Shown here piece by piece: positions 1 through 64,000 of a stretch of DNA of 64,000 nt (position 1 is its first letter; each line of letters starts with the position of its first letter). The stretch lies in the NCBI RefSeq assembly GCF_006715095.1, contig NZ_VFMO01000001.1, positions 2,480,001 to 2,544,000 on the forward strand. Direction: 5' to 3'. The notes below the pieces were generated by a model. It was given only the letters and a program-made list of their open reading frames with translations. It had not been told where the DNA came from and ran no database searches. A program made the position numbers and the translations under genes. This stretch comes from Yimella lutea (GTDB lineage Bacteria; Actinomycetota; Actinomycetes; Actinomycetales; Dermatophilaceae).

Positions 1-1028
1 CCTACTCGCTCTATCTGTGGCACTGGCCGGTTCACTTGCTGCTGGGTCCCGACGGGCTCGCCGGCAGCATCGTGCTCACCGGAGTCGTCGGCTTCGCGAT
101 CTCCACTCTGCTCGCCTACCTGTCCGACCGATTCCTGGAGCAGCCGGTGCTGCGCGGTGGGATCAAGGCCCTGCTCCCTCGTCTCCGGGTCCCGATGGCG
201 GCCGTTTTCGCGCCCATGGTCGCCTTCGTGGTGGTGTGTGCCACCGTGTTGCTGCCCACCTCGGCGGCGCCGACCGGATCGCAGACGACGGTCATGCCAG
301 CAGCGATCACGCGGACCCAACCTGAGTACTCGGGCACACCTGCTGCCTTCGCGATGCTGGGCGATTCCGTGCCGTGGTACCTCACCGAACGCTTTCCGCG
401 CAAGCTGTTCCCGCAGGCGAAACCGGTCAACCTCGCCTCCGAGGGGTGCGACCTGCTGGACCGGCCGCTGCTGTCGGTCGACGGCATCAAGGATCAGCAC
501 GGAGCCTGCAAGCAGAACATGAACACCTGGGGCGCGCGATTGCGAGAGTCCGGCGCTGCGTCGTTGGTGGTCTGGGGTTCGCCGTTGCTGGCCTCGGCAC
601 ACCAGATGCCCGACGGTTCGAAGGGGCTGCTGGGTAACCCTGCGTACGAGCAACTGATTCTGCAGACCTACGACCGGATCTGGCAGACCGCACGGGCCAA
701 CGGAGCGCGGACCGTCGACGTGGTCAACGTGCCTTGTCGGCGCTTCGGAGCGGCTCCGGACTCCCAGGAGTACCAGCAACTGCAGCGCGAACAACCCGGC
801 TACGTCGAGGAGTTCAACGATCCGGTTCGACTGAACGGCCTCCTGGCCCGCTGGGTGTCCTCCACCCCGGGCGCCCGCCTGATCGACCTGCACAGCGCCA
901 TCTGCCCCGAAGGACGCCGGGATTCCATCAACGGAATCACCGTGTTCAACGACGGGCTGCATTTCTCCCCCGAGTTCACCCCGACGCTGTGGCGTTGGCT
1001 GCTCGGGCAGCTCAGCGCGCGCGCTTAA
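1..1028 (+). CDS. Membrane acyltransferase with C-terminal SGNH domain, 5' end outside window
   Basis: This is the C-terminal part of an OafA/YrhL-type O-acyltransferase; the reading frame is open from the first bases, so the start lies upstream. It opens with YSLYLWHWPV, the motif near the end of the acyltransferase-3 membrane domain. One or two further membrane segments follow, then an extracytoplasmic SGNH-like domain. The SGNH catalytic motifs are GDS (about 360-368) and DGLHF (about 951-965). Such enzymes transfer acyl groups to surface glycans; the substrate cannot be read from sequence. It converges on the next acyltransferase, and the two 3' ends overlap by 4 bases. Confidence 0.85.
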   Translation, partial: YSLYLWHWPVHLLLGPDGLAGSIVLTGVVGFAISTLLAYLSDRFLEQPVLRGGIKALLPRLRVPMAAVFAPMVAFVVVCATVLLPTSAAPTGSQTTVMPAAITRTQPEYSGTPAAFAMLGDSVPWYLTERFPRKLFPQAKPVNLASEGCDLLDRPLLSVDGIKDQHGACKQNMNTWGARLRESGAASLVVWGSPLLASAHQMPDGSKGLLGNPAYEQLILQTYDRIWQTARANGARTVDVVNVPCRRFGAAPDSQEYQQLQREQPGYVEEFNDPVRLNGLLARWVSSTPGARLIDLHSAICPEGRRDSINGITVFNDGLHFSPEFTPTLWRWLLGQLSARA

Positions 1029-3013
1029 CCCTCGACCCGCACGACCTGCGGGGCCAGCCAACTCCAGATGAGTTCGGCTCCCGGCTGCGAGAAGTGGATG
1101 CTGTCCTTGTAGACGCGGGCACCGTTGATGGTCCGCCGATATTCACCGGCCGGACACAGCTGACCGCTCAGGTCGAGCACCGACACGTCGCCCTGGTGGC
1201 GGGCCCTCCACTCACCGATCAACCTGTTCGCCCATGCGGTGTCGATCGGCACGGGCTCACGCCCGACGAGTTCTGCACTACGACCGCGCAATTGGGCCGG
1301 TTCGAGCACTCGACACGGAACGTTGACCACGTCGAGACGTCGCGCACCGGTGGTCTTGAACTGGCCGTACAAGGCGTCCAGGCTGCGCAGCAGGAGACGG
1401 CCCGCCTCCGGCGACCCCGGTTGGACGACACGCCCGTCGATCTGCAGCGGGAACAGGAATGCAAGGCCGGCCGGAGCGAGGATCACGTCCGACCCTGCGG
1501 CACGCGCCTGCCCTGGCCACCGTTCGCGCCAGGCTGCGCAACCAGGATCCTCAGGGATCGTCTTGTCCAGGACGGCGAGGGTCACAGGTACCGGGTTGCA
1601 GCCGTTGTACGTCGCCAACCTGGTCATCTGCAAACCCGGATAGCTCGATCGGTGGAATCCTTCGACGAGGGACGAGGGTATCGAGTCGCCGACCACGGCC
1701 ATCCGGACCGGGGTCGTCGGCGCGACATACCGCACGGATGCGTCCAGAGGCTGCCCGTTCCACGGCGGGCTGTCTGTCTGCGGCAACGAGTTCCACAGAC
1801 CTGCCGCGATCGCGGCCAGCACGGCCACCGTCACGAAGCCGGTGGCCCGAGGTACTCGTCGGCGCAGCATACGCCGGACCGAGCCGCGAAGCCCGTACAT
1901 CAGGATCGGCAGTTCGACCAGCCGGTAGGACGCGACCGCGCAGACCCAGGTGAGCAAAAACTGCAGCAACCCGTTGACCAGCGCCGGCAACGAGTCGAAG
2001 CGCAACCACAAGGAGATCGGCCAGTGGTACAGGTACAGCCCGTAGCTGATCTGTCCCAAGTGGACCAGGGGCGCAATCCCGATCACCCGGTTGATCGTGA
2101 GTCTGCGCGTGTCCAGCGCGGAGATACCCATGAAGGCCGCGAGCACCGCGAAACAGAACAGACCGCCATACCGGAACGCACCTGTGCTGCGCTCGTCGAG
2201 CAGGAAGAAGGCACTGAGCGAAACGATGGTGCCGATCCACCCGATCGCGTTGGTGATGCCGCGCGGCAACCGGAACTTCTCGCGTCCGGGGGCTGCGGTG
2301 TACATCGCTGCACCGGCCACACCGACGATCAGGGCCTGCATGCGAACGTCGGTGCCGTAGTAGAGCCGGCTTCCGGAGCCGCCCCCCGGGCCGACGAGGT
2401 AGGAGGTCCAGGCTGCGCTCGCGGCCGCGAGCGCGACCAACATCCACACGCGCACGGCTTTACGGCGGCTGACCGCGAACAGACCGAGGATGAGCCAGGG
2501 AACGAAGAGGTAGAACTGCTCCTCGACGGACAATGTCCACACATGGCGCAGCGGCGAAGGATCGCTGAAGTAGTCGAAGTACTGGTCGTCGCGTTCGATC
2601 AGGCGCCAGTTCTGCCAGAACGTCAGTGTCGCGAACGCATCACCCGCGGTCTGCGAGCGGTTCGGGGTGCTGTCGACGAACGCGACCTTGACCAGTACCG
2701 CCAGCACCAGCAGACACATCGCGGGGACGATGCGTCGCGCGCGGCGCAGGTAGAAGCGCACCACGTCCAGATCGCCGTACTTGTACCGCTCCTTGATCAG
2801 GATGGTGCCGATCAGGAATCCGGAGAAGACGAAGAAATGGTTGATGCCGATCCAACCGCCCACCAACCAACTGGCGCCGAAGTGGTAAGCGATGACCAAC
2901 AGCACGAACAGACCGCGGTAACCGTCCATCGCGCGGCGGTAGCTCGGTCCGTGCTGCTCAAGGTCGAGCGCGACGCTGCGGCGCAGCACATCGGGCACGT
3001 CGAGTCCTGCCAT
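1025..3013 (-). CDS. Membrane acyltransferase with C-terminal SGNH domain (OafA/YrhL-like)
   Basis: A 662-residue protein. Residues about 30-385 form the multi-span acyltransferase-3 domain, with an active-site-like histidine in IAYHFGAS, FFVFSGFLI, SVEEQFYLF and SYGLYLYHWP. Residues about 435-662 form an SGNH domain with VVGDSIPSS and DSIHFS. It probably O-acylates an envelope polysaccharide or lipid-linked glycan. The start is the ATG just inside a GTG-ATG pair, preceded by GAGAGG at good spacing; the GTG at 3016 is the alternative. The same architecture occurs in the genes on either side, so this is a paralogous trio. Acceptor and acyl donor are unknown. Confidence 0.88.
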   Translation of the reverse strand: MAGLDVPDVLRRSVALDLEQHGPSYRRAMDGYRGLFVLLVIAYHFGASWLVGGWIGINHFFVFSGFLIGTILIKERYKYGDLDVVRFYLRRARRIVPAMCLLVLAVLVKVAFVDSTPNRSQTAGDAFATLTFWQNWRLIERDDQYFDYFSDPSPLRHVWTLSVEEQFYLFVPWLILGLFAVSRRKAVRVWMLVALAAASAAWTSYLVGPGGGSGSRLYYGTDVRMQALIVGVAGAAMYTAAPGREKFRLPRGITNAIGWIGTIVSLSAFFLLDERSTGAFRYGGLFCFAVLAAFMGISALDTRRLTINRVIGIAPLVHLGQISYGLYLYHWPISLWLRFDSLPALVNGLLQFLLTWVCAVASYRLVELPILMYGLRGSVRRMLRRRVPRATGFVTVAVLAAIAAGLWNSLPQTDSPPWNGQPLDASVRYVAPTTPVRMAVVGDSIPSSLVEGFHRSSYPGLQMTRLATYNGCNPVPVTLAVLDKTIPEDPGCAAWRERWPGQARAAGSDVILAPAGLAFLFPLQIDGRVVQPGSPEAGRLLLRSLDALYGQFKTTGARRLDVVNVPCRVLEPAQLRGRSAELVGREPVPIDTAWANRLIGEWRARHQGDVSVLDLSGQLCPAGEYRRTINGARVYKDSIHFSQPGAELIWSWLAPQVVRVEG

Positions 3014-3108
3014 CACATGTCCTCTCGGCCGGACCGCATCCGGCCGGGTATGTCGTGCCGACGGAACAACGAGCAGGAGCCGTCGATCACGGCTCCCGAT
3101 CTGCTGTG

Positions 3109-3786
3109 TCAGACGTCTGTCGAGCGCCCGTCGGGAACGCGGTCGGCGTCGACGTCTCCACGGTCGAAGTCGTCATCCTCGTAGGAACGGCGGCGTCGGC
3201 GGTCAGCACGCTCGTCCAGGTCGTCCTCGAGCACGGGGCGGCGTCCACGACGTCCGGAGTCGCGTGCGGAATCACGTCCGGTCGGACGATCGGCGTCGTC
3301 GTCCACGATTGCGGGGCGGCGACCGCGGCGCTCGGCATCGCGTGCGGAACCACGTCCGGTCGGACGATCGTCGTCGTCCTCGTCGTCGTCGAACCGGTCG
3401 CTCGCCGAGGTACGGCGGGGGGCAGGACGGTCGTCGTAGCCCTCGTCGTCATCATCGTGGCGAGCGGGTCGACGTTCCTGCCGCTTGTCGAGACCGAAAA
3501 GAGCGACTCCGAGTGCCGGAATCAACAGGCCGAGTGCGAGGGCGATGATCGCGCGCAGTTTGGCTGCGTCGTTGACTCCCTGGCAAGCACCTCTGCCCCA
3601 TCCGTCCGGCGGGGAGGCCGCCGATCCACACCCGAATACCCCGCCTACGTCACCCTTGGGTACCCACAGAGGTGTGAAGTAGAAGTATGCGGCGAGGCCC
3701 AGCAATGGAAGCCCGCACAACAACGCGATCTTGCTGCCTGTCCGCAACGCTGTCACAGTGCGGGTCTCGTATCCATCAGCTGACAT
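3109..3786 (-). CDS. Small membrane protein with acidic/arginine-rich repeat tail
   Basis: About 225 residues, not recognised as a named family. The N-terminal half has two hydrophobic segments (KIALLCGLPLLGLAAYFYF and a second around IIALALGLLIPALGVALFG). They are separated by a loop with two cysteines. The C-terminal half is highly charged (Asp/Arg) and probably disordered, with a 26-residue unit present twice (DDRPTGRGSARDAERRGRR and DRPTGRDSARDSGRRGRR). The chosen ATG sits just before the first hydrophobic segment, and no strong ribosome site is visible. It lies between two acyltransferase genes on opposite strands. A cytoplasmic charged tail anchored by two helices is the simplest reading. 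Confidence 0.6.
   Translation of the reverse strand: MSADGYETRTVTALRTGSKIALLCGLPLLGLAAYFYFTPLWVPKGDVGGVFGCGSAASPPDGWGRGACQGVNDAAKLRAIIALALGLLIPALGVALFGLDKRQERRPARHDDDDEGYDDRPAPRRTSASDRFDDDEDDDDRPTGRGSARDAERRGRRPAIVDDDADRPTGRDSARDSGRRGRRPVLEDDLDERADRRRRRSYEDDDFDRGDVDADRVPDGRSTDV
3222..3377. repeat. Two tandem 78-base units inside the charged-tail gene
   Basis: The segments around 3260 and 3338 share TCGCGTGCGGAA followed by CACGTCCGGTCGGACGATCG, at a period of 78 bases (26 codons). The unit encodes the repeated D/R-rich tail of the gene at 3109-3786. The period keeps the reading frame, so copy number could change without breaking the protein. Confidence 0.7.
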
Positions 3787-3873
3787 GGCGGCGATGCTAC
3801 CGGCAGCAACGACTGCAGATCTACTGCTCGGTAGATATGATCCGACGAGTTTTCCTGCCGATGGAAGGACCCC

Positions 3874-5787
3874 GTGGCCAAGCACAAGTCGTTGCCGTAC
3901 CGTCCGGCTCTCGACGGCCTGCGTGGGGTCGCAGTCGCTGCCGTCGTCGTCTTCCATCTGAACAAGTCCGCCCTTCCTGGCGGATGGCTCGGGGTCGACC
4001 TCTTCTTCGTCCTGTCCGGATTCCTGATCACGTCACTGCTGCTGACCGAACACAATCGTTGGGGGCGGATCAGTCTCGGCGGTTTCTGGGCATCCCGAGC
4101 TCGCCGGCTCCTGCCGAGCCTGGTCCTCATGCTGTTGGCGGTGCTGACTGCATCCGCGTTCCTGGCCGAGCACGGACGGCGTCCGGCCATCGGTGGGGAC
4201 GTCCTGGCGGCATTCTTCTACGTCGCCAACTGGCGCTTCCTGCTCGGGGACGAGCAGTACTTCGCGACGATCGCGATGCCCTCACCAGTGCGACACACCT
4301 GGTCCTTGTCCATCGAGGAGCAGTTCTACTTCGTCTTTCCGCTGCTGTTGGCGGCGCTCCTGGTCGTGGTCCGGCGGCGGGTCCAACTCGCGGTCGTTCT
4401 GGGTGTTCTCGCGACCGCTTCGGCCCTATGGATGTCGGTCAAGTACGTACCGGGCGTCGACCCGTCCCGGGTCTACTACGGCACCGACACCCGCATCTTC
4501 GAGTTGCTGATCGGCGCCGCAGCAGGAGCACTTCTGGGTGCTCACGAGTTCGCGGAACGGACCCGCTGGCGCGTCGACGGCATGATCGAGCGCCTGGCCT
4601 GGCCGGCCATCGCACTGTTCGTGTCGAGCTTCTTCCTGGTGGACGAGAACAGTCCCTTCGTCTTCCGCGGTGGGTTGGCCCTGCTGTGCCTGATCGCTGT
4701 CGTCCCGATCGTCGCCGCATCGGCGCGGACGAGGAACTCCTTCCAGCGACTCTTGGGATGGGAGCCTTTGCGTGGTCTCGGCCTGATCAGCTACTCGCTG
4801 TACCTGTGGCACTGGCCGGTAATCGTCTTCCTGAACGCGGAGATCGTCGCGAACCCCTGGGCGCGGGCGCTCGCCCAGGTCACGCTCTCCCTCGGCCTGG
4901 CGTACGCGACCTGGCGGTTCGTGGAGCAGCCGATCCGACGTGGCGGCTTTCGGGCGCTGGTGCCTGGCCGACCGGCGACCAGCCGCGCCGTCACGATCGC
5001 CACCGTGCCGCTCCTGCTGGCCGGGCCGTTTCTCGTCCGGCTCACACCCGCACCGGCGGCGACGGTTCGTAATGTGGATCTGGCTGTCGGGACGTATGTG
5101 CCTCTGGAAGAGCGCGCGGTCGTGACCTTGATCGGCAACTCGATCCCGGAAAGTCTGAAGACCGGTTTCGACGCTGCGGAGTACCCGGACATCGAGGCCA
5201 AAGAGGTGACGAGCATTGGTTGTGATCCGTTCGTCTCCAACCGGTGGCGTGACGGAGCAGTTCAACCGCCCTCCTCGGAGTGCCGCGGATGGAAGGACGG
5301 CGGCTGGGTCCGAGCGCTCGGCGAGCAGAGACCCGCGCTCACGTTGTTCTTCGTCCCCCAGACAACGACTGGCGACTGGGGTGACGCAGGGCGGAAGATC
5401 GAGTTCGGCACCCCGGCGTACGACCGATGGTTGGCCGGAGAACTCACCACGCTGCACCGCAGGGTCACATCGGCAAAAGGGGGCCGGTTCGTGGTGATGA
5501 ATCTTGCCTGCCACCGCCAGACCGACTTCGGTTTTGATCCGACGATCAAGAACGTCAATGACGATCGCAGGGTGCAACACGTCAACCGGGTCGTCGCGGT
5601 TTGGGCGAAGCAGGCAGGAGTTCCGGTCATCGACCAGTACAAGGCGCTGTGCACCGGCGGCTATCACGGATCGGTCAACGGCGTCCCGCTGTACAAAGAC
5701 ACGCTCCACTTCACCCCGGAGAGTGCGCGCATCATGTGGAGTTGGCTGGTGCCCCAGCTCCAGACCGCGTTGCAGAGCAGGGGCTGA
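3874..5787 (+). CDS. Membrane acyltransferase with SGNH-like domain carrying GNS instead of GDS
   Basis: A 637-residue protein starting at GTG 3874 behind GGAAGGA. Residues 1-390 are the acyltransferase-3 domain: DGLRG near residue 14, His28 in VFHLNKS, FFVLSGFLIT, SIEEQFYFVFP near 146 and YSLYLWHWP near 307. Residues about 415-637 are the SGNH-like domain, with DTLHFT near 609-614. The first SGNH block reads LIGNSIPES (421-423), so the usual GDS aspartate is Asn while the nucleophile serine is kept. The next gene starts 2 bases after its stop, suggesting co-translation. Role: probable O-acylation of a surface glycan; acceptor unknown. Confidence 0.88.
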   Translation: MAKHKSLPYRPALDGLRGVAVAAVVVFHLNKSALPGGWLGVDLFFVLSGFLITSLLLTEHNRWGRISLGGFWASRARRLLPSLVLMLLAVLTASAFLAEHGRRPAIGGDVLAAFFYVANWRFLLGDEQYFATIAMPSPVRHTWSLSIEEQFYFVFPLLLAALLVVVRRRVQLAVVLGVLATASALWMSVKYVPGVDPSRVYYGTDTRIFELLIGAAAGALLGAHEFAERTRWRVDGMIERLAWPAIALFVSSFFLVDENSPFVFRGGLALLCLIAVVPIVAASARTRNSFQRLLGWEPLRGLGLISYSLYLWHWPVIVFLNAEIVANPWARALAQVTLSLGLAYATWRFVEQPIRRGGFRALVPGRPATSRAVTIATVPLLLAGPFLVRLTPAPAATVRNVDLAVGTYVPLEERAVVTLIGNSIPESLKTGFDAAEYPDIEAKEVTSIGCDPFVSNRWRDGAVQPPSSECRGWKDGGWVRALGEQRPALTLFFVPQTTTGDWGDAGRKIEFGTPAYDRWLAGELTTLHRRVTSAKGGRFVVMNLACHRQTDFGFDPTIKNVNDDRRVQHVNRVVAVWAKQAGVPVIDQYKALCTGGYHGSVNGVPLYKDTLHFTPESARIMWSWLVPQLQTALQSRG

Positions 5788-5789
5788 TC

Positions 5790-6785
5790 GTGCCGGTGGC
5801 GGTGATCCTCGCCGGTGGACTCGGTACCCGGATGCGGCCGCTGACCGACCTGCGGGCCAAACCCGCGCTCCTGGTCGCCGGGACGCCCATCGTCGGTCAT
5901 CAGTTGCGTTGGTTGGCGTCTGCCGGGATCAGGCGGGTCGTGATCGCGACCTCCTACCGCGCGAAAGACCTGCGCACGGTCCTGGACGACGGCTCGGAGT
6001 TCGGGGTAGCGGTCAGTTACGTGCACGAAGCCGAACCTCTCGGGACCGGTGGCGCACTGGCGCTGGCCACCCGAGCGATGGATCCGCACCAGGCTGTCGT
6101 CGTCCTCAACGGCGACCAACTCACCGGTCACGACCTCGAAGCGCACCTGCTCGCGTTCGCCGACGGCGGCGTGGCTGTCACCATTCATGCCCGGCGAGTG
6201 GACGATGCACGCGCGTTCGGCCTGTTGGAACTCGACGGTGATCAGGTCCGCGGCTTTCGCGAGAAGCCCACCGAGCCGGTTCCCGGCGTCGTGAATGCCG
6301 GCACCTACATCCTGCGGGCAGGTGTCCTGCGCGACGTGCCGAGCGACACCGCGGTGAGCCTCGAACGTGAGGTGTTCCCCCGCCTGATCGCCGACGGTTC
6401 CGTCGTCACCGCATACCTGGAGGACGCCTACTGCCTGGACGTCGGCTCCCCCCGTGCGCTCCTTCAGGCCAACCGGGACGCGGTCGCCAGAACCGGTGCC
6501 ATAGCGCGGGTCGACGGCGTCGTGGCGAGCAGCGCGACCATCGACGGACACAGTTATGTCGGGACCGGCGCGGCGGTCGGCGCCGACGCGGTCGTCCACG
6601 GATCGGTCTTGATGCCCGGATGTGTCATCGGTGACGGCACGAAGATCGAACGCTCGATTGTCGCCCAGACCGCCGTCGTGGCCGCGGGAGTTCGGCTGCA
6701 GGACAACGTCATCGGCGAAGGAGCGCGGGTCAGCAGCTCCCTCGAACCCGGTGCGGTCGTGCCGACCGGTGCTGTGGTCGGTTAG
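5790..6785 (+). CDS. NDP-sugar pyrophosphorylase with hexapeptide-repeat C-terminus
   Basis: A 331-residue nucleotidyltransferase. The N-terminus has VILAGGLGTRMRPLTD followed by KPALLVAG, the nucleotide- and Mg-binding signature of GlmU/ManC/RmlA-type enzymes, then VVVLNGDQ. Residues from about 235 show left-handed beta-helix character (GTGAAVGADAVVHGSV, IGDGTKIERSIV). It should activate a sugar-1-phosphate with an NTP in the cytoplasm; mannose-1-phosphate guanylyltransferase is a likely but unproven assignment. The GTG start is taken because it opens directly on the nucleotidyltransferase domain, 2 bases after the acyltransferase stop. The coupling suggests both act on the same glycan pathway. 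Its stop overlaps the convergent polA stop. Confidence 0.85.
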   Translation: MPVAVILAGGLGTRMRPLTDLRAKPALLVAGTPIVGHQLRWLASAGIRRVVIATSYRAKDLRTVLDDGSEFGVAVSYVHEAEPLGTGGALALATRAMDPHQAVVVLNGDQLTGHDLEAHLLAFADGGVAVTIHARRVDDARAFGLLELDGDQVRGFREKPTEPVPGVVNAGTYILRAGVLRDVPSDTAVSLEREVFPRLIADGSVVTAYLEDAYCLDVGSPRALLQANRDAVARTGAIARVDGVVASSATIDGHSYVGTGAAVGADAVVHGSVLMPGCVIGDGTKIERSIVAQTAVVAAGVRLQDNVIGEGARVSSSLEPGAVVPTGAVVG

Positions 6786-9451
6786 TGCGCCGCCTGGTGC
6801 CAGGAATTGCCCACGCCGATGCTCACGTCGAGCGGAACGTCCATCTCGATCGCTGCGCCCATCTCACGACGCACGAGATCCTCGACCTGGTCGCGCTCGC
6901 CCGGCGCGATCTCCAGCACCAGTTCGTCGTGCACCTGCAGCAGCATACGTGACTTCAGGTCGGTGTCATCGAGCGCGCGTTGCACACCGAGCATCGCCAT
7001 CTTCACCACATCGGCGGCCGAACCCTGGATCGGTGCATTGAGCGCCATCCGCTCGGCCATCTCGCGGCGCGGACGGTTGTCGGACGTGAGGTCGGGCAGG
7101 TACCGGCGGCGGCCGAGCATCGTCTCGGTGTAACCCACCACCCGGGCGTTGTCGACGACCGAGCGCAGGTAGTCGCGCACGCCACCGAACCGCTTGAAGT
7201 ACTCGTCCATGAGGTCCTTCGCCTCACCGGTGCTGATCGTGAGCTGCTTGGACAGACCGAACGCGGACAACCCGTACGCAAGTCCGTAACTCATCGCCTT
7301 GACCTTCGACCTCATCTCCAGGGTTACGTCGGCGGGCTCCACTCCGAAGACGCGTGCTCCGACGAATCGGTGCAGGTCCTCGCCGGTGCGGAAGGCTTCG
7401 ATGAGCCCCTCGTCGCCGGACAGGTGAGCCATGATGCGCATCTCGATCTGGCTGTAGTCGGCCGACATCAATGACTCGTAACCCTCTCCCACCACGAACA
7501 CCTCGCGCACCCGGCGGCCGGCCTCGGTGCGAATCGGAATGTTCTGCAGGTTCGGGTCGACCGAGGACAGCCGGCCGGTCGCGGCGACGGTCTGCAGGTA
7601 GGTGGTGTGGATGCGTCCGTCGTCGGCGGCCGACTTCATCAGACCCTCGACGGTGACCCGCAGGCGTGACCAGTCGCGGTGCCGCAGCAGTGCTTCCAGG
7701 AACGGGTGCTCGGTCTTGGTGTACAGGTCGGTGAGTGCGTCGGCGTCAGTGGTGTAGCCGGTCTTGGTCTTCTTGGTCTTCGGCATGCCCAGCTGGTCGA
7801 ACAACACGACCTGCAACTGCTTGGGTGAGCCGAGATTGATCTGCTCGCCGCCGATCGCGTCGTACGCGTCCTGCTGCGCCTGCCGCACGCCGTCGGCGTA
7901 CTCCGATTCCAGCGACTGCATCGCGTCGGCGTCGACCGCAATACCGGTGCGCTCCATCGAGGCCAACACACCGGTCAGCGGAAGCTCCACCTCGCGCAGC
8001 AACTGCGCTCCACCGGTGTTGTCGAGTTCGGTCGCCAATGCCTGGGCGAGTTCGGCAACGGCGGCGGCCCGCACCATGGCTTCGTGCGCCTCGGTGTCGG
8101 TGCCGCCGAAGTCGAGCATCCCCTGCGCGGCGGGTTCGGCGTCGGCCCGCAGTTCGCGCTTGAGGTAGCGCAGGACGAGGTCGGCGAGGTCGTACGAACG
8201 CTGGTCAGGACGCACCAGGTAAGCCGACAGCGCCGTATCGTTGACGATGCCCTCGACCGGCAACCCACTGGCCACGAGTGCCTGCGCCTGCGGCTTGGCG
8301 TCGTGCATCACCTTCGGTCGAGCAGCGTCCGAAAGCCATTCCCGCACAGCGATCTCGCCTCGCGGTTCAAGCGTCGCGAGCTCGAGGTAGGCCGCCTTGT
8401 GGTCGGCGCTGATCGCGATCGCTTCGGCCTCGCCCGCGCCGCGCGCCCAGCGTCCGATGACCTCGACACCGGCGGTCACCCCGCTGCTGAGGTGCTCCCC
8501 GATCCATTCGGCCACCTCACCCGGCGGGAGCACCTGGCCCTCGACATCGACTCCGTCCTCGGCCTCCTCCTGCACAGCTTCGAGCGTGGCGAACAGGCGG
8601 TCCCGCAGCACTTTGAACTCCAGGCCGTCGAAGACGGTGTGCACCTCCTGGCGGTCCCACACCTGGCGCTCGAGACCGTCCGGATCGGTGGGCAGCACGA
8701 CATCGCGCAGCAACTGGTTGAGCCGGCGGTTACGCAGCACCCCGTCGAGGTGGGCCCGGAACGACTCGCCGGCCTTGCCCTTGATCTCGCCCGCATTGGC
8801 AACGACGCCGGCGAGGTCGCCGTACAGGCCGATCCATTTGGCCGCCGTCTTCGGACCGACACCCGGGACACCGGGCAGGTTGTCGGACGACTCCCCCACC
8901 AGCGCGGCGAGGTCGCTGTAGCGCTCGGGCAGAACTCCGTACTTCTCCTGCACCGCGGCCGGTGTCATGCGAGCAAGTTCCGAGACACCGCGCACCGGGT
9001 AGAGCAGGGTGACTTTGTCGTTGACCAACTGCAACGCGTCCCGGTCGCCGGAACAGATCAGCACCTCGTCGAAACCGGCGTCGACCGCCTGGGTCGTGAG
9101 GGTGGCGATGATGTCGTCGGCCTCGTAGCCCTCGGACTCGATGTAGGTGATTCGCAGTGCGTCGAGCACCTCACGCAGCAGGGAGACTTGACCCTTGAAC
9201 TCGTCCGGGGTGGCCGAACGTCCGGCCTTGTACTCGGCGTACTCCTCCACCCGGAAGGTCTTGCGCGAGACGTCGAAGGCCACGCCGACGTGGGTCGGTT
9301 CCTCGTCACGCAGGACGTTGATGAGCATCGAGGTGAAGCCGTAGACGGCGTTCGTGTGCTGCCCCGTCGTGGTCGAGAAGTTCTCGGCCGGGAGGGCGAA
9401 GAAGGCGCGGTACGCCAAGGAATGTCCGTCCAACAACAACAATCTCTTCAC
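6782..9451 (-). CDS. polA: DNA polymerase I
   Basis: About 889 residues, normal for actinobacterial Pol I. The N-terminal 5' nuclease domain begins RLLLLDGHSLAYRAFFALP and contains YEADDIIATL and GVPGVGPKTAAKW. The middle domain lacks the DxE of a proofreading exonuclease, as is usual in this phylum. The polymerase domain has motif A (DYSQIEMRIMAHLSGDE), motif B (RSKVKAMSYGLAYG) and motif C (VHDELVLE). It works in Okazaki-fragment maturation and excision repair. The GTG at 9451 gives the conserved start; an in-frame ATG at 9472 would overlap the start of the divergent thioesterase gene. Confidence 0.96.
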   Translation of the reverse strand: MKRLLLLDGHSLAYRAFFALPAENFSTTTGQHTNAVYGFTSMLINVLRDEEPTHVGVAFDVSRKTFRVEEYAEYKAGRSATPDEFKGQVSLLREVLDALRITYIESEGYEADDIIATLTTQAVDAGFDEVLICSGDRDALQLVNDKVTLLYPVRGVSELARMTPAAVQEKYGVLPERYSDLAALVGESSDNLPGVPGVGPKTAAKWIGLYGDLAGVVANAGEIKGKAGESFRAHLDGVLRNRRLNQLLRDVVLPTDPDGLERQVWDRQEVHTVFDGLEFKVLRDRLFATLEAVQEEAEDGVDVEGQVLPPGEVAEWIGEHLSSGVTAGVEVIGRWARGAGEAEAIAISADHKAAYLELATLEPRGEIAVREWLSDAARPKVMHDAKPQAQALVASGLPVEGIVNDTALSAYLVRPDQRSYDLADLVLRYLKRELRADAEPAAQGMLDFGGTDTEAHEAMVRAAAVAELAQALATELDNTGGAQLLREVELPLTGVLASMERTGIAVDADAMQSLESEYADGVRQAQQDAYDAIGGEQINLGSPKQLQVVLFDQLGMPKTKKTKTGYTTDADALTDLYTKTEHPFLEALLRHRDWSRLRVTVEGLMKSAADDGRIHTTYLQTVAATGRLSSVDPNLQNIPIRTEAGRRVREVFVVGEGYESLMSADYSQIEMRIMAHLSGDEGLIEAFRTGEDLHRFVGARVFGVEPADVTLEMRSKVKAMSYGLAYGLSAFGLSKQLTISTGEAKDLMDEYFKRFGGVRDYLRSVVDNARVVGYTETMLGRRRYLPDLTSDNRPRREMAERMALNAPIQGSAADVVKMAMLGVQRALDDTDLKSRMLLQVHDELVLEIAPGERDQVEDLVRREMGAAIEMDVPLDVSIGVGNSWHQAAH

Positions 9452-9470
9452 GCATGGCAGCCTAAGCCCC

Positions 9471-9929
9471 ATGACCGACAACCACGCCGCCCCCACCACC
9501 TCCTCGATGTCCGACCCGGAAATGGTCGAACTGTTCAACACGATGAACGCCGGAACGCTCGTCGAACGGATGGGGATCGAGTTCCTCGAAGCCTCCCCGC
9601 AGCGGGTCGTGGCCCGGATGCCGGTGGAGGGAAACACCCAGCCCTACGGCCTGCTGCACGGCGGCGCGAGCGTCGTCCTGGCCGAGACGGTCGGATCGGT
9701 GGGCTCGGCCCTGCAAGCCGGCGAAGGACGCGCCGCGGTTGGGCTGGACATCAACGCGACCCATCACCGCGGCGTCCGCAGCGGATTCGTCACCGCCACG
9801 GCGACGGCGATCTCGCTCGGCCGCACGGTGGCGTCCTACGACGTCGCGATCACAGACGACGAGGGCCGCCGGGTCTGCACCAGCCGCATCACGTGCATGC
9901 TGCGTGACGCGCCGACCAAGGCACAGTGA
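9471..9929 (+). CDS. PaaI-family hotdog thioesterase
   Basis: A 152-residue single-domain hotdog-fold protein of the PaaI/YdiI type. VARMPVEGNTQPYGLLHGGASVVLAETVGS contains the HGG motif that precedes the catalytic acidic residue on the central helix, and GLDINATHHRG matches the conserved strand. It should hydrolyse acyl-CoA thioesters in the cytoplasm; the natural substrate is open (phenylacetyl-CoA derivatives, 1,4-dihydroxy-2-naphthoyl-CoA or others). Met13 (9507) is a possible alternative start. It is divergent from polA with only about 20 bases between starts, and is closed by a strong hairpin. Confidence 0.85.
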   Translation: MTDNHAAPTTSSMSDPEMVELFNTMNAGTLVERMGIEFLEASPQRVVARMPVEGNTQPYGLLHGGASVVLAETVGSVGSALQAGEGRAAVGLDINATHHRGVRSGFVTATATAISLGRTVASYDVAITDDEGRRVCTSRITCMLRDAPTKAQ

Positions 9930-9944
9930 CGCCCTAACAGGGCG

Positions 9945-9990
9945 AAAGTCCGCAGAACTCGCGGGTCAAGGCGCGGGTTCTGCGGACTTT
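9945..9990. terminator. Bidirectional hairpin terminator between convergent genes
   Basis: AAAGTCCGCAGAACTCGCG (9945-9963) pairs with CGCGGGTTCTGCGGACTTT (9972-9990), leaving an 8-base loop and flanking A/T tracts on both sides. It lies between the thioesterase stop and the convergent GNAT stop, so it can serve both strands. Its outer arm resembles that of the hairpin at 11487-11542. Confidence 0.85.
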
Positions 9991-9995
9991 TGCGT

Positions 9996-10586
9996 TCAGC
10001 CTGCGTTGCGGGCGGTCGCGGTCTTGGTGCGGGCGCGGCCACGGATGGAACGGCGCAGCCGGACGACGGACTGTCCGCCCGCCCGCTCGGCCGCGAGTTC
10101 GGGCTCGAGATGGCGACGCAGCGCGGCCACCGAGGTCGATCGCAGGGTGGTCGTGCTGGCGAACCCGAGCCGGGCGAAGAATCGGTTGATGTCACGCTGC
10201 GCAGCAGGCACCGCAGCGGTGACGACGCCGGCCCCGATGCTCTCGGCGGCGAGCGGGACGACGGCCAGCAGGGAGCGTGCCACGCCGGTGCGCCGGTGCG
10301 CGGGAAGCACGTACATCTGATCGATCCAGACGGACGTCTCGTCACTCATCGAGCTCATCGGGTTGCGCAACAGCACCAGGTAGCCGGTGGCCTCGGTCCC
10401 GTTGTGCGCCAAGAAGATTCGCACGTCCTTGTGCTCGACGGCGTCCCGCAGCCGGCCGTCGCGAACCATCCGGGCAGCCCATTCACGGGTCTGCCCGGCA
10501 GACACCCGGTAGTCGATCCACAACTGCTCGAGGTCCACCAGGTCGGCCGAGCCAGGACGCACCGCACGCACGGACGAACGCGCCAT
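9996..10586 (-). CDS. GNAT-family N-acetyltransferase
   Basis: A 196-residue GNAT domain protein. The acetyl-CoA-binding region is visible as IDQMYVLPAHRRTGVARSLLAVV (about residues 88-110), with the R/Q-x-x-G-x-A core realised as RRTGVA. The C-terminal part ends in INRFFARLGFASTTTLRS, the usual final strands, followed by an arginine-rich tail of about 30 residues. The substrate is unknown. It stands alone, convergent with the thioesterase and divergent from the DUF554 gene. Confidence 0.8.
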   Translation of the reverse strand: MARSSVRAVRPGSADLVDLEQLWIDYRVSAGQTREWAARMVRDGRLRDAVEHKDVRIFLAHNGTEATGYLVLLRNPMSSMSDETSVWIDQMYVLPAHRRTGVARSLLAVVPLAAESIGAGVVTAAVPAAQRDINRFFARLGFASTTTLRSTSVAALRRHLEPELAAERAGGQSVVRLRRSIRGRARTKTATARNAG

Positions 10587-10703
10587 TTCGTGTCTTCTCC
10601 GGATCGTTGAGGGTTCACCTTCCGACCGGAACAGTACGCCTGTTCAGTTCGGCGTGGAACAAGAATCCGACAGATTGCTCCCGTCGGACTACCGTTACCG
10701 CTC

Positions 10704-11483
10704 GTGAGCGCAGTCTTTCCTGGCCTCGGCACGGTCATCAACGTCGCGACGGTCGTCATCGGTGCCGTGTTGGGGATGCTTGTGGGGCACCGGCTTTCCG
10801 AACACACCCGCTCCGTGGTCACCGACTGTCTCGGCCTGGTCACTCTGCTGACGGCAGGTCTGAACGCGATGATGGTGACGGACATCGGCCTGACCGATGC
10901 CGTCGGCAGCGGTGCTCCCCTGATGATCGTGCTCGGGGCGTTGCTCATCGGCGGGATCGCGGGCAGCGTCCTGCGGATCGAGGACCGACTGGAATCGGTG
11001 GCCGGGCGCATCCAGTCCCGGATCGCCGGCCGGATGCCGAAGGAGCAGATCGACGCCGATGCCGGCTCGGCTCGCGAGCGCTTCATCGAGGGCTGGATGA
11101 CCGCGTCCCTGTTGTTCTGCGTCGGGCCACTCACCATCCTCGGTTCCCTGAACGACGGACTCGGACGCGGCATCGACCAACTCGTGCTGAAGTCCGTCCT
11201 GGACGGTTTCGCGGCGATGGCCTTCGCGTCGACCTTCGGCATCGGCGTCCTGATGTCGGCGGTCTCGGTGGCGGTCGTCCAGGGAGGGCTCACGCTCGCC
11301 GGGTTCCTTCTCGGCTCCGTGCTGCCCGACCCCCATATCGCAGCACTGACAGCCACCGGTGGGGTCATGTTGATCGCGATCGGCTTGCGGCTGTTGAACA
11401 TCCGTCAGATCGCGGTCGGAGACATGCTGCCGGCGTTGATCGTCGCTCCCCTGTTGACCCAACTCGTCATCGCGCTGCGTTGA
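10704..11483 (+). CDS. DUF554 family membrane protein
   Basis: A 259-residue polytopic membrane protein starting at GTG, matching the DUF554 (YdfK/YqgA-like) family. It has an N-terminal GLGTVINVATVVIGAVLGML helix, several glycine-rich helices, a cytoplasmic stretch around IQSRIAGRMPKEQIDADAG, and FCVGPLTILGSLNDGL. The function of the family is not established; a transport role is often guessed from its helix content. It is monocistronic, with a perfect 20-base palindromic terminator 4 bases after its stop. Confidence 0.8.
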   Translation: MSAVFPGLGTVINVATVVIGAVLGMLVGHRLSEHTRSVVTDCLGLVTLLTAGLNAMMVTDIGLTDAVGSGAPLMIVLGALLIGGIAGSVLRIEDRLESVAGRIQSRIAGRMPKEQIDADAGSARERFIEGWMTASLLFCVGPLTILGSLNDGLGRGIDQLVLKSVLDGFAAMAFASTFGIGVLMSAVSVAVVQGGLTLAGFLLGSVLPDPHIAALTATGGVMLIAIGLRLLNIRQIAVGDMLPALIVAPLLTQLVIALR

Positions 11484-11486
11484 CGA

Positions 11487-11542
11487 ATGCGAAAGTCCGC
11501 GGAACCGGCGACCCGACACCGTGGTTCCGCGGACTTTCGCAT
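11487..11542. terminator. Perfect 20-bp stem terminator between DUF554 gene and livF
   Basis: ATGCGAAAGTCCGCGGAACC (11487-11506) is exactly complementary to GGTTCCGCGGACTTTCGCAT (11523-11542), with a 16-base loop. It separates the convergent DUF554 gene and the liv operon. The arm repeats the GCGAAAGTCCGC core seen at 9942-9953. Confidence 0.88.
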
Positions 11543-11550
11543 CGAGTGGG

Positions 11551-12267
11551 TCAGTCGGCGCCCAGGTAGGCAGCCTTCACCGCGGGGTCGGCGGCGAGCT
11601 CGGCGCCGGCGCCCTCGCGGGTGATGTAGCCGGTTTCGAGCACGTACGCCCGGTGGGCGATCTTGAGCGCCTGGTTGGCGTTCTGCTCCACGACCAGCAC
11701 CGTGGTGCCCTGGCTGTTGACTTCCTTGATGATGTTGAAGATCTGCTTGATGTACTGCGGGGCGAGGCCCATCGAGGGTTCGTCCAGCAGCAGCAGCTTC
11801 GGGCGGGCCATCAGCGCGCGGCCGATGGCGAGCATCTGCTGCTCGCCACCGGACATCGTGCCGCCGGCCTGCTTCTCGCGCTCCTTCAACCGCGGGAACA
11901 ACGTGAAGACCCGTTCGAGGTCCTGGTCGTACTCCTTCTGGTTCTTCTTGCGCGCGTACGCACCCATGTCGAGGTTGTCCAGCACGGTCATCGCCGGGAA
12001 CACACCGCGCCCTTCGGGGGTGAGAGACATGCCGAGGCCGACCCGGGAGTGACCGGGGACCTTGGTGATGTCCTTGCCGTCGAAGGTGATCGAGCCGGAC
12101 GAGGAGTTGAGCAAGCCGGCGATGGCACGCATCGTCGTCGTCTTACCGGCACCGTTGGCGCCGATCAGCGACACGATCTCGCCCTCGTTCACGTCGATCG
12201 AGATGCCGTGCAGCGCCTGGATCCTGCCGTAGTGGACCCCGAGGTCCTTGATCTCAAGCAACGCCAT
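11551..12267 (-). CDS. livF: Branched-chain amino-acid ABC transporter ATPase LivF
   Basis: A 238-residue ATPase with Walker A GANGAGKTT near residue 37, signature SGGEQQMLAIGRAL near 137 and Walker B LLLLDEPSMGL, followed by the switch histidine region. The family energises uptake of leucine, isoleucine and valine (or related amides) from the periplasmic side. The start is the ATG of [14 protein letters not shown]; longer in-frame extensions have no support. Its 5' end overlaps livG by 14 bases, and it is the last gene of livK-H-M-G-F, all on the minus strand. Confidence 0.95.
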   Translation of the reverse strand: MALLEIKDLGVHYGRIQALHGISIDVNEGEIVSLIGANGAGKTTTMRAIAGLLNSSSGSITFDGKDITKVPGHSRVGLGMSLTPEGRGVFPAMTVLDNLDMGAYARKKNQKEYDQDLERVFTLFPRLKEREKQAGGTMSGGEQQMLAIGRALMARPKLLLLDEPSMGLAPQYIKQIFNIIKEVNSQGTTVLVVEQNANQALKIAHRAYVLETGYITREGAGAELAADPAVKAAYLGAD

Positions 12268-13249
12268 CTTCGTCGTCCTCCACTCCCAGGTACGCAGCGA
12301 TGACGGCCGGGTCGGCCTGGATCGCCTTCGGTACGTCATCGGCGATCTTCTTGCCGAACTCCAGCACCACGATGCGGTCACAGACACCCATGACCAGCTT
12401 CATGTCGTGCTCGATGAGCAGCACCGTGTAACCCTCGTCCCGAATGGTGCGGATGAGCTCCATGAGCTCTTCCTTCTCCGCCGGGTTGAAGCCCGCGGCC
12501 GGCTCGTCGAGACACAGCAGCTTCGGCTCGGTCGCCAGGGCGCGCGCAATCTCCAGACGACGTTGGTAGCCGTAGGGAAGGTTGCGCGACAGTTCCTGGG
12601 CCTTGTCCGCAATGCCGACGAACTCCAGCAGCGCCATGCCGTGCTCGATCGCCGACTTCTCCTCGCGGATGTGCCGTGGCGAACGCACGAGTGCGCCGAA
12701 GACGCTGGTCTTGTGCCGGGCGTCCAGACCGACGACGACATTCTCCAGAGCGGTCATCTCACCGAACAGGCGGATGTTCTGGAAAGTGCGGGCGAAGCCG
12801 GCGCGGGTGATCGCGTTCTTCTTCAGACCAAGCACCGACTTGCCCTCGAGCAGCACACCTCCGCTCGCCGGCTTGTAGACACCGGTCATGGCGTTGAAGC
12901 AGGTCGTCTTTCCGGCACCGTTCGGACCGATCAGACCGAGGATCTCGCCGCGCTTGATGTCGAACGAGACGCTGTCCAGGGCGGTCAGACCACCGAACTT
13001 GACCGTCAGGTTGTCGATCTCGACCAGCTTCTCGCCGACCTCGACCGCGATCGTGCGGTCGAGCTCGACGATCTGTGCCGCCTCCGAATCCGGCGGCGGC
13101 GGGGGCGCCGGGTGCGCGTCCTCGTCCAGCAGTTCGTGCTCGTTCTCCGGTTCGCCCTTGCCCAGACCGAGGTGGCCGGGCGTGTACGTCTGGCGTTCGG
13201 GACCGTCGCCGGGCTCCCCGCCGATCACGTTGTGGGTGTTCTCGCTCAC
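12254..13249 (-). CDS. livG: Branched-chain amino-acid ABC transporter ATPase LivG with long N-terminal extension
   Basis: A 331-residue protein, longer than the usual LivG of about 255. Residues 76-331 are the ATPase: [16 protein letters not shown], Walker [10 protein letters not shown] near 111, the LivG-type loop [16 protein letters not shown], and Walker [14 protein letters not shown]. Residues 1-75 are an acidic, proline-rich extension ([14 protein letters not shown]) with no recognisable domain. The start overlaps livM by 4 bases (ATGA), which supports translation of the extension rather than an internal start. It partners LivF on the LivHM permease. Confidence 0.93.
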
Positions 13250-14415
13250 GAGGTGGCCTCCTGCTCTGTGCCGTGTCCTGGGTCCCTGCGCAACCGTGCC
13301 GCTACGCGCTTGGCCTTCTTGCCGTACGCGAGCAGGTGGTTACGGGCACCGAACAGACCCTGCGGTCGGAAGATCATGATCAGCACCAGCAGGATGCCGA
13401 ACACGAGGTACTTCTGCTCCGCGATGAAGATGAATCGAATCGGCAAGTAAGACACCAAGATTCCACCCAGGACCGCTCCGAACTTGTTACCGGCACCGCC
13501 CATGACGACAGCCGCGATGAACAGCATGGAGGTCGCCACGTCGAACTTCTGGTTGTTCACGAAGCCGACCTGACCGGCGAAGATCGCACCGGACAGACCA
13601 CCGAGCGCCGCGCCGAGACAGAACGCCCACATCTTGAACTTGAAGGTCGGCACGCCCATCACCTCGGCCGCGTCCTCGTCCTCACGGATGGCGATCCAGG
13701 CACGACCCACGCGCGAGCGCTCGAGGTTGCCCAGCAGCAGCATCACGATGATGATCACCGTCAGGATCAGCCAGTACCAAGCGGTTCCGTTGCTCTGGAC
13801 GAAGATCGGCACGCCTTTGTCATCGGTGCCCGGGGGGCGACCGATGCTCTGGAAGCCGGTGTTGCCCTTCAGCGCCGGGATGATCGTCGCCAGCAGGCGG
13901 ATGATCTCTCCGAAGCCGAGGGTCACGATCGCCAGGTAGTCACCGCGCAGGCGCAGCGTCGGGATGCCGATCAACATGCCGACGATGCCGGTCACGATCA
14001 TCGCCAGCGGCAAAGTGGCCAGGTAAGGGATCTTCACCATGGTGGAGTCCGGGCTGGTCCACAGCGCCGCGACGTACGACCCGACCGCGAAGAAGCCGAT
14101 GTACCCCAGGTCGAGCAGACCGGCCTGACCGACCACGACGTTGAGGCCGAGCGCGACGAGCGCGAACCGGGCCGCGTCGAAGCAGGCCAGCGGGAAGTTG
14201 TAACCGGCGCTCTCGGTGGACAGCAGCGGCGGATTGAGGATCGGTAGCAGGTAGAGCAGCGCTGCTGCGACCGCGAGGACGCACCACTGCTGCCAGCGCT
14301 CCAGACCGTTCCACCAGCGGGACAGGCCCTCGAAGCGAGTCGGTTTGCGGGTCTCTTCCGACTGCTCGTCGGCCTTGGCCTGGGACGCGGCTGCGTCCGG
14401 GATCGGGGTGCTCAT
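13246..14415 (-). CDS. livM: Branched-chain amino-acid ABC transporter permease LivM
   Basis: A 389-residue polytopic membrane protein. After a cytoplasmic N-terminus of about 45 residues come helices typical of LivM, with the conserved [25 protein letters not shown] region and the coupling segment [19 protein letters not shown], which contacts the ATPases. It forms the translocation channel with LivH. It overlaps livG by 4 bases and follows livH after 58 bases. Confidence 0.94.
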
Positions 14416-14473
14416 CGGGGTCCTCGCAACGTATCGGAGCGACGCAGGAGCGTAGAACTTCGTGGGGTGATTC

Positions 14474-15502
14474 TCATGCGCGTACCTTCCCCAGGTTGGA
14501 TCCGAGGATGCCGTCGGGGCGAACCATCAGCACCATGATCAGGATGACGAACGAGACGACGTCGATCCACTGAGCACTACCCAGGAGCCACGCGCCGTAG
14601 TTGCCGATGACGCCGAGCAGCAGACCACCGAGCAGCGCTCCACGGATGTTGCCGATACCACCGAGCACGGCGGCGGTAAAGGCTTTGATGCCGAGGATGA
14701 ATCCGCCGTTGTACTGGACGCCGGCGGGCACCTTCATCACGTAGAACAGTGCGGCTGCGCCGGCGAGGGCACCACCGATGACGAACGTGATCATGATGAT
14801 GCGCTCGCGGTTGACGCCCATGAGGGTTGCGGTGTCGGGATCCTGCGCAACGGCACGCACGCCACGTCCGACGCGCGTGTGCCGGATCAACTGGTCGACC
14901 GCAACCATCATCAGCACCGCTGCGCCGACGATGATCAGCGACGACAGCGGGATGGTGGAGCCGAAGACTTCGAAGATCGCCTCGTCCTTGAACATCGTCA
15001 CCGAGGGCTCCGCGACGGCGCCGCGCCACCAGAAGAACGCGTATTGGATGACGAAGGACATGCCGATCGCGGTGATCAGGAAGACCAGGCGGGGGGCGTT
15101 GCGGGCCCGCAACGGTTTGTAGGCGATGCGTTCGACCGCGAGCGCGACCAGCGCGGAGACCACCATCGCGATGACCAACGCCAGCAGCAGGTTGCCGATG
15201 ATGGCCGGCCATCCCAGATTGGGGACGGACGCTCCGAAGCCGAGCGCGGTCAGGGTGAACACCACCGCGTAGGCGCCGGCGATGAAGACCTCGGAGTGGG
15301 CGAAGTTGATCAGGTTCAGGACGCCGTACACCAGGGTGTAGCCCAGGGCGACCAGCGCGTAGATGGCGCCGAAGGTGAGGCCGTCGAAGGTGGCGTTCCA
15401 GAAGTTGTCGGCCAGTTCCTGCCAGTGGAAGCTGATCCAGGTGTTCTCGTCGGCGGACGCGAGCGCGGACAGCGCGGGCACCACCGAATGGAGGGCTGTC
15501 AT
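14474..15502 (-). CDS. livH: Branched-chain amino-acid ABC transporter permease LivH
   Basis: A 342-residue polytopic membrane protein. It carries the LivH hallmarks FDGLTFGAIYALVALGYTLVYGVLNLINFAH near residues 40-70 and VRAVAQDPDTATLMGVNRERII in the ATPase-coupling loop, followed by AVLGGIGNIRGALLGG. It pairs with LivM to form the membrane channel. The N-terminal 30 residues before the first helix resemble a short leader. It lies 90 bases downstream of the binding-protein gene. Confidence 0.94.
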   Translation of the reverse strand: MTALHSVVPALSALASADENTWISFHWQELADNFWNATFDGLTFGAIYALVALGYTLVYGVLNLINFAHSEVFIAGAYAVVFTLTALGFGASVPNLGWPAIIGNLLLALVIAMVVSALVALAVERIAYKPLRARNAPRLVFLITAIGMSFVIQYAFFWWRGAVAEPSVTMFKDEAIFEVFGSTIPLSSLIIVGAAVLMMVAVDQLIRHTRVGRGVRAVAQDPDTATLMGVNRERIIMITFVIGGALAGAAALFYVMKVPAGVQYNGGFILGIKAFTAAVLGGIGNIRGALLGGLLLGVIGNYGAWLLGSAQWIDVVSFVILIMVLMVRPDGILGSNLGKVRA

Positions 15503-15591
15503 GCAAGCCTCATTTCATGAAACCGGGCGAGGGCCCGTCCGCGGTTGCAGACAAGCCCTCGCTCGTTGGTGAATTCGGACCGATCTCGAAA

Positions 15592-16818
15592 TCAGTCCAG
15601 CTTGCCGACAGAAACGATCTTGCCGCCGTCGACCTTGTAGCCGTAGACGGCCAGGTCGGACAGCTCACCCTTGTCGTCCCACTTGATCTTCTTGCTCAGG
15701 CCCTGACCGTCGTAGGTCTTGACGAAGTTGAGCAGCTTGGGACGGTCGGTGTTGCCCTTCTGCAGACCGGCCAGCAGGATCGCCGCCGCGTCGTAGGACT
15801 CGACCGAGTACGTACCGGGGGCCGCGTTGGCGACACCCTTGTACGCCGAGGCGAAGTCGGGAATCAGTTCACCGGGGATGCAGGGGCAGGTGAAGTAGGC
15901 GTTCTTGCTCGAGTCACCGGACAACTTGATGAACTGGTCGTCCTTGACGCCATCGGGTCCGATGAAGGCACCCTTGAAGCCCTTGGCGACGAGCTGCTGG
16001 TTCAGCGGCGCACCCTCGGCGTAGTAGCCGGCGTAGAAGATCGCGTCAGCCTTGGAGTTGACGATCTTCTGGACGGTGGAGCTGAAGTCCTTCTGCTTGG
16101 TGGTGACCTTGTCCTCACCGGCGAGCAGCTTCTTCTCGGTGAGCGCCTTCTTGGCGGTGCCACCCAGGCCGATGCCGTAGTCGGAGTCGTCCATGACCAG
16201 GTAGACCTTCTTGGCGCCGAGCTTCTCGGCCAGGATGGCCGCAGCCGGACCCTGGACGTTGTCGTTGCCCAGGCCACGGAAGAAGGTCTTCCAGCCGTTG
16301 CCCGTCAGTCCCGGGTTGGTCGCGGACGGGGTGATGTGGACGAGGCCCGCCTGCTCGAAGATCGCGCCGGTGGCCTTGCTCTCACCCGAGAAGGGCAGAC
16401 CGATGACACCGACGATGTTCTTGTCGCCGACGGCCTGGGTGACCGGGCCGGTGGCCTTGGTGGGGTCGCCCTCGGTGTCGTACTTCTTGAACTGCACCTG
16501 GCAGTCCTTGTTCGACTTGTTGTGCTCGTTGATCGCGAGCTGGACGCCGTTGTACTCGTTGATTCCGAGCTGGGCGTTGTCGCCGGTCATCGCACCGATG
16601 AAGGCGATCGTGGTGCCGGCGGCGCACTTGGCCTTGCCGTCACCGGCAGCCTTCAGCGCGTCCTTCGGAACGTCGATGCTGGTCTGGGCCTGAAGGGTCT
16701 TCAGACCCTCGGCGCCACCGCCACCGCCGCCCTCGTTGCCGCCTTCCTCGTTGGCGCAACCGGCGATGGTCAGGGACAAAGCGGCGAGAGCCGCCGCAGT
16801 CTTCAGAGTCCGGGACAC
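15592..16818 (-). CDS. livK: Branched-chain amino-acid ABC transporter substrate-binding lipoprotein
   Basis: A 408-residue type-1 periplasmic-binding-fold lipoprotein. The signal peptide ends in the lipobox LTIAGC, followed by an acidic/glycine linker (NEEGGNEGGGGGGAEG). The mature domain has IAFIGAMTGDNAQLGI and VIGLPFSGESKATG, typical of LivJ/LivK proteins. The GTG start is chosen because GGAGGA lies 7 bases upstream; the ATG at 16833 overlaps that ribosome site. It delivers ligand to LivHMGF and, as the first gene, probably carries the operon promoter in the roughly 200 bases upstream. Confidence 0.94.
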   Translation of the reverse strand: MSRTLKTAAALAALSLTIAGCANEEGGNEGGGGGGAEGLKTLQAQTSIDVPKDALKAAGDGKAKCAAGTTIAFIGAMTGDNAQLGINEYNGVQLAINEHNKSNKDCQVQFKKYDTEGDPTKATGPVTQAVGDKNIVGVIGLPFSGESKATGAIFEQAGLVHITPSATNPGLTGNGWKTFFRGLGNDNVQGPAAAILAEKLGAKKVYLVMDDSDYGIGLGGTAKKALTEKKLLAGEDKVTTKQKDFSSTVQKIVNSKADAIFYAGYYAEGAPLNQQLVAKGFKGAFIGPDGVKDDQFIKLSGDSSKNAYFTCPCIPGELIPDFASAYKGVANAAPGTYSVESYDAAAILLAGLQKGNTDRPKLLNFVKTYDGQGLSKKIKWDDKGELSDLAVYGYKVDGGKIVSVGKLD

Positions 16819-17024
16819 AGTGAAGTCCTCCATAGGTCATGCGAGTGCCACCGCGGCACGTGCGCTGATCGCCCGCCGTCCGCACGGGAATCGCGCGCCT
16901 GTCGGGCGTTCGGAACACTAATGCGGTGCGACACGGGCCGCACCGGGATCAGCGGAATGAAGCCTGTTCGTTACCAAGCGTCCGGAGCGAAGCCGCAGTG
17001 GGACGGATGCCCGGAACGGCTTGG

Positions 17025-17642
17025 TCAGCGCTTGGGCTGCGCGGCGCCGGCGACGACGGCGTCCGCCACCTCACGCATGCCGAGACGACGGTCCATGGCG
17101 GCCTTCTGGATCCACCGGAAGGCCTCGGCCTCGTCGAGATCGAGCGACTTCATCAGCACGCCCTTGGCCTTGTCCACAGCCTTGCGGGTCTCCAACCGCT
17201 CGAACAGGTCGGCGACCTCGGACTCCAGCGCCTTGCGCTCGGCCCAACGGCCGGCCGCGACGGTGATCGCCGGGCGCAGGTCGTCCGCGGTGAACGGTTT
17301 GAGCACGTAGGCCATGACGCCGGCTTCCGAGGCCCGCTCGACGAGCTCCTTGTCGCTGAACGCGGTCAGCATCACGACCGGCGCCAGTCCTGCGCCGCCG
17401 ATCTCCTGTGCAGCGCTGATGCCGTCCAGGCGTGGCATCTTCACGTCCATCACGACGAGGTCCGGGCGCAGTTCGCCGACCAACTCCACGGCCTTGCGAC
17501 CGTCGCCGGCCTCGCCGATGACGTCGTGTCCGGCCTCCCGCAACATCTCCACCAGATCCAGCCGGATGATCGCTTCGTCCTCGGCGACCACGATGCGCAG
17601 CGGGGCGGACACGCCGGCAGGAACGGCGGCAGTTTCAGGCAT
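17025..17642 (-). CDS. ANTAR-domain response regulator (PdtaR type)
   Basis: A 205-residue response regulator with an RNA-binding output domain. The receiver (about residues 15-130) has the acidic pair in VVAEDEAIIR, the phosphoacceptor aspartate in LVVMDVKMPRLDG and the lysine in VLKPF. The ANTAR domain (about 145-200) reads RKAVDKAKGVLMKSLDLDEAEAF then IQKAAMDRR. The architecture matches mycobacterial PdtaR, which pairs with a PdtaS kinase and acts by antitermination; the cognate kinase is not in this window. Single gene, ATG start at the beginning of the conserved protein. Confidence 0.92.
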   Translation of the reverse strand: MPETAAVPAGVSAPLRIVVAEDEAIIRLDLVEMLREAGHDVIGEAGDGRKAVELVGELRPDLVVMDVKMPRLDGISAAQEIGGAGLAPVVMLTAFSDKELVERASEAGVMAYVLKPFTADDLRPAITVAAGRWAERKALESEVADLFERLETRKAVDKAKGVLMKSLDLDEAEAFRWIQKAAMDRRLGMREVADAVVAGAAQPKR

Positions 17643-17727
17643 GGGGCCAGGGTATCGAGGCCGAGCCCCCGGCTCGACCCGGAAGGGATCGGGGCAGCTG
17701 TGAGATCCGTCGCGGATCGGCGTGAAC

Positions 17728-18780
17728 TCAGCCCCGCAGGTGGGCCACGTTGGCCCAGCCCGGGTCGTCCTCGATGTGGGTCTCCACCCGACCCGGACGG
17801 CCGGACGCCGCAGCCTCCAGTTGCGCTGCACCGGTCCGGGTCGAGTCGACGTAGAAGTGGTACTGGCACCGGGATCCGGCCATGACGATCGCGACCAGCT
17901 CACCTTGGCCCTCGAGCCGCTCCGACAGGTGATCACGGAACGCCATCAGGTCACGCTGCACCGTTTCGTCGGGCAGACCTTCGGCGTCGCCGGTGTAGGT
18001 CACGCTGATCGTCACGCTCTGGTCGAGCGTGGGTGCGGACGCGGCCGCGAGCGGCACGCGGGCGAGCACCCGCACCGGTCCGATCTGGCTGACGCCTTCC
18101 AGCGCCACCCAGGAGTTGGCGCCCTCGAACTCCTGCGCCATGTCCCGCACGACAGCGCGCAGACCGGAGAGGCCGAAACCGTCCATCGGTGGAACGAGGC
18201 TCGGGTGAAGTTCGCCGATCCAGGTCTCGGTCATCGTCTCCCCCACGGCGGCGTCGACCGCCAGGAAGCAGAACGTGGTTCGCCCTTGCTCCCCCAGTTC
18301 CTCAAGACGAGGGTGGTGTACCTGGACGTCGACACGAGTACCCGAACGTCGCACGCCGACCCGGGTCTCGTTCAATGCGAGCTCGATCGAGTCCAGTTTC
18401 AGGACGGAGTCGGACAGGTCGAGCATGGGCGGACGCGCGTCGGCGTACGACCAGAACACGTCCGACTCCGGTGCGCCTTCCAGCCATCGTCGTGCCGTCG
18501 AACGCAACGCGGGGTCGCCGTCGGCGGTCACGACGAGCTTGTGCATGGACTCATCGCCCTTCGCGAACTCCCAGGACAGTTCGCCGGCGACCGCTTCGAC
18601 CTGGCCGGTCATGTCGGCGACGATGCGCCCGGGGTCGCCCTCGGCGAGGGCGCTGCTGCTGCGCGCCATTCCTTCGTCGGTCCACCATGCCCAGAAGCGA
18701 GCGATCGCCTCAGCCTGTCGCGCGGTCTGGCGTGCCGCCTGGTTGTCGCGACCCTTGCCGCGTCCGCCGAAGAGTCCCAC
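17728..18780 (-). CDS. DUF695-like protein of unknown function
   Basis: About 350 residues, soluble, with no signal peptide or membrane segment. The C-terminus (CQYHFYVDSTRTG, then DDPGWANVAHL) resembles DUF695 proteins, whose function is unknown; the assignment is by eye. The N-terminus is basic (GGRGKGRDNQAARQTARQAE). The GTG start at 18780 follows AAGGA at good spacing; a further ATG at 18807 is possible. It sits alone between the ANTAR regulator and the flavin reductase, all on one strand. Confidence 0.6.
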   Translation of the reverse strand: MGLFGGRGKGRDNQAARQTARQAEAIARFWAWWTDEGMARSSSALAEGDPGRIVADMTGQVEAVAGELSWEFAKGDESMHKLVVTADGDPALRSTARRWLEGAPESDVFWSYADARPPMLDLSDSVLKLDSIELALNETRVGVRRSGTRVDVQVHHPRLEELGEQGRTTFCFLAVDAAVGETMTETWIGELHPSLVPPMDGFGLSGLRAVVRDMAQEFEGANSWVALEGVSQIGPVRVLARVPLAAASAPTLDQSVTISVTYTGDAEGLPDETVQRDLMAFRDHLSERLEGQGELVAIVMAGSRCQYHFYVDSTRTGAAQLEAAASGRPGRVETHIEDDPGWANVAHLRG

Positions 18781-18849
18781 GAGCGTCCTTCCGTTCGGTC
18801 GGCTCAACGCTAGCCGAGCGCGGCAGCGGACTGTCGGCGGACACAGGAA

Positions 18850-18888
18850 GGCCCGCGAACGCCCAGGGGGGGTCGACGTTCACGGGCC
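18850..18888 (-). terminator. Hairpin downstream of the flavin reductase gene
   Basis: GGCCCGCGAACG (18850-18861) pairs with CGTTCACGGGCC (18877-18888) with one internal mismatch. It lies 20 bases beyond the reductase stop on its transcribed strand. No long U tract follows, which is common in high-GC actinobacteria. Confidence 0.6.
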
Positions 18889-18907
18889 GGTCTGTGGGGC
18901 TGCCGGA

Positions 18908-19456
18908 TCAGGCAGCCGGCTGCTGCTGGCTCTGCTTCTGGGCCATCGCGGAGAGCGCCAGACGAAGTCGGTCGGCATTGTCCTCACCGACGGTGAGTTC
19001 GCCCTCGGGCGTGAGGTCGGCGTTGAAGACCAGGTTGATCTGGTCCACGACGTCGGCCTTGACATGCGTGAGCACCTCGGCCAATGCCTGGGTCGCCTGC
19101 GCGGCGCCGCTCCAGCCGTAGCCCACCAGGGCGATCGGCTTGGCGTGCCACTCGGCGTACAGGAAGTCGATCGCGTTCTTGATCGACGCCGGGAAGCTCT
19201 TGTTGTACTGCGGGGTGACGACGACGAGCGCGCCGAGGCCGGAAACCTGCTCGGCCCACGCCTTGGTGTGCGGCAGCGCGTAGTTGCCGTTCGCCGGCAT
19301 GTCGACCTCGTCCAGGAAGGGCAGCGCGATCTGCGACAGGTCGAGCAACTCGACCTCCCACTCCCCCGCCGGGACGACCGACTCCACCCAGGCAGCAACC
19401 TTCGGACCGATGCGGGCCGGACGGGTGCTGGAGACGACGATGCCAAGCTTCTTCAT
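18908..19456 (-). CDS. NAD(P)H-dependent FMN reductase
   Basis: About 182 residues with the flavodoxin-like fold of the NADPH-dependent FMN reductase family. The phosphate-binding loop is VSSTRPARIG near residues 8-17, the flavin contact segment is VVVTPQYNKSFPASIKNAIDFL, and GYGWSGAA follows. It should reduce free flavin or use bound FMN in quinone or azo reduction; the exact substrate is open. The start is the ATG of MKKLGIVVSSTRP; an in-frame ATG 30 bases upstream is possible. Confidence 0.85.
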   Translation of the reverse strand: MKKLGIVVSSTRPARIGPKVAAWVESVVPAGEWEVELLDLSQIALPFLDEVDMPANGNYALPHTKAWAEQVSGLGALVVVTPQYNKSFPASIKNAIDFLYAEWHAKPIALVGYGWSGAAQATQALAEVLTHVKADVVDQINLVFNADLTPEGELTVGEDNADRLRLALSAMAQKQSQQQPAA

Positions 19457-19572
19457 GGACGTGTCAACGACTTCGTCGGCCGGCATCTTCCGTGGGGCGT
19501 CGGTGGTTTACGTCACATCGTGGTGATCATCTCAGCGAGCCATTCGCTCACGCGAGCCACCTACAGGAACAC

Positions 19573-19610
19573 GAATCGGGGCGAACCCCCCATGGGATTC
19601 GCCCCGATTC
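19573..19610 (-). terminator. Terminator downstream of tRNA-Leu
   Basis: GAATCGGGGCGAA (19573-19585) is perfectly complementary to TTCGCCCCGATTC (19598-19610) across a 12-base loop. It begins 7 bases after the 3' end of the tRNA on the minus strand. Confidence 0.85.
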
Positions 19611-19616
19611 GAGAAG

Positions 19617-19699
19617 TGCCGGGAGCGGGACTTGAACCCGCACGCCCTTTCGAGCAACGCATTTTGAGTGCGCCGTGTCTGCCATTCCACCACCCCGGC
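19617..19699 (-). tRNA. tRNA-Leu(CAA)
   Basis: The minus strand folds into an 83-base class II tRNA. The acceptor stem is GCCGGGG with CCCGGC plus the discriminator A. The D arm begins GGUGGAAUGGCAGAC, the anticodon loop CUCAAAA gives anticodon CAA, and there is a long variable arm (UUGCUCGAAAGGGCGU). The T arm reads GCGGGUUCAAGUCCCGC. It reads UUG codons. CCA is not encoded. A strong hairpin follows. Confidence 0.95.
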
Positions 19700-19739
19700 A
19701 GTGGACCGCCGCGCCACTATACGTCAGTGGCGCGACCGC

Positions 19740-21209
19740 TCACGAATCGGTTTCGCCCTCCTGGTGGAAGCCGTACGCCGGAGCCACGCCGTTCTTGGCG
19801 TCGCCGATCTTGTGCACGCGAATCGCGTTGGTGGAGCCGGGGATTCCGGGCGGGGAACCGGCGACGATGATCACCAGGTCGCCTTCCTCGCAGTACCCGT
19901 CGGCGATCAGGGTCTCGTCGACCTGCATCGCCATCTGGTCGGTGTGCATGACGGCCGGCACCAGGAAGGTCTCGACGCCCCAGACGAGCGCGAGTTCCGA
20001 GCGGGTCAGCTGCACCGGGGTGAACGCCAGGATCGGGATCTCGTTGCGCAGCCGGGCCAGTCGCTTGGTGGACCCGCCGGTGGTGGTGAAGGTGACCAGA
20101 TACTTCACGTCCAGTTGGTTGCCGATATCGGACGCCGCCTTGCAGACCGCGTCACCCATCGTCCGGACGATGCCGTCCGGCAGCGGCGGGATGCGGTCGA
20201 ATCCGTTCGTCTCGGTGCTCTCGATGATGCGAGCCATCGTCTTGACCGCCTCGACCGGCCACGCTCCCATCGAGGTCTCCCCCGAGAGCATGATCGCGTC
20301 GGCGCCGTCGAGCACAGCATTGGCACAGTCGCTGGCCTCCGCGCGGGTCGGGCGGTGATTCTCGATCATCGACTCCAGCACCTGGGTCGCGACGATGACC
20401 GGCTTGGACGCCATCCGGGACAACTCGACCGCGCGCTTCTGCACGATCGGCACGTCCTCCAGCGGCAACTCGACACCGAGGTCACCACGCGCCACCATCA
20501 CACCGTCGAAGGCCTCGATGATGGCCTCGAGGTTCTCGACCGCCTGCGGCTTCTCGATCTTCGCGACGACCGGGCGGGTCTCACCCTCCTCGTCCATGAT
20601 CTCGTGCACGCGGTCGATGTCGCCGGCGTCCCGCACGAACGACAGCGCGATGATGTCGCAGCCCTGGCGCAACGCCCAGCGCAGGTCGTCCTCGTCCTTC
20701 TCCGACAGCGCGGGCACACTCACCGCGACGCCGGGAAGGTTGATGCCCTTGTTGTTGGAGATCCTTCCGCCCTCGACGACGGTGGTCACCACGTCGGTGT
20801 CGGTCACCTCGATCGCGCGCAGCTCGATCTTGCCGTCGTCGATCAGGATGCGGTCGCCGGCTTCGACATCGCCGGGCAGGCCCTTGTAGGTCGTGGACAC
20901 CCGTTCCTGATCGCCGTCGACGTCGTCCACGGTGATCGTGAAGGTGTCGCCCTTCTCGACCGTGATCGGGCCGCCGGAGAAGCGTGCGGTGCGGATCTTC
21001 GGGCCCTGCAGGTCGGCGAGGATCGCGACCGCGTGACCTTCGGCGTCACTCGCCTCGCGCACCCAGGTGTACATCTGGGCGTGGTCCTCGTGGCTGCCGT
21101 GCGACAGGTTCAATCGCGCGACGTCGAGGCCGGCGTGGACAAGTTCGGTGAGCTTCTCGGGACTGGCGACTGCAGGACCCATGGTGGCGACGATCTTCGC
21201 TCTGCGCAT
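19740..21209 (-). CDS. pyk: Pyruvate kinase
   Basis: A 489-residue pyruvate kinase, full length. It begins MRRAKIVATMGPA and has RLNLSHGSHEDH near residues 35-46. The active-site region includes KIEKPQAVENLE, DGVMVARGDLGVELP and KPVIVATQVLESM. It transfers phosphate from phosphoenolpyruvate to ADP in the cytoplasm, the final step of glycolysis. It is transcribed alone, 144 bases from gltD, with a short perfect palindrome in its leader. Confidence 0.96.
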   Translation of the reverse strand: MRRAKIVATMGPAVASPEKLTELVHAGLDVARLNLSHGSHEDHAQMYTWVREASDAEGHAVAILADLQGPKIRTARFSGGPITVEKGDTFTITVDDVDGDQERVSTTYKGLPGDVEAGDRILIDDGKIELRAIEVTDTDVVTTVVEGGRISNNKGINLPGVAVSVPALSEKDEDDLRWALRQGCDIIALSFVRDAGDIDRVHEIMDEEGETRPVVAKIEKPQAVENLEAIIEAFDGVMVARGDLGVELPLEDVPIVQKRAVELSRMASKPVIVATQVLESMIENHRPTRAEASDCANAVLDGADAIMLSGETSMGAWPVEAVKTMARIIESTETNGFDRIPPLPDGIVRTMGDAVCKAASDIGNQLDVKYLVTFTTTGGSTKRLARLRNEIPILAFTPVQLTRSELALVWGVETFLVPAVMHTDQMAMQVDETLIADGYCEEGDLVIIVAGSPPGIPGSTNAIRVHKIGDAKNGVAPAYGFHQEGETDS

Positions 21210-21225
21210 GACGCAACCCTAGCGA

Positions 21226-21237
21226 TTGTTCGAACAA
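21226..21237. promoter_or_regulatory. Palindrome TTGTTCGAACAA just upstream of pyk
   Basis: A perfect 12-base palindrome centred about 22 bases upstream of the pyk start. Its position in the leader suits an operator or an mRNA hairpin. It is not the actinobacterial LexA box, which has a spacer between CGAAC and GTTCG. No regulator can be named. Confidence 0.35.
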
Positions 21238-21293
21238 GCCACGATTTACGCTCAGTGACCGGAAAGTAGCTTTTCCGTTTTGACAACGGATCA

Positions 21294-21328
21294 GGGATGC
21301 CCGGCGGATCGTGTCCACCGGGCATCCC
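21294..21328 (-). terminator. Terminator after gltD
   Basis: GGGATGCCCGG (21294-21304) pairs perfectly with CCGGGCATCCC (21318-21328) over a 13-base loop, about 25 bases beyond the gltD stop on the minus strand. A short T-containing tract (GTTGTCAAAA) follows on the transcribed strand. Confidence 0.75.
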
Positions 21329-21352
21329 CGTCTCGCTGCTGGGTGACCGGGA

Positions 21353-22810
21353 TCAGACGGTCAACGGCCGGTCCATGGGACCGATCGGCGCGGGCAGTTC
21401 CGATGTGCCGGAGAGGAATTCGTCGACCCCTCGCGCTGCCGACCGGCCTTCCGCGATCGCCCACACGATGAGCGACTGCCCGCGTCCGGCGTCACCGCAG
21501 ACGAACACGCCGGGTGTGGTGGTCTCGAAGCGCTTGTCCCGCAGGACATTCGAGCGCTCGTCCTGCTCCACGCCCAACTGTTCGAGCAGACCTTCGCCCT
21601 CGGGTCCGAGGAAGCCCATCGCAAGGAGCACCAGATCGGCGGGCAGTTCCTTCTCCGAACCCGGCACCTCCTCGAAGCCGTTGTCGCCCTGGCGCACCTC
21701 GGCCAGACGCAACGCCTTCACATTGCCGTTGCCGTCGTCCACGAGTTCCTTGGTGGAGACCGCGTAGACGCGCTCGCCGCCCTCCTCGTGCGCGCTCGCC
21801 ACGCGGTAGAGCATCGGGTAGGTCGGCCACGGGTGGTTCTGCGCGCGGTCCTCTCCCGGCTTCGGCATGATCTCCAGCGAGGTGACCGACTTCGCACCGT
21901 GCCGGTGCGAGGTGCCGATGCAGTCGGCACCGGTGTCACCGCCACCGATCACGATGACGTGCTTGTCGGTCGCGGTGATCTGGCCCTCGACATCCTCGCC
22001 GAGCGCCTGACGGTTGGCCTGGGGCAGGAAGTCCATCGCCTGGTGGATGCCGTTCAGTTCACGTCCGGTGACCGGCAGGTCACGGGGAACGGTCGCACCC
22101 ACGGCGAGGACGACGGAGTCGTAGCGCTGGCGCAGTTGTTCACCGGTGATGTCCTTACCGACCTCCACGCCGCAGCGGAAGCGGGTGCCCTCGGCCTCCA
22201 TCTGCGCGATGCGGCGGTCGAGCACGGACTTCTCCATCTTGAACTCAGGGATGCCGTACCGCAGCAGTCCACCCGGCTTGTCCGCACGCTCGTAGACCGC
22301 GACGGTGTGGCCGGCCCGGGTGAGTTGCTGGGCGGCGGCCAGACCGGCCGGACCCGACCCGACAACAGCAACCGTTTTGCCGGTCAGCCGGTTCGGGATC
22401 TGCGGCTCCACGACGCCGTCCTCGAACGCCTTCTCGATCGTGGTGACCTCGATCTGCTTGATCGTCACCGCGGGCTGGCTGATGCCGAGCACACAGGCGG
22501 TCTCGCACGGCGCCGGGCACAACCGTCCGGTGAACTCCGGGAAGTTGTTGGTGGCGTGCAGCCGCTCGATGCCGTCCTTCCAGTCGCCGCGGTAGGCCAG
22601 GTCGTTCCACTCCGGGATGAGGTTGCCGAGCGGACAACCGCTGTGGCAGAACGGGATTCCGCAATCCATGCAGCGGCTGGCCTGCCGCTGCACCTGGGCG
22701 AGTTCCTGTTCCTCGTAGACCTCTTTCCAGTCCTTGATGCGCACCGGCACCGGACGGCGAGCGGGCAGTTCGCGCTCGCGGTGCTTCAGAAATCCGCGCG
22801 GGTCAGCCAC
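21353..22810 (-). CDS. gltD: Glutamate synthase small subunit
   Basis: A 485-residue GltD. The N-terminal Fe-S region has [23 protein letters not shown] (about residues 42-64) and [14 protein letters not shown]. The FAD-binding motif is [17 protein letters not shown] near 150 and the NADPH-binding motif [16 protein letters not shown] near 290. It passes NADPH electrons to GltB for conversion of glutamine and 2-oxoglutarate to two glutamates. It overlaps gltB by 8 bases, as expected for a co-expressed heterodimer. Confidence 0.96.
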
Positions 22811-25800
22811 CGGACACCTCCATGATTCGTCCCCAGACCTCGGTTCCGTCGAGGTCGAGGCCCTCGGTCTGAGCCTTCTCTCGCACGTCGATGACGCGCT
22901 GGTAGTCGCGCGGCAGCACCAGCGAGAACCGCTGGTAAGCCGCGTCCAGGTCGTTCAGCAACTTCACGGCCACCGTCGATTCGGTCCATTCGGCGTGGTC
23001 GCGCAGCAACTTCTCCACGAGCGGCTTGTCGCGCTCGCGCACCTCGACGACGTCGACCAGTTCGGGATTCACCTGCGATGCGTCCAGGTCGAGCACGAAC
23101 GCCAGGCCACCGGACATGCCGGCGCCGAAGTTGCGTCCGGTCGGTCCGAGCACCATCACCGTGCCACCTGTCATGTACTCACACCCGTGGTCACCGACGC
23201 CCTCGACCACTGCCGTGGCGCCGGAGTTACGGACGCAGAAGCGTTCGCCGACGACGCCGCGCAGGAAGATCTCACCGGACGTCGCGCCGTACCCGATCAC
23301 GTTGCCGGCGATCGCGTTCGCCTCGGCGACCAGCGAGGCCTCGGGCAGGGGGCGGACGACGACGCGACCACCCGAGATGCCCTTGCCGACGTAGTCGTTG
23401 GCTTCCCCGAACATCCGCAACGTGACACCCACCGGCAGGAAGGCGCCGAGAGACTGGCCGGCCGATCCACGCAGCGACACGTCGATCGTGCCGTCGGGCA
23501 GTCCCTGTGGGTAACGCTTGGTGACCTCGTGACCGAGCATCGTGCCGACCGTACGGTTCACGTTCGTGATCGGCAGATCGATCCGCACCGGCTCCTTGCG
23601 CTGCAGCGCGTCCGCGCTCATCTCGATGAGCTTCTGGTCGAGCGCCTTGTCCAGACCGTGGTCCTGCACCGTGACGCAGCGGCGTGGGGCGTCGGCGGGT
23701 ACGTCCACCTGGGCGAGGATCGGTGACAGGTCGAGACCGGCCGCCTTCCAGTGGTTGATCGCCCTGACCGTGTCGAGCATCTCGGAGTGACCGATCGCTT
23801 CGTCAAGGGTCCGGAAGCCCAACTGCGCGAGGAGTTCTCGCACTTCTTCGGCGATGTACTCGAAGAAGGTCTCAACGAACTCCGGCTTGCCACTGAACCG
23901 CGCTCGCAGGTCGGGGTTCTGGGTGGCCACACCCACGGGGCAGGTGTCGAGGTGGCAGACGCGCATCATGATGCAGCCGCTGACCACGAGCGGAGCGGTG
24001 GCGAAACCGTACTCCTCGGCGCCGAGCAGTGCCGCGATGACGACGTCCCGCCCCGTCTTGAGCTGGCCATCTGCCTGCACCACGATCCGGTCGCGCAGGT
24101 TGTTCAGCAACAACGTCTGCTGCGTCTCGGCCAGGCCGAGTTCCCACGGCCCACCCGCGTGCTTCAGCGAGGTCAACGGCGCAGCACCCGTTCCACCGTC
24201 ATGGCCCGAGACCAGGACGACGTCCGCGTGCGCCTTGCTGACACCGGCCGCGACCGTACCGACGCCGGTCTCGGCGACGAGCTTGACGTGCACCCGTGCC
24301 GAGGGGTTGGCGTTCTTCAGGTCGTGGATCAGCTGGGCCAGATCCTCGATCGAGTAGATGTCGTGGTGCGGCGGCGGCGAGATCAGGCCGACACCGGGCG
24401 TGGAGTGACGGGTCTTGGCCACCCACGGGTACACCTTGTTGCCGGGCAGCTGCCCGCCCTCCCCGGGCTTGGCGCCCTGCGCCATCTTGATCTGGATGTC
24501 GTCGGACTCGGTCAGGTACAACGAGGTGACGCCGAACCGGCCGGACGCTACCTGCTTGATCGCCGAACGCCGCTTGGGGTCCATCAACCGCTCGGGGTCC
24601 TCGCCGCCTTCACCGGTGTTGGAGCGGGCGCCGATGTTGTTCATCGCGATCGCGAGCGTCTCGTGCGCCTCGCGGCTGATCGAGCCGTAGCTCATCGCAC
24701 CGGTGGAGAACCGCTTCACGATCTCGCTGACCGGCTCGACCTCCTCGATCGGGATCGAGGGACGGTCGGTCCTGAACTTGAACAACCCGCGCAGCGTCAT
24801 CAGGCGCTCGGCCTGGTCGTCGACGCGCTGCGTGTACTGCTTGAAGATGTCGTACCGGCGTTGCCGCGTGGAGTGCTGAAGTCGGAAGACGGTCTCGGGG
24901 TCGAACAGGTGCGGCGGTCCTTCGCGGCGCCACTGGTACTCACCGCCCACCTCGAGGCTGCGGTGCGCCTGGTGCTGGCCGCTGGCCGGGTATGCCGTGG
25001 CGTGACGTGCGACGACCTCCTTCGCGATCGCGTCCAGGCCGATGCCACCGAGGCGTGAGGTGGTGCCGGTGAAGTGGTCGTCGATGAGTTCCTTCGACAG
25101 ACCGATCGCTTCGAACACCTGCGCGCCGCGGTAGGAGGCCACGGTGGAGATACCCATCTTCGACATCACCTTCAGCAGGCCCTTGCCGAGTGCCTTGATG
25201 AGGTTACGGACGGCCTCCTCGGGGGTGACGCCCTCGATCTCGCCGCTGCGGACGAGGTCCTCGACGGTCTCCATCGCCAGGTAGGGGTTGACGGCGGCTG
25301 CGCCGTAGCCGACCAGCAGTGCGACGTGGTGCACCTCGCGGACGTCACCGGCCTCGACGACGAGGCCGACCTTCGTGCGGGTGTGTTCGCGGATCAGGTG
25401 GTGGTGCACGGTCGAGGTGAGCAGCAGCGACGGGATCGGCGCGAAGTCGGCGTTGCTGTCGCGGTCGGACAACACGATGAACCGGTACCCGTCGGCGATC
25501 GCTTCGCTGACCTCGGTGCAGATGCCGCGCAGCCGAGCGCGCAGTGCCGTGACGCCCCCCTGGGCGTCGAACGTGCCGCGGACGACGTAGGTCGCGAAAC
25601 CCGGGAAGTTGCCGTCCGCATTGATGTGCCGGATCTTGGCCAGTTGGTCGTTGTCGATCACCGGGAACGGCAGTTCCACCTGACGGGCGTGCTGCGGCAC
25701 GGCCTCGAGCAGATTGCCCTCGGGCCCCATGAAGCCGCCGAGCGAGGTGACCAGTTCTTCACGGATGGAGTCCAGCGGCGGGTTGGTGACCTGCGCGAAC

Positions 25801-27341
25801 AGCTGGGTGAAGTAGTCGAAGATCATCCGCGGACGGTCCGACAGCACAGCGATCGGGGTGTCGGTGCCCATCGAGCCGAGCGCCTCGCCCTTGCCGGCCG
25901 CCATCGGGCGCAGCAGGATGCGGATCTCCTCGTGTGTGTAACCGAAGGTCTGCTGTCGACGGAGTACGGATTTCGGTGAGTGCCAGACGTGTTCGCGCTC
26001 CGGCAGGTCCTTGAAGTGGATCAGACCGCCGTGCAGCCACTCCTGGTACGGGTGCTCCTGGGCGAGTTGCTGCTTGACCTCCTCGTCGCCGATGAGGCGA
26101 CCGGCCGCGGTGTCGACCAGGAACATTTTGCCCGGCTGCAGGCGTCCCTTGCGGACGACCTTGGCCGGATCGAGGTCGAGCACACCGGCTTCGGACGCGA
26201 GCACGACCAGGCCGTCGTCGGTCACCGAGTAGCGGCCCGGACGCAGACCGTTCCGGTCCAGGACCGCGCCCACCAGGGTGCCGTCGGTGAACGCGACGCA
26301 GGCCGGGCCGTCCCACGGCTCCATCAGGGCCGAGTGGTACTCGTAGAACGCGCGGCGCTCGGGGTCCATCGTGGCGTGGTTCTCCCAGGCCTCCGGGATC
26401 ATCATCAGCACGGCGTGGGGCAGGCTGCGCCCGCCGAGGTGCAGCAGTTCCAGCACCTCGTCGAAGGACGCGGAGTCGGAAACCTCGCCCGCACAGATCG
26501 GGAACAGCCGCTTCATGTCGCCGCCGAACAGCTCACTGCGCAAAGTGGATTCGCGCGAGTGCATCCAGTTGCGGTTACCACGGACGGTGTTGATCTCGCC
26601 GTTGTGGGCGATCAATCGGTACGGGTGGGCGAGCGGCCACGCCGGGAAGGTGTTGGTCGAGAATCGCGAGTGGACGAGCGCGAGTTCGGAGCTGAACCGC
26701 TCGTCTGACAGGTCCGGGTAGAAACGACCGAGCTGCTCGGTGGTGAGCATGCCCTTGTAGGTGATCGTCCGGCTGGACAGCGACGGGAAGTAGACCTCGG
26801 TCTCACGCTCGATCCGCTTGCGCAGCGCGAAGGCGCGACGCTCCAGGTCGAGTCCGCCCACTCCGTCCTCGGTGCCGGCGACCGCGACCTGGCGGAACAC
26901 CGGCATCACGTCACGCGCGGCCTGACCGATCATCGAATCGTCGGTCGGCACGTCACGCCACCCGAGCACCCGCAGGTTCTCCTCGGCAGCGATCTGGTCG
27001 ATGCGCTCACCGATGTGCCACTGCGCGTCGGCGTCCTGCGGCAGGAAGGCAATACCGATCGCGTACTCACCCTTGGTGGGGAGCTCGAACTCGCAGACGC
27101 CGCGGAAGAAGTCGTCCGGGATCTGGGTCAGGATGCCCGCGCCGTCACCGACGGTCGGGTCGGCGCCGGTGGCTCCACGGTGCTCGAGGTTCATCAGCGC
27201 GGTGAGGCCGAGCTGCACGATGTCGTGCCCCGCCCAACCGCGCATCGTGGCCACCATCGCGACGCCGCAGGCGTCCTTCTCGGCGGCTGGGTTGTACAGT
27301 CCCTGCGCCGCAGGAACTGCTGAGAACGAGCTCTGACCCAT
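22803..27341 (-). CDS. gltB: Glutamate synthase large subunit
   Basis: About 1512 residues, normal length. Cleavage of a short propeptide would expose Cys in KDACGVAMV, the N-terminal nucleophile of the glutaminase domain. The central domain and the FMN-binding synthase domain follow, the latter with [23 protein letters not shown] and [14 protein letters not shown]. The 3Fe-4S cysteines are in [20 protein letters not shown]. The C-terminal glycine-rich beta-helix ([17 protein letters not shown]) closes the protein. The start at 27341 places the catalytic Cys about 25 residues in; ATG 27356 is the alternative. Two inverted repeats lie upstream. Confidence 0.96.
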
Positions 27342-27394
27342 GGGTCCGATCACCATCCTGTCGTCCGGACATCCCGCCGGAGCGGAGTGTCGCC

Positions 27395-27446
27395 GTGTGA
27401 AACACGCATGGCAGGACGACGTTGGCCGGACATGCGTGCGACACAC
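27395..27446. promoter_or_regulatory. Imperfect inverted repeat upstream of gltB
   Basis: GTGTGAAACACGCATG (27395-27410) and CATGCGTGCGACACAC (27431-27446) are complementary at 13 of 16 positions, with a 20-base spacer. It lies 55-105 bases upstream of the gltB start. It could be an operator or a leader hairpin in the gltBD mRNA. Confidence 0.4.
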
Positions 27447-27474
27447 TACCGGCGGCCGGTGGCGTTCCGAACAA

Positions 27475-27492
27475 TGGGACGGAAATGTCCCA
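27475..27492. promoter_or_regulatory. Palindrome TGGGAC-N6-GTCCCA upstream of gltB
   Basis: A perfect 6+6 palindrome with a 6-base spacer, about 135 bases upstream of gltB and between lgt and gltBD. The size and symmetry suit a dimeric regulator. The site does not match the GlnR consensus as remembered, so no regulator is assigned. Confidence 0.45.
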
Positions 27493-27503
27493 CAATGCGA
27501 AAC

Positions 27504-28406
27504 TCAACGAGCGGAGGGCTCGGGATCCTCGTCGGTGCGCTCGGTGTACGGGGCGGCTTCGTCGACGGGCTCGTCGTCGGCGGCGATGACCGGGTTGTTC
27601 CGGAACTTCCACCACAGGAACGCGCCGAGAGCGAAGACGAACATGCTGGTCCACACGTTGACCCGCAAGCCGAGGATGTGGTTGGCCTTGTCGGTGCGCA
27701 TGAGTTCGAAGACGATGCGACCGACCGGGTAGAGCATCACGTACAGCGCGAAGCTGCGGCCGCGGGCCAATCCGCGCTTCCGGTCGACGAAGACGATGAT
27801 CGCCGCGACAACCAAGCACCACAGCGACTCGTACAGGAACGTGGGGTGGAAGTAGCCGAGCACGACGGGATCGCCCGCGGCGTCCTTCACCGCGTGCCCC
27901 GCCGACTCGTCCCACTGGTAGATCTTCAACGCCCACGGGACGTCGGTCTTCTCTCCGTACAACTCGTTGTTGAACCAGTTGCCCCAGCGGCCCATTGCCT
28001 GAGCGAGGATCACGCCCGGAGCAGCGGCGTCGGCGTAGTCCCAGAAATTCACGTTGTACTTGCGGCAGCCGATCCACGCACCGAGGGCACCGAGGGCGAT
28101 CGCGCCCCAGATGCCGAGGCCGCCCTGCCAGATCTTGAACGCATCGAGCGGTTTGCCGCCCTCTCCGAAGTAGGCCTGCGGTGAGGTGATGACGTGGTAG
28201 ATGCGTCCGCCGACGATGCCGAACGGGACGGCCCACCAGGCGACGTTGAGTGCGTGATCGGACTCGTAGCCGCGGTCACGCAGTCGCCGGCCGCAGATCC
28301 AGATCGCGGCGGCGATGCCGGCCAAAATGCACAGCGCGTACCCACGCAGCGGGATGGGGCCGAGCCACAGCACTCCAGTGGTCGGGCTCGGCAGGTAGGT
28401 ATGCAC
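27504..28406 (-). CDS. lgt: Prolipoprotein diacylglyceryl transferase
   Basis: A 300-residue polytopic membrane enzyme starting at GTG directly after the trpA stop (TGA-GTG). The Lgt signature AQAMGRWGNWFNNELYGE lies near residues 135-152, with HPTFLYESLW near 187 and a conserved N-terminal RGYALCILAG. It transfers diacylglycerol from phosphatidylglycerol to the lipobox cysteine of prolipoproteins, such as the LivK protein in this window. The cytoplasmic C-terminus is acidic. Its position behind trpA is usual in actinobacteria. Confidence 0.96.
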   Translation of the reverse strand: MHTYLPSPTTGVLWLGPIPLRGYALCILAGIAAAIWICGRRLRDRGYESDHALNVAWWAVPFGIVGGRIYHVITSPQAYFGEGGKPLDAFKIWQGGLGIWGAIALGALGAWIGCRKYNVNFWDYADAAAPGVILAQAMGRWGNWFNNELYGEKTDVPWALKIYQWDESAGHAVKDAAGDPVVLGYFHPTFLYESLWCLVVAAIIVFVDRKRGLARGRSFALYVMLYPVGRIVFELMRTDKANHILGLRVNVWTSMFVFALGAFLWWKFRNNPVIAADDEPVDEAAPYTERTDEDPEPSAR

Positions 28407-29207
28407 TCAGCGTCCCCGTCGGACGCCGTCGGCGAGCTCGCCGGCGAGGGTTCGGATCGCGTCCAGACGCGAGTCGCGAGTGTCGTTGTCCAGCAGTGTG
28501 CGCACCAGAGCGGTGCCGACGATCACCCCGTCGGCGAACCTGGCCACCTGTTCGGCCTGCTGCGGGGTGCTGACGCCGATGCCGACGCAGACCGGCAGGT
28601 CGGTGTGCTCGCGGGTGCGTTCGACGACGGCGGCGGCCTCGGAACCGAGGCTCTCGCGAGCTCCGGTGACGCCCATGACGGACGTCGCATAGACGAAGCC
28701 GCTGCAGTAGGAGGTGGTGTAGGCGAGGCGGTCCGGGGTGGAACTCGGAGCGACGAGGAAGACCCGGTTCAGGTCGTGTTTCGCGCTCGCATCAAGCCAC
28801 TCCTGTGCCTCGTCAGGCACGAGGTCGGGGGTGATGAGGCCGGATCCGCCGGCGGCCTTCAGGTCGCGTGCGAACTCCTCCACGCCGTAACGCAGCACGA
28901 GGTTCCAATAGATCATCACGACGCAGGCGGCGCCGGCAGCGCTGACCGCTTCGACCGCGCTGAAGACGTCCTTGACCTGCACACCGTTCTCCAGCGCCCG
29001 ATTCGCGGCGTCCTGGATCACCGGACCGTCCATCAACGGGTCGGTGTACGGCATGCCGATCTCGACGACGTCGACGCCCGCTTCGACCATGGCGACCATC
29101 GCCTCGATCGACTCCTGCACCGACGGGCAGCCGACCGGCAGGTAGCCGACCAGCACGGCACGGTCGTCGGCGCGGGCCTTGCCGAGCACCTCGTCCAGAC
29201 GGGTCAC
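28407..29207 (-). CDS. trpA: Tryptophan synthase alpha chain
   Basis: A 266-residue TIM-barrel protein. It shows [20 protein letters not shown] near residues 48-67, carrying the catalytic aspartate, then [12 protein letters not shown] and [28 protein letters not shown] and [10 protein letters not shown] form the phosphate site. It cleaves indole-3-glycerol phosphate to indole, which is channelled to TrpB. The start is GTG in a 4-base GTGA overlap with trpB, and its stop abuts the lgt start. Confidence 0.96.
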
Positions 29208-30481
29208 AGCTGCTCGCCCTCCTCGATCGTGTGGCCGTCGGAGTCCAGCAACCCGAACCACTGGCCCGCAGTGTGGACGTCCTTGTCGCCGCGTCCGGAC
29301 AGGCTGACCAGCAGCAGCGCGTCCGGCCCGAGTTCCTTGCCGATACGGATCGCGCCGGCGAGGGCATGGGCCGACTCGATCGCCGGCAGGATGCCCTCGG
29401 TCCGGGCGAGCAGTTTGAAGGCGTCCATCGCCTCGACATCGGTCACCGGGTAGTAATCGGCGCGGCCCGAGTCGCGCAGATACGCGTGCTCCGGGCCCAC
29501 ACTGGGGTAGTCCAATCCTGCTGATACGGAATTGGATTCGAGCGTCTGACCCTGGTCGTCCTGCAGCAGGTAGGTATACGCACCGTGCAGGACGCCGGGG
29601 GTGGCCTGACCAGTGAAGCGGGCCGCGTGCCGTCCTGATTCGACGCCCTCTCCCCCAGCTTCGAGGCCGATCAGCCGAACCCCCTCGTCCGGCACGAACC
29701 GGTGGAAGATACCCATCGCGTTCGAACCGCCGCCGACACACGCCAGGACGGCGTCCGGCAGTCGGCCGTACTCCTGCAGGACCTGCTCGCGGGCTTCCTC
29801 GCCGATGATCTTGTGGAAGTCGCGCACCATCTCCGGGAACGGGTAGGGCCCGGTGACGGTGCCCAGGACGTAGTGGGTGTGGTCGACGGTGGCGACCCAG
29901 TCGCGGAAGGCCTCGTTGACGGCGTCCTTGAGCGTGCGTGACCCGTGCTTGACGGCGACAACCCTCGCGCCGAGCAGGCGCATCCGCGCAACGTTGAGCG
30001 CTTGGCGCTCGGTGTCGACCTCGCCCATGTAGACGACGCATTCGAGTCCGAGAAGCGCAGCCGCCGTGGCCGTCGCGACGCCGTGCTGACCGGCGCCGGT
30101 CTCGGCGATGACCCGGCGCTTGCCCATCCGCTTGGCGAGCAGCGCTTGTCCGAGGACGTTGTTGATCTTGTGCGATCCGGTGTGGTTGAGATCCTCGCGC
30201 TTGAGCACGACACGGGCGCCGCCGCAATGATCGGCGAACCGTGGCGCCTCGGTGATGATGCTCGGCCGACCGGTGTATGTCTTGTGCAACCTGGCGAGTT
30301 CGGCGGTGAACTCAGGGTCGTGGGCCGCCTTGTGACGGTGCTCGTCGAGTTCCTCGAGCGCCGCGATGAGAGCCTCGGGCACATATCGACCGCCGTAGTC
30401 GCCGAAGCGTCCGATGCCGGGCCGACCAGAGTTCTGCTCGACCGGAGTGGTCAACGGATCGTCGGTCTTGTTCCTGTTCAC
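29204..30481 (-). CDS. trpB: Tryptophan synthase beta chain
   Basis: A 425-residue PLP enzyme. The Schiff-base lysine is in [15 protein letters not shown] near residue 106 and the phosphate-binding loop is [12 protein letters not shown] near 250. [15 protein letters not shown] forms the N-terminus. It condenses indole with serine to give tryptophan. A GTG start lies 3 bases after the trpC stop, and the gene overlaps trpA by 4 bases. Confidence 0.97.
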
Positions 30482-30484
30482 AGC

Positions 30485-31294
30485 TCAGGCAACTCCCTGC
30501 CGGGCGCGCGCGCCCGCTTCGATCATGGTGCGTACGGCCTGGCTGGGCTCGCCGCCGGTCACGAGCGCCTCGCCGACCAGTGCCGCGTCGGCGCCCTGCG
30601 ACACGTAGTAGGCGATGTCCTCCGGGCCGCGGATGCCGGACTCGGCTACCTTCACGCAGTCGTCCGGGATGAGATGCGCGAGCTTGCCGAACATCTCGCG
30701 GTGCACCTCGAGGGTCTTGAGGTTGCGGGCATTGACGCCGATGACGCGAGCGCCGAGTTCGACGGCGCGTTCGGTCTCGTGCTCGTCGTGCACCTCGACC
30801 AGAGCAGTCATGCCGAGGTCGGCGGACTGCTGGAACAGGTCATGCAGTTGGCGGTCGTCGAGGGCGGCGACGATCAGCAGGATGATGTCGGCGCCGTGCG
30901 CGCGTGCCTCGAACATCTGGTACTCGCTGACCATGAAGTCCTTGCGCAACAACGGGATTCGCACGCGCTCCCGGACCGCGTCGAGATCGTCGAGCGAGCC
31001 GCCGAAGCGCCGTTGTTCGGTGAGCACCGAGATCGCGGTGGCGCCACCGGCCTCGTAGGAACCGGCCAGTTCGGCGGGATCGGGGATCGTCGCGAGTTCA
31101 CCCTTGCTGGGGCTCTTGCGCTTGACCTCGCTGATGATCTTGACCGGTCCGGGCGCCGCGAGCATCGCGGCCGCGTCGAGCGCGGCCGGTGCGGCTGCCG
31201 CCTGCTCGATGATCTGGACGGGGCCGATGGCTCGCATCCGGGTCTTCAGATCCTCACGGACCCCGGAGATGATGTCGTCGAGAACAGTTGCCAC
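30485..31294 (-). CDS. trpC: Indole-3-glycerol phosphate synthase
   Basis: A 269-residue TIM barrel. It has [16 protein letters not shown] near residues 52-67 with the catalytic lysine, [21 protein letters not shown] near 116, [14 protein letters not shown] and [11 protein letters not shown]. It cyclises CdRP to indole-3-glycerol phosphate. trpD and trpF are not in the window, so the set here is trpE, C, B and A only. Confidence 0.97.
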
Positions 31295-31316
31295 GCTGAG
31301 GGACTACTTGCGCGGA

Positions 31317-31595
31317 TCAGTGTGCCGACTGGGCGTCACGGGCGCCGCGCGACTCGTGGTCCGGCGTCGCAGCCTGCAGCTTCGGGGCTTCGTGCGGCTT
31401 GGAACCGAAGCCAGCAGCGGTGAGGCCGGCACCGGCGATGACACCGACGACGACCAGGGCAGCGCCGACCCATGCGATGAGCGACTGGTTGATCATGATG
31501 CCGACACCGATCAACACGGCGGCCAGCAGCAAGATGCCGACCGCGGTCCAGGACGCCACGCTCTTGCCGTGGTTGTCGAGGTGCTTCTCAGCCAT
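31317..31595 (-). CDS. HGxxPAAW-like small membrane protein of the trp cluster
   Basis: A 92-residue protein starting at an ATG behind AAGGAG. It has two predicted helices (WTAVGILLLAAVLIGVGIMI and a second of AWVGAALVVVGVIAGAGL). The segment NHGKSVASW before helix 1 corresponds to the HGxxPAAW signature of small proteins encoded beside trp genes in actinobacteria, here divergent. Function is unknown. It sits between the Trp-associated membrane protein and trpC. Confidence 0.7.
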   Translation of the reverse strand: MAEKHLDNHGKSVASWTAVGILLLAAVLIGVGIMINQSLIAWVGAALVVVGVIAGAGLTAAGFGSKPHEAPKLQAATPDHESRGARDAQSAH

Positions 31596-31666
31596 GGGTA
31601 CAACTCCTTGATTCGGGCGCTTGGGCACGTTCCGTGGTTCGCCGGTTCTGAGCTTGGGTCATTCTG

Positions 31667-32224
31667 TCAGTCATCGTCGGCCGTTGCTGCAGTCGGGTCT
31701 TTGCCCGCCGACAACTGGTCCCAGTCGGACTCCTTGGGCGCGGTGGGGGCGTCGTACTTCTCCCCCAGGCCGCTCCAGCGGCGACCGCCGGCCAGCGCCA
31801 GCACGCCGAGTACGGCCAGCAGTACGCCGGCCGCGAGCGCCGGCCATGACCACGCCGTCGCTGCGGCGTCGGTGACCCGTGCGTCGGCGTGACCCCCGGA
31901 GGTGCTCACCCAGGTGCGCACGACGCCGCTCGGGTCGAGCAGGGAGCGCAGCGCTCCGTACGCCGCCATGACGCCGGCCAGCATCAAGGCAACAGAAGCG
32001 ATGATGCGGCCGACCCGCTTCGAACTCAGCAGTGCGATGACCGCGGCCAGTGCGACCAGCGCGCCTGCGAACGCCGGTGGCGAGGCCTTGTTGCCCTTGA
32101 CCGATGCCTGGGTCGTGCCGGTGATGGTGTCGATGACCGTGCCCGTGACCCACGCCCTGGACGTCAGTGCGAGCAGGGCAACGGCGACGACGAACGCCGT
32201 GGTCAACACCTGGCGTTTGCTCAC
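31667..32224 (-). CDS. Trp biosynthesis-associated membrane protein
   Basis: A 185-residue protein with four hydrophobic segments: an N-terminal helix (VLTTAFVVAVALLALTSRAW), two in the middle and one near VLLAVLGVLALAGGRRW. The pattern and the location directly after trpE match the Trp-operon chaperone/associated membrane family of actinobacteria (Trp_oprn_chp). The biochemical role is unknown. It overlaps trpE by 4 bases. Confidence 0.8.
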   Translation of the reverse strand: MSKRQVLTTAFVVAVALLALTSRAWVTGTVIDTITGTTQASVKGNKASPPAFAGALVALAAVIALLSSKRVGRIIASVALMLAGVMAAYGALRSLLDPSGVVRTWVSTSGGHADARVTDAAATAWSWPALAAGVLLAVLGVLALAGGRRWSGLGEKYDAPTAPKESDWDQLSAGKDPTAATADDD

Positions 32225-33777
32225 GATGCGCCGCCGGCCGGAGGCTTCATGCTGGACGCGGTCGCGACGGCGCGCAGCGCGGCGGCCGCCTTGTTGACGG
32301 TCTCCTGATACTCGGTCTCGGCGACGGAGTCGGCAACGATCCCGGCCCCCGCCTGCACGTGGGCGCGTCCTTGGTGCAGCACCGCGGTACGGATCGCGAT
32401 CGCCATGTCGAGGTCTCCGGCGAAGTCGAGATAGCCCACGACCCCCCCGTAGACGCCGCGCCGCAGCCCCTCGAGTTCGTCGATGATCGCCATGGCACGC
32501 GGCTTGGGTGCACCGGACAGGGTGCCCGCGGGGAAGGTCGCCACCAGCGCGTCGTACGCGGTGAGGCCGTCCTTCAACCGACCGACGACGGTCGACTCGA
32601 GATGCATGATGTGGGAGTACCGGCGCACGTTCATGAACTCCACCGTGTCGACGGTGCCGGCCCGACAGACGCGTTGCAGGTCGTTGCGGGACAGGTCGAC
32701 CAGCATCAGGTGCTCGGCGCGCTCCTTGGGGTCGGTGAGCAGTTCCTCGCGCAGCAGACCGTCGTGCTCCGGCGTCTTGCCGCGCGGCCGGGAACCGGCG
32801 ATCGGGTGGGTGATCACCTCACCGTCGGTCACCTTCACCAGCGCCTCCGGACTCGACCCGACGATGTCGTACGCGCCGCCGCCCGGCAATGGGATACGCA
32901 GCAGATACATGTACGGGCTGGGATTGCTGGCCCGCAGGGCCCGGTAGACATCCAACGCGTCTGCTTCGCACGGCACCGAGAACCGTTGGGAGACAACGAT
33001 CTGGAAGGCCTCGCCGGCTCGGATCGCCTCCTTGCAGGCGTCCACCATGTCGTGGAACTCCTGCTGACTGTGACTGCTGTCCGGACGCAGTTCGGCGGGT
33101 TCGGGCACCGAGACGGTGCTGGGCGCGGGTGCCATCAACGCGTCGGTCATGACGTCCAGGCGGCGGACGGCGTCGGTGTACGCCTGCTCCACCCGATCCG
33201 GCGTGTTGTCGTGATTGATCGCGTTCGCCACGAGCAGCAGAGAGTTGTCCGCGTGGTCGAAGACGGCGAGATCAGTGGTGAGCATCATCGAGATCTCGGG
33301 CAGCCCCAGCTTGTCGATGCCGTTGTCGAGCAACCGTTCCCAGCGGCGGACCGCGTCATAGGTGATCGCACCGACCATGCCTCCGGTCAACGGCGGCAGT
33401 CCCGGGATGACCGGAGTGCTCAGCGCCAGCATCGTCTCGCGCAGCGCCTTCGTCGGGTCGCCACCGGTGGGCAGACCGACCGGCGGCTCACCGATCCAGA
33501 CCGCCTCACCGTCCTGTTCGGTGAGGGTGGCGTGACTGGCAGCCCCGATGATGGAGTAGCGCGACCACACCCCGCCGTGCTCGGCGGACTCCAGCAGGAA
33601 CGTGCCGGGTCGGTCGCTCGCCAGCTTGCGGTAGACGCCCAGCGGGGTTTCTGCGTCGGCGAGCAGTCGACGGACGACGGGAATGACCCGACGGTCCTGC
33701 GCAAGGTGCTCGAACAGGTTCGCCGAGGGCCAGGTGAGACCGAACGTGAGATCGGCGCAGATGTCCATCCTGCTCAC
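32221..33777 (-). CDS. trpE: Anthranilate synthase component I
   Basis: A 518-residue chorismate-using enzyme. The N-terminal feedback domain includes [19 protein letters not shown], where the LLES segment is the tryptophan-binding site. The catalytic domain has [43 protein letters not shown] and [16 protein letters not shown]. It makes anthranilate from chorismate with ammonia from a TrpG subunit that is not encoded here. The GTG start overlaps the hisI stop by 4 bases. Confidence 0.96.
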
Positions 33778-34139
33778 GGGGTCACGTCCAACGGAGTGAA
33801 GAAGCAGGTGCGCTCACCGGTGTGACAGGCCGCGCCGACCTGGTCCACGCGAACCAGGACCGCATCGCCGTCGCAGTCGAGCGACACGGACCTCACATGT
33901 TGCACGTGCCCGCTGGTGTCGCCCTTGCGCCAGTACTCGCCACGACTGCGCGACCAGAACGTCACGCACCCTTCACTCAGCGTCCGGCGGAGGGCTTCAT
34001 CGTCCATCCAGCCGAGCATCAGCACCTCTCCGGTGTCGTGCTGTTGAATCACCGCTGCGACCAGCCCGTGCTCGTCCCGCTTGAGTCCGGCGGCGAGTTC
34101 GGTTGGTAGCGGACTGGTGGATTCGGGCATGTCTGCCAT
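33774..34139 (-). CDS. hisI: Phosphoribosyl-AMP cyclohydrolase
   Basis: A 121-residue single-domain HisI. It has [35 protein letters not shown], the metal-binding [13 protein letters not shown] and [10 protein letters not shown]. It opens the purine ring of PR-AMP in the third step of histidine synthesis. The next step upstream, PR-ATP pyrophosphohydrolase, is encoded separately by hisE at 44049. Its usual neighbour hisF is displaced to 41227-41982. Confidence 0.95.
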
Positions 34140-34257
34140 TGTCACGCACCCGCTGCACGAGCGCGAACCGGTCTCGGGAGCCCCGGCACGACCGACCAAC
34201 CCGAAGTTGCTTCCCTCACCAGCGACACCGTCGCCTCGTCCTGATCTCGGCGGAGGG

Positions 34258-36078
34258 TCAGTGGCCGGACTGCTGAGCCGCCCAACTGGCGTGCAGGCGT
34301 CCGTAGACGGAGTCCGGGTCACGCACCAGGTCACGGTGCGGCCCGACGGCCACGATGTGCCCGGCGTCCACGACGACCACCATGTCGGCCGACTCCGCCG
34401 TCGACAACCGGTGCGCGATCGCGATCGAGGTTCGTCCGGCCGTGACCTGGTCGAGTGCCCGCTGGATCCGCACCTCGGTGCCGGGGTCGACGGCCGAGGT
34501 GGCCTCGTCCAGCAACAGCAGGTCGGGGTCGACGAGGTAGGCCCGCGCTAGGGCGACGAGTTGCCTTTCACCGGCCGACAGTGACTCGCCGCGTTGCCCG
34601 ACCCGGGTGTCCAGGCCGCGTGGGAGACCGGCGATCCAGTCGGTGAGATTCATGTTGGTGAACGCCTGCTCGACGTCGGCGCGGGTGGCCGTCTGCAGCC
34701 CGAAGCGCACATTGTCGAGCAGGGTGGCGTCGAACAGGAAGCCCTCCTGCGGCACCAGCACGACGTGTTCGCGCAGCGAGCGGAAACTGATGTCGCGCAA
34801 GTCGATTCCGTCGAGTTTGACGCTGCCGCCCGTCGGATCCATCAGTCGGGTGACGAGCTTGGCGATCGTGGTCTTGCCCGACCCCGTCTCCCCCACGACC
34901 GCGACGCGGGCTCCCGCCGGGATGTGCAGGTCGACGTCGTGCAGGACGGGCGCTCCACCGGGGTAGGCGAACTTCACCTTCTCGAAGTCGACGGTCACCG
35001 AACCGGACGGCATCTCCCGGCCTTCCGGCGGGTCGACGACTGCGACCGGGGTGTCGATCAGGCCGATGACGCGGCGCCAGCCGGCCACGGCGTTCTGCAG
35101 TTCGTTGAGGTTCTCCGTGGCCATCTGCACCGGCTGGGTGAACAAGTTGACGATGAACAGGAACGCGACGAGTTCACCGAGCGTGATGTTGCCGGCTGCT
35201 GCCTGTTGTGCGCCGATCACGAGCACGACGACGGTCGTGACACCCGCGACGAACTGGCCGGTCGAGAAGGCACCGACGGCCTTGATCTGGGCGAGGATGC
35301 TCGCCTTGCGATGCTTCTCGACGGTGACGTCGATGCGCTCGGCGGTGCGGTCCTGGACGCCGTACGCGCGGATCGTCGCGGCACCGACCACGGACTCGGA
35401 GATCGCGGCCAGCATGTCGGCGACGCGTTCGCGGACGACCGTGTAGGCGCGTCCGACGACACCCTGGAAGTAGCGCAACACGATGAACATCGGGATGAAG
35501 CAGATCCACACGACGGCGGCGAGCAACGGGCTATATACGAGCATCAGGACGCTGGCGATGAGCAACTGGCCGACGGCCATCAGCAGCATGAGGCCACTGA
35601 ACTGGACGAACTGGCTGATCTGGTCGACATCGCTGGTCACGCGGGAGACCAGCGCGCCCCGGCGCTCGGCGTTCTGGGTGAGCATGGACAGGTCGTGGAT
35701 GTGCCGAAAACCCTTGACCCTCAAGGTTGCCAAGCCACTCTCGCTACTACGGAACAGCCGCAGGTTGACTGCGTACGAGGCAAGGCCGGTGACGGCCACA
35801 CCCAGCACGGTGAGCACCATCAGGGTCTTGACCGTGCCGGTCTGCGGACCACCGGGGGCCAGAATTCCGCGGTCCAAGGTCTGCTGGACGGCGATCGGGA
35901 CGAGGACGCGTCCGGTGGTGGAGAAAATGGCGAGCGCGATCGTGACCAGCAGACCGCGCCGCAGTTCGGGCGAGAGTTCGAAGCCGCGCTTGAGGGTCTG
36001 CCAGGTGGTGAGTTCACCGGCGGTGCCGACCCGCTCCCCCGCAGCCGTGGATCCTGGGGTGCCGACCGCGGTGCTCAT
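34258..36078 (-). CDS. ABC exporter subunit with degenerate signature (LSAGE)
   Basis: A 606-residue half-transporter: six membrane helices (about residues 30-340) fused to an ATPase (about 355-600). Walker A is GETGSGKTT, Walker B is [13 protein letters not shown] with the catalytic glutamate kept, and the switch histidine is in AIAHRLST. The signature reads LSAGERQLV instead of LSGGQ. Together with the changes in the partner gene, this predicts a heterodimer with one intact and one degenerate ATP site. Drug or lipid export is possible; the substrate is unknown. Confidence 0.9.
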
Positions 36079-38063
36079 GCGTCCTCATCCTGCTTGTTCA
36101 TCTGCTGGTCGATCGTTTCGTCGTTCTGCGCGTCATCCTGCGCGTCATCCTGCTCGGCGATCTCGGCGGCGCGTTCGGCGTAGGCCGTGACCAGCGTGCG
36201 ATATCCCTCGCTGCGCTCCATGAGTTGGGCGTGGGTGCCGCGGTCGGTGATGCGGCCACCGTCGACGAACACGACCTCGTCCGCGAGCGCGATGCTGGAC
36301 ATCCGGTAGGCGACCATCACCACCGTCGTGCCGTCACGGTTCTCACGCAGCGCCTGCAGGATCGACTGCTCGACAGCGGGGTCGACCGCGCTGGTCGCAT
36401 CGTCGAGCAGGAGTGCGCGTGGACGACGGATCACCGCGCGGGCCAGTGCAATTCGCTGCCTCTGCCCGCCTGACAGCGACGCTCCGCGCTCACCGACCCG
36501 GGTGGCGGCACCGTCCGGGAGCTCGTCGACGAACCCGGTGGCTTGCGCGATCTGCAGCGCGCGACGCACCTCGTCGTCGGTGAAGTCGTGACCGAGGGTG
36601 ACGTTGCCGGCGATGGTGTCGTCGAAGACGAACGTCTGCTGGGTCACCAGGGACGCGGCCTTGCTGGTCTCCCCTGCCGCGAGGTCGCGTTCGGGCACGT
36701 TGTCGATCAGCACACGTCCGTCGGTCGGGTCCATCAGTCGCACGAGCAGACTCATCAGCGTCGACTTGCCCGATCCGGTCGGTCCGACGATCGCGGTCAA
36801 CGATCCCGGTGCCAGGTCGAGGTCGACGTCGTCCAGGGCGCGCCAGCGTTCGGCACCGCCGCCCTGGTACTTCTCGCTGAGGTCGACCGAACCGGACAGG
36901 TCGTACTCGTAGCCGACCTGATCGGCGCCGAGCGCGGCGGCGTGGTCGGAAATGAGCGTCCGGGTGCCGTAGTCGGTGTGCCCGGTGGCGGCCAGCACGC
37001 TGTTGAGGCGTACCCAGCCGGCGACCGAGCGCGGCATCTCGGCCAGCACCCAGCCGAAGGACCGCACCGGGAAGGCGAGCACGGAGAACAGGTAAGCGAT
37101 CTGGACGACTTCTGCCGCCGTCGTTGCGCCGGCGCTCACCTGGGCGGTGCCGACCGTCAGGACCGCCAGCGTCCCGATCGTCGGAATCGCTTCGACCAGC
37201 GGGTCGAAGATGCCCCGGACGCGGCCGACCTCGACGGCGGCATTGCGCAGGCGCTGGGTCTCGACGGAGAACCGGTCGGCTTCCTGTTGCTCGCGTCCCA
37301 TCACCTTGACCAGCAGGGCGGCCTCGATCGATTCGTGGGCCACCTCGCTGACGTGCGAGCGCATCCGCTGGGCGCGGGTCACCCGCGGCGACATGTAGCG
37401 CTGGAAGACCAGGTTGGTGGCGAACAACAACGGGAAGACGATCAGACCGACGAGCGCAAGCCAGACGTCGACCCGGAACATCTCGGCCAGACCGACACCC
37501 AGCATGACGAGCACCCCGATAGCCATCGGGAGCGGCTGGAAGATGTTCCAGGTCGCCTCCACGTCGGCGTTCGCGTTCGAGAGCAACTGTCCGGACGGGT
37601 GGCGGTGATGCCATGACAGTGGCAGACGCAGGTACTGACGGGTGACCCGTCGGCGGTAGATCGCGTTGAGGTTGAAGTAGGCCATGCCGGCCGCGACACG
37701 GCGCAGAATCACACCGATCACGTTGAGCAACACCACTGCTCCGAGTTGCCAGATGATCGTCCAGACCTGTTCACCCGTGAGGCGACCGGCTGCAACCGCA
37801 GGCTCGACGACCGTCGCGATGAGGTGACCGATCACGCGAGCGGTGAAGACCGTCATCACGCCGTAGATCGCTGAGCCGATCACCGCGACGAGCAGTGTCT
37901 TCGGCTGGTCGCGGAAGCCACGCCCGAGGACGCGGAACCCTTCACCGAGGGTTGATGCGCCGAAGTCGACCTCGGTCGTTCCCTTCTTTCGATCGTTCTT
38001 CTTGCCATCCGCCACCTGATCGTTGTCGGGCGTGACGGTCACGGAGGAGGGCATGTAGGACAT
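36075..38063 (-). CDS. ABC exporter partner subunit with degenerate catalytic site
   Basis: A 662-residue half-transporter: a 30-residue charged N-terminus, six helices (about 55-360) and an ATPase from about 400. Walker A is GPTGSGKST and the signature is canonical LSGGQRQRI. Walker B ends LLLDDATSAVDP, so the catalytic glutamate is aspartate, and the switch histidine is tyrosine (VAYRMSS). The C-terminus is acidic with a short DDAQ repeat. It overlaps the partner gene by 4 bases (ATGA). Its start shares bases with the first ATG of the divergent TIGR03085 gene. Confidence 0.9.
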   Translation of the reverse strand: MSYMPSSVTVTPDNDQVADGKKNDRKKGTTEVDFGASTLGEGFRVLGRGFRDQPKTLLVAVIGSAIYGVMTVFTARVIGHLIATVVEPAVAAGRLTGEQVWTIIWQLGAVVLLNVIGVILRRVAAGMAYFNLNAIYRRRVTRQYLRLPLSWHHRHPSGQLLSNANADVEATWNIFQPLPMAIGVLVMLGVGLAEMFRVDVWLALVGLIVFPLLFATNLVFQRYMSPRVTRAQRMRSHVSEVAHESIEAALLVKVMGREQQEADRFSVETQRLRNAAVEVGRVRGIFDPLVEAIPTIGTLAVLTVGTAQVSAGATTAAEVVQIAYLFSVLAFPVRSFGWVLAEMPRSVAGWVRLNSVLAATGHTDYGTRTLISDHAAALGADQVGYEYDLSGSVDLSEKYQGGGAERWRALDDVDLDLAPGSLTAIVGPTGSGKSTLMSLLVRLMDPTDGRVLIDNVPERDLAAGETSKAASLVTQQTFVFDDTIAGNVTLGHDFTDDEVRRALQIAQATGFVDELPDGAATRVGERGASLSGGQRQRIALARAVIRRPRALLLDDATSAVDPAVEQSILQALRENRDGTTVVMVAYRMSSIALADEVVFVDGGRITDRGTHAQLMERSEGYRTLVTAYAERAAEIAEQDDAQDDAQNDETIDQQMNKQDEDA

Positions 38064-38073
38064 GATTCACTGC

Positions 38074-38715
38074 ATGACCTCATTTGCCCAAAGCGAGCGT
38101 TCAGCGTTGTGCGACACCTTCCTGGAGGTCGGTCCCGACGCGCCGACGCTCAGCGGCTCGTGGCGTACACGTGACCTGGCCGCACACCTGATCCTTCGCG
38201 AACGCCGTCCGGACGCTGCCATCGGCATGTTTCTCGCGCCGCTTGCCGGACGCACGGACAAGATCCAGGCGTCGCTGGCGCAGCGGCCGTTCGAGGAGTT
38301 GGTCGACACCATCCGCAGCGGCCCGCCGAAGTGGAACCCGATGGCACTGGGCAGCATCGACGAGGCCGCGAACCTGGGCGAGTTCTTCGTGCACCACGAG
38401 GACGTGCTGCGTGGGGTCGACCCCGCCGCTCGCCGCCAGCTCGACCCGGCCGAGCAGAAGGCGCTGTTCGGGGTGCTCTCCCGCATGGGCATGCTGACCC
38501 TGCGGTCGTGCCGCGTCGGTGTGGTGGCCGATTCACCGGGGTACGGACGTCGGTCGCTGCGCAGTCCGAAGGACGAGCACGGCAACGTCGTGATGACCGG
38601 TGAACCCAGCGAGATCGTGTTGTACCTCTTCGGACGTGGTGAGGTCGCCGACGTCGAACTCGACGGTGCCGATCACGATGTCGCGGCCTTCCGCGAGACG
38701 AACCTCGGCGTCTGA
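38074..38715 (+). CDS. TIGR03085-type DinB/maleylpyruvate-isomerase-fold metal-binding protein
   Basis: About 213 residues. The N-terminus SERSALCDTFLEVGPDAPTLSGSWRTRDLAAHLILRER fits the actinobacterial TIGR03085 family, with metal-ligand-type histidines in DLAAHL and in FFVHHEDVLRG near residue 115. The family is thought to be four-helix-bundle proteins, some using mycothiol; function here is unknown. Met at 38074 is preferred over 38062, which overlaps the start of the divergent exporter gene. Confidence 0.75.
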   Translation: MTSFAQSERSALCDTFLEVGPDAPTLSGSWRTRDLAAHLILRERRPDAAIGMFLAPLAGRTDKIQASLAQRPFEELVDTIRSGPPKWNPMALGSIDEAANLGEFFVHHEDVLRGVDPAARRQLDPAEQKALFGVLSRMGMLTLRSCRVGVVADSPGYGRRSLRSPKDEHGNVVMTGEPSEIVLYLFGRGEVADVELDGADHDVAAFRETNLGV

Positions 38716-38735
38716 TCACGCGTTTCGCCGTTGGC

Positions 38736-39209
38736 TCAGAGGACGAGCTTGAAGCCCTCATGACTGCCTTCGTAACCGAGCCGCTCATAGAAGCGGTGGG
38801 CATCCAAGCGCGACTTGTCGGTCGTGAGTTGAGCGAGCACCGCCCCACGGCTGCGTCCGTACTCGTGCGCCCAGCCGAACATCGCTGCACCCAGGCCGGT
38901 TCCGCGGACTGAGGCCGATACACGGACGGCCTCGATGAGCAATCGTGTGGCGCCTGCCCTGGCCAGTCCCGGGATCAGCGTGAGTTGGAACGTTCCGACG
39001 ACTGCAGCTTCGTCGTCCGCGACGACCGCGAGGAACTGGTTGGGGTCGGCGTCGATCGCGGCGAAGGCCCTTTCGTAGACCGACTCGTCGCTGCGCTCCC
39101 TGGTGGCGCCGAGAGGATCGTCCGCCAGCAACTGCACGATGGGCCGGACGTCATGTGCGGTTGCCCTGCGCACCGAGTACCGATTGCCGTCGACGCTGAG
39201 TTCGTTCAC
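38736..39209 (-). CDS. GNAT-family N-acetyltransferase
   Basis: About 157 residues from a GTG start (VNELSVDGNRYSVRRATAHD). The acetyl-CoA motif is VRVSASVRGTGLGAAMFGWA near residues 85-104. The terminal strand reads DAHRFYERLGYEGSHEGFKL, common in GNATs that act on small molecules or amines. The substrate is unknown. It is convergent with the TIGR03085 gene and lies just left of the first inverted repeat of the HNH element. Confidence 0.82.
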   Translation of the reverse strand: MNELSVDGNRYSVRRATAHDVRPIVQLLADDPLGATRERSDESVYERAFAAIDADPNQFLAVVADDEAAVVGTFQLTLIPGLARAGATRLLIEAVRVSASVRGTGLGAAMFGWAHEYGRSRGAVLAQLTTDKSRLDAHRFYERLGYEGSHEGFKLVL

Positions 39210-39284
39210 TTGTTCATCGTGACAGGCGTTCCACGGACCGGCGCAGCGACGCAGGCCATGAACCGGGGGGCGCCGACCACCGCC

Positions 39285-39342
39285 GCTGGTTGAGCCTGGA
39301 CGCTGCGACGAAGGACTGAGTCCAGTGCCGAAACCCTGGTGA
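39285..39342 (+). repeat. Left inverted repeat of the DUF222/HNH element
   Basis: Starts GCTGGTTGAGCC and ends AGTGCCGAAACCCTGGTGA. A related copy in opposite orientation (41082-41135) starts with the same 12 bases and ends TGTGCCGAAACCTGGTGA. The two copies frame the single DUF222/HNH gene. Confidence 0.7.
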
Positions 39343-39420
39343 GATCCGGTCCTTGGTGACCGACCCACCCGCGAGATCAGTGCCACGGAGGTTGTCGGTG
39401 GTCCCGCCTAGAGTCTTCTC

Positions 39421-41048
39421 ATGGGCATCAGCTACGAGTTCTACGAACCGGAGTCTCCGGTGGAATTCGTTCTGTTGGAATCGATCTCGGATCACAAGCA
39501 GCGTTTGTTGAAACAACTGGTCGATGCATTGGGGTCGCCGTCGGAGGTCCTGGAGTTCGCGGTTCAGATGTCGCAGGACGCGTTCCACGGACTGCACGCA
39601 GACGCCCTGCAGCACCCGGGGGACATCGCCTCTGCCCGACCCGTCGATGCCGATGACCACCGCATGCTCGAGAAAGCAGTGACCGGTTCCACCCAGTTGG
39701 CATCGATCTCCCAAGCCGTGCAAGCCATGGCAATGGCGCGGTACGCCGCGATCGATGAAGAGTTGGTCGATTCCGACACCGGTGTCACTGCGAAGGTCGA
39801 GCACGCGCTCGGTCATCAGGCGTCGTTCGCGGACACCGACGTGCCGGCTGCCTGTCAGATGGCACCCCGCACTGCGTCGATCAAGATGAGCAACTCCATC
39901 GATACGTGCACCAAAACTCCCGGGTTGCTCGCCGCGGCGGTCGAGGGTTCAATCCCGTACTGGAAAGTCAGCCTCGTTGCCTCGGAACTGGTGAACGCCT
40001 CACCCGAGACGTCCCGCCGGGTCGAGCAGCACCTGCTCGACACCAAAGGCTTCAACACCTGGGGTTTCCTCAAAGTGAAGACCGCCGCGCGGGCGCTGGT
40101 GACCCAGTGGGAAGAGGAAGCCGCGAAGAAGACCCGCCAGAAGGAAGCCAAAGAAGCCACCGGTGCTGGGTGCGCCCCTCCGACATCCCGGGCATGGCCG
40201 AACTGTGCGCCATCGGACCGGCCGACCAGATCGCCCGCATCTACGGAGCCGTGGACCAACTCGCTGACCAACGCGCCAAGAACCCATCAAAGGCCGATGA
40301 CCCGGCCACAGATGCGAAGCCGACGCTCGGACAACTCCGCCTCGGCACGTTGCACGACCTCGTCACACAAGGCGCCGACATCTCCTACCAGGTCGTCATC
40401 CAGGTCCCCGTCGTTCGTGAAGAGCAACAGGCTGCAACAGCGGCCAAACGTGCCACCGACGACGCGGAACACGAGCCCGAGGCGTCCCCGGACGACGGAT
40501 CACCACCACCCGGACAGTCCACCTCATCCCCGCGAGGCCCTGACCATTCCGGAGCGCCCGCCGACACTGATGGCACCGAATCCGGCTCAACAGCACGCGA
40601 ATCGGACCACTGCTACACCACGGGGTGGGCACGGATCGCAGGGATCGGGTTCATCCCACCTGAAGTCCTCGACGCGTTGATCGAGCAGTTCGGTTGCCGC
40701 CTGACCCGAGCACTGGTCGACGCCGACACCGGAGTCACCTGCGAGACCTCGACGACCGCGTACGAGCCCACGCCGCGGATGAGGGAGTTCGTGCAACAAC
40801 GCGACCAGACCTGCCGGTTCCCCATGTGCACCAGGACCGCCATCAGGTGCGACATCGATCATGTCGTCGAATGGCCGGACGGACCCACCGCCGGGCACAA
40901 CCTCGCCGCACTCTGCCGACACCATCACGACGCCAAGACCAAGAAGCACTGGGACTACGAGATGAGCGACGACGGAGTCTGTACCTGGACCTCACGCACC
41001 GGCCGCACCTACATCACCTACCCAGACTCCGTGCACGACGCTTCATGA
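39421..41048 (+). pseudogene. DUF222/HNH endonuclease (13E12 type), frameshifted
   Basis: The gene would encode about 540 residues but is split by a one-base shift near 40158-40170. The first frame runs to GSIPYWKVSLVASELVNA and KEATG, then turns to junk; the frame continuing from about 40160 gives VRPSDIPGMAELCAIG. The N-terminal part is DUF222-like. The C-terminal HNH nuclease reads QTCRFPMCTRTAIRCDIDHV, then PTAGHNLAALCRHHHDAK, with both cysteines and the DIDH histidine intact. Adding one C after GCCACC (40160) would restore the frame. Such 13E12-family genes are multicopy in actinobacteria, and here the gene is framed by inverted repeats. It could be a decayed copy or a sequencing error. 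Confidence 0.8.
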
Positions 41049-41081
41049 ATCAGCCCCGTAGGGTCGGGTAGCCGTTCACGG

Positions 41082-41135
41082 TCACCAGGTTTCGGCACAT
41101 GCGCCCTCCTCCGTCGAGCGCATGGCTCAACCAGC
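41082..41135 (-). repeat. Right inverted repeat of the DUF222/HNH element
   Basis: Read on the minus strand it begins GCTGGTTGAGCC and ends TGTGCCGAAACCTGGTGA, matching both ends of the left copy at 39285-39342; the middle is less conserved. It begins 34 bases after the stop of the HNH gene. Confidence 0.7.
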
Positions 41136-41169
41136 CGTGAGGCAACGGCTCAGCACAAACCTCGGTAGG

Positions 41170-41187
41170 GCGCATGGCTCAACCAGC
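41170..41187 (-). repeat. Extra partial copy of the element end
   Basis: GCGCATGGCTCAACCAGC occurs at 41118-41135 and again exactly at 41170-41187, a period of 52 bases. The second copy lacks a clear inner half, so it looks like a partial tandem duplication of the right end. Confidence 0.65.
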
Positions 41188-41226
41188 GATTCAAGGACGG
41201 TTCAGCCCGGGTAGCTCGTGCCGCGC

Positions 41227-41982
41227 TCAACGGACGGGGTGACCCGCGGTTCGCAGCGCGGCCTTGACCTGGTCGATCCTCAGTTGACCGAAGTGGAACA
41301 CCGAGGCGGCGAGCACGGCGTCCGCGCCGGCCTCCACCGCTTGGACGAAGTGCTCGATCGTTCCGGCGCCGCCGCTCGCGATGAGCGGAACGTCCACCTC
41401 GCGTCGAACAGCGCGGATCAGCTCGAGATCGAAGCCGTCCTTGGTGCCGTCGGCGTCCATCGAATTCAACAGGATCTCGCCGGCGCCGAGTTCGCACGCC
41501 CGCACGCACCATTCGATGGCTTCGAGACCGGCGGATTCGCGTCCACCGTGGGTGGTCACCTCGAACGAGCCGTCCGCCGCCCGCCGCACATCGGCCGAAA
41601 GCACCAGAACCTGCGAACCGAACCGATCGGCGATCTCCCGAATCACCTGCGGTCGGGCGATGGCGCCGGTGTTGATCCCGACCTTGTCGGCCCCGGCCCG
41701 CAGCAGGCGATCGACGTCCCCGGCCTCCCGCACTCCCCCGCCGACGGTCAACGGAATGAACACCTCTTCGGCGGTCCGACGGACCACGTCGTACGTGGTT
41801 TCCCGGCCGGCCGAGCTGGCGGTGACGTCGAGGAAGGTCAGTTCGTCGGCACCCTGGTCGTCGTATCGGTGGGCCAGTTCGACCGGGTCGCCCGCGTCGC
41901 GCAATCCGGTGAAGTTCACTCCCTTGACCACCCGACCGGCGTCGACGTCGAGACACGGGATCACACGCACTGCAACCGACAT
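41227..41982 (-). CDS. hisF: Imidazole glycerol phosphate synthase cyclase subunit
   Basis: A 251-residue TIM barrel. It begins [21 protein letters not shown], with catalytic aspartates in CLDVDAG and in [29 protein letters not shown] and [10 protein letters not shown] form the two phosphate sites. It joins PRFAR with ammonia from HisH, which is not in the window. The gene is separated from hisI by about 7 kb that includes the HNH element and the exporter genes. Confidence 0.96.
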
Positions 41983-42006
41983 GCGGCACAGCGTAATCTT
42001 CGGCAC

Positions 42007-42639
42007 GTGACCGAGACCCCGACAGCTCAGCAGGCGGACGCCGCTGACCATCTGAGCCGCCCACAGGCGAAGAACCCCATGGTCGAGAAGATCGCCCGCG
42101 CAGCGCTTCAGCGTGCCGGCGAGATCACCGACCGCCCCGTGACGATCACGATTGACGGGCGCTCCTCGACCGGCAAGACCACCCTCGCCGGCGAGTTGTC
42201 GGCGGTGCTGGACGACGCGCCCGTCGTCCACATGGACGACCTCTACCCCGGCTGGAACGGCCTGGCAGCTGCCCTGCCGGCACTCACGGACGACATCCTG
42301 ATCCCGTTGCGGGGCAACGAGATTGCCACCTATGAGCAGTACGACTGGATCGAGGGCGACTTCACTGCAGAGTTGTTCGTGGAGCCCGCGCCGTACGTGA
42401 TCGTCGAAGGATGCGGCTGCAGTGTCGGCCCGGCGGGTCAGCTGAGCGACGTCCGGGTGTGGCTGGAAGCAGACGATGACCTACGCCGCGCCCGTGGACT
42501 CGTCCGCGATGCAGGCGCGTTCGACGAGCACTGGGACACATGGGCCGAGCAGGAAGAATCCTTGTTCACCGGTGACGAGACCCGCGAACACGCCGACCTG
42601 GTCTTCGACACCAGCCACTTGCTCCGCGAATCCGCCTGA
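42007..42639 (+). CDS. Uridine-kinase-like P-loop protein
   Basis: About 210 residues from a GTG, or 186 from ATG 42079. The P-loop is [16 protein letters not shown], close to the uridine kinase/phosphoribulokinase pattern. The lid/substrate region has [14 protein letters not shown], and [10 protein letters not shown] is the Walker-B-like strand. It probably phosphorylates a small molecule; uridine is not certain. The GTG lies only 24 bases from the divergent hisF start, which favours the shorter protein. Confidence 0.75.
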
Positions 42640-42655
42640 ACAAGAAAGACTTCGG

Positions 42656-43147
42656 TCAGCCGACGGATTCGTCCGGGTAGGCGTTGGCCTCCACCAATGC
42701 TGCCATTCGTTGCGCCTCGGCCTGGGCGAACTCGCCGTCGGCGCGCTGTACCGCCATCACGGCGAGCTGTTCGGTGTCCGCGAGATCGAGGATCAGCCAC
42801 GGTGACCCACCGCCGAACTGGACGCCGAGGATCTCCTCCCAGGCGACCTCCCGGGTGAGGAAGAGGTTGCGCACGATCAAGCCCTTGTCGGTGGGCACGG
42901 CCTTGATCGCGGTGTAGCGCCAAAGGAACGCAGCCATGCCGACGCCGAGCAGGAACATCATGAGCGCGTCCAGGACGGTCCACCCGGTGACGCCGCCGCG
43001 GGGCAGGTTGATGGCCACGAAACCGAAGACCGCGATCGAGGCAAGCCCCGCCACCAGCGGCACCCACCGTCCGCTGCGGGGCCGGAACGGCGTGTACGGG
43101 TCGTGGTCGCCCGAATGGTGTGGGTCGGAACCGCTCGGGGTGTTCAT
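42656..43147 (-). CDS. PH-domain membrane protein
   Basis: A 163-residue protein with a polar N-terminus and two helices (VPLVAGLASIAVFGFVAINL and WTVLDALMMFLLGVGMAAFL). A bacterial PH-like domain follows: IKAVPTDKGLIVRNLFLTREVAWEEILGVQFGGGSPWL. This layout is common beside hisG in actinobacteria. Its function is unknown. It begins 7 bases after the hisG stop, so the two are probably co-transcribed. Confidence 0.8.
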   Translation of the reverse strand: MNTPSGSDPHHSGDHDPYTPFRPRSGRWVPLVAGLASIAVFGFVAINLPRGGVTGWTVLDALMMFLLGVGMAAFLWRYTAIKAVPTDKGLIVRNLFLTREVAWEEILGVQFGGGSPWLILDLADTEQLAVMAVQRADGEFAQAEAQRMAALVEANAYPDESVG

Positions 43148-43154
43148 CGAGAAC

Positions 43155-44000
43155 TCACAATCGGCAGGCAGCGATCTCTGTCACCAGGATGGCACGAGCA
43201 CCCAGGTCGTAGAGCTCGTCCATGAGGGCGTTCGTGCGCTTGCGCGGCACCATCGCACGCACCGCGACGTAGTCCGGGTCGTGCAACGGGGAGATCGTCG
43301 GTGACTCCAGGCCGGGCGTGATCGCGGACGCTTTCTCGACGAGGTCCTTGCGGATGTCGTAGTCGAGCATCACGTAGTCGCGGGCCGTGAGCACACCCTG
43401 CAAGCGGCGGACCAGGACGTCGACCGCGGGGTTCGCGCCGGCCTCCGCCGGACGGATCAGAACGGCTTCGCTCTTCAGGATCGGCTCGCCGAACACCTCG
43501 AGCCCGGCGTTGCGCAGGGTGGTACCGGTCTCCACGACATCCGCGATGACGTCGGCGACACCGAGGGTGACCGCGGTCTCGACGGCACCGTCCAGTCGGA
43601 CGACGGACGCCTCGACACCGGCGTTCTTCAGATCGGATTCGACGAGACCTTCGAAGCTCGTGGCGACGCGCTTGCCCGCAAGGTCGCCCACCGAGCAAGC
43701 AACACCAGGGCGCGCGGCGTACCGGAAGGTGGAGGCACCGAAGCCGAGCTGCATGGCCTCGATCGCCGGCGCTCCGGAATCGAGCAGCAGATCGCGGCCG
43801 GTGATGCCGACATCGAGCGTCCCGCGTCCGACGTACACGGCGATGTCCCGTGGTCGCAGGAAGAACAGTTCGACGTCGTTGTCGGCGTCGACGACGACCA
43901 ATTCCTTCGACTCACGACGACCGCGGTAACCCGCCTCACGCATGATCTCGGCGGCGGACTCGGCGAGGCTGCCCTTGTTCGGCATGGCGACTCGCAGCAT
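43155..44000 (-). CDS. hisG: ATP phosphoribosyltransferase, long form
   Basis: A 281-residue HisG. It starts [14 protein letters not shown] behind AAGGAG. The PRPP-binding segment is [18 protein letters not shown] near residue 150, and residues about 205-281 are the C-terminal regulatory domain that binds histidine. It couples ATP and PRPP in the first, feedback-controlled step of histidine synthesis. It lies downstream of hisE with a 48-base gap, the usual hisEG pairing. Confidence 0.96.
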
Positions 44001-44048
44001 GGTGAAACTCCTTGTGCAGATTGAAGATCGGCTCGAACCACTCGGGGC

Positions 44049-44312
44049 TCAGAGATGTCGGTAGACGTCCTCCAACGCGATGCCGCGCTCCAGCATCAGC
44101 ACCTGCAGGTGGTAGAGCAGCTGGCTGATCTCCTCGGCGGCTTTGTCGTTGCCCTCGTACTCGGCGGCCATCCACACCTCGGCAGCCTCCTCGACGATCT
44201 TCTTGCCGATGAAGTGGACGCCGGCCTCGATCTCTGCGACCGTGCCGGATCCTTCGGGACGCTCGGCTGCCTTGTCCTGCAGCTCGGCCCACAACTGCTC
44301 GAAGCTCTTCAC
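44049..44312 (-). CDS. hisE: Phosphoribosyl-ATP pyrophosphohydrolase
   Basis: An 87-residue MazG-like protein. It has [24 protein letters not shown] at the N-terminus and the metal-binding [18 protein letters not shown] helix. It hydrolyses PR-ATP to PR-AMP, feeding HisI. The GTG start is chosen because it begins the conserved VKSFEQL; a TTG three codons earlier is open but unlikely. Confidence 0.95.
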
Positions 44313-44405
44313 GGGGCACAAGGGTACGCAGCGGGGCGGAGCCCGCGGACGAGCGGCCGGGACGTGGACGCGCCCACGTGACCCCGGCCACTCGGCGGGT
44401 GGGGG

Positions 44406-45155
44406 TCAGGCCGTGACCGGTTGGCTCCCGCGCTCTCGCCGGGTCACCTTCACCCACTGGGTGAACCCGTAGATCACGAACAGCCCGTAGAAGATGTACA
44501 TGACCGCTGTGGGCACATAGTCGGTGGCGAACCCGAACGGCACTCCCACCAGGTCGACCACGATCCACGCCAGCCAGAACTCGTTCCAGGCGCGGGCCAT
44601 CGCGTACGTCGCGACGATCGACCCGACGAACACCCATGCGTCGCACCAGGCGAACCACCATTCCGGCGTCCAGTGCGGGTTGGCATTCGCGTCCAGGATC
44701 GCCTGGAAGACGGCGTGGGCAATCACCGTTCCCACGATCCAGAAAGCCGCCATCAGCAGGCGTTCCTTGTTCGTCGCCCATCGCGGGGTGACGGCCGCCT
44801 CGGACGCCTCCGCGCGCTTGTTCTTGCGGTACTGGTTCCACCGCCACCAGCCGTAGATGCTGGTGGTGATGAAGAAGATCTGTCGCCCGGCCTGCCCGAA
44901 CAGCGGGATGCGGGTGTCAGTGCCGAACGCGGCTCCGATGTAAACGAAGAACAGCATGACGTTGGCGACGATGCCGACCGGCCACGCCCACACCCAGCGC
45001 TTCATACCGAGGTAGGCGGACGCGACACCGATCAGCACACCGATCAACTCGAGCCAGTGCAGTTGGTACTTGCCGATGTCGAGGTGCCATTCCAACAGCT
45101 GCTGGAAGAAGTTCTGCTCGCCGCCCGCGGCAGCGGCCAGCACGGTCGTTCTCAT
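44406..45155 (-). CDS. ribM: PnuC-family transporter, probably the riboflavin importer RibM
   Basis: A 249-residue protein with seven to eight predicted helices. PnuC-family features include [43 protein letters not shown] and [29 protein letters not shown]. PnuC members carry nicotinamide riboside, but actinobacterial RibM (PnuX) is a riboflavin carrier encoded in FMN-riboswitch operons. The 4-base ATGA overlap with ribH and the upstream FMN riboswitch favour RibM. That assignment is from context, not from a diagnostic residue. Confidence 0.8.
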
Positions 45156-45643
45156 GCGTGTTCTCCTGATGTGTGTCGTGGCGCGTCGCGAAGCGTACGC
45201 GCGGTCGCCAAGGCCGCAGTCGCGGCCTCGTATCCCTTGTCCTCACTCGAACCGGGCAAGCCCGCCCGATCCAGAGCCTGCTGATCGTCGTCGCACGTCA
45301 ACACCCCGAATCCGACCGGGACGCCGGTGCGCACCGAGACCTCGGTGAGGCCGATGGTGGCTGCCTGGCAGACGTAGTCAAAGTGCGGTGTCCCGCCCCG
45401 CACCACCACGCCCAGTGCGACGACCGCGTCATGGTCGGCGGCCAGACGTGCCGCTGCGACCGGAAGTTCGAAGGATCCCGGGACGCGGACGACGGTGGCG
45501 TCCGCGACGCCGGCATCGTCCAGGGACCGCTGTGCTCCGGCGAGCAGGCCGTCCATCACCTGTTCGTGCCAACTCGCGGCGACGACAGCGACCCTCAGAC
45601 CGCGCCCGTCGACCTGGACGGTCGGTGCTCCGTGTCCGCTCAT
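45152..45643 (-). CDS. ribH: 6,7-dimethyl-8-ribityllumazine synthase
   Basis: A 163-residue lumazine synthase that appears intact. It has [56 protein letters not shown] with the catalytic histidine, and [12 protein letters not shown]. It joins the ribityl pyrimidine with dihydroxybutanone phosphate, the penultimate step to riboflavin. Its partners at this locus are truncated, so its substrates could not be made here. It overlaps both neighbours by ATGA. Confidence 0.95.
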
Positions 45644-45999
45644 ACGGTTGCTCCTTCGTGGAGGTCGGGAAGGTCGTGACCCATCCGGTCACGTTTGGTC
45701 TGTAGGTAGCGCAGATTGTGATCGCTGACGCGCACCGGTGACGGCTCCATCGAACCAACCTCGATTCCGTTGTCCTGCAACCCGAGTCGCTTTGCGGGGT
45801 TGTTGCTGATCAGCCGAACATCGCAGATGTCGAGGCTGTGCAGGATCGCTGCTGCCGCCGCGTACTCCCGGGCGTCGACCGGCAGGCCGACGCCGCGACC
45901 CTCGTGACCACGCAGGTAGACGGGACTCGTCGTCGGCGACGAGCATCGGACGTCCGTCTCGTAGCGCCTGGAGTGCGTCCTCGAAGGAGTTGAGTTCAT
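45640..45999 (-). pseudogene. ribBA: ribBA remnant: ends of the bifunctional gene with the middle deleted
   Basis: A 119-codon frame remains of a gene normally about 420 codons long. After the start, a shifted frame reads [24 protein letters not shown], the N-terminus of DHBP synthase (RibB). The sequence then jumps into GTP cyclohydrolase II at [11 protein letters not shown] second gap follows: GVGL joins [11 protein letters not shown] directly, omitting about 24 residues. The tail [19 protein letters not shown] then [15 protein letters not shown] is normal RibA. The RibB active site and the zinc-binding cysteines of GCHII are absent, and the RibB part is out of frame with the start and with RibA. 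It overlaps ribE and ribH by ATGA. Confidence 0.85.
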
Positions 46000-46106
46000 G
46001 CCCTGACCTCCTCGACGTCCCTCGCCCCCACCACGATCTGGGCTGAATCGCCCTGCCGTTCAATGCTTTCGACGCGTCCGAGTTCCTGGATGATTCCGGT
46101 GAACAT
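45996..46106 (-). pseudogene. ribE: ribE remnant: riboflavin synthase with its interior deleted
   Basis: Only 36 codons remain of about 200. The first part, [18 protein letters not shown], is the unmistakable N-terminus of riboflavin synthase alpha. After about residue 26 it ends DVEEVRA and a stop, taken as the original C-terminus because the stop overlaps the next start. The lost interior contains the substrate-binding sites and both barrels. The start overlaps the ribD stop (TGATG) and the stop overlaps the ribBA start (ATGA), so operon junctions are intact. Confidence 0.8.
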
Positions 46107-46837
46107 CAGATTTCTCCTTCGGGTTCGAGCAGCCGGCTGTCCGCCGGAAGGTCACGGTGCCCGACGACGACCCGTAGCGGGTCGTGTCCGGTGTACGCCG
46201 AGCCGCGGACGGTGAGGGCCGGGTCGTCCGTCAGCGCGGTGCCGGTTCCCACGACGACCGCGCCGGAGCGCGCGCGCAGCGCGTGGACGTCCGCCCGGGA
46301 CGCGTCCCCGGTGATCCACCTGCTGCTGCCGTCGGCCGCGGCGATACGGCCGTCGAGGGTGGTCGCGTACTTCCACGTCACGTGGGGCCGGCCGTGCTCG
46401 GCCGCGAAGAACCAAGCTTCGTTCAGCGCTCTGGAGGACTGTTCGAAGCGCGGGGACGCCTTTTCGACGGCGATTCCGGCCTCACGCAGCAGCGCTGCTC
46501 CGCCGCCTGCTCGCTCCGATGGATCCGCCGCTACGAAAACCACACGCTCGACCCCGGCGTCGATGAGCGCCTGTGCACACGGCGGCGTTCGTCCGACATG
46601 CGTGCAGGGTTCGAGCGTGATGAAAGCCGTTGCGCCCCGGGCCGATTCGCCGGACTGTGCGAGTGCGGCGGCTTCGGCGTGGGCCGTGCCCGCGCCTGCG
46701 TGGAAGCCCTCCCCGACGACCACTTCGTCTCGCACGAGAACGCAACCGACGCGTGGATTGGGGTCGACGAGAGAGCCGAGCGCGGCGAGTGCCAGCGCAC
46801 GGTCGAGCATCTGCTCGTCCTGGGGGCTGAGCGCCAT
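46106..46837 (-). pseudogene. ribD: ribD with C-terminal reductase domain truncated
   Basis: A 243-residue frame; RibD is usually about 330-350. The deaminase domain is complete: DPNPRVGCVLV, HAEAAALAQSG and TLEPCTHVGRTPPC with zinc ligands. The reductase domain begins HVTWKYATTLDGRIAAADG, continues to VVVGHRDLPADSRLL, then ends EPEGEI and a stop. About 90-100 residues with the NADPH- and substrate-binding LLEGGPT region are missing. The ATG at 46837 is the first Met before the deaminase fold. Without the reductase, this protein could at most deaminate. Confidence 0.8.
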
Positions 46838-46927
46838 CGGTTCCTTCGGTCGTCCGTCATGGACGTGAACCGGGGCGATGGCGAACGCCAGGAAACCCGC
46901 ACGGGCTGACATCGAATGATGCACACC

Positions 46928-46943
46928 CGCAGGGCACCCTGCG
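46928..46943 (-). promoter_or_regulatory. Hairpin between FMN aptamer and ribD
   Basis: CGCAGG pairs with CCTGCG around a GCAC loop, extendable by one pair at the cost of a tight loop. It lies between the aptamer and the ribD ribosome site, where a riboswitch expression platform is expected. There is no U run, so it may act on translation or through Rho. Confidence 0.35.
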
Positions 46944-46972
46944 TGCTCAGAGAATGCCGAAGCAGACCCTGA

Positions 46973-47103
46973 ACGTGCGCCTCCCATCCGGACTTTCACC
47001 GTCGGTCCCGGAATTCCACCAGGTCAACCGCTCACCTCCGAAGAGGATCACGGGTCGCGGACTGTCACCGCCGGCTCAGAGTTTCGCTGACCCCGGAGCA
47101 CGT
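46973..47103 (-). promoter_or_regulatory. FMN riboswitch (RFN element)
   Basis: Read on the minus strand, P1 is formed by ACGTGC (47098-47103) and GCACGT (46973-46978). Conserved segments follow in order: CTCCGGGGTCAGCG, GAGCCGGCGGTGACAGTCCG with CGACCCG, then GACCTGGTGGAATTCCGGG, ACCGACGGTGAAAGTCCGGATGG. These are the hallmark loops of the FMN aptamer. FMN binding normally turns the downstream rib genes off. The aptamer shows no obvious damage although three genes behind it are truncated. Confidence 0.95.
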
Positions 47104-47113
47104 TTCGCCGATC

Positions 47114-47143
47114 AGTATGACACTTCCCGTCCAGGTACTCGAC
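47114..47143 (-). promoter_or_regulatory. Candidate promoter of the rib operon
   Basis: On the minus strand CATACT (47114-47119) resembles a -10 box and GTCGAG (47138-47143) a weak -35 box, 18 bases apart. Transcription would begin about 10 bases before the aptamer, leaving the riboswitch at the 5' end of the mRNA. Confidence 0.5.
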
Positions 47144-47209
47144 CGGCTGGGTGGTCTCGGTGATCGCGTCATCCTCTTGCGCGGCAATGCCGACCGCGAA
47201 GGCTGAGGT

Positions 47210-48079
47210 TCAGGACGCCTTGACCAGCACCCGCCCGTCGGCGATCTTCACGTCCCAGCTGGGCTGCTCGACCGACGCCGGACCACGCATCGGCTTGCCG
47301 TCCCTCAGTCTGAATTCGCTTCCGTGCCAAGGGCATCGGATGCATCCGTCCTGGACTGTTCCTTCGTCGAGCGGGCCACCGGCGTGCGTGCACACGGACG
47401 ACAGCGCGTACACCCGGTCGTTCTGTTCGATGAGTACCACCGAGACACCGTCCGCCGTCACCCGCATCGGCGTGCCAGGGGTGAGATCGACGCGGGCAGC
47501 GACGTCGGTCCAGTCGTCCGTGCGGTGCTCGAACGCGGTGTGGTTGACACCTACACCCTTGACGAACGACAGGTGTCCACCGAGGTAACCGGCCCCCGCG
47601 GTGAGACCGACCCCTGCCAGGCTCAGCAGCCGCCCGGTGGAATGCCGACCCTTCCCACGCGCCACCCAGGACGCGACCTGCAGGACGGTGGCGGCCGAGT
47701 TGGCAGCGGCGTGCACCAACCCGACCCGCTGTTCGGCTCCGTAGCTGTCCGACCAGTCGGACGCCCCGGTGGCCGCAGTGGGAACGGAGGCGAGGATCCC
47801 CACCCCCACCAACCGGCGCGCCGCCGCGGCGTCTGCTCCGGTGAGGTCGAGCACGGTCGCCATGGCGTACGCGCCGATCGGCACGTCGGACAGAACCGGA
47901 TGGATCGGGTGGCCGAGGAAGGTGCCGGAAAGGATGTTCTTGACCGCCTTGTTGCCGGTCAATCTGCCGACGAAGCCGGCGTACGGCTCACTGATCTTGT
48001 CGAGGCCGCCCATCTCCTCGATCGTGCTGACCACAGTGCCTATCGGGTTGCTCGTCGGGTTGCTCGTCGGGTTGCTCAT
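47210..48079 (-). CDS. DUF2231 membrane domain fused to Rieske [2Fe-2S] domain
   Basis: A 289-residue protein. Residues about 45-180 form a DUF2231-type membrane domain (LGHPIHPVLSDVPIGAYAMATVLD). Residues about 195-289 are a Rieske domain with both cluster-binding boxes, CTHAGG and CPWHGSEF. It probably moves electrons at the membrane, but no partner oxidase or reductase is nearby. The N-terminus is a short repeat, MSNPTSNPTSNP, encoded by a 12-base unit right after the start codon. Not part of the rib operon: the rib promoter lies beyond its 3' end. Confidence 0.85.
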   Translation of the reverse strand: MSNPTSNPTSNPIGTVVSTIEEMGGLDKISEPYAGFVGRLTGNKAVKNILSGTFLGHPIHPVLSDVPIGAYAMATVLDLTGADAAAARRLVGVGILASVPTAATGASDWSDSYGAEQRVGLVHAAANSAATVLQVASWVARGKGRHSTGRLLSLAGVGLTAGAGYLGGHLSFVKGVGVNHTAFEHRTDDWTDVAARVDLTPGTPMRVTADGVSVVLIEQNDRVYALSSVCTHAGGPLDEGTVQDGCIRCPWHGSEFRLRDGKPMRGPASVEQPSWDVKIADGRVLVKAS

Positions 48080-48180
48080 GACAGATTCTCCGTTTCGCAG
48101 GGGTCGCCGAGCCGGCGGCGCATACTCCTGCGTACCACTCGAGCGCAGTCGGCGGTAGTCGTTCGGCCTGTGGATCGTCG

Positions 48181-48846
48181 TCAGTGGACGCAGGATGCGG
48201 CCAGCTCGCGCAGTTCGTCGACTGCGGCCGCCGCGTCATCGGCGCCGTAGACCGCCGACCCGGCGACGAAGACATCGGCCCCCGCCTCGGCGCATTGCTC
48301 GATGGTCTTGGCGGACACTCCCCCGTCGACCTGCACCCAGATGTCGCCGCCGTGTTTGCGGGCGGCCTCGCGCACCTGACGCACCTTCGGCATCTGGTCC
48401 GCCATGAACGACTGGCCACCGAACCCGGGTTCGACGGTCATCACCAGCACCATGTCGAGTTCGGGCAGGAGTTCCTCGTACGGAGCGAAGTCGGTGCCCG
48501 GCTTGATCGCCATCGACGCACGGGCTCCCGCCGACCGAAGCGCTCGGGCCAGCTTCACCGGGTCCTTCGCGGCCTCGATGTGGAAGGTGACACTCTGTGC
48601 CCCTGCCTCGGCGTACTTCGGTGCCCAGTGGTCGGGGTCGTCGATCATCAGGTGGCAGTCCAGCGGCATCGGCGCCACCTTCAGCAGCGACTCCACGACC
48701 GGCAGGCCGAGCGTGAGATTCGGCACGAAGTGCGCGTCCATGACGTCGACGTGTGCCCACTCGGCATTGCCGATCCGCTTCAGCTCGGCCTCGAGGTTGG
48801 CGAAGTCAGCGGACAGGATGCTCGGTGCGATCTGCATGTGGGACAT
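48181..48846 (-). CDS. rpe: Ribulose-phosphate 3-epimerase
   Basis: A 221-residue TIM barrel. It begins [16 protein letters not shown] and has [16 protein letters not shown] with catalytic aspartate and metal histidine, [22 protein letters not shown] and VDGGVSAKT. It interconverts ribulose-5-phosphate and xylulose-5-phosphate in the pentose phosphate pathway. It lies 13 bases after rsmB in the fmt-rsmB-rpe cluster. Met4 is a possible alternative start. Confidence 0.96.
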
Positions 48847-48859
48847 ACCTTTTCGGGAG

Positions 48860-50389
48860 TCAGACGGACGTGGACTGCTTGCGCAGCAGGGCGAAGAACA
48901 TCGCGTCGGTGTCGTGCAGATGCGGCCACAACTGAACGCCGGGGCCGTCGCCGAGGTCGGGAATCTGCTTGCCCGTCGCGTCCTTGAAGTACGGCCGAGC
49001 GTCCTCCTGGACCACCTCCGGGTGTCGCTTCAACGCGTCAGCGACAACCGCGGTGGTCTCGGCGGTGTGCGGGCTGCAGGTCGCGTAGCCGATGACTCCG
49101 CCGGGGCGGGTCGCCGCGATCGCCGAGTCGAGCAGTTCACCCTGCAGCGTGGTCAGACCGGCGACGTCGGACGCCGACTTGCGCCACCTCGCTTCCGGAC
49201 GACGACGCAATGCGCCCAGGCCCGTGCAGGGAGCGTCGACCAGCACCTTGTCGTAGGTGTCGGGTTCTTCGGCTCCGAGTTCCCGGCCGTCACCGGTACC
49301 GATCATCACCTCGATACCCGACTGCAGCGCCGCGGCCATCGTCCGCCGCACCAGGTCGGTGCGATGTTCGCTGACCTCGTTGACGAACAACACCGAATCC
49401 TGTTCTGCCGCAAGGCAAGCCAACAGAGCCGCCTTGCCGCCGGGCCCGGCGCACAGGTCGAGCCATTCCTGCTGATCACCCTCGACGGGCACCGATGCCA
49501 AAGCGAGGGCGAGCAGTTGTGAGCCCTCGTCCTGCACAGCAGCACGCGTGTCGCGCACAGCGCGGATGGCTCCGGGGTCTCCCCCCGACATCCGGGCACC
49601 GAACGGCGACAGGCGCGACGGCGTCGCCCCCTCGTCGAGCAGTTCCTCGACCGTTGCCAGGTGCGGACGGGCGACGAGCATGACGTCGGCCGGGTCGTTG
49701 TCCGCCTCGAGCAACCGCCGCAGTTCGGCATCGACATTCTCCGCAGCCGCGGCACCCGAGCCGATCAGCGCACCCCGCAGGGCCCGGACGATCCACTCGG
49801 GGTGGGAGTGCTCGACCGCCAACGCGGCGAGCGGCTCACGTCCGGCGGTCACCTCGGCGACCCATTCCTCGCGGGTGCGTTCGCTGACCCGACGCAGCAC
49901 GGCGTTGACGAACCCGGCCGCGCCCGCACCGTTGACCTCGCGGGCCAGGGCCACGGTCTCGGACGCGGCGGCGTGTGACGGCACTCGCATGCCGAGCAAC
50001 TGGTGTGCGCCGAGGCGAATGGTGTCGAGCACGGCGGGGTCGATCTGCGACGCACCGCGTCCGGCGGCATGCTCGATGATCCGGTCGTAGAGGCCATGCA
50101 TCCGCAACGTGCCGTAAGCGAGCTCGCTCGCAAACGCGGCGTCGCGTCCACTGATCCTGTTGTCGCGCAACGCTTTCGGCATAGCGATGTTGGCGTATGC
50201 GTCGTTGTCGTGCACCTGTCGCAGGACGTCCCACGCCACCCGTCGTGCCGGGTCCCCGCTGCGGCGGCGCTCGGCGGGCCGCTGCTCGGACCTGGCTCGG
50301 TCGGACGTGCGACGCGCCTGCGGACGCTGCCGGCCTTTGGCGTTGCGGTATTCGTCGTGGTTCCTGCCGGACTGCTCGGAGTCGCTCAT
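48860..50389 (-). CDS. rsmB: 16S rRNA m5C967 methyltransferase RsmB
   Basis: A 509-residue protein. An arginine-rich N-terminal tail of about 45 residues is followed by a NusB-like RNA-binding domain ([21 protein letters not shown]). The SAM-dependent methyltransferase domain has [14 protein letters not shown] near residue 315, [20 protein letters not shown] with the first cysteine, and [14 protein letters not shown] with the catalytic cysteine. It methylates C967 of 16S rRNA. It overlaps fmt by 4 bases. Confidence 0.93.
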
Positions 50390-51309
50390 GCCAGTGACTC
50401 CCCTTCCTCGATACGTGCGCCGCGCGCCCAGTCGGGCGCCGGTACTGCCTTCTTGCCGTGCGGCTGCACGATGCCGAGTTCGACAGCGCCCGATCCCGTG
50501 CCCACGAACACCGCCTTCTTGGTCACCCGAAGCTCACCTGGCGCAAGGCCTGGCTCGTCGACCGGACGAGCCGACCCGATCTTCAGGCGGGCGTCCCGGA
50601 ACATCGTCCATGCGCCCGGGGCCGGTGAACAGGCGCGCACCCGGCGATCGATCGCGAATGCCGGCTCGTGCCAACGGATCCGAGCGTCGTCAACGGTTAT
50701 CTTCGGCGCCGTCGAGACGCCTTCGGCGGGCTGCGGAACAGGGGTGATCGTGCCCTCTTCCATCGCGTCGAGGGTGGCGACCAACAGGCCGGCGCCTGCG
50801 CCGGCGAGCCGCTGCAGCAGGTCGCCCGAGGTGTCGCTCGGTTTGATCGTCTCGGTCATCGTGCCCAGCACCGGTCCGGTGTCCATACCCTGTTCGAGCA
50901 GGAAGGTCGTGGCACCGGTGACGTCGTCGCCGTGCAGCAAGGCGTGCTGGACGGGGGCCGCACCGCGCCAGGCAGGCAGCAGCGAGAAGTGCAGATTCAC
51001 CCAGCCGTGTCGCGGGATGTCGAGCACCGCACGCGGCACAAGGGCACCGTACGCGACCACGGGGCACACGTCGGGCTGCAGCGCGCGCAGCCACTCCTGG
51101 AAATCCGGTTCCTTGGGATGCCCCGGGGTGGAGACCGGCAGGCCTTCCCGGACCGCGACCTCCTTCACCGGTGACGGTCGTAGCGAGCGTCCGCGCCCGG
51201 CAGGAGCGTCCGGCCGGGACACGACGCCGACCACCTCGTGCCGGGACTCGAGCAGGGCCTGCAGGGAAGGAACGGCGGGTTCAGGAGTGCCCGCGAAGAC
51301 GATGCGCAC
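50386..51309 (-). CDS. fmt: Methionyl-tRNA formyltransferase
   Basis: A 307-residue protein. It starts [19 protein letters not shown]. The formyltetrahydrofolate site is [23 protein letters not shown] with the catalytic Asn and His, followed by [18 protein letters not shown]. The C-terminal OB-like tRNA-binding domain runs from about residue 205. It formylates initiator Met-tRNA. It is usually preceded by def and priA; here priA lies upstream after the HAD gene. Confidence 0.96.
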
Positions 51310-51311
51310 GC

Positions 51312-51980
51312 TCAGGCCACCGGACGCACGTCGTACCCGCGGGCGGCGAGGTCCTGACGAAGATCCTCTGGACCGGTGAACTGGACGGCGTCGATGCCGG
51401 CTTCGACGGCCGACTGCACGTTGACGATCGAGTCGTCGATGAACAGGAAGTCGTCGATGCCGCCGATGTGGTCGGTGCGCTCGGCAAGCACCTCCCAGAT
51501 CTCCGGGTCGGGCTTGACGACGCCCTCCTCGCCGGACACGACGATGTCCTCGAAGATCTCCAGGAAGTCGTACTGCTGTTCCGCGAGCGCGAAGAGGTCG
51601 GCATTCCAGTTGGTGAGCGCCACCAGGGGTACACCGGCCCGGTCGAGTTCACGCAGCACCTCGATCGAACCCTCGATCGGGCTGAGCGAGGCGGTGAAGT
51701 TGTCGATGTAGGCCTGCGCGGCGGGCTCCAGTTCCGGAAACCGGGCGCGGACGTCGGCCACGGCCTGCGCGGGTGTACGTCCGGCGTCGTTGGTGAGATT
51801 CCAGGCGAAGAAATCGAACTCGGGATGGTGCACGAATTCTCGCGCCTTGTCCGGCCCGAGTGCGGCCGCCACCGCGTCCTGCGGGATCCACCGGATCAGG
51901 ACGTTGCCGAGGTCGAAGATCACGGCTTCGGCCGGGGCGGGTGCGAAGCGTTCGTCATCGAGGTCGATGTCGAGATCCAT
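51312..51980 (-). CDS. HAD-superfamily hydrolase
   Basis: A 222-residue HAD phosphatase of the subfamily with a small helical cap. Motif I is [12 protein letters not shown] (residues about 19-30); the catalytic position is D followed by L-G-N, so the second aspartate of DxD is asparagine, as in the YihX-like group. Motif II is [11 protein letters not shown], and motif III/IV is [15 protein letters not shown] followed by [14 protein letters not shown]. The substrate is a small phosphate ester of unknown identity. Two bases separate it from fmt. Confidence 0.85.
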
Positions 51981-52002
51981 GCCGGAAACCGTATCGCCCG
52001 GA

Positions 52003-54042
52003 TCAGAGGGTCGATCCGTCCGGGTCGACCCGTACGGACAGGTGGTCCTTGGCCCTCGCGAGGCTGCGCGAAGTACGCAACGCGGTGATGGCGCCCGAGG
52101 CCTGCCCGGCGCGGTCCGCCGGGGCTCGCAGCAGCAATCGCACCTGGGGTTCCGGGCCCGGGAGCGGTGCCGGACCGAAGCGCTCGAGCCAGCCGGGGAC
52201 GGTGGACGCCGCCGCCGTCACTGCGTCCGGCGTACCGGTGAGCGTGGCCGTCCAGCGGGTGGGTGGTAGGTCGAGCGCGGTGCGCTCGGCGAGTTCGCTC
52301 TCGGCGAGGGCCGCTGGGGCCCATCGCACCAGATGCCGCACGACCGGCGACGTCGCCTCCGCGCCGGCGAGCACGACCACTCCGCCGTCGTCCGCCGAAC
52401 GGCACAGTGCCGCGGCTGCCAACCACTGGCGCATCGCTTGTTCGTTGCTCTGCAGGGACGGCCGGTCGAGCATTGCCCACGCGTCGAGCAGGAGGACGGC
52501 TGAATACCCTTGCTCGGCAACGGGTTCCGCACCCGGTGTGGAGATCACGAGGGCCGGTGCTGCGGGCACGCGGGCAACGATCTGGCCCGCTCCGGATCGC
52601 ACGACCGGCACACCCGGGAACGCGCGTCCCAGTTCCTCGGCGGTGCGCCGAGCACCGATGACGGATGCTCGCAGGCGGGTGTCATCGCACTCGGGACACC
52701 GGAACCCGTCCACTCGCGTGTCGCACCACGCGCAGTGCGGAGCTTGGTCGGAGCCGGCGAGTTGCAGCGGGCCGTGGCAGGTCGGGCACTGCGCCGCGTG
52801 ACCACAGGTGACACAGCGCAACCGGGGAACGTATCCGCGGCGAGGCACCTGCACCAGCACCGGTCCGGTCTGCAGTCCGTCGTGCAATGCCTTCCAGGCG
52901 CTGGCCGGCAGGCGAGCATGCGCCGCCGGGCCGTGCCGCTCCACCTCGCGGTCGTCGCCGGCGACGTTGACCCGGGGCAACTGCGCCCGGACGGGCCGGG
53001 CCTCCACAGAGACGACCCGTCCTTCGTCCATCCATTGCGCGACGGCGACGGAGCGCGCAAACCCGCCGAGCACGAGGGCGGCCGCGGAGTCGAGATGTCG
53101 GCGCCACAGGATGTCGCGGGTGGTGGGGTACGGAGCCCGCGGTTCGGTGAGCAGGTTGTCGCCGTCGTCCCAGCACAGCATCAGGCCGAGGTCGTGCACC
53201 GGCGCGAAGGCCGCGGCGCGGTTGCCGACCACGCATTGCACATGACCCCGCAGCACCTTGAGCCAGGCGGTGTAACGCGCCTGTGGCCCCTGGTCGGCGG
53301 TGAGGCGGACATAGGAGTCCTTGCCGATCTGGTCATCGAGTTCGCGCGCGACGCGTTCGACGTCGCGGTGATCGGGGACGGTGATGATGACCCCCCGCTT
53401 GGCGGACAGGGCCGCTCGGGCGGCGTCGGCGAGCGCCCGCGGCCAATCGAGTGCCGGATCCGTGCTCGGCAGAGCGAGCCAGGACGCTGCGGGCGCCTGC
53501 CCTGCTGCGATCCGGCGCAGTAATGCCGGCCCCGCCGGGTAACGCGCCCAGGCCGCGCTCGTCTCCAGCAGCGGCGTCCACGGCGCACTGCCTTCGGTCG
53601 CGAGCGCGCCCTCGGCCCGAGCATGACGGGGTGGAACAGCGAGCCGGACGACGTCGGACACCGACCCGGCCTGGTCGGTGGCGATCTGTCGGCACAGACG
53701 CAGAATCTCGGGAGTGAGCACCGGTTCGTCGGAGACGACGGTGCGCAGCGGGACGAGTTTGCCGACGTGCTCGGCCGTCGCCGTGCGCTGGAGGAGGTAA
53801 CCGGTGACGTCCTGTGCGCCGAAGCGCACCTTGACCCGCACGCCGGGCCGTGCGGCCTCGTCCAGGTCGGCCGGGACGGCGTACTCGAAGGTGCGATCGA
53901 GGTGGGCGACGCCGAGGTCGAGCATTACCACCGCCACCGGATCGAACTGCGCGAGCGTCGGCTCTGGCCGCTGCTTCTTCGCGCGCGCGGCGGTCCGCAG
54001 CAGTTCCAACTGCTGCGGTGTCGCCGGGTGCTCGTCTGTCAC
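52003..54042 (-). CDS. priA: Primosomal protein N' (PriA), actinobacterial form without Walker A
   Basis: A 679-residue PriA homologue. The N-terminal DNA-binding domain (VAHLDRTFEYAVP, RVKVRFGAQDVTGYL) is clear. The paired zinc ligands are CVTCGHAAQCPTC and CAWCDTRVDGFRCPEC near residues 415-460. Where other PriA proteins have a GxxGSGKT loop, this one reads ALADAARAALSAKRGVIIT, with no P-loop lysine, so helicase activity is doubtful. Loss of helicase motifs is known in actinobacterial PriA. It should still recognise stalled forks. Confidence 0.9.
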   Translation of the reverse strand: MTDEHPATPQQLELLRTAARAKKQRPEPTLAQFDPVAVVMLDLGVAHLDRTFEYAVPADLDEAARPGVRVKVRFGAQDVTGYLLQRTATAEHVGKLVPLRTVVSDEPVLTPEILRLCRQIATDQAGSVSDVVRLAVPPRHARAEGALATEGSAPWTPLLETSAAWARYPAGPALLRRIAAGQAPAASWLALPSTDPALDWPRALADAARAALSAKRGVIITVPDHRDVERVARELDDQIGKDSYVRLTADQGPQARYTAWLKVLRGHVQCVVGNRAAAFAPVHDLGLMLCWDDGDNLLTEPRAPYPTTRDILWRRHLDSAAALVLGGFARSVAVAQWMDEGRVVSVEARPVRAQLPRVNVAGDDREVERHGPAAHARLPASAWKALHDGLQTGPVLVQVPRRGYVPRLRCVTCGHAAQCPTCHGPLQLAGSDQAPHCAWCDTRVDGFRCPECDDTRLRASVIGARRTAEELGRAFPGVPVVRSGAGQIVARVPAAPALVISTPGAEPVAEQGYSAVLLLDAWAMLDRPSLQSNEQAMRQWLAAAALCRSADDGGVVVLAGAEATSPVVRHLVRWAPAALAESELAERTALDLPPTRWTATLTGTPDAVTAAASTVPGWLERFGPAPLPGPEPQVRLLLRAPADRAGQASGAITALRTSRSLARAKDHLSVRVDPDGSTL

Positions 54043-54128
54043 GGGTTCGTTCTATCAGCCGTCGACGACACGCCGGTCGATCAGTCCACCGGAGCACGAA
54101 CTCACGCGGATTCAGGAAGGTCGAGCGG

Positions 54129-55346
54129 CTATCGGGCTGCGGCCTGGAGCTGCTCGACGCGGTTGGTCTGCTCCCAGGTGAACGGGTTGTCGACACCGTC
54201 TGCGGTGGTGCGGCCGAAGTGGCCGTACGCAGCGGTCGGCTTGTAGATCGGACGCAGCAGATCGAGCTGCTCCACGATCGCAGCCGGACGCAGGTCGAAG
54301 ACCGAGGTGATTGCAGCCTGGATCTTGTCGGCCGGGACGGTCTCGGTGCCGAAGGTCTCGATGTACAGACCGACCGGCTGCGCCTTGCCGATGGCGTAGG
54401 CGACCTGCACCTCGCAGCGCGTGGCCAGGCCCGCGGCAACGACGTTCTTGGCGACCCAACGCATCGCGTACGCGGCCGAACGGTCCACCTTCGAGGGGTC
54501 CTTGCCGGAGAACGCGCCGCCACCGTGGCGTGCCATGCCGCCGTACGTGTCGACGATGATCTTGCGGCCGGTGAGGCCGGCGTCGCCCATCGGGCCACCG
54601 ATGACGAACTTGCCGGTGGGGTTGATCAGCTTGCGGTAGCTGCTGACGTCGAGGCTGTTGCCACTCGCGGCGAGTTCCTCCAGCACCGGCTTGATGACGT
54701 GCTGGTCGATGTCGGGCTCGAGCATCCCGGTGAGCGAGATGTCCTCCGAGTGCTGGGTCGACAGCACAACCGTGTCGAGTTTGACGGCCTTGTCACCCTC
54801 GTAGGAGATGGTGACCTGGGTCTTACCGTCGGGGCGCAGGTAGGCCAGCTCGCCACTCTTGCGGACAGCGGTGAGGCGCTCGGACAGGCGGTGCGCGAGG
54901 AAGATCGGCAGCGGCATCAGCTCGGCGGTGTCGTCGCACGCGTACCCGAACATCAGCCCCTGGTCGCCGGCGCCCTGCGCGTCCAGCGCCTCGGTGCCGC
55001 CCTCGGCACGGTGCTCGTGGGCCTGGTCGACGCCCTGGGCGATGTCGACCGACTGCTCACCGATGGAGATGGACACGCCACAGGAGTTGCCGTCGAAGCC
55101 CTTGAGCGAGCTGTCGTAGCCGACCTCCATGATGGTCTCGCGCACGAGCTTGGCGATCGGCACGTAGCTCTCGGTACGCACCTCACCGGCGACGTGCACC
55201 AGGCCGGTGGTCACCATCGTCTCGACGGCGACACGGGAGTTCGGGTCCTGCGCGAGCATCGCGTCCAGGATCGAGTCGCTGATCTGGTCACAGATCTTGT
55301 CCGGGTGTCCCTCGGTCACCGACTCGGACGTGAAAAGGCGTGCCAC
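54129..55346 (-). CDS. metK: S-adenosylmethionine synthetase
   Basis: A 405-residue MetK. It has [21 protein letters not shown], then [16 protein letters not shown] near residue 122, and [19 protein letters not shown] near 275, the P-loop-like signature. It makes SAM from methionine and ATP. No SAM riboswitch is visible in the 71 bases between metK and coaBC. Confidence 0.97.
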
Positions 55347-55417
55347 CTGTTATCTCCTTCGTTGCAGCGGCTGCTGGCTTGTGTCGACCCGTCGCCGGGC
55401 CGACCTGAGTGTAAAGG

Positions 55418-56638
55418 TCAGGAGAGGTCCTGACCCACCGCGTCCCACACCGTGTCGGCGATCAGATTCTTGTCCGCCGGACCCACCGTGACGGGCTCCT
55501 GCCCCGGACGCATCAGGTGGACGGTGCTGGTGTCCTGCCCGAAGGTGACTCCGTCCCCCACCTCATTGGCGACGAGCAGGTCGCACTTCTTGCGTTCCAA
55601 CTTGGCTCGGGCATGAGTGAGGACGTCACCGTGCTCGTCACCGGTCTCGGCGGCGAACCCGACGATGTACGGCGTGCGCGAGTCGCCGCGTGCTTCGACC
55701 AGGCCGGCCAGGATGTCGGGGTTGCGCACCAACTCGACGGTGGGTGCATCCGGGTCACCGGCGGCGAAACCCTTCTTGATCTTGGCGGCGGAAACCTGCG
55801 CCGGACGGAAGTCGGCGACGGCTGCGGCCATCACGATGACGTCGGCCCCGCCGGCGAGTGCCTTCATCTCACGTTCGAGCTCGAGTGCGGTCTCGACCTT
55901 CACCAGGTCGACGCCGCCGGGTAGCGGCAAGGAGGCCGTCGACACGAGCGTCACCCGGGCGCCCCGGCGCGCGGCCGCAGCGGCGAGCGCGTACCCCTGC
56001 TTGCCGGAGGAACGATTGCCCAGATAGCGCACCGGATCAAGCGGTTCACGGGTGCCGCCCGCGCTGATCACGACGTGTTTGCCGTTGAGTTCGTCATTGG
56101 GGCCGCCGCTGACGCCCTCGATGTAGCAGCGACAGTGCTCGAAGATGTCCTCGGGCTCCGGCAGGCGTCCCGGGCCGGTGTCCGCGCCGGTGAGGCGACC
56201 GGACGCCGGCTCGATGACATCGATGCCTCGCTCGCGCAGCGTGCTGACGTTGGCAACCGTCGCCGGGTGCGTCCACATCTCCGTGTGCATCGCCGGCGCG
56301 AGCACGACCGGGCAGCGCGCGGTGAGCAGGGTGTTGGTCAGCAGATCGTCGGCCAGCCCGTGCGCCGCCTTCGCGAGCAGGTCGGCAGTGGCCGGCGCGA
56401 CGACCACCAGGTCGGCCTGCTGGCCGATCCGGACGTGCGGCACGCGATGCACGTCGTCCCAGACCTGGTCGCTGACCGGTTTACCCGACAGCGCCGCCCA
56501 GGTGGGAGCGCCGACGAACTTCAGCGCGGATGCTGTGGGCACGACGGTGACGTCGTGCCCACACTCGGTGAATCGGCGAAGGAGGGTGCACGCCTTGTAC
56601 GCGGCGATACCTCCGCCGACACCGAGAACGATGCGCAT
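55418..56638 (-). CDS. coaBC: Bifunctional CoaBC
   Basis: A 406-residue two-domain enzyme. CoaC (residues 1-180), the FMN-dependent decarboxylase, has GVGGGIAAYKACTLLR, a conserved His in HVRIGQQADLV, and LAPAMHTEMW. CoaB (about 187-406), the cysteine ligase, starts KHVVISAGGTREPLDPVRYLGNRSSGKQGYALA. It makes 4'-phosphopantetheine during coenzyme A synthesis. The adjacency to rpoZ and metK is normal for actinobacteria. Confidence 0.96.
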   Translation of the reverse strand: MRIVLGVGGGIAAYKACTLLRRFTECGHDVTVVPTASALKFVGAPTWAALSGKPVSDQVWDDVHRVPHVRIGQQADLVVVAPATADLLAKAAHGLADDLLTNTLLTARCPVVLAPAMHTEMWTHPATVANVSTLRERGIDVIEPASGRLTGADTGPGRLPEPEDIFEHCRCYIEGVSGGPNDELNGKHVVISAGGTREPLDPVRYLGNRSSGKQGYALAAAAARRGARVTLVSTASLPLPGGVDLVKVETALELEREMKALAGGADVIVMAAAVADFRPAQVSAAKIKKGFAAGDPDAPTVELVRNPDILAGLVEARGDSRTPYIVGFAAETGDEHGDVLTHARAKLERKKCDLLVANEVGDGVTFGQDTSTVHLMRPGQEPVTVGPADKNLIADTVWDAVGQDLS

Positions 56639-56649
56639 GCCGGTGGTGA

Positions 56650-56913
56650 CTAGGCCTCGACCTTGTCGACGTTCAGCAGTCCGTCGTTGATCTCGCGCAG
56701 CGCGATCGACAGGGCCTTGTCGTTGATCTGGCTGTCGACCAACGGGCCGACGTACTCCAGCAGACCTTCGGACAGCTGCGAGTAGTAGGCGTTGATCTGC
56801 CGTGCGCGCTTGGCGCCCAGGATGACCAGCGCGTACTTTGAGTCGGCCACCTGCAGCAGGTCGTCGATCGGCGGGTTGGTGATGCCCTCGGGGGCAGCCT
56901 TGGTGCCAGACAC
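56650..56913 (-). CDS. rpoZ: RNA polymerase omega subunit
   Basis: An 87-residue omega subunit. It has [38 protein letters not shown], the conserved core that clamps the beta' subunit tail. It stabilises RNA polymerase assembly. It lies 28 bases after gmk and 11 bases before coaBC on the same strand. Confidence 0.96.
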
Positions 56914-56941
56914 GAAGAAGCTCTCGTTTCGTTCGGGGTTT

Positions 56942-57553
56942 TTAATGCGTTGCGCGGGCCGCAGAAGCGTGCCGCTCCATCAAGTCTACGAGTTCTGCGG
57001 CGGCAACCCCAACATCCTCGTTGACGATGGTGGCGTCGAACTCCTTCTGGGCAGCCAGTTCGGCGCGCGCGGTCTCCAGCCGGACGGCCTGTTCCTGCGC
57101 GGATTCGGTGCCGCGGCCGATGAGTCGGTGCACCAGTTCGTCCCAGCTGGGCGGCGTCAGGAACACGAAGAAGGCGTCCGGCATCCGTTCGCGCACCTGG
57201 CGTGCACCCTGCAGGTCGATCTCGAGCAACGGCAGGCGGCCGGCTTCGATCGCGTCCTGCACCGGACGGCGCGGGGTGCCGTAACTGGCCCGGCCGTGCA
57301 CGATCGCGTACTCCAGGAGTTCGTCCTGTTCGGCCATCCGGTCGAACTCGGCCTGGCCGACGAAGTGGTAGTGGACGCCGTCGACCTCACCGGGACGCGG
57401 GGCCCGTGTGGTGACCGAGACCGACAGCCACACCTTGGGGTAGTTCTGCCTGATGTAGGCCGCGACAGTGCCCTTCCCGACGGCGGTCGGGCCGGCCAGC
57501 ACGAACAGGGGCGCCGCGCCGGACGGGGATGAGGTGGAGGCGGTGGTCGACAT
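56942..57553 (-). CDS. gmk: Guanylate kinase
   Basis: A 203-residue kinase. The P-loop reads [14 protein letters not shown], with Ala in place of the more common Ser before the GK pair. Substrate-binding parts include [20 protein letters not shown] and [12 protein letters not shown], and [18 protein letters not shown] forms the lid. It converts GMP to GDP. The start overlaps the mihF stop in a TGATG. Confidence 0.96.
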
Positions 57554-57870
57554 CAGCGCTTCTCGAAACGCTCCAACAGAGCGGCGATCTGGTGGTTGCC
57601 CAGACCGCGCAGCCGACGGGTCGAGGCGATCCCGATCTCGTCCATGATCTGCGCTGCGCGGACCTTGCCGACGCCGGGCATGGACTCCAGCAAGGCGGAC
57701 ACCTTCATCTTGCCGATGATCTCGTCGTTGCGACCGCTGTCGATGACCTCTTGCAGCGATCCCTGCGAGTTCTTCAGCCGGTTCTTCACGGCGGCGCGTC
57801 TGCGCCTGGCCTCCGCCGCCTTCGCCAGAGCCTCGGCGCGCTGCTCAGGCGTCAACTGGGGAAGTGCCAC
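57553..57870 (-). CDS. mihF: Actinobacterial integration host factor
   Basis: A 105-residue helical DNA-binding protein. It has ALPQLTPEQRAEALAKAAEARRRRA at the N-terminus and the helix-two-turn-helix core ALLESMPGVGKVRAAQIMDEIGIASTRRLRGLG. It bends or stiffens nucleoid DNA and, in mycobacteria, is essential. The GTG start is preferred because AAGGAG lies 7 bases upstream; the TTG two codons earlier is the alternative. Confidence 0.94.
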   Translation of the reverse strand: MALPQLTPEQRAEALAKAAEARRRRAAVKNRLKNSQGSLQEVIDSGRNDEIIGKMKVSALLESMPGVGKVRAAQIMDEIGIASTRRLRGLGNHQIAALLERFEKR

Positions 57871-57967
57871 GTGCAATCTCCTTGGGCCACAGAGGTGTTC
57901 AGGTCTATCGATCGCCGCTCGATCCTGACCGACGCTCGCTCGACGCCCGAAGGCGTCCGGTCAGACC

Positions 57968-58849
57968 CTAGCCCAGGGCCGCGGCGGCGTGGGTCGCGGT
58001 CGCACGCAACGCCTCCCGCAGACAAGCAGCGTCCGGACCGGCCGCGAGCACCGCCCGGGACGCCGACGGCAGCACCTGTGCGGATGCCGCACCGAAGGCG
58101 CGAGCGATGTCCTCGACGGTCGCGCCCTGCGCCCCGAGGCCCGGCGCCAGCAGCGGCCCGCGACAGTGTTCGAGGGCGTCGCCCAGACCCAGATCGGCGA
58201 TGTCCTCGCCGGTCGTCGCGCCGACCACCAGCCCGATGTCGGCGACCCGCCGGTCGGCCGGGGTCGCGTCGTTGAGGTCGGCGACCGCGTCGATCACCGT
58301 CTGCGCTACCGTGCGCCCGTCGCGCTGCCGTGCGTGTTGCACCTGCGCGCCCTCTGCATTGCTGGTGAGCGCGAGCACGAAGATGCCGGAGCCGGTCGCA
58401 CGCGCGAGTTCGAACGCCGGCTCGAGACTGTCGACGCCGAGGAACGGGCTCACCGTGATGGCGTCCGCCCGCGTCGGCGCCGCCGGCCCCAGGTGCGCCG
58501 CGGCGTACGCGTCCATCGTGCTGCCGATGTCGCCCCGCTTGACGTCGAGCAGGCTCAACGTCCCGGCCGCACGCAGCCCGGCCAACGTCTCTTCCAGGAC
58601 GGCGACGCCGGGCGATCCGAATCGTTCGAAGAAGGCCGCCTGCGGTTTGACGATCGCTGCGTGCCCACCGAACGCCTCGACACATCGCAGCGCGAACTCA
58701 CGCAGACCGTCGACATCGTCGGTCAAACCCCAGTCCCGTAGCAGAGCCGCGTGCGGGTCGATGCCGACACACAACGGACCGTGCTGGTTCATGGCGGCGC
58801 TGAGGCGTGAGCCGAAGGTCTGCATCGAGGTTTGGGTCGAGGTCTGCAT
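57968..58849 (-). CDS. pyrF: Orotidine 5'-phosphate decarboxylase
   Basis: A 293-residue protein of the longer actinobacterial type. It has [17 protein letters not shown] near residues 26-42, [13 protein letters not shown], and [19 protein letters not shown], carrying the catalytic lysine and aspartates. TVSPFLG and VGATTGEDI complete the site. It converts OMP to UMP. Its start is 3 bases from the stop of a pyrD fragment. Bases 58495-58747 recur at the right end of the window. Confidence 0.95.
   Translation of the reverse strand: MQTSTQTSMQTFGSRLSAAMNQHGPLCVGIDPHAALLRDWGLTDDVDGLREFALRCVEAFGGHAAIVKPQAAFFERFGSPGVAVLEETLAGLRAAGTLSLLDVKRGDIGSTMDAYAAAHLGPAAPTRADAITVSPFLGVDSLEPAFELARATGSGIFVLALTSNAEGAQVQHARQRDGRTVAQTVIDAVADLNDATPADRRVADIGLVVGATTGEDIADLGLGDALEHCRGPLLAPGLGAQGATVEDIARAFGAASAQVLPSASRAVLAAGPDAACLREALRATATHAAAALG
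58495..58747. repeat. pyrF segment duplicated at 63748-64000
   Basis: Aligned in the same orientation with an offset of 5253 bases, 251 of 253 bases match. The differences are g58612/c63865 and a58745/g63998. The left limit is sharp: T at 58494 versus G at 63747. The right limit is unknown because the window ends. Confidence 0.95.
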
Positions 58850-58852
58850 CGT

Positions 58853-58990
58853 TCACCCTTCGTGAGCGAGCCCGACGAGGTCGAGCACGCTGTCGATTCC
58901 GTTGTGACTCAAGTATTCTGACAGACCATCGACGACGGAGCGCGCGCTGGACGGATCGTGCAGCAGAGCCGCGGCGGAGAAGTTCGCGGA
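58853..58990 (-). pseudogene. pyrD: C-terminal fragment of dihydroorotate dehydrogenase cut by a junction
   Basis: The minus strand gives ANFSAAALLHDPSSARSV, then EYLSHNGIDSVLDLVGLAHEG and a stop. This matches the end of class 1B PyrD, where the ANF segment follows the FMN phosphate site. The rest of the gene is missing: around 58985-58990 the sequence changes into another gene on the opposite strand. PyrD normally precedes pyrF directly, as here. The join shares only a few bases (GCGGA). Confidence 0.75.
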
Positions 58991-59045
58991 TGCCGGGCTG
59001 GAGTACCGGCACGTCTTCGGCCTCGCTGACCTCGGCCTCGCCTGA
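58988..59045 (+). pseudogene. Last 18 codons of a truncated foreign gene
   Basis: DAGLEYRHVFGLADLGLA and a stop read on the plus strand right up to the terminator at 59053. It has the look of a real C-terminus, but its upstream part is replaced by pyrD, so the family cannot be identified. Confidence 0.4.
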
Positions 59046-59052
59046 AACAGCA

Positions 59053-59084
59053 GCAGGGCCCGACGGCGAACCGTCGGGCCCTGC
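59053..59084. terminator. Perfect 14-bp stem with CGAA loop
   Basis: GCAGGGCCCGACGG (59053-59066) and CCGTCGGGCCCTGC (59071-59084) flank a CGAA tetraloop. It separates the truncated plus-strand gene end and the convergent symporter gene and probably serves both. Confidence 0.9.
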
Positions 59085-59096
59085 GCCGTGCGGAGC

Positions 59097-60689
59097 TCAG
59101 TGCCGGTCGGCGAACTCCTTGATCTCGCCGGAGGCCAGACGTGCCCGGTAGTGCGAGAACTCGCGCCGGATGACGTTGCGCAACAGGTAGAGACCGATCA
59201 GGTTGGGGATGCTCATCATGAAGATCATCGAGTCCGAGAAGTCGATGACCGAGCCGAGGCTGGCGATCGAACCCAGGACGGTGAAGCCGAGGAAGATGAC
59301 CTTGAAGACGTTCTCCGCCAACGGGTTGTCACCGAACAGGTACCCGGTGGCCTTCATGCCGTAGTACGACCAGCTGATCATGGTCGAGAAGGCGAAGAGC
59401 ACCACGGCGACCGCGAGGACCTTCGGGAACCACGGCAGGACCGAGGCGAAGGCGTTCGAGGTCAGGGCCACACCGCCGAGTTCGGAGGCAGCGGGGTCAA
59501 GGTAGGCCTTGGTGATGATGATCGTCAACGCCGTCATCGTGCAGATGACGATGGTGTCGATGAACGGCTCGAGCGACGCCACGAAGCCCTCGGTCGCGGG
59601 CTCCTTGGTGCGCACCGCGGAGTGGGCGACCGAGGCCGAGCCCAGACCGGCCTCGTTGGAGAACGCCGCCCGCTGGAAGCCGACGATCAGGGCGCCGATG
59701 ACGCCGCCCGCTGCGCCCTCGCCGGTGAAGGCGCCGTCGAGGATCGCCCCGAAGGCCGCCGGGACCTCCCCGAAGTTGCCGAGGAGCACGATGAGGCAGG
59801 CACCGAGGTAGAGGATCGCCATGAACGGCACGATCTTCTCGGTGACCTTGGCGATGCTCTTGATGCCGCCGATGATCACCGCGCCGACGGCGGCGGCGAA
59901 CAGCAGGCCCATGATCCAGGTGTTGCGGCCGAGGAAGCTCTCCTCGCCCCCGACCTGGCTGACGATCTGGGCGGTGGCCTGGTTGGACTGGAACATGTTG
60001 CCGCCACCGACCGCGCCACCGATCATGCAGACGGCGAAGAACGCGGCCAGACCCTTGCCCAGGCCCGGCTTGCCGAGGTCCTTCACGGCATCCCGGAGGT
60101 AGTACATCGGGCCACCGGAGACGGTTCCGTCGGCGTGCTCCTGGCGGTACTTGACCCCGAGCATGCACTCGGCGGCCTTCAGGCTCATGCCGAGGAAGCC
60201 CGCGACGATCATCCAGAACGTCGCGCCGGGACCGCCGATGGCGATGGCGATGGCGACACCGGCGATGTTGCCGAGACCGACGGTGCCCGACACCGCGGTG
60301 GCGAGGGCCTGGAAGTGCGACACCTCACCGGCGTCGTTGGGGTCGGAGTACTTGCCGCGCACGAGGTCGATCGCGTGCTTGAAGCCGCGCACGTTGATGA
60401 AGCCGAGCCAGATCGTGAAGAAGATCGCGGCCGTGATGAGCCAGATGACGACGATGCGGATCGTGTACTCGCCATTGGCGGACGGGCCGTAGAAGACCAG
60501 GCCGGTGATCCACCCCGACACCTTGTCGAACAGCGTGGCGTCCGGTGCGAACTCGGGGACCGGGCTCGGGAAGGTGATCGGCTTCGGTGAGAGCGCGAAG
60601 ATGACGACGTAGAAGGCGGCGACGACTGCGCCGATGATGCCGAGGGTCTTGGTGGCCGACCCCATCTGCGGGGTCTCGCTGTCACGCAT
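59097..60689 (-). CDS. Alanine/glycine:cation symporter (AGCS family)
   Basis: About 530 residues, polytopic. AGCS hallmarks include ALATAVSGTVGLGNIAGVAIAIAIGGPGATFWMIVAGFLGMSLKAAECMLGVKYR. Later segments are AFSNEAGLGSASVAHSAVRT and TMISWSYYGMKATGYLFG. It takes up alanine or glycine with Na+ or H+. ATG 60689 follows GGGAGAG; ATG 60704, overlapping the usp stop, is the alternative. It belongs to the foreign-looking segment 58988-63747. Confidence 0.92.
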   Translation of the reverse strand: MRDSETPQMGSATKTLGIIGAVVAAFYVVIFALSPKPITFPSPVPEFAPDATLFDKVSGWITGLVFYGPSANGEYTIRIVVIWLITAAIFFTIWLGFINVRGFKHAIDLVRGKYSDPNDAGEVSHFQALATAVSGTVGLGNIAGVAIAIAIGGPGATFWMIVAGFLGMSLKAAECMLGVKYRQEHADGTVSGGPMYYLRDAVKDLGKPGLGKGLAAFFAVCMIGGAVGGGNMFQSNQATAQIVSQVGGEESFLGRNTWIMGLLFAAAVGAVIIGGIKSIAKVTEKIVPFMAILYLGACLIVLLGNFGEVPAAFGAILDGAFTGEGAAGGVIGALIVGFQRAAFSNEAGLGSASVAHSAVRTKEPATEGFVASLEPFIDTIVICTMTALTIIITKAYLDPAASELGGVALTSNAFASVLPWFPKVLAVAVVLFAFSTMISWSYYGMKATGYLFGDNPLAENVFKVIFLGFTVLGSIASLGSVIDFSDSMIFMMSIPNLIGLYLLRNVIRREFSHYRARLASGEIKEFADRH

Positions 60690-60703
60690 GGTGTTCTCTC
60701 CCA

Positions 60704-61135
60704 TCAGGGCACCACCGTCACGGGAACGCTGGCGTGCTGAGCCAGGCGGTTGGCCACGCTGCCGAACACGGCGTCGCGCAGCCCCGAGTCGCCGGTGCGG
60801 CCGACGATGATGTGCACGGCGCCGGACTCCGCGCTGATGTCGAGCAACGTCTCGGATGCCTTGCCGTGGCGCACGATCTCCTCGTGGGGCACCCCGCCAC
60901 GCTCGCAGATCTCGACCATGGGCGCGATGACCTGTTCGGTCGCCGCCTCGAGTTCACGCTGCCGTTCACGGTGCCGGTGCTCGTTCTCGCTGGCGGTCTG
61001 GAAGGAGAACGGTGTCCAAGGGATCACGTGGACGAGGACGATCTTCCAGTGGTTCTTCTGGGCGCGATCAACGGCGAACTCCGCCGCGCGGGTGGAGGCC
61101 TCACTGTTGTCGACGCCGACGACGATGGTGTCCAT
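60704..61135 (-). CDS. Universal stress protein (UspA family)
   Basis: A 143-residue protein. It starts DTIVVGVDNSEASTRAAEFAVD and has the ATP-binding signature IIVGRTGDSGLRDAVFGSVANRLAQHASVPVTVV (G-2x-G-9x-G-S type). It probably binds ATP and is induced by stress. Its stop overlaps the start region of the alanine symporter, so the two are co-transcribed. The pairing may link it to uptake. Confidence 0.92.
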   Translation of the reverse strand: MDTIVVGVDNSEASTRAAEFAVDRAQKNHWKIVLVHVIPWTPFSFQTASENEHRHRERQRELEAATEQVIAPMVEICERGGVPHEEIVRHGKASETLLDISAESGAVHIIVGRTGDSGLRDAVFGSVANRLAQHASVPVTVVP

Positions 61136-61255
61136 GGGAGGGCCAATCTGTCGGTGCGGACTGGTCAGGTCCAAGGCAGGCTACCGCAGTGTGACCGCGG
61201 ACACACCTGCTGGCATCTACGCTTGAGGCAGTTACCCGTCTCCTCGAGGAGTCCC

Positions 61256-61913
61256 ATGACAGCCGCCCTTGTCATCGTCATCGCCATCGTGGTGCTGCTC
61301 ATCGCCGTCGTCGGCTGGGCCATCGCGACGTACAACGGCCTCATCAAGCTGCGCAACCTGGTGCAGGAGGCCTGGCGCCAGATCGACGTCGAGCTCACCC
61401 GCCGGCACGACCTCATCGGCAACCTCGTCGAGACGGTCAAGGGCTACGCAGCCCACGAGCGCGGCACGCTCGAGGATGTCATCAAGGCCCGAGCTGGTGC
61501 CATGGCGCCCGGCCAGTCCCCGGCGCAGCAGGCCGAGAGCGAGAACATGCTGAGCCAAGCCCCCGGACGGCTGCTCGCCATCGCCGAGGCCTACCCCGAC
61601 CTGAAGGCCAACCAGAACTTCATGGCGCTGCAGGCCGAGCTCACCCTCGACCGAGGACCGGATCGCCTCGGCCCGCCGCTACTACAACGCCACGGTCCGC
61701 GACCTCAACACCAAGGTCGAGACGGTGCCGAGCAACATCATCGCCGGCGTGTTCACCATCTCCCGGGCCGAGTACTTCGAGGCCGTCGGGGAACAGCGCG
61801 AGGCCCCCAAGGTCGACTTCGGGCAGCGTGAGGCCGTCATCCCGCCGCCGAGCGGGTATGCCGGTGGCTCCGGCAACGGCCCCCAGGACACGCCCCCCGC
61901 ACCCCAGGCCTGA
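61256..61913 (+). pseudogene. lemA: LemA family protein with single-base frameshift
   Basis: ATG 61256 follows GAGGAG. The product has an N-terminal helix (ALVIVIAIVVLLIAVVGWAI) and the LemA core YNGLIKLRNLVQEAWRQIDV and LTRRHDLIGNLVETVKGYA. At about 61648-61650 the frame is lost: CACCCTCGACC should read CACCTCGACC. The next frame then continues STEDRIASARRYYNATVRDLN to the stop. Removing one C restores a protein of about 218 residues. Function is uncertain. Confidence 0.88.
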
Positions 61914-61924
61914 CTCCGCGGGTC

Positions 61925-61950
61925 CCGGGTCCACCGGGTGGTGGACCCGG
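61925..61950 (+). terminator. Hairpin between lemA and the ABC genes
   Basis: CCGGGTCCAC (61925-61934) pairs perfectly with GTGGACCCGG (61941-61950) across a 6-base loop, 12 bases after the lemA stop. Confidence 0.7.
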
Positions 61951-62003
61951 CATCCACTGCATGGGTGTTCCAGCCCACGCTCCCGGGCGGGCAGTCTGGA
62001 CCC

Positions 62004-62876
62004 ATGGACGACGCAATCACGATCAGGGGCCTGCGCAAGGCCTATGGCGGGCGGGCCGCCGTCGACGGGCTCGACCTCGACATCCGCACGGGGGAGGTGT
62101 TCGCGCTCCTCGGACCCAACGGGGCCGGGAAGACGACCACCGTCGAGATCGCCGAAGGATTTCGCAGCCGTGACGCCGGCGAGGTCCGCGTGCTCGGCAC
62201 GGACCCCGAGGGAGCGGGGCGTTCCTGGCGCAACCAGATCGGCATCGTCACGCAGACCTCGGCGGGCCTGGACCTGTTGACCCCCCGCGAGGCACTCGCG
62301 AGCACGGCGAAGGTCTACTCCGACCCCCGCGACGTCGACGAGGTGATCGCCGCCGTCGGGCTCGCCGACAAGGCCGACACCCGCATCGTGGGGCTGAGCG
62401 GTGGCCAGCGACGCCGCCTCGACGTCGGCCTGGGGATCGTCGGTGGGCCCGAGCTGATCTTCCTCGACGAGCCGACCACCGGGTTCGACCCGCAGGCCCG
62501 GCGCGACTTCTGGACCCTCATCCGCGCGTTGGCCGACCAGGGCACGACGATCCTGCTCACGACCCACTACCTGGACGAGGCCGAAGAGCTCGCGGACCGG
62601 GTCGGCGTCATCGCCGCCGGTCGCCTCCTCGTCCTCGACACCCCTGCGGCGCTGGGCGGGCGGGGCACGTCGGAGGCCACGGTCACGTGGGAGGAGGACG
62701 GCATCCGACGGAGCATGCGAACCGCGACGCCGACCGCGGAGGTGGCCCGGCTCGCAGCCCGGATGCCGGGTGGCGAGGTCCCCGGCCTCACCGTCACCAG
62801 ACCATCGCTCGAGGACTCCTACCTCACCCTCATCGCCCCCCACATCACCGACGACACCACGGAGGTGGCGTCGTGA
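62004..62876 (+). CDS. ABC-2 type transporter ATPase
   Basis: A 290-residue DrrA/CcmA-type ATPase. Walker A is [10 protein letters not shown] near residue 37, the signature LSGGQRRRLDVGLGI near 132 and Walker B LIFLDEPTTGFDPQ, with the switch histidine in LLTTHYLDEAEEL. The C-terminal 70 residues are a short regulatory tail. It energises the permease in the next gene, which starts in a GTGA overlap. Drug or lipid export is likely. Confidence 0.92.
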   Translation: MDDAITIRGLRKAYGGRAAVDGLDLDIRTGEVFALLGPNGAGKTTTVEIAEGFRSRDAGEVRVLGTDPEGAGRSWRNQIGIVTQTSAGLDLLTPREALASTAKVYSDPRDVDEVIAAVGLADKADTRIVGLSGGQRRRLDVGLGIVGGPELIFLDEPTTGFDPQARRDFWTLIRALADQGTTILLTTHYLDEAEELADRVGVIAAGRLLVLDTPAALGGRGTSEATVTWEEDGIRRSMRTATPTAEVARLAARMPGGEVPGLTVTRPSLEDSYLTLIAPHITDDTTEVAS

Positions 62877-63675
62877 ACGCGCTCGCCCTCGGGCTGGACC
62901 GCACCATCCTCGAGCTGAAGATGTACTCGCGCGAGAAGGAGTCGGTGTTCTTCTCCTTCCTGTTCCCGATCCTGCTGCTGAGCCTGTTCTCGGTCATCTT
63001 CTCGGCCCAGTTCGAGGAAGGGGCAGGCCAGGACGCGATGACCGCGGGCCTGTTCTTCATGCCGGGCATGCTTTCGGCCGGTGTGCTCCTCACGAGCTTC
63101 CAGACGATGGCCCTGTCGATCGCCACCGAACGTGACGACGGCACGCTCAAGCGGCTGCGCGCCACCCCCATGCCGTCGGTGGCGTACTTCCTGGGCAAGG
63201 TCGGACTCGTCGGCGTGACCTCCGTGCTGCAGACGGTGTTGCTCCTCGTCGTGGCGACGCTGTTCTTCGACGTCGACCTGCCGACCGACCCCGAGCGCTG
63301 GGCCGTCTTCGTGCTCGTCTTCGGGCTCGGCGTCTTCAGCGGCACGGTGCTCGGCATCGCGTACTCCTCGCTGGCGACGTCCCGCTCGATCGGGGCCGTC
63401 GTCATCGGGCCGATGCTCGTGCTCCAGTTCATCTCGGGCGTCTACATCGCCTTCGACGACGTGCCCACGTGGTTGCAGCAGGCCGCCGCCATCTTCCCGC
63501 TCAAGTGGATCGCCCAGGGTATGCGCTCGGTGTTCTTCCCGGCCGAGATGGCGGCCGGCGAGATGGCCGGGTCGTGGGAGACCGGCAAGACGGCCCTCGT
63601 CCTCCTGGCGTGGGCATCGCGGGCCTGATCCTGTGCGTCACGACGTTCCGCTGGTTCAAGCGCGGAACGACGTGA
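62873..63675 (+). pseudogene. ABC-2 type permease with 3' frameshift
   Basis: A GTG start overlaps the ATPase stop. The protein has an N-terminal helix (FFSFLFPILLLSLFSVIFSA) and the ABC-2 core VLLTSFQTMALSIATERDDGTLKRLRATP. Further helices follow, with VYIAFDDVPTWLQQAAAIFPLKWIAQGM near the end. Near 63611 the frame is lost (WASRA-stop at 63628), while the next frame continues [18 protein letters not shown] to 63675, the normal last helix. One missing base between GGGC and ATCGCG explains it. Confidence 0.85.
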
Positions 63676-63688
63676 GCGCGGGCCGGGG

Positions 63689-63747
63689 ATGATGGTGGCC
63701 GTGAGCACGACCGAGCGGACGTCGCGCGAGGAGTTCGGCGCGATGTG
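63689..63747 (+). pseudogene. N-terminal fragment of a gene cut by the right junction
   Basis: ATG ATG GTG GCC GTG opens a frame reading [21 protein letters not shown] that runs into pyrF antisense at 63748. The position after an ABC-2 pair suggests a histidine kinase or another gene of the same operon, but there is too little to identify. Confidence 0.4.
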
Positions 63748-64000
63748 GCGCCGCGGCGTACGCGTCCATCGTGCTGCCGATGTCGCCCCGCTTGACGTCG
63801 AGCAGGCTCAACGTCCCGGCCGCACGCAGCCCGGCCAACGTCTCTTCCAGGACGGCGACGCCGGCCGATCCGAATCGTTCGAAGAAGGCCGCCTGCGGTT
63901 TGACGATCGCTGCGTGCCCACCGAACGCCTCGACACATCGCAGCGCGAACTCACGCAGACCGTCGACATCGTCGGTCAAACCCCAGTCCCGTAGCAGGGC
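63748..64000 (-). pseudogene. pyrF: Second, partial copy of pyrF
   Basis: The minus strand encodes [21 protein letters not shown] through [20 protein letters not shown] and then stops matching pyrF at 63748. It corresponds to 58495-58747 with two base differences. One difference changes Gly-Ser-Pro to Gly-Ser-Ala in the protein; the other is near the window end. The copy continues off the window and probably leads into the true pyrF start and pyrD. Confidence 0.9.

Follow-up and report, generated by a model that had tools for sequence, protein, structure and literature searches.

Although vitamin pathways are commonly lost, observations are mostly limited to the two ends of the process, and the halfway stage is rarely caught. 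In bacterial reductive evolution, pseudogene operons are lost by deletions after selection has relaxed. The riboflavin (rib) operon of Yimella lutea, located in a 64-kb stretch of DNA (henceforth termed the window), raises the question of how three consecutive genes can each have been cut internally while every junction between them persists, and whether such a pattern is genuine at all. Unlike the genes of ordinary pseudogene operons, the stubs at this locus keep a start, a native stop and a reading frame up to a live last gene. Here, we argue that the locus likely represents a genuine, recent and deletion-driven loss of riboflavin synthesis in which the transcript from the riboswitch to ribM has been kept, i.e., a rib operon caught mid-loss.

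Three shortened genes in a riboswitch-led operon

The operon lies on the minus strand in the order FMN riboswitch-ribD-ribE-ribBA-ribH-ribM and is followed by hisE and hisG (Table 1). The host genome consists of a single contig of 3.53 Mb rated 100% complete, and named database matches to proteins of the window come from Leekyejoonella, Calidifontibacter and Flexivirga, which suggests a placement near the Dermatophilaceae/Dermacoccaceae. The genus sample comprises three genomes: that of the window (G000) and those of two congeners, G001 and G002.

Table 1. Features of the Y. lutea rib locus, given as positions within the window.
Feature	Position	Strand	Remarks
FMN riboswitch aptamer (RF00050)	46972..47104	-	full length, 1-138; 87.6 bits (gathering 66.2), E 2e-19
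Leader, riboswitch to ribD	46838..46971	-	counterpart in G002 leads directly into ribM
ribD remnant, 243 codons	46106..46837	-	deaminase domain whole, reductase domain cut; join near 46125/46124
ribE remnant, 36 codons	45996..46106	-	native start and ribBA-overlapping stop; join near 46030
ribBA remnant, 119-codon open frame	45640..45999	-	joins near 45921 and near 45891
ribH, 163 codons	45152..45643	-	intact lumazine synthase; PF00885, 176.7 bits
ribM (PnuX-type, predicted riboflavin importer), 249 codons	44406..45155	-	intact; PF04973, 156.3 bits

Coordinates, Pfam matches and alignments confirm the internal deletions in ribD, ribE and ribBA, with preserved junctions, that had been proposed in a preliminary description of the sequence. 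The ribD product matches Pfam RibD_C over model positions 1-91 of 197 only, in agreement with the reported absence of the end of the reductase domain. Its nearest database protein, P0001, is a full-length RibD of 339 aa from another source, a relative, and shows 96% identity across the whole query. Five substitutions separate the two proteins within the first 237 residues of the remnant, the last seven residues are identical, and exactly 96 codons of P0001 are missing, in frame. The ribE remnant is composed of about 26 N-terminal codons, as previously stated, and a short tail that runs to the stop overlapping ribBA, as in G001; it covers Lum_binding positions 1-26 with 13.7 bits, a score below the cut-off.

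In the ribBA remnant, the sole Pfam match is to positions 117-161 of 165 in GTP_cyclohydro2, i.e., the last 45 positions. Compared with the intact operon of G001, an N-terminal RibB stretch, of which 19 residues align at the protein level, is joined near 45921 to the C-terminal half of RibA, inside which another gap of about 25 codons lies near 45891. Both the jump from RibB into RibA and the second gap had been recognized before. One point needs correction: translation from the ATG at 45999 reads the RibB stretch out of frame. A small frame slip beside the start is offset by the large junction, so that translation from the ATG still reaches the stop of RibA. At the DNA level, the short ribE tail and the ribBA head were aligned in scattered pieces to ribE of G001; for the RibB stretch, confirmation came from the protein alignment. 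With intact orthologues present in the same order in the near relative G001, and for RibD also in P0001, the operon is classed as pseudogenized by deletion.

Could the true locus be full length and the truncations an assembly or consensus artefact? The four separate joins fall within about 0.25 kb, while ribH, ribM, hisE, hisG and rpe align lengthwise to the congeners, and the genome is one complete contig in which no second copies were found. From the two origins considered earlier, several deletions or a collapsed consensus, these data favor the former; loss of the riboflavin pathway is moreover frequent in the family and also complete in G002, from the same genus. The preliminary description had named a full-length locus in a relative as a reason to reject the truncation. 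P0001 does supply a full-length RibD, and its 96% identity would be compatible with an artefact, but it carries five differences and comes from another source, and it suggests that the locus was intact until recently, not that the assembly is wrong. Further, two contigs are recorded for the 119-aa ribBA remnant (cluster P0241, two members), of which the host genome is the longest, and three for RibH. Since proteins of a single genome count one contig (P0004, P0021, P0219) or two (P0134, P0221), the contigs of P0241 need not represent two strains; a duplicate submission of the host genome may account for the second, in which case the double record would sit equally well with an artefact. On balance, we consider an artefact improbable.

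P0001 is itself doubtful as a healthy RibD copy, given a glutamate after its WIT motif that does not occur in the 110 of 119 homologues in which the motif was found (G in 77, N in 22, S in 10, D in 1). Its source relative may be drifting too, its pathway weakening by substitutions.

Pathway content and the predicted importer gene

A profile search returned no RibB match in the host genome (14 of 14 control genomes positive). For RibA, the ribBA fragment is the sole match in the genome (10 of 14 controls positive, the four silent ones being archaea), and for RibE nothing in the genome exceeded the cut-off, the best score being 11.8 bits (11 of 14 controls above cut-off). Because RibB is absent, RibA is present only as a fragment and RibE has no match above the cut-off, de novo riboflavin synthesis is, judged from gene content, lost; the loss claimed earlier for the locus extends genome-wide. 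Second gene copies located elsewhere, which had been suggested as a check for ribA, ribB, ribD and ribE, were considered as a replacement, and a genome-wide search for RibB, RibA, RibE, RibD_C and RibH found no substitute. One further RibD_C protein is encoded elsewhere in the genome; such proteins, one or more per congener, also occur in G001 and G002 besides or without RibD.

RibF (FAD_syn family, PF06574) is retained (E 2.1e-45). With RibA, RibB and RibE absent or truncated, RibF kept, and an FMN riboswitch upstream of the predicted importer gene, with the stubs and ribH still in between, the gene content corresponds to that of an auxotroph with riboswitch-driven import. We infer that the host is a riboflavin auxotroph, which can still import riboflavin and convert it to FMN and FAD provided that RibM works.

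The intact ribM and the FMN riboswitch flank the stubs; neither featured in the preliminary description, and together they likely give the truncation pattern its meaning. The ribM product carries PF04973, the family of RibM/PnuX importers, over residues 33-236. According to the accessible part of PMC4418817, assignment to RibM/PnuX relies on control by an FMN riboswitch or on synteny with rib genes, which holds for this ribM, and a further criterion given there is an identity of 38% or more across 80% to RibM of Streptomyces davawensis. On the basis of riboswitch and synteny, riboflavin rather than a nicotinamide compound is the predicted cargo. The dN/dS of ribM is 0.19 to G001 and 0.13 to G002 (range 0.13-0.19), by which measure the gene is evolving under constraint. 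Values are 0.20 for ribH, 0.08-0.14 for the neighbors hisG, hisE and rpe, and 0.28 for the kept part of ribD, the highest among the six genes compared, with the proviso that RibD may always evolve faster. As a clock for the loss, dN/dS was rejected, the synonymous sites of the congeners being too diverged (dS 0.39-0.99).

Related arrangements have been reported. As far as the available portions of two studies describe them, actinobacterial RibM/PnuX proteins are PnuC-family importers under an FMN riboswitch, encoded alone or within a rib operon (PMC4418817, PMC3239331). Compared with these loci, most enzymes of the Y. lutea operon are truncated, and transport by its RibM is a prediction. S. 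davawensis has a ribBMAH cluster with an FMN riboswitch and thus, like Y. lutea, a transporter gene inside a riboswitch-led rib cluster; ribM is second there and last in Y. lutea, and the accessible text mentions no truncation of synthesis genes (PMC3239331). The acI actinobacterium strain A4, according to the available excerpt, has lost its rib operon, is a predicted riboflavin auxotroph, keeps riboflavin kinase/FMN adenylyltransferase, and has its sole FMN riboswitch in front of a pnuC/pnuX-like gene (PMC5301498). It resembles Y. lutea in lost synthesis, riboswitch-led importer and kept kinase/adenylyltransferase, but represents an end state for which that excerpt mentions no remnants, whereas the Y. 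lutea locus is an intermediate. The end state of a riboswitch-importer unit without a rib operon is already published; the half-deleted intermediate appears to be new. No account of a rib operon that is half deleted but retains its overlaps was recognized in the literature searched, in which subscription journals are thinly covered.

Intact, half-deleted and clean loci in the genus and family

One genus shows an intact operon, a half-deleted operon and a bare riboswitch-transporter unit side by side. G001 has the full order D-E-BA-H-M behind its riboswitch, whereas G002 encodes neither RibB nor RibH and has the riboswitch, the leader and then ribM; both loci lie in the same rpe...hisG neighborhood. 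In the G002 locus (L124, around 6520-6660), what was once the ribD leader continues directly into ribM, and upstream there is a short start that shares the ribM frame. Between rpe and the riboswitch, the window contains a gene for a Rieske/DUF2231 protein (47210-48079, minus strand), at which the alignments to G001 and G002 break; the content of the rpe-to-riboswitch interval differs among the congeners. An old loss shared by G000 and G002 is not supported, given the existence near G000 of a full-length RibD with 96% identity. The RibM tree pairs the intact G001 with G000, weakly (94/74), and as a gene tree does not settle the shared-loss question.

Across the family, RibB was found in 150 of 186 genomes and the riboswitch in 176. 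The 36 genomes lacking RibB comprise 20 named directly and 16 obtained by subtraction. Three of them have no riboswitch match, and the riboswitch surroundings were examined in 28 of the other 33; the five left out are one locus at a contig end and four genomes without listed coordinates. In the 27 examined genomes besides that of the window, each of the 28 riboswitches is followed by ribM at a distance of 94-136 bases, and no rib gene besides ribM was detected in the fetched stretch at these loci. The window's genome is the sole exception to this riboswitch-then-ribM arrangement among the 28. RibH, sought in all 36 RibB-lacking genomes, is present in the window's genome and in 0 of the 35 others. 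The window's genome is the only intermediate found in the family, one in 36 RibB-lacking genomes, and this frequency suggests that the transition from intact operon to clean loss is fast.

A tree of 47 RibM rows, 29 scored as lost and 18 as intact, implies at least eight state changes, six of them forced by well-supported branches. Being a gene tree with chosen intact genomes, in which G124 appears twice and one 'intact' row, G156, stands for a separate riboswitch-ribM locus, it serves as a guide, not as a count of losses. The RibB-lacking genome G124 carries two riboswitch-ribM units (L131 and L132) about 1.6 Mb apart, with no difference between their RibM rows in the alignment. Among 21 intact genomes, ribM occupies the last position in seven, lies between ribE and ribBA in another seven and comes first in three; in the remaining four it was not found in the fetched stretch. 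Since the position of ribM varies among intact operons, the clean losses may have arisen by different deletions. Second-riboswitch loci also occur in RibB-positive genomes: among three that were fetched, one leads to ribM, and the other two, L152 (G077) and L153 (G046), have no rib gene downstream as judged by tblastn. The open frames at L152 and L153 resemble genes for an ABC permease and for a binding protein of the NMT1-like type, a combination as in RibXY.

Gene junctions and possible translation through the remnants

ribD and ribE overlap by one base (TGATG), and ribE/ribBA, ribBA/ribH and ribH/ribM by four bases each (ATGA). The overlaps linking ribD through ribH had been noticed before and are intact; that between ribH and ribM had been missed. 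All three remnants terminate at native stops, so that the start/stop overlaps still lead to ribM, the start of which is preceded by its own AGGAG. Counted from the nearest possible start, a choice favoring small values, a 4-base overlap follows ribE in 18 of the 20 intact genomes having a value and connects ribBA to ribH in 14 of 21, while the one-base ribD/ribE overlap occurs in six of 21 and the 4-base ribH/ribM overlap in G001 alone among five measurable intact genomes. In G001, ribD and ribE do not overlap. The ribE/ribBA and ribBA/ribH overlaps are of the common kind and the ribD/ribE and ribH/ribM forms narrower. As the ribD/ribE form is found in six of 21 genomes and the ribH/ribM form is shared with G001 only, the whole overlap chain is not family-wide.

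How readily might such an arrangement result from chance? If net lengths were random, the odds that each of the three remnants ends at its own stop would be about 1/27, a figure that is post hoc and, like the following one, rests on one locus. In a random-placement model, likewise post hoc, with deletion sizes fixed partly from relatives' gene lengths and the frame slip left out, all junctions were kept in 5-10% of trials, and junctions together with frames in 0.2-0.5% (0.002-0.005). The latter range speaks against neutral decay, in which four deletions would have fallen by chance within genes and in frame and ribM would be translated from its own ribosome-binding site, as do the native stops of all three remnants, reached in ribBA by two cancelling frame changes. 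Neutral decay agrees, however, with the larger deletion target offered by genes than by short junctions, with the AGGAG before the ribM ATG, with the restriction of the pattern to a single locus, and with the stop-free kept parts of ribD and ribH, by which the loss looks recent. We give it slightly less than an even chance.

In the reading that we favor, riboflavin would be imported through RibM and converted by RibF. The synthesis enzymes would become dispensable in a cell living on imported riboflavin, and relaxed selection would let deletions accumulate; these have removed the RibD reductase, nearly all of RibE, and the active parts of RibB and RibA. ribM would be the one distal gene still needed, located on the same transcript and reached via the overlapping stop and start codons. 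Deletions that halt ribosomes prematurely or destroy a junction would reduce the expression of ribM and be selected against, so that the surviving ones would keep starts, native stops and frame, be it directly or through compensating changes. Such a process is expected to end in a clean riboswitch-ribM arrangement as in G002.

Taken alone, the step of selection on translation through the stubs is plausible, if somewhat short of an even chance. The fuller proposal, that selection maintains the stubs as a translational relay from the FMN riboswitch to ribM and that ordered, frame-conserving shortening precedes clean fusion, is a tentative one, with the balance tilted against it. The AGGAG of ribM argues against the need for a relay, and coupling may help rather than be essential. 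The idea of dead stubs kept as a relay was not met in the literature searched. If it were true, a needed last gene would protect the reading frames upstream of it, not their functions, which would provide a rule for the order of loss, and operon loss would pass through ordered, frame-conserving shortening instead of random pseudogene decay.

A function of the shortened genes themselves, with the RibD deaminase part and intact RibH kept for another role, is very improbable. In its favor, neither the deaminase domain of RibD nor RibH is truncated or interrupted by stops, but RibA and RibB are missing to supply a substrate, the other RibB-lacking genomes have all dispensed with RibH, and ribD shows the highest dN/dS of the genes compared, a comparison uncontrolled for a generally faster RibD. 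The intact state of ribH, useless alone, fits recency as well as selection.
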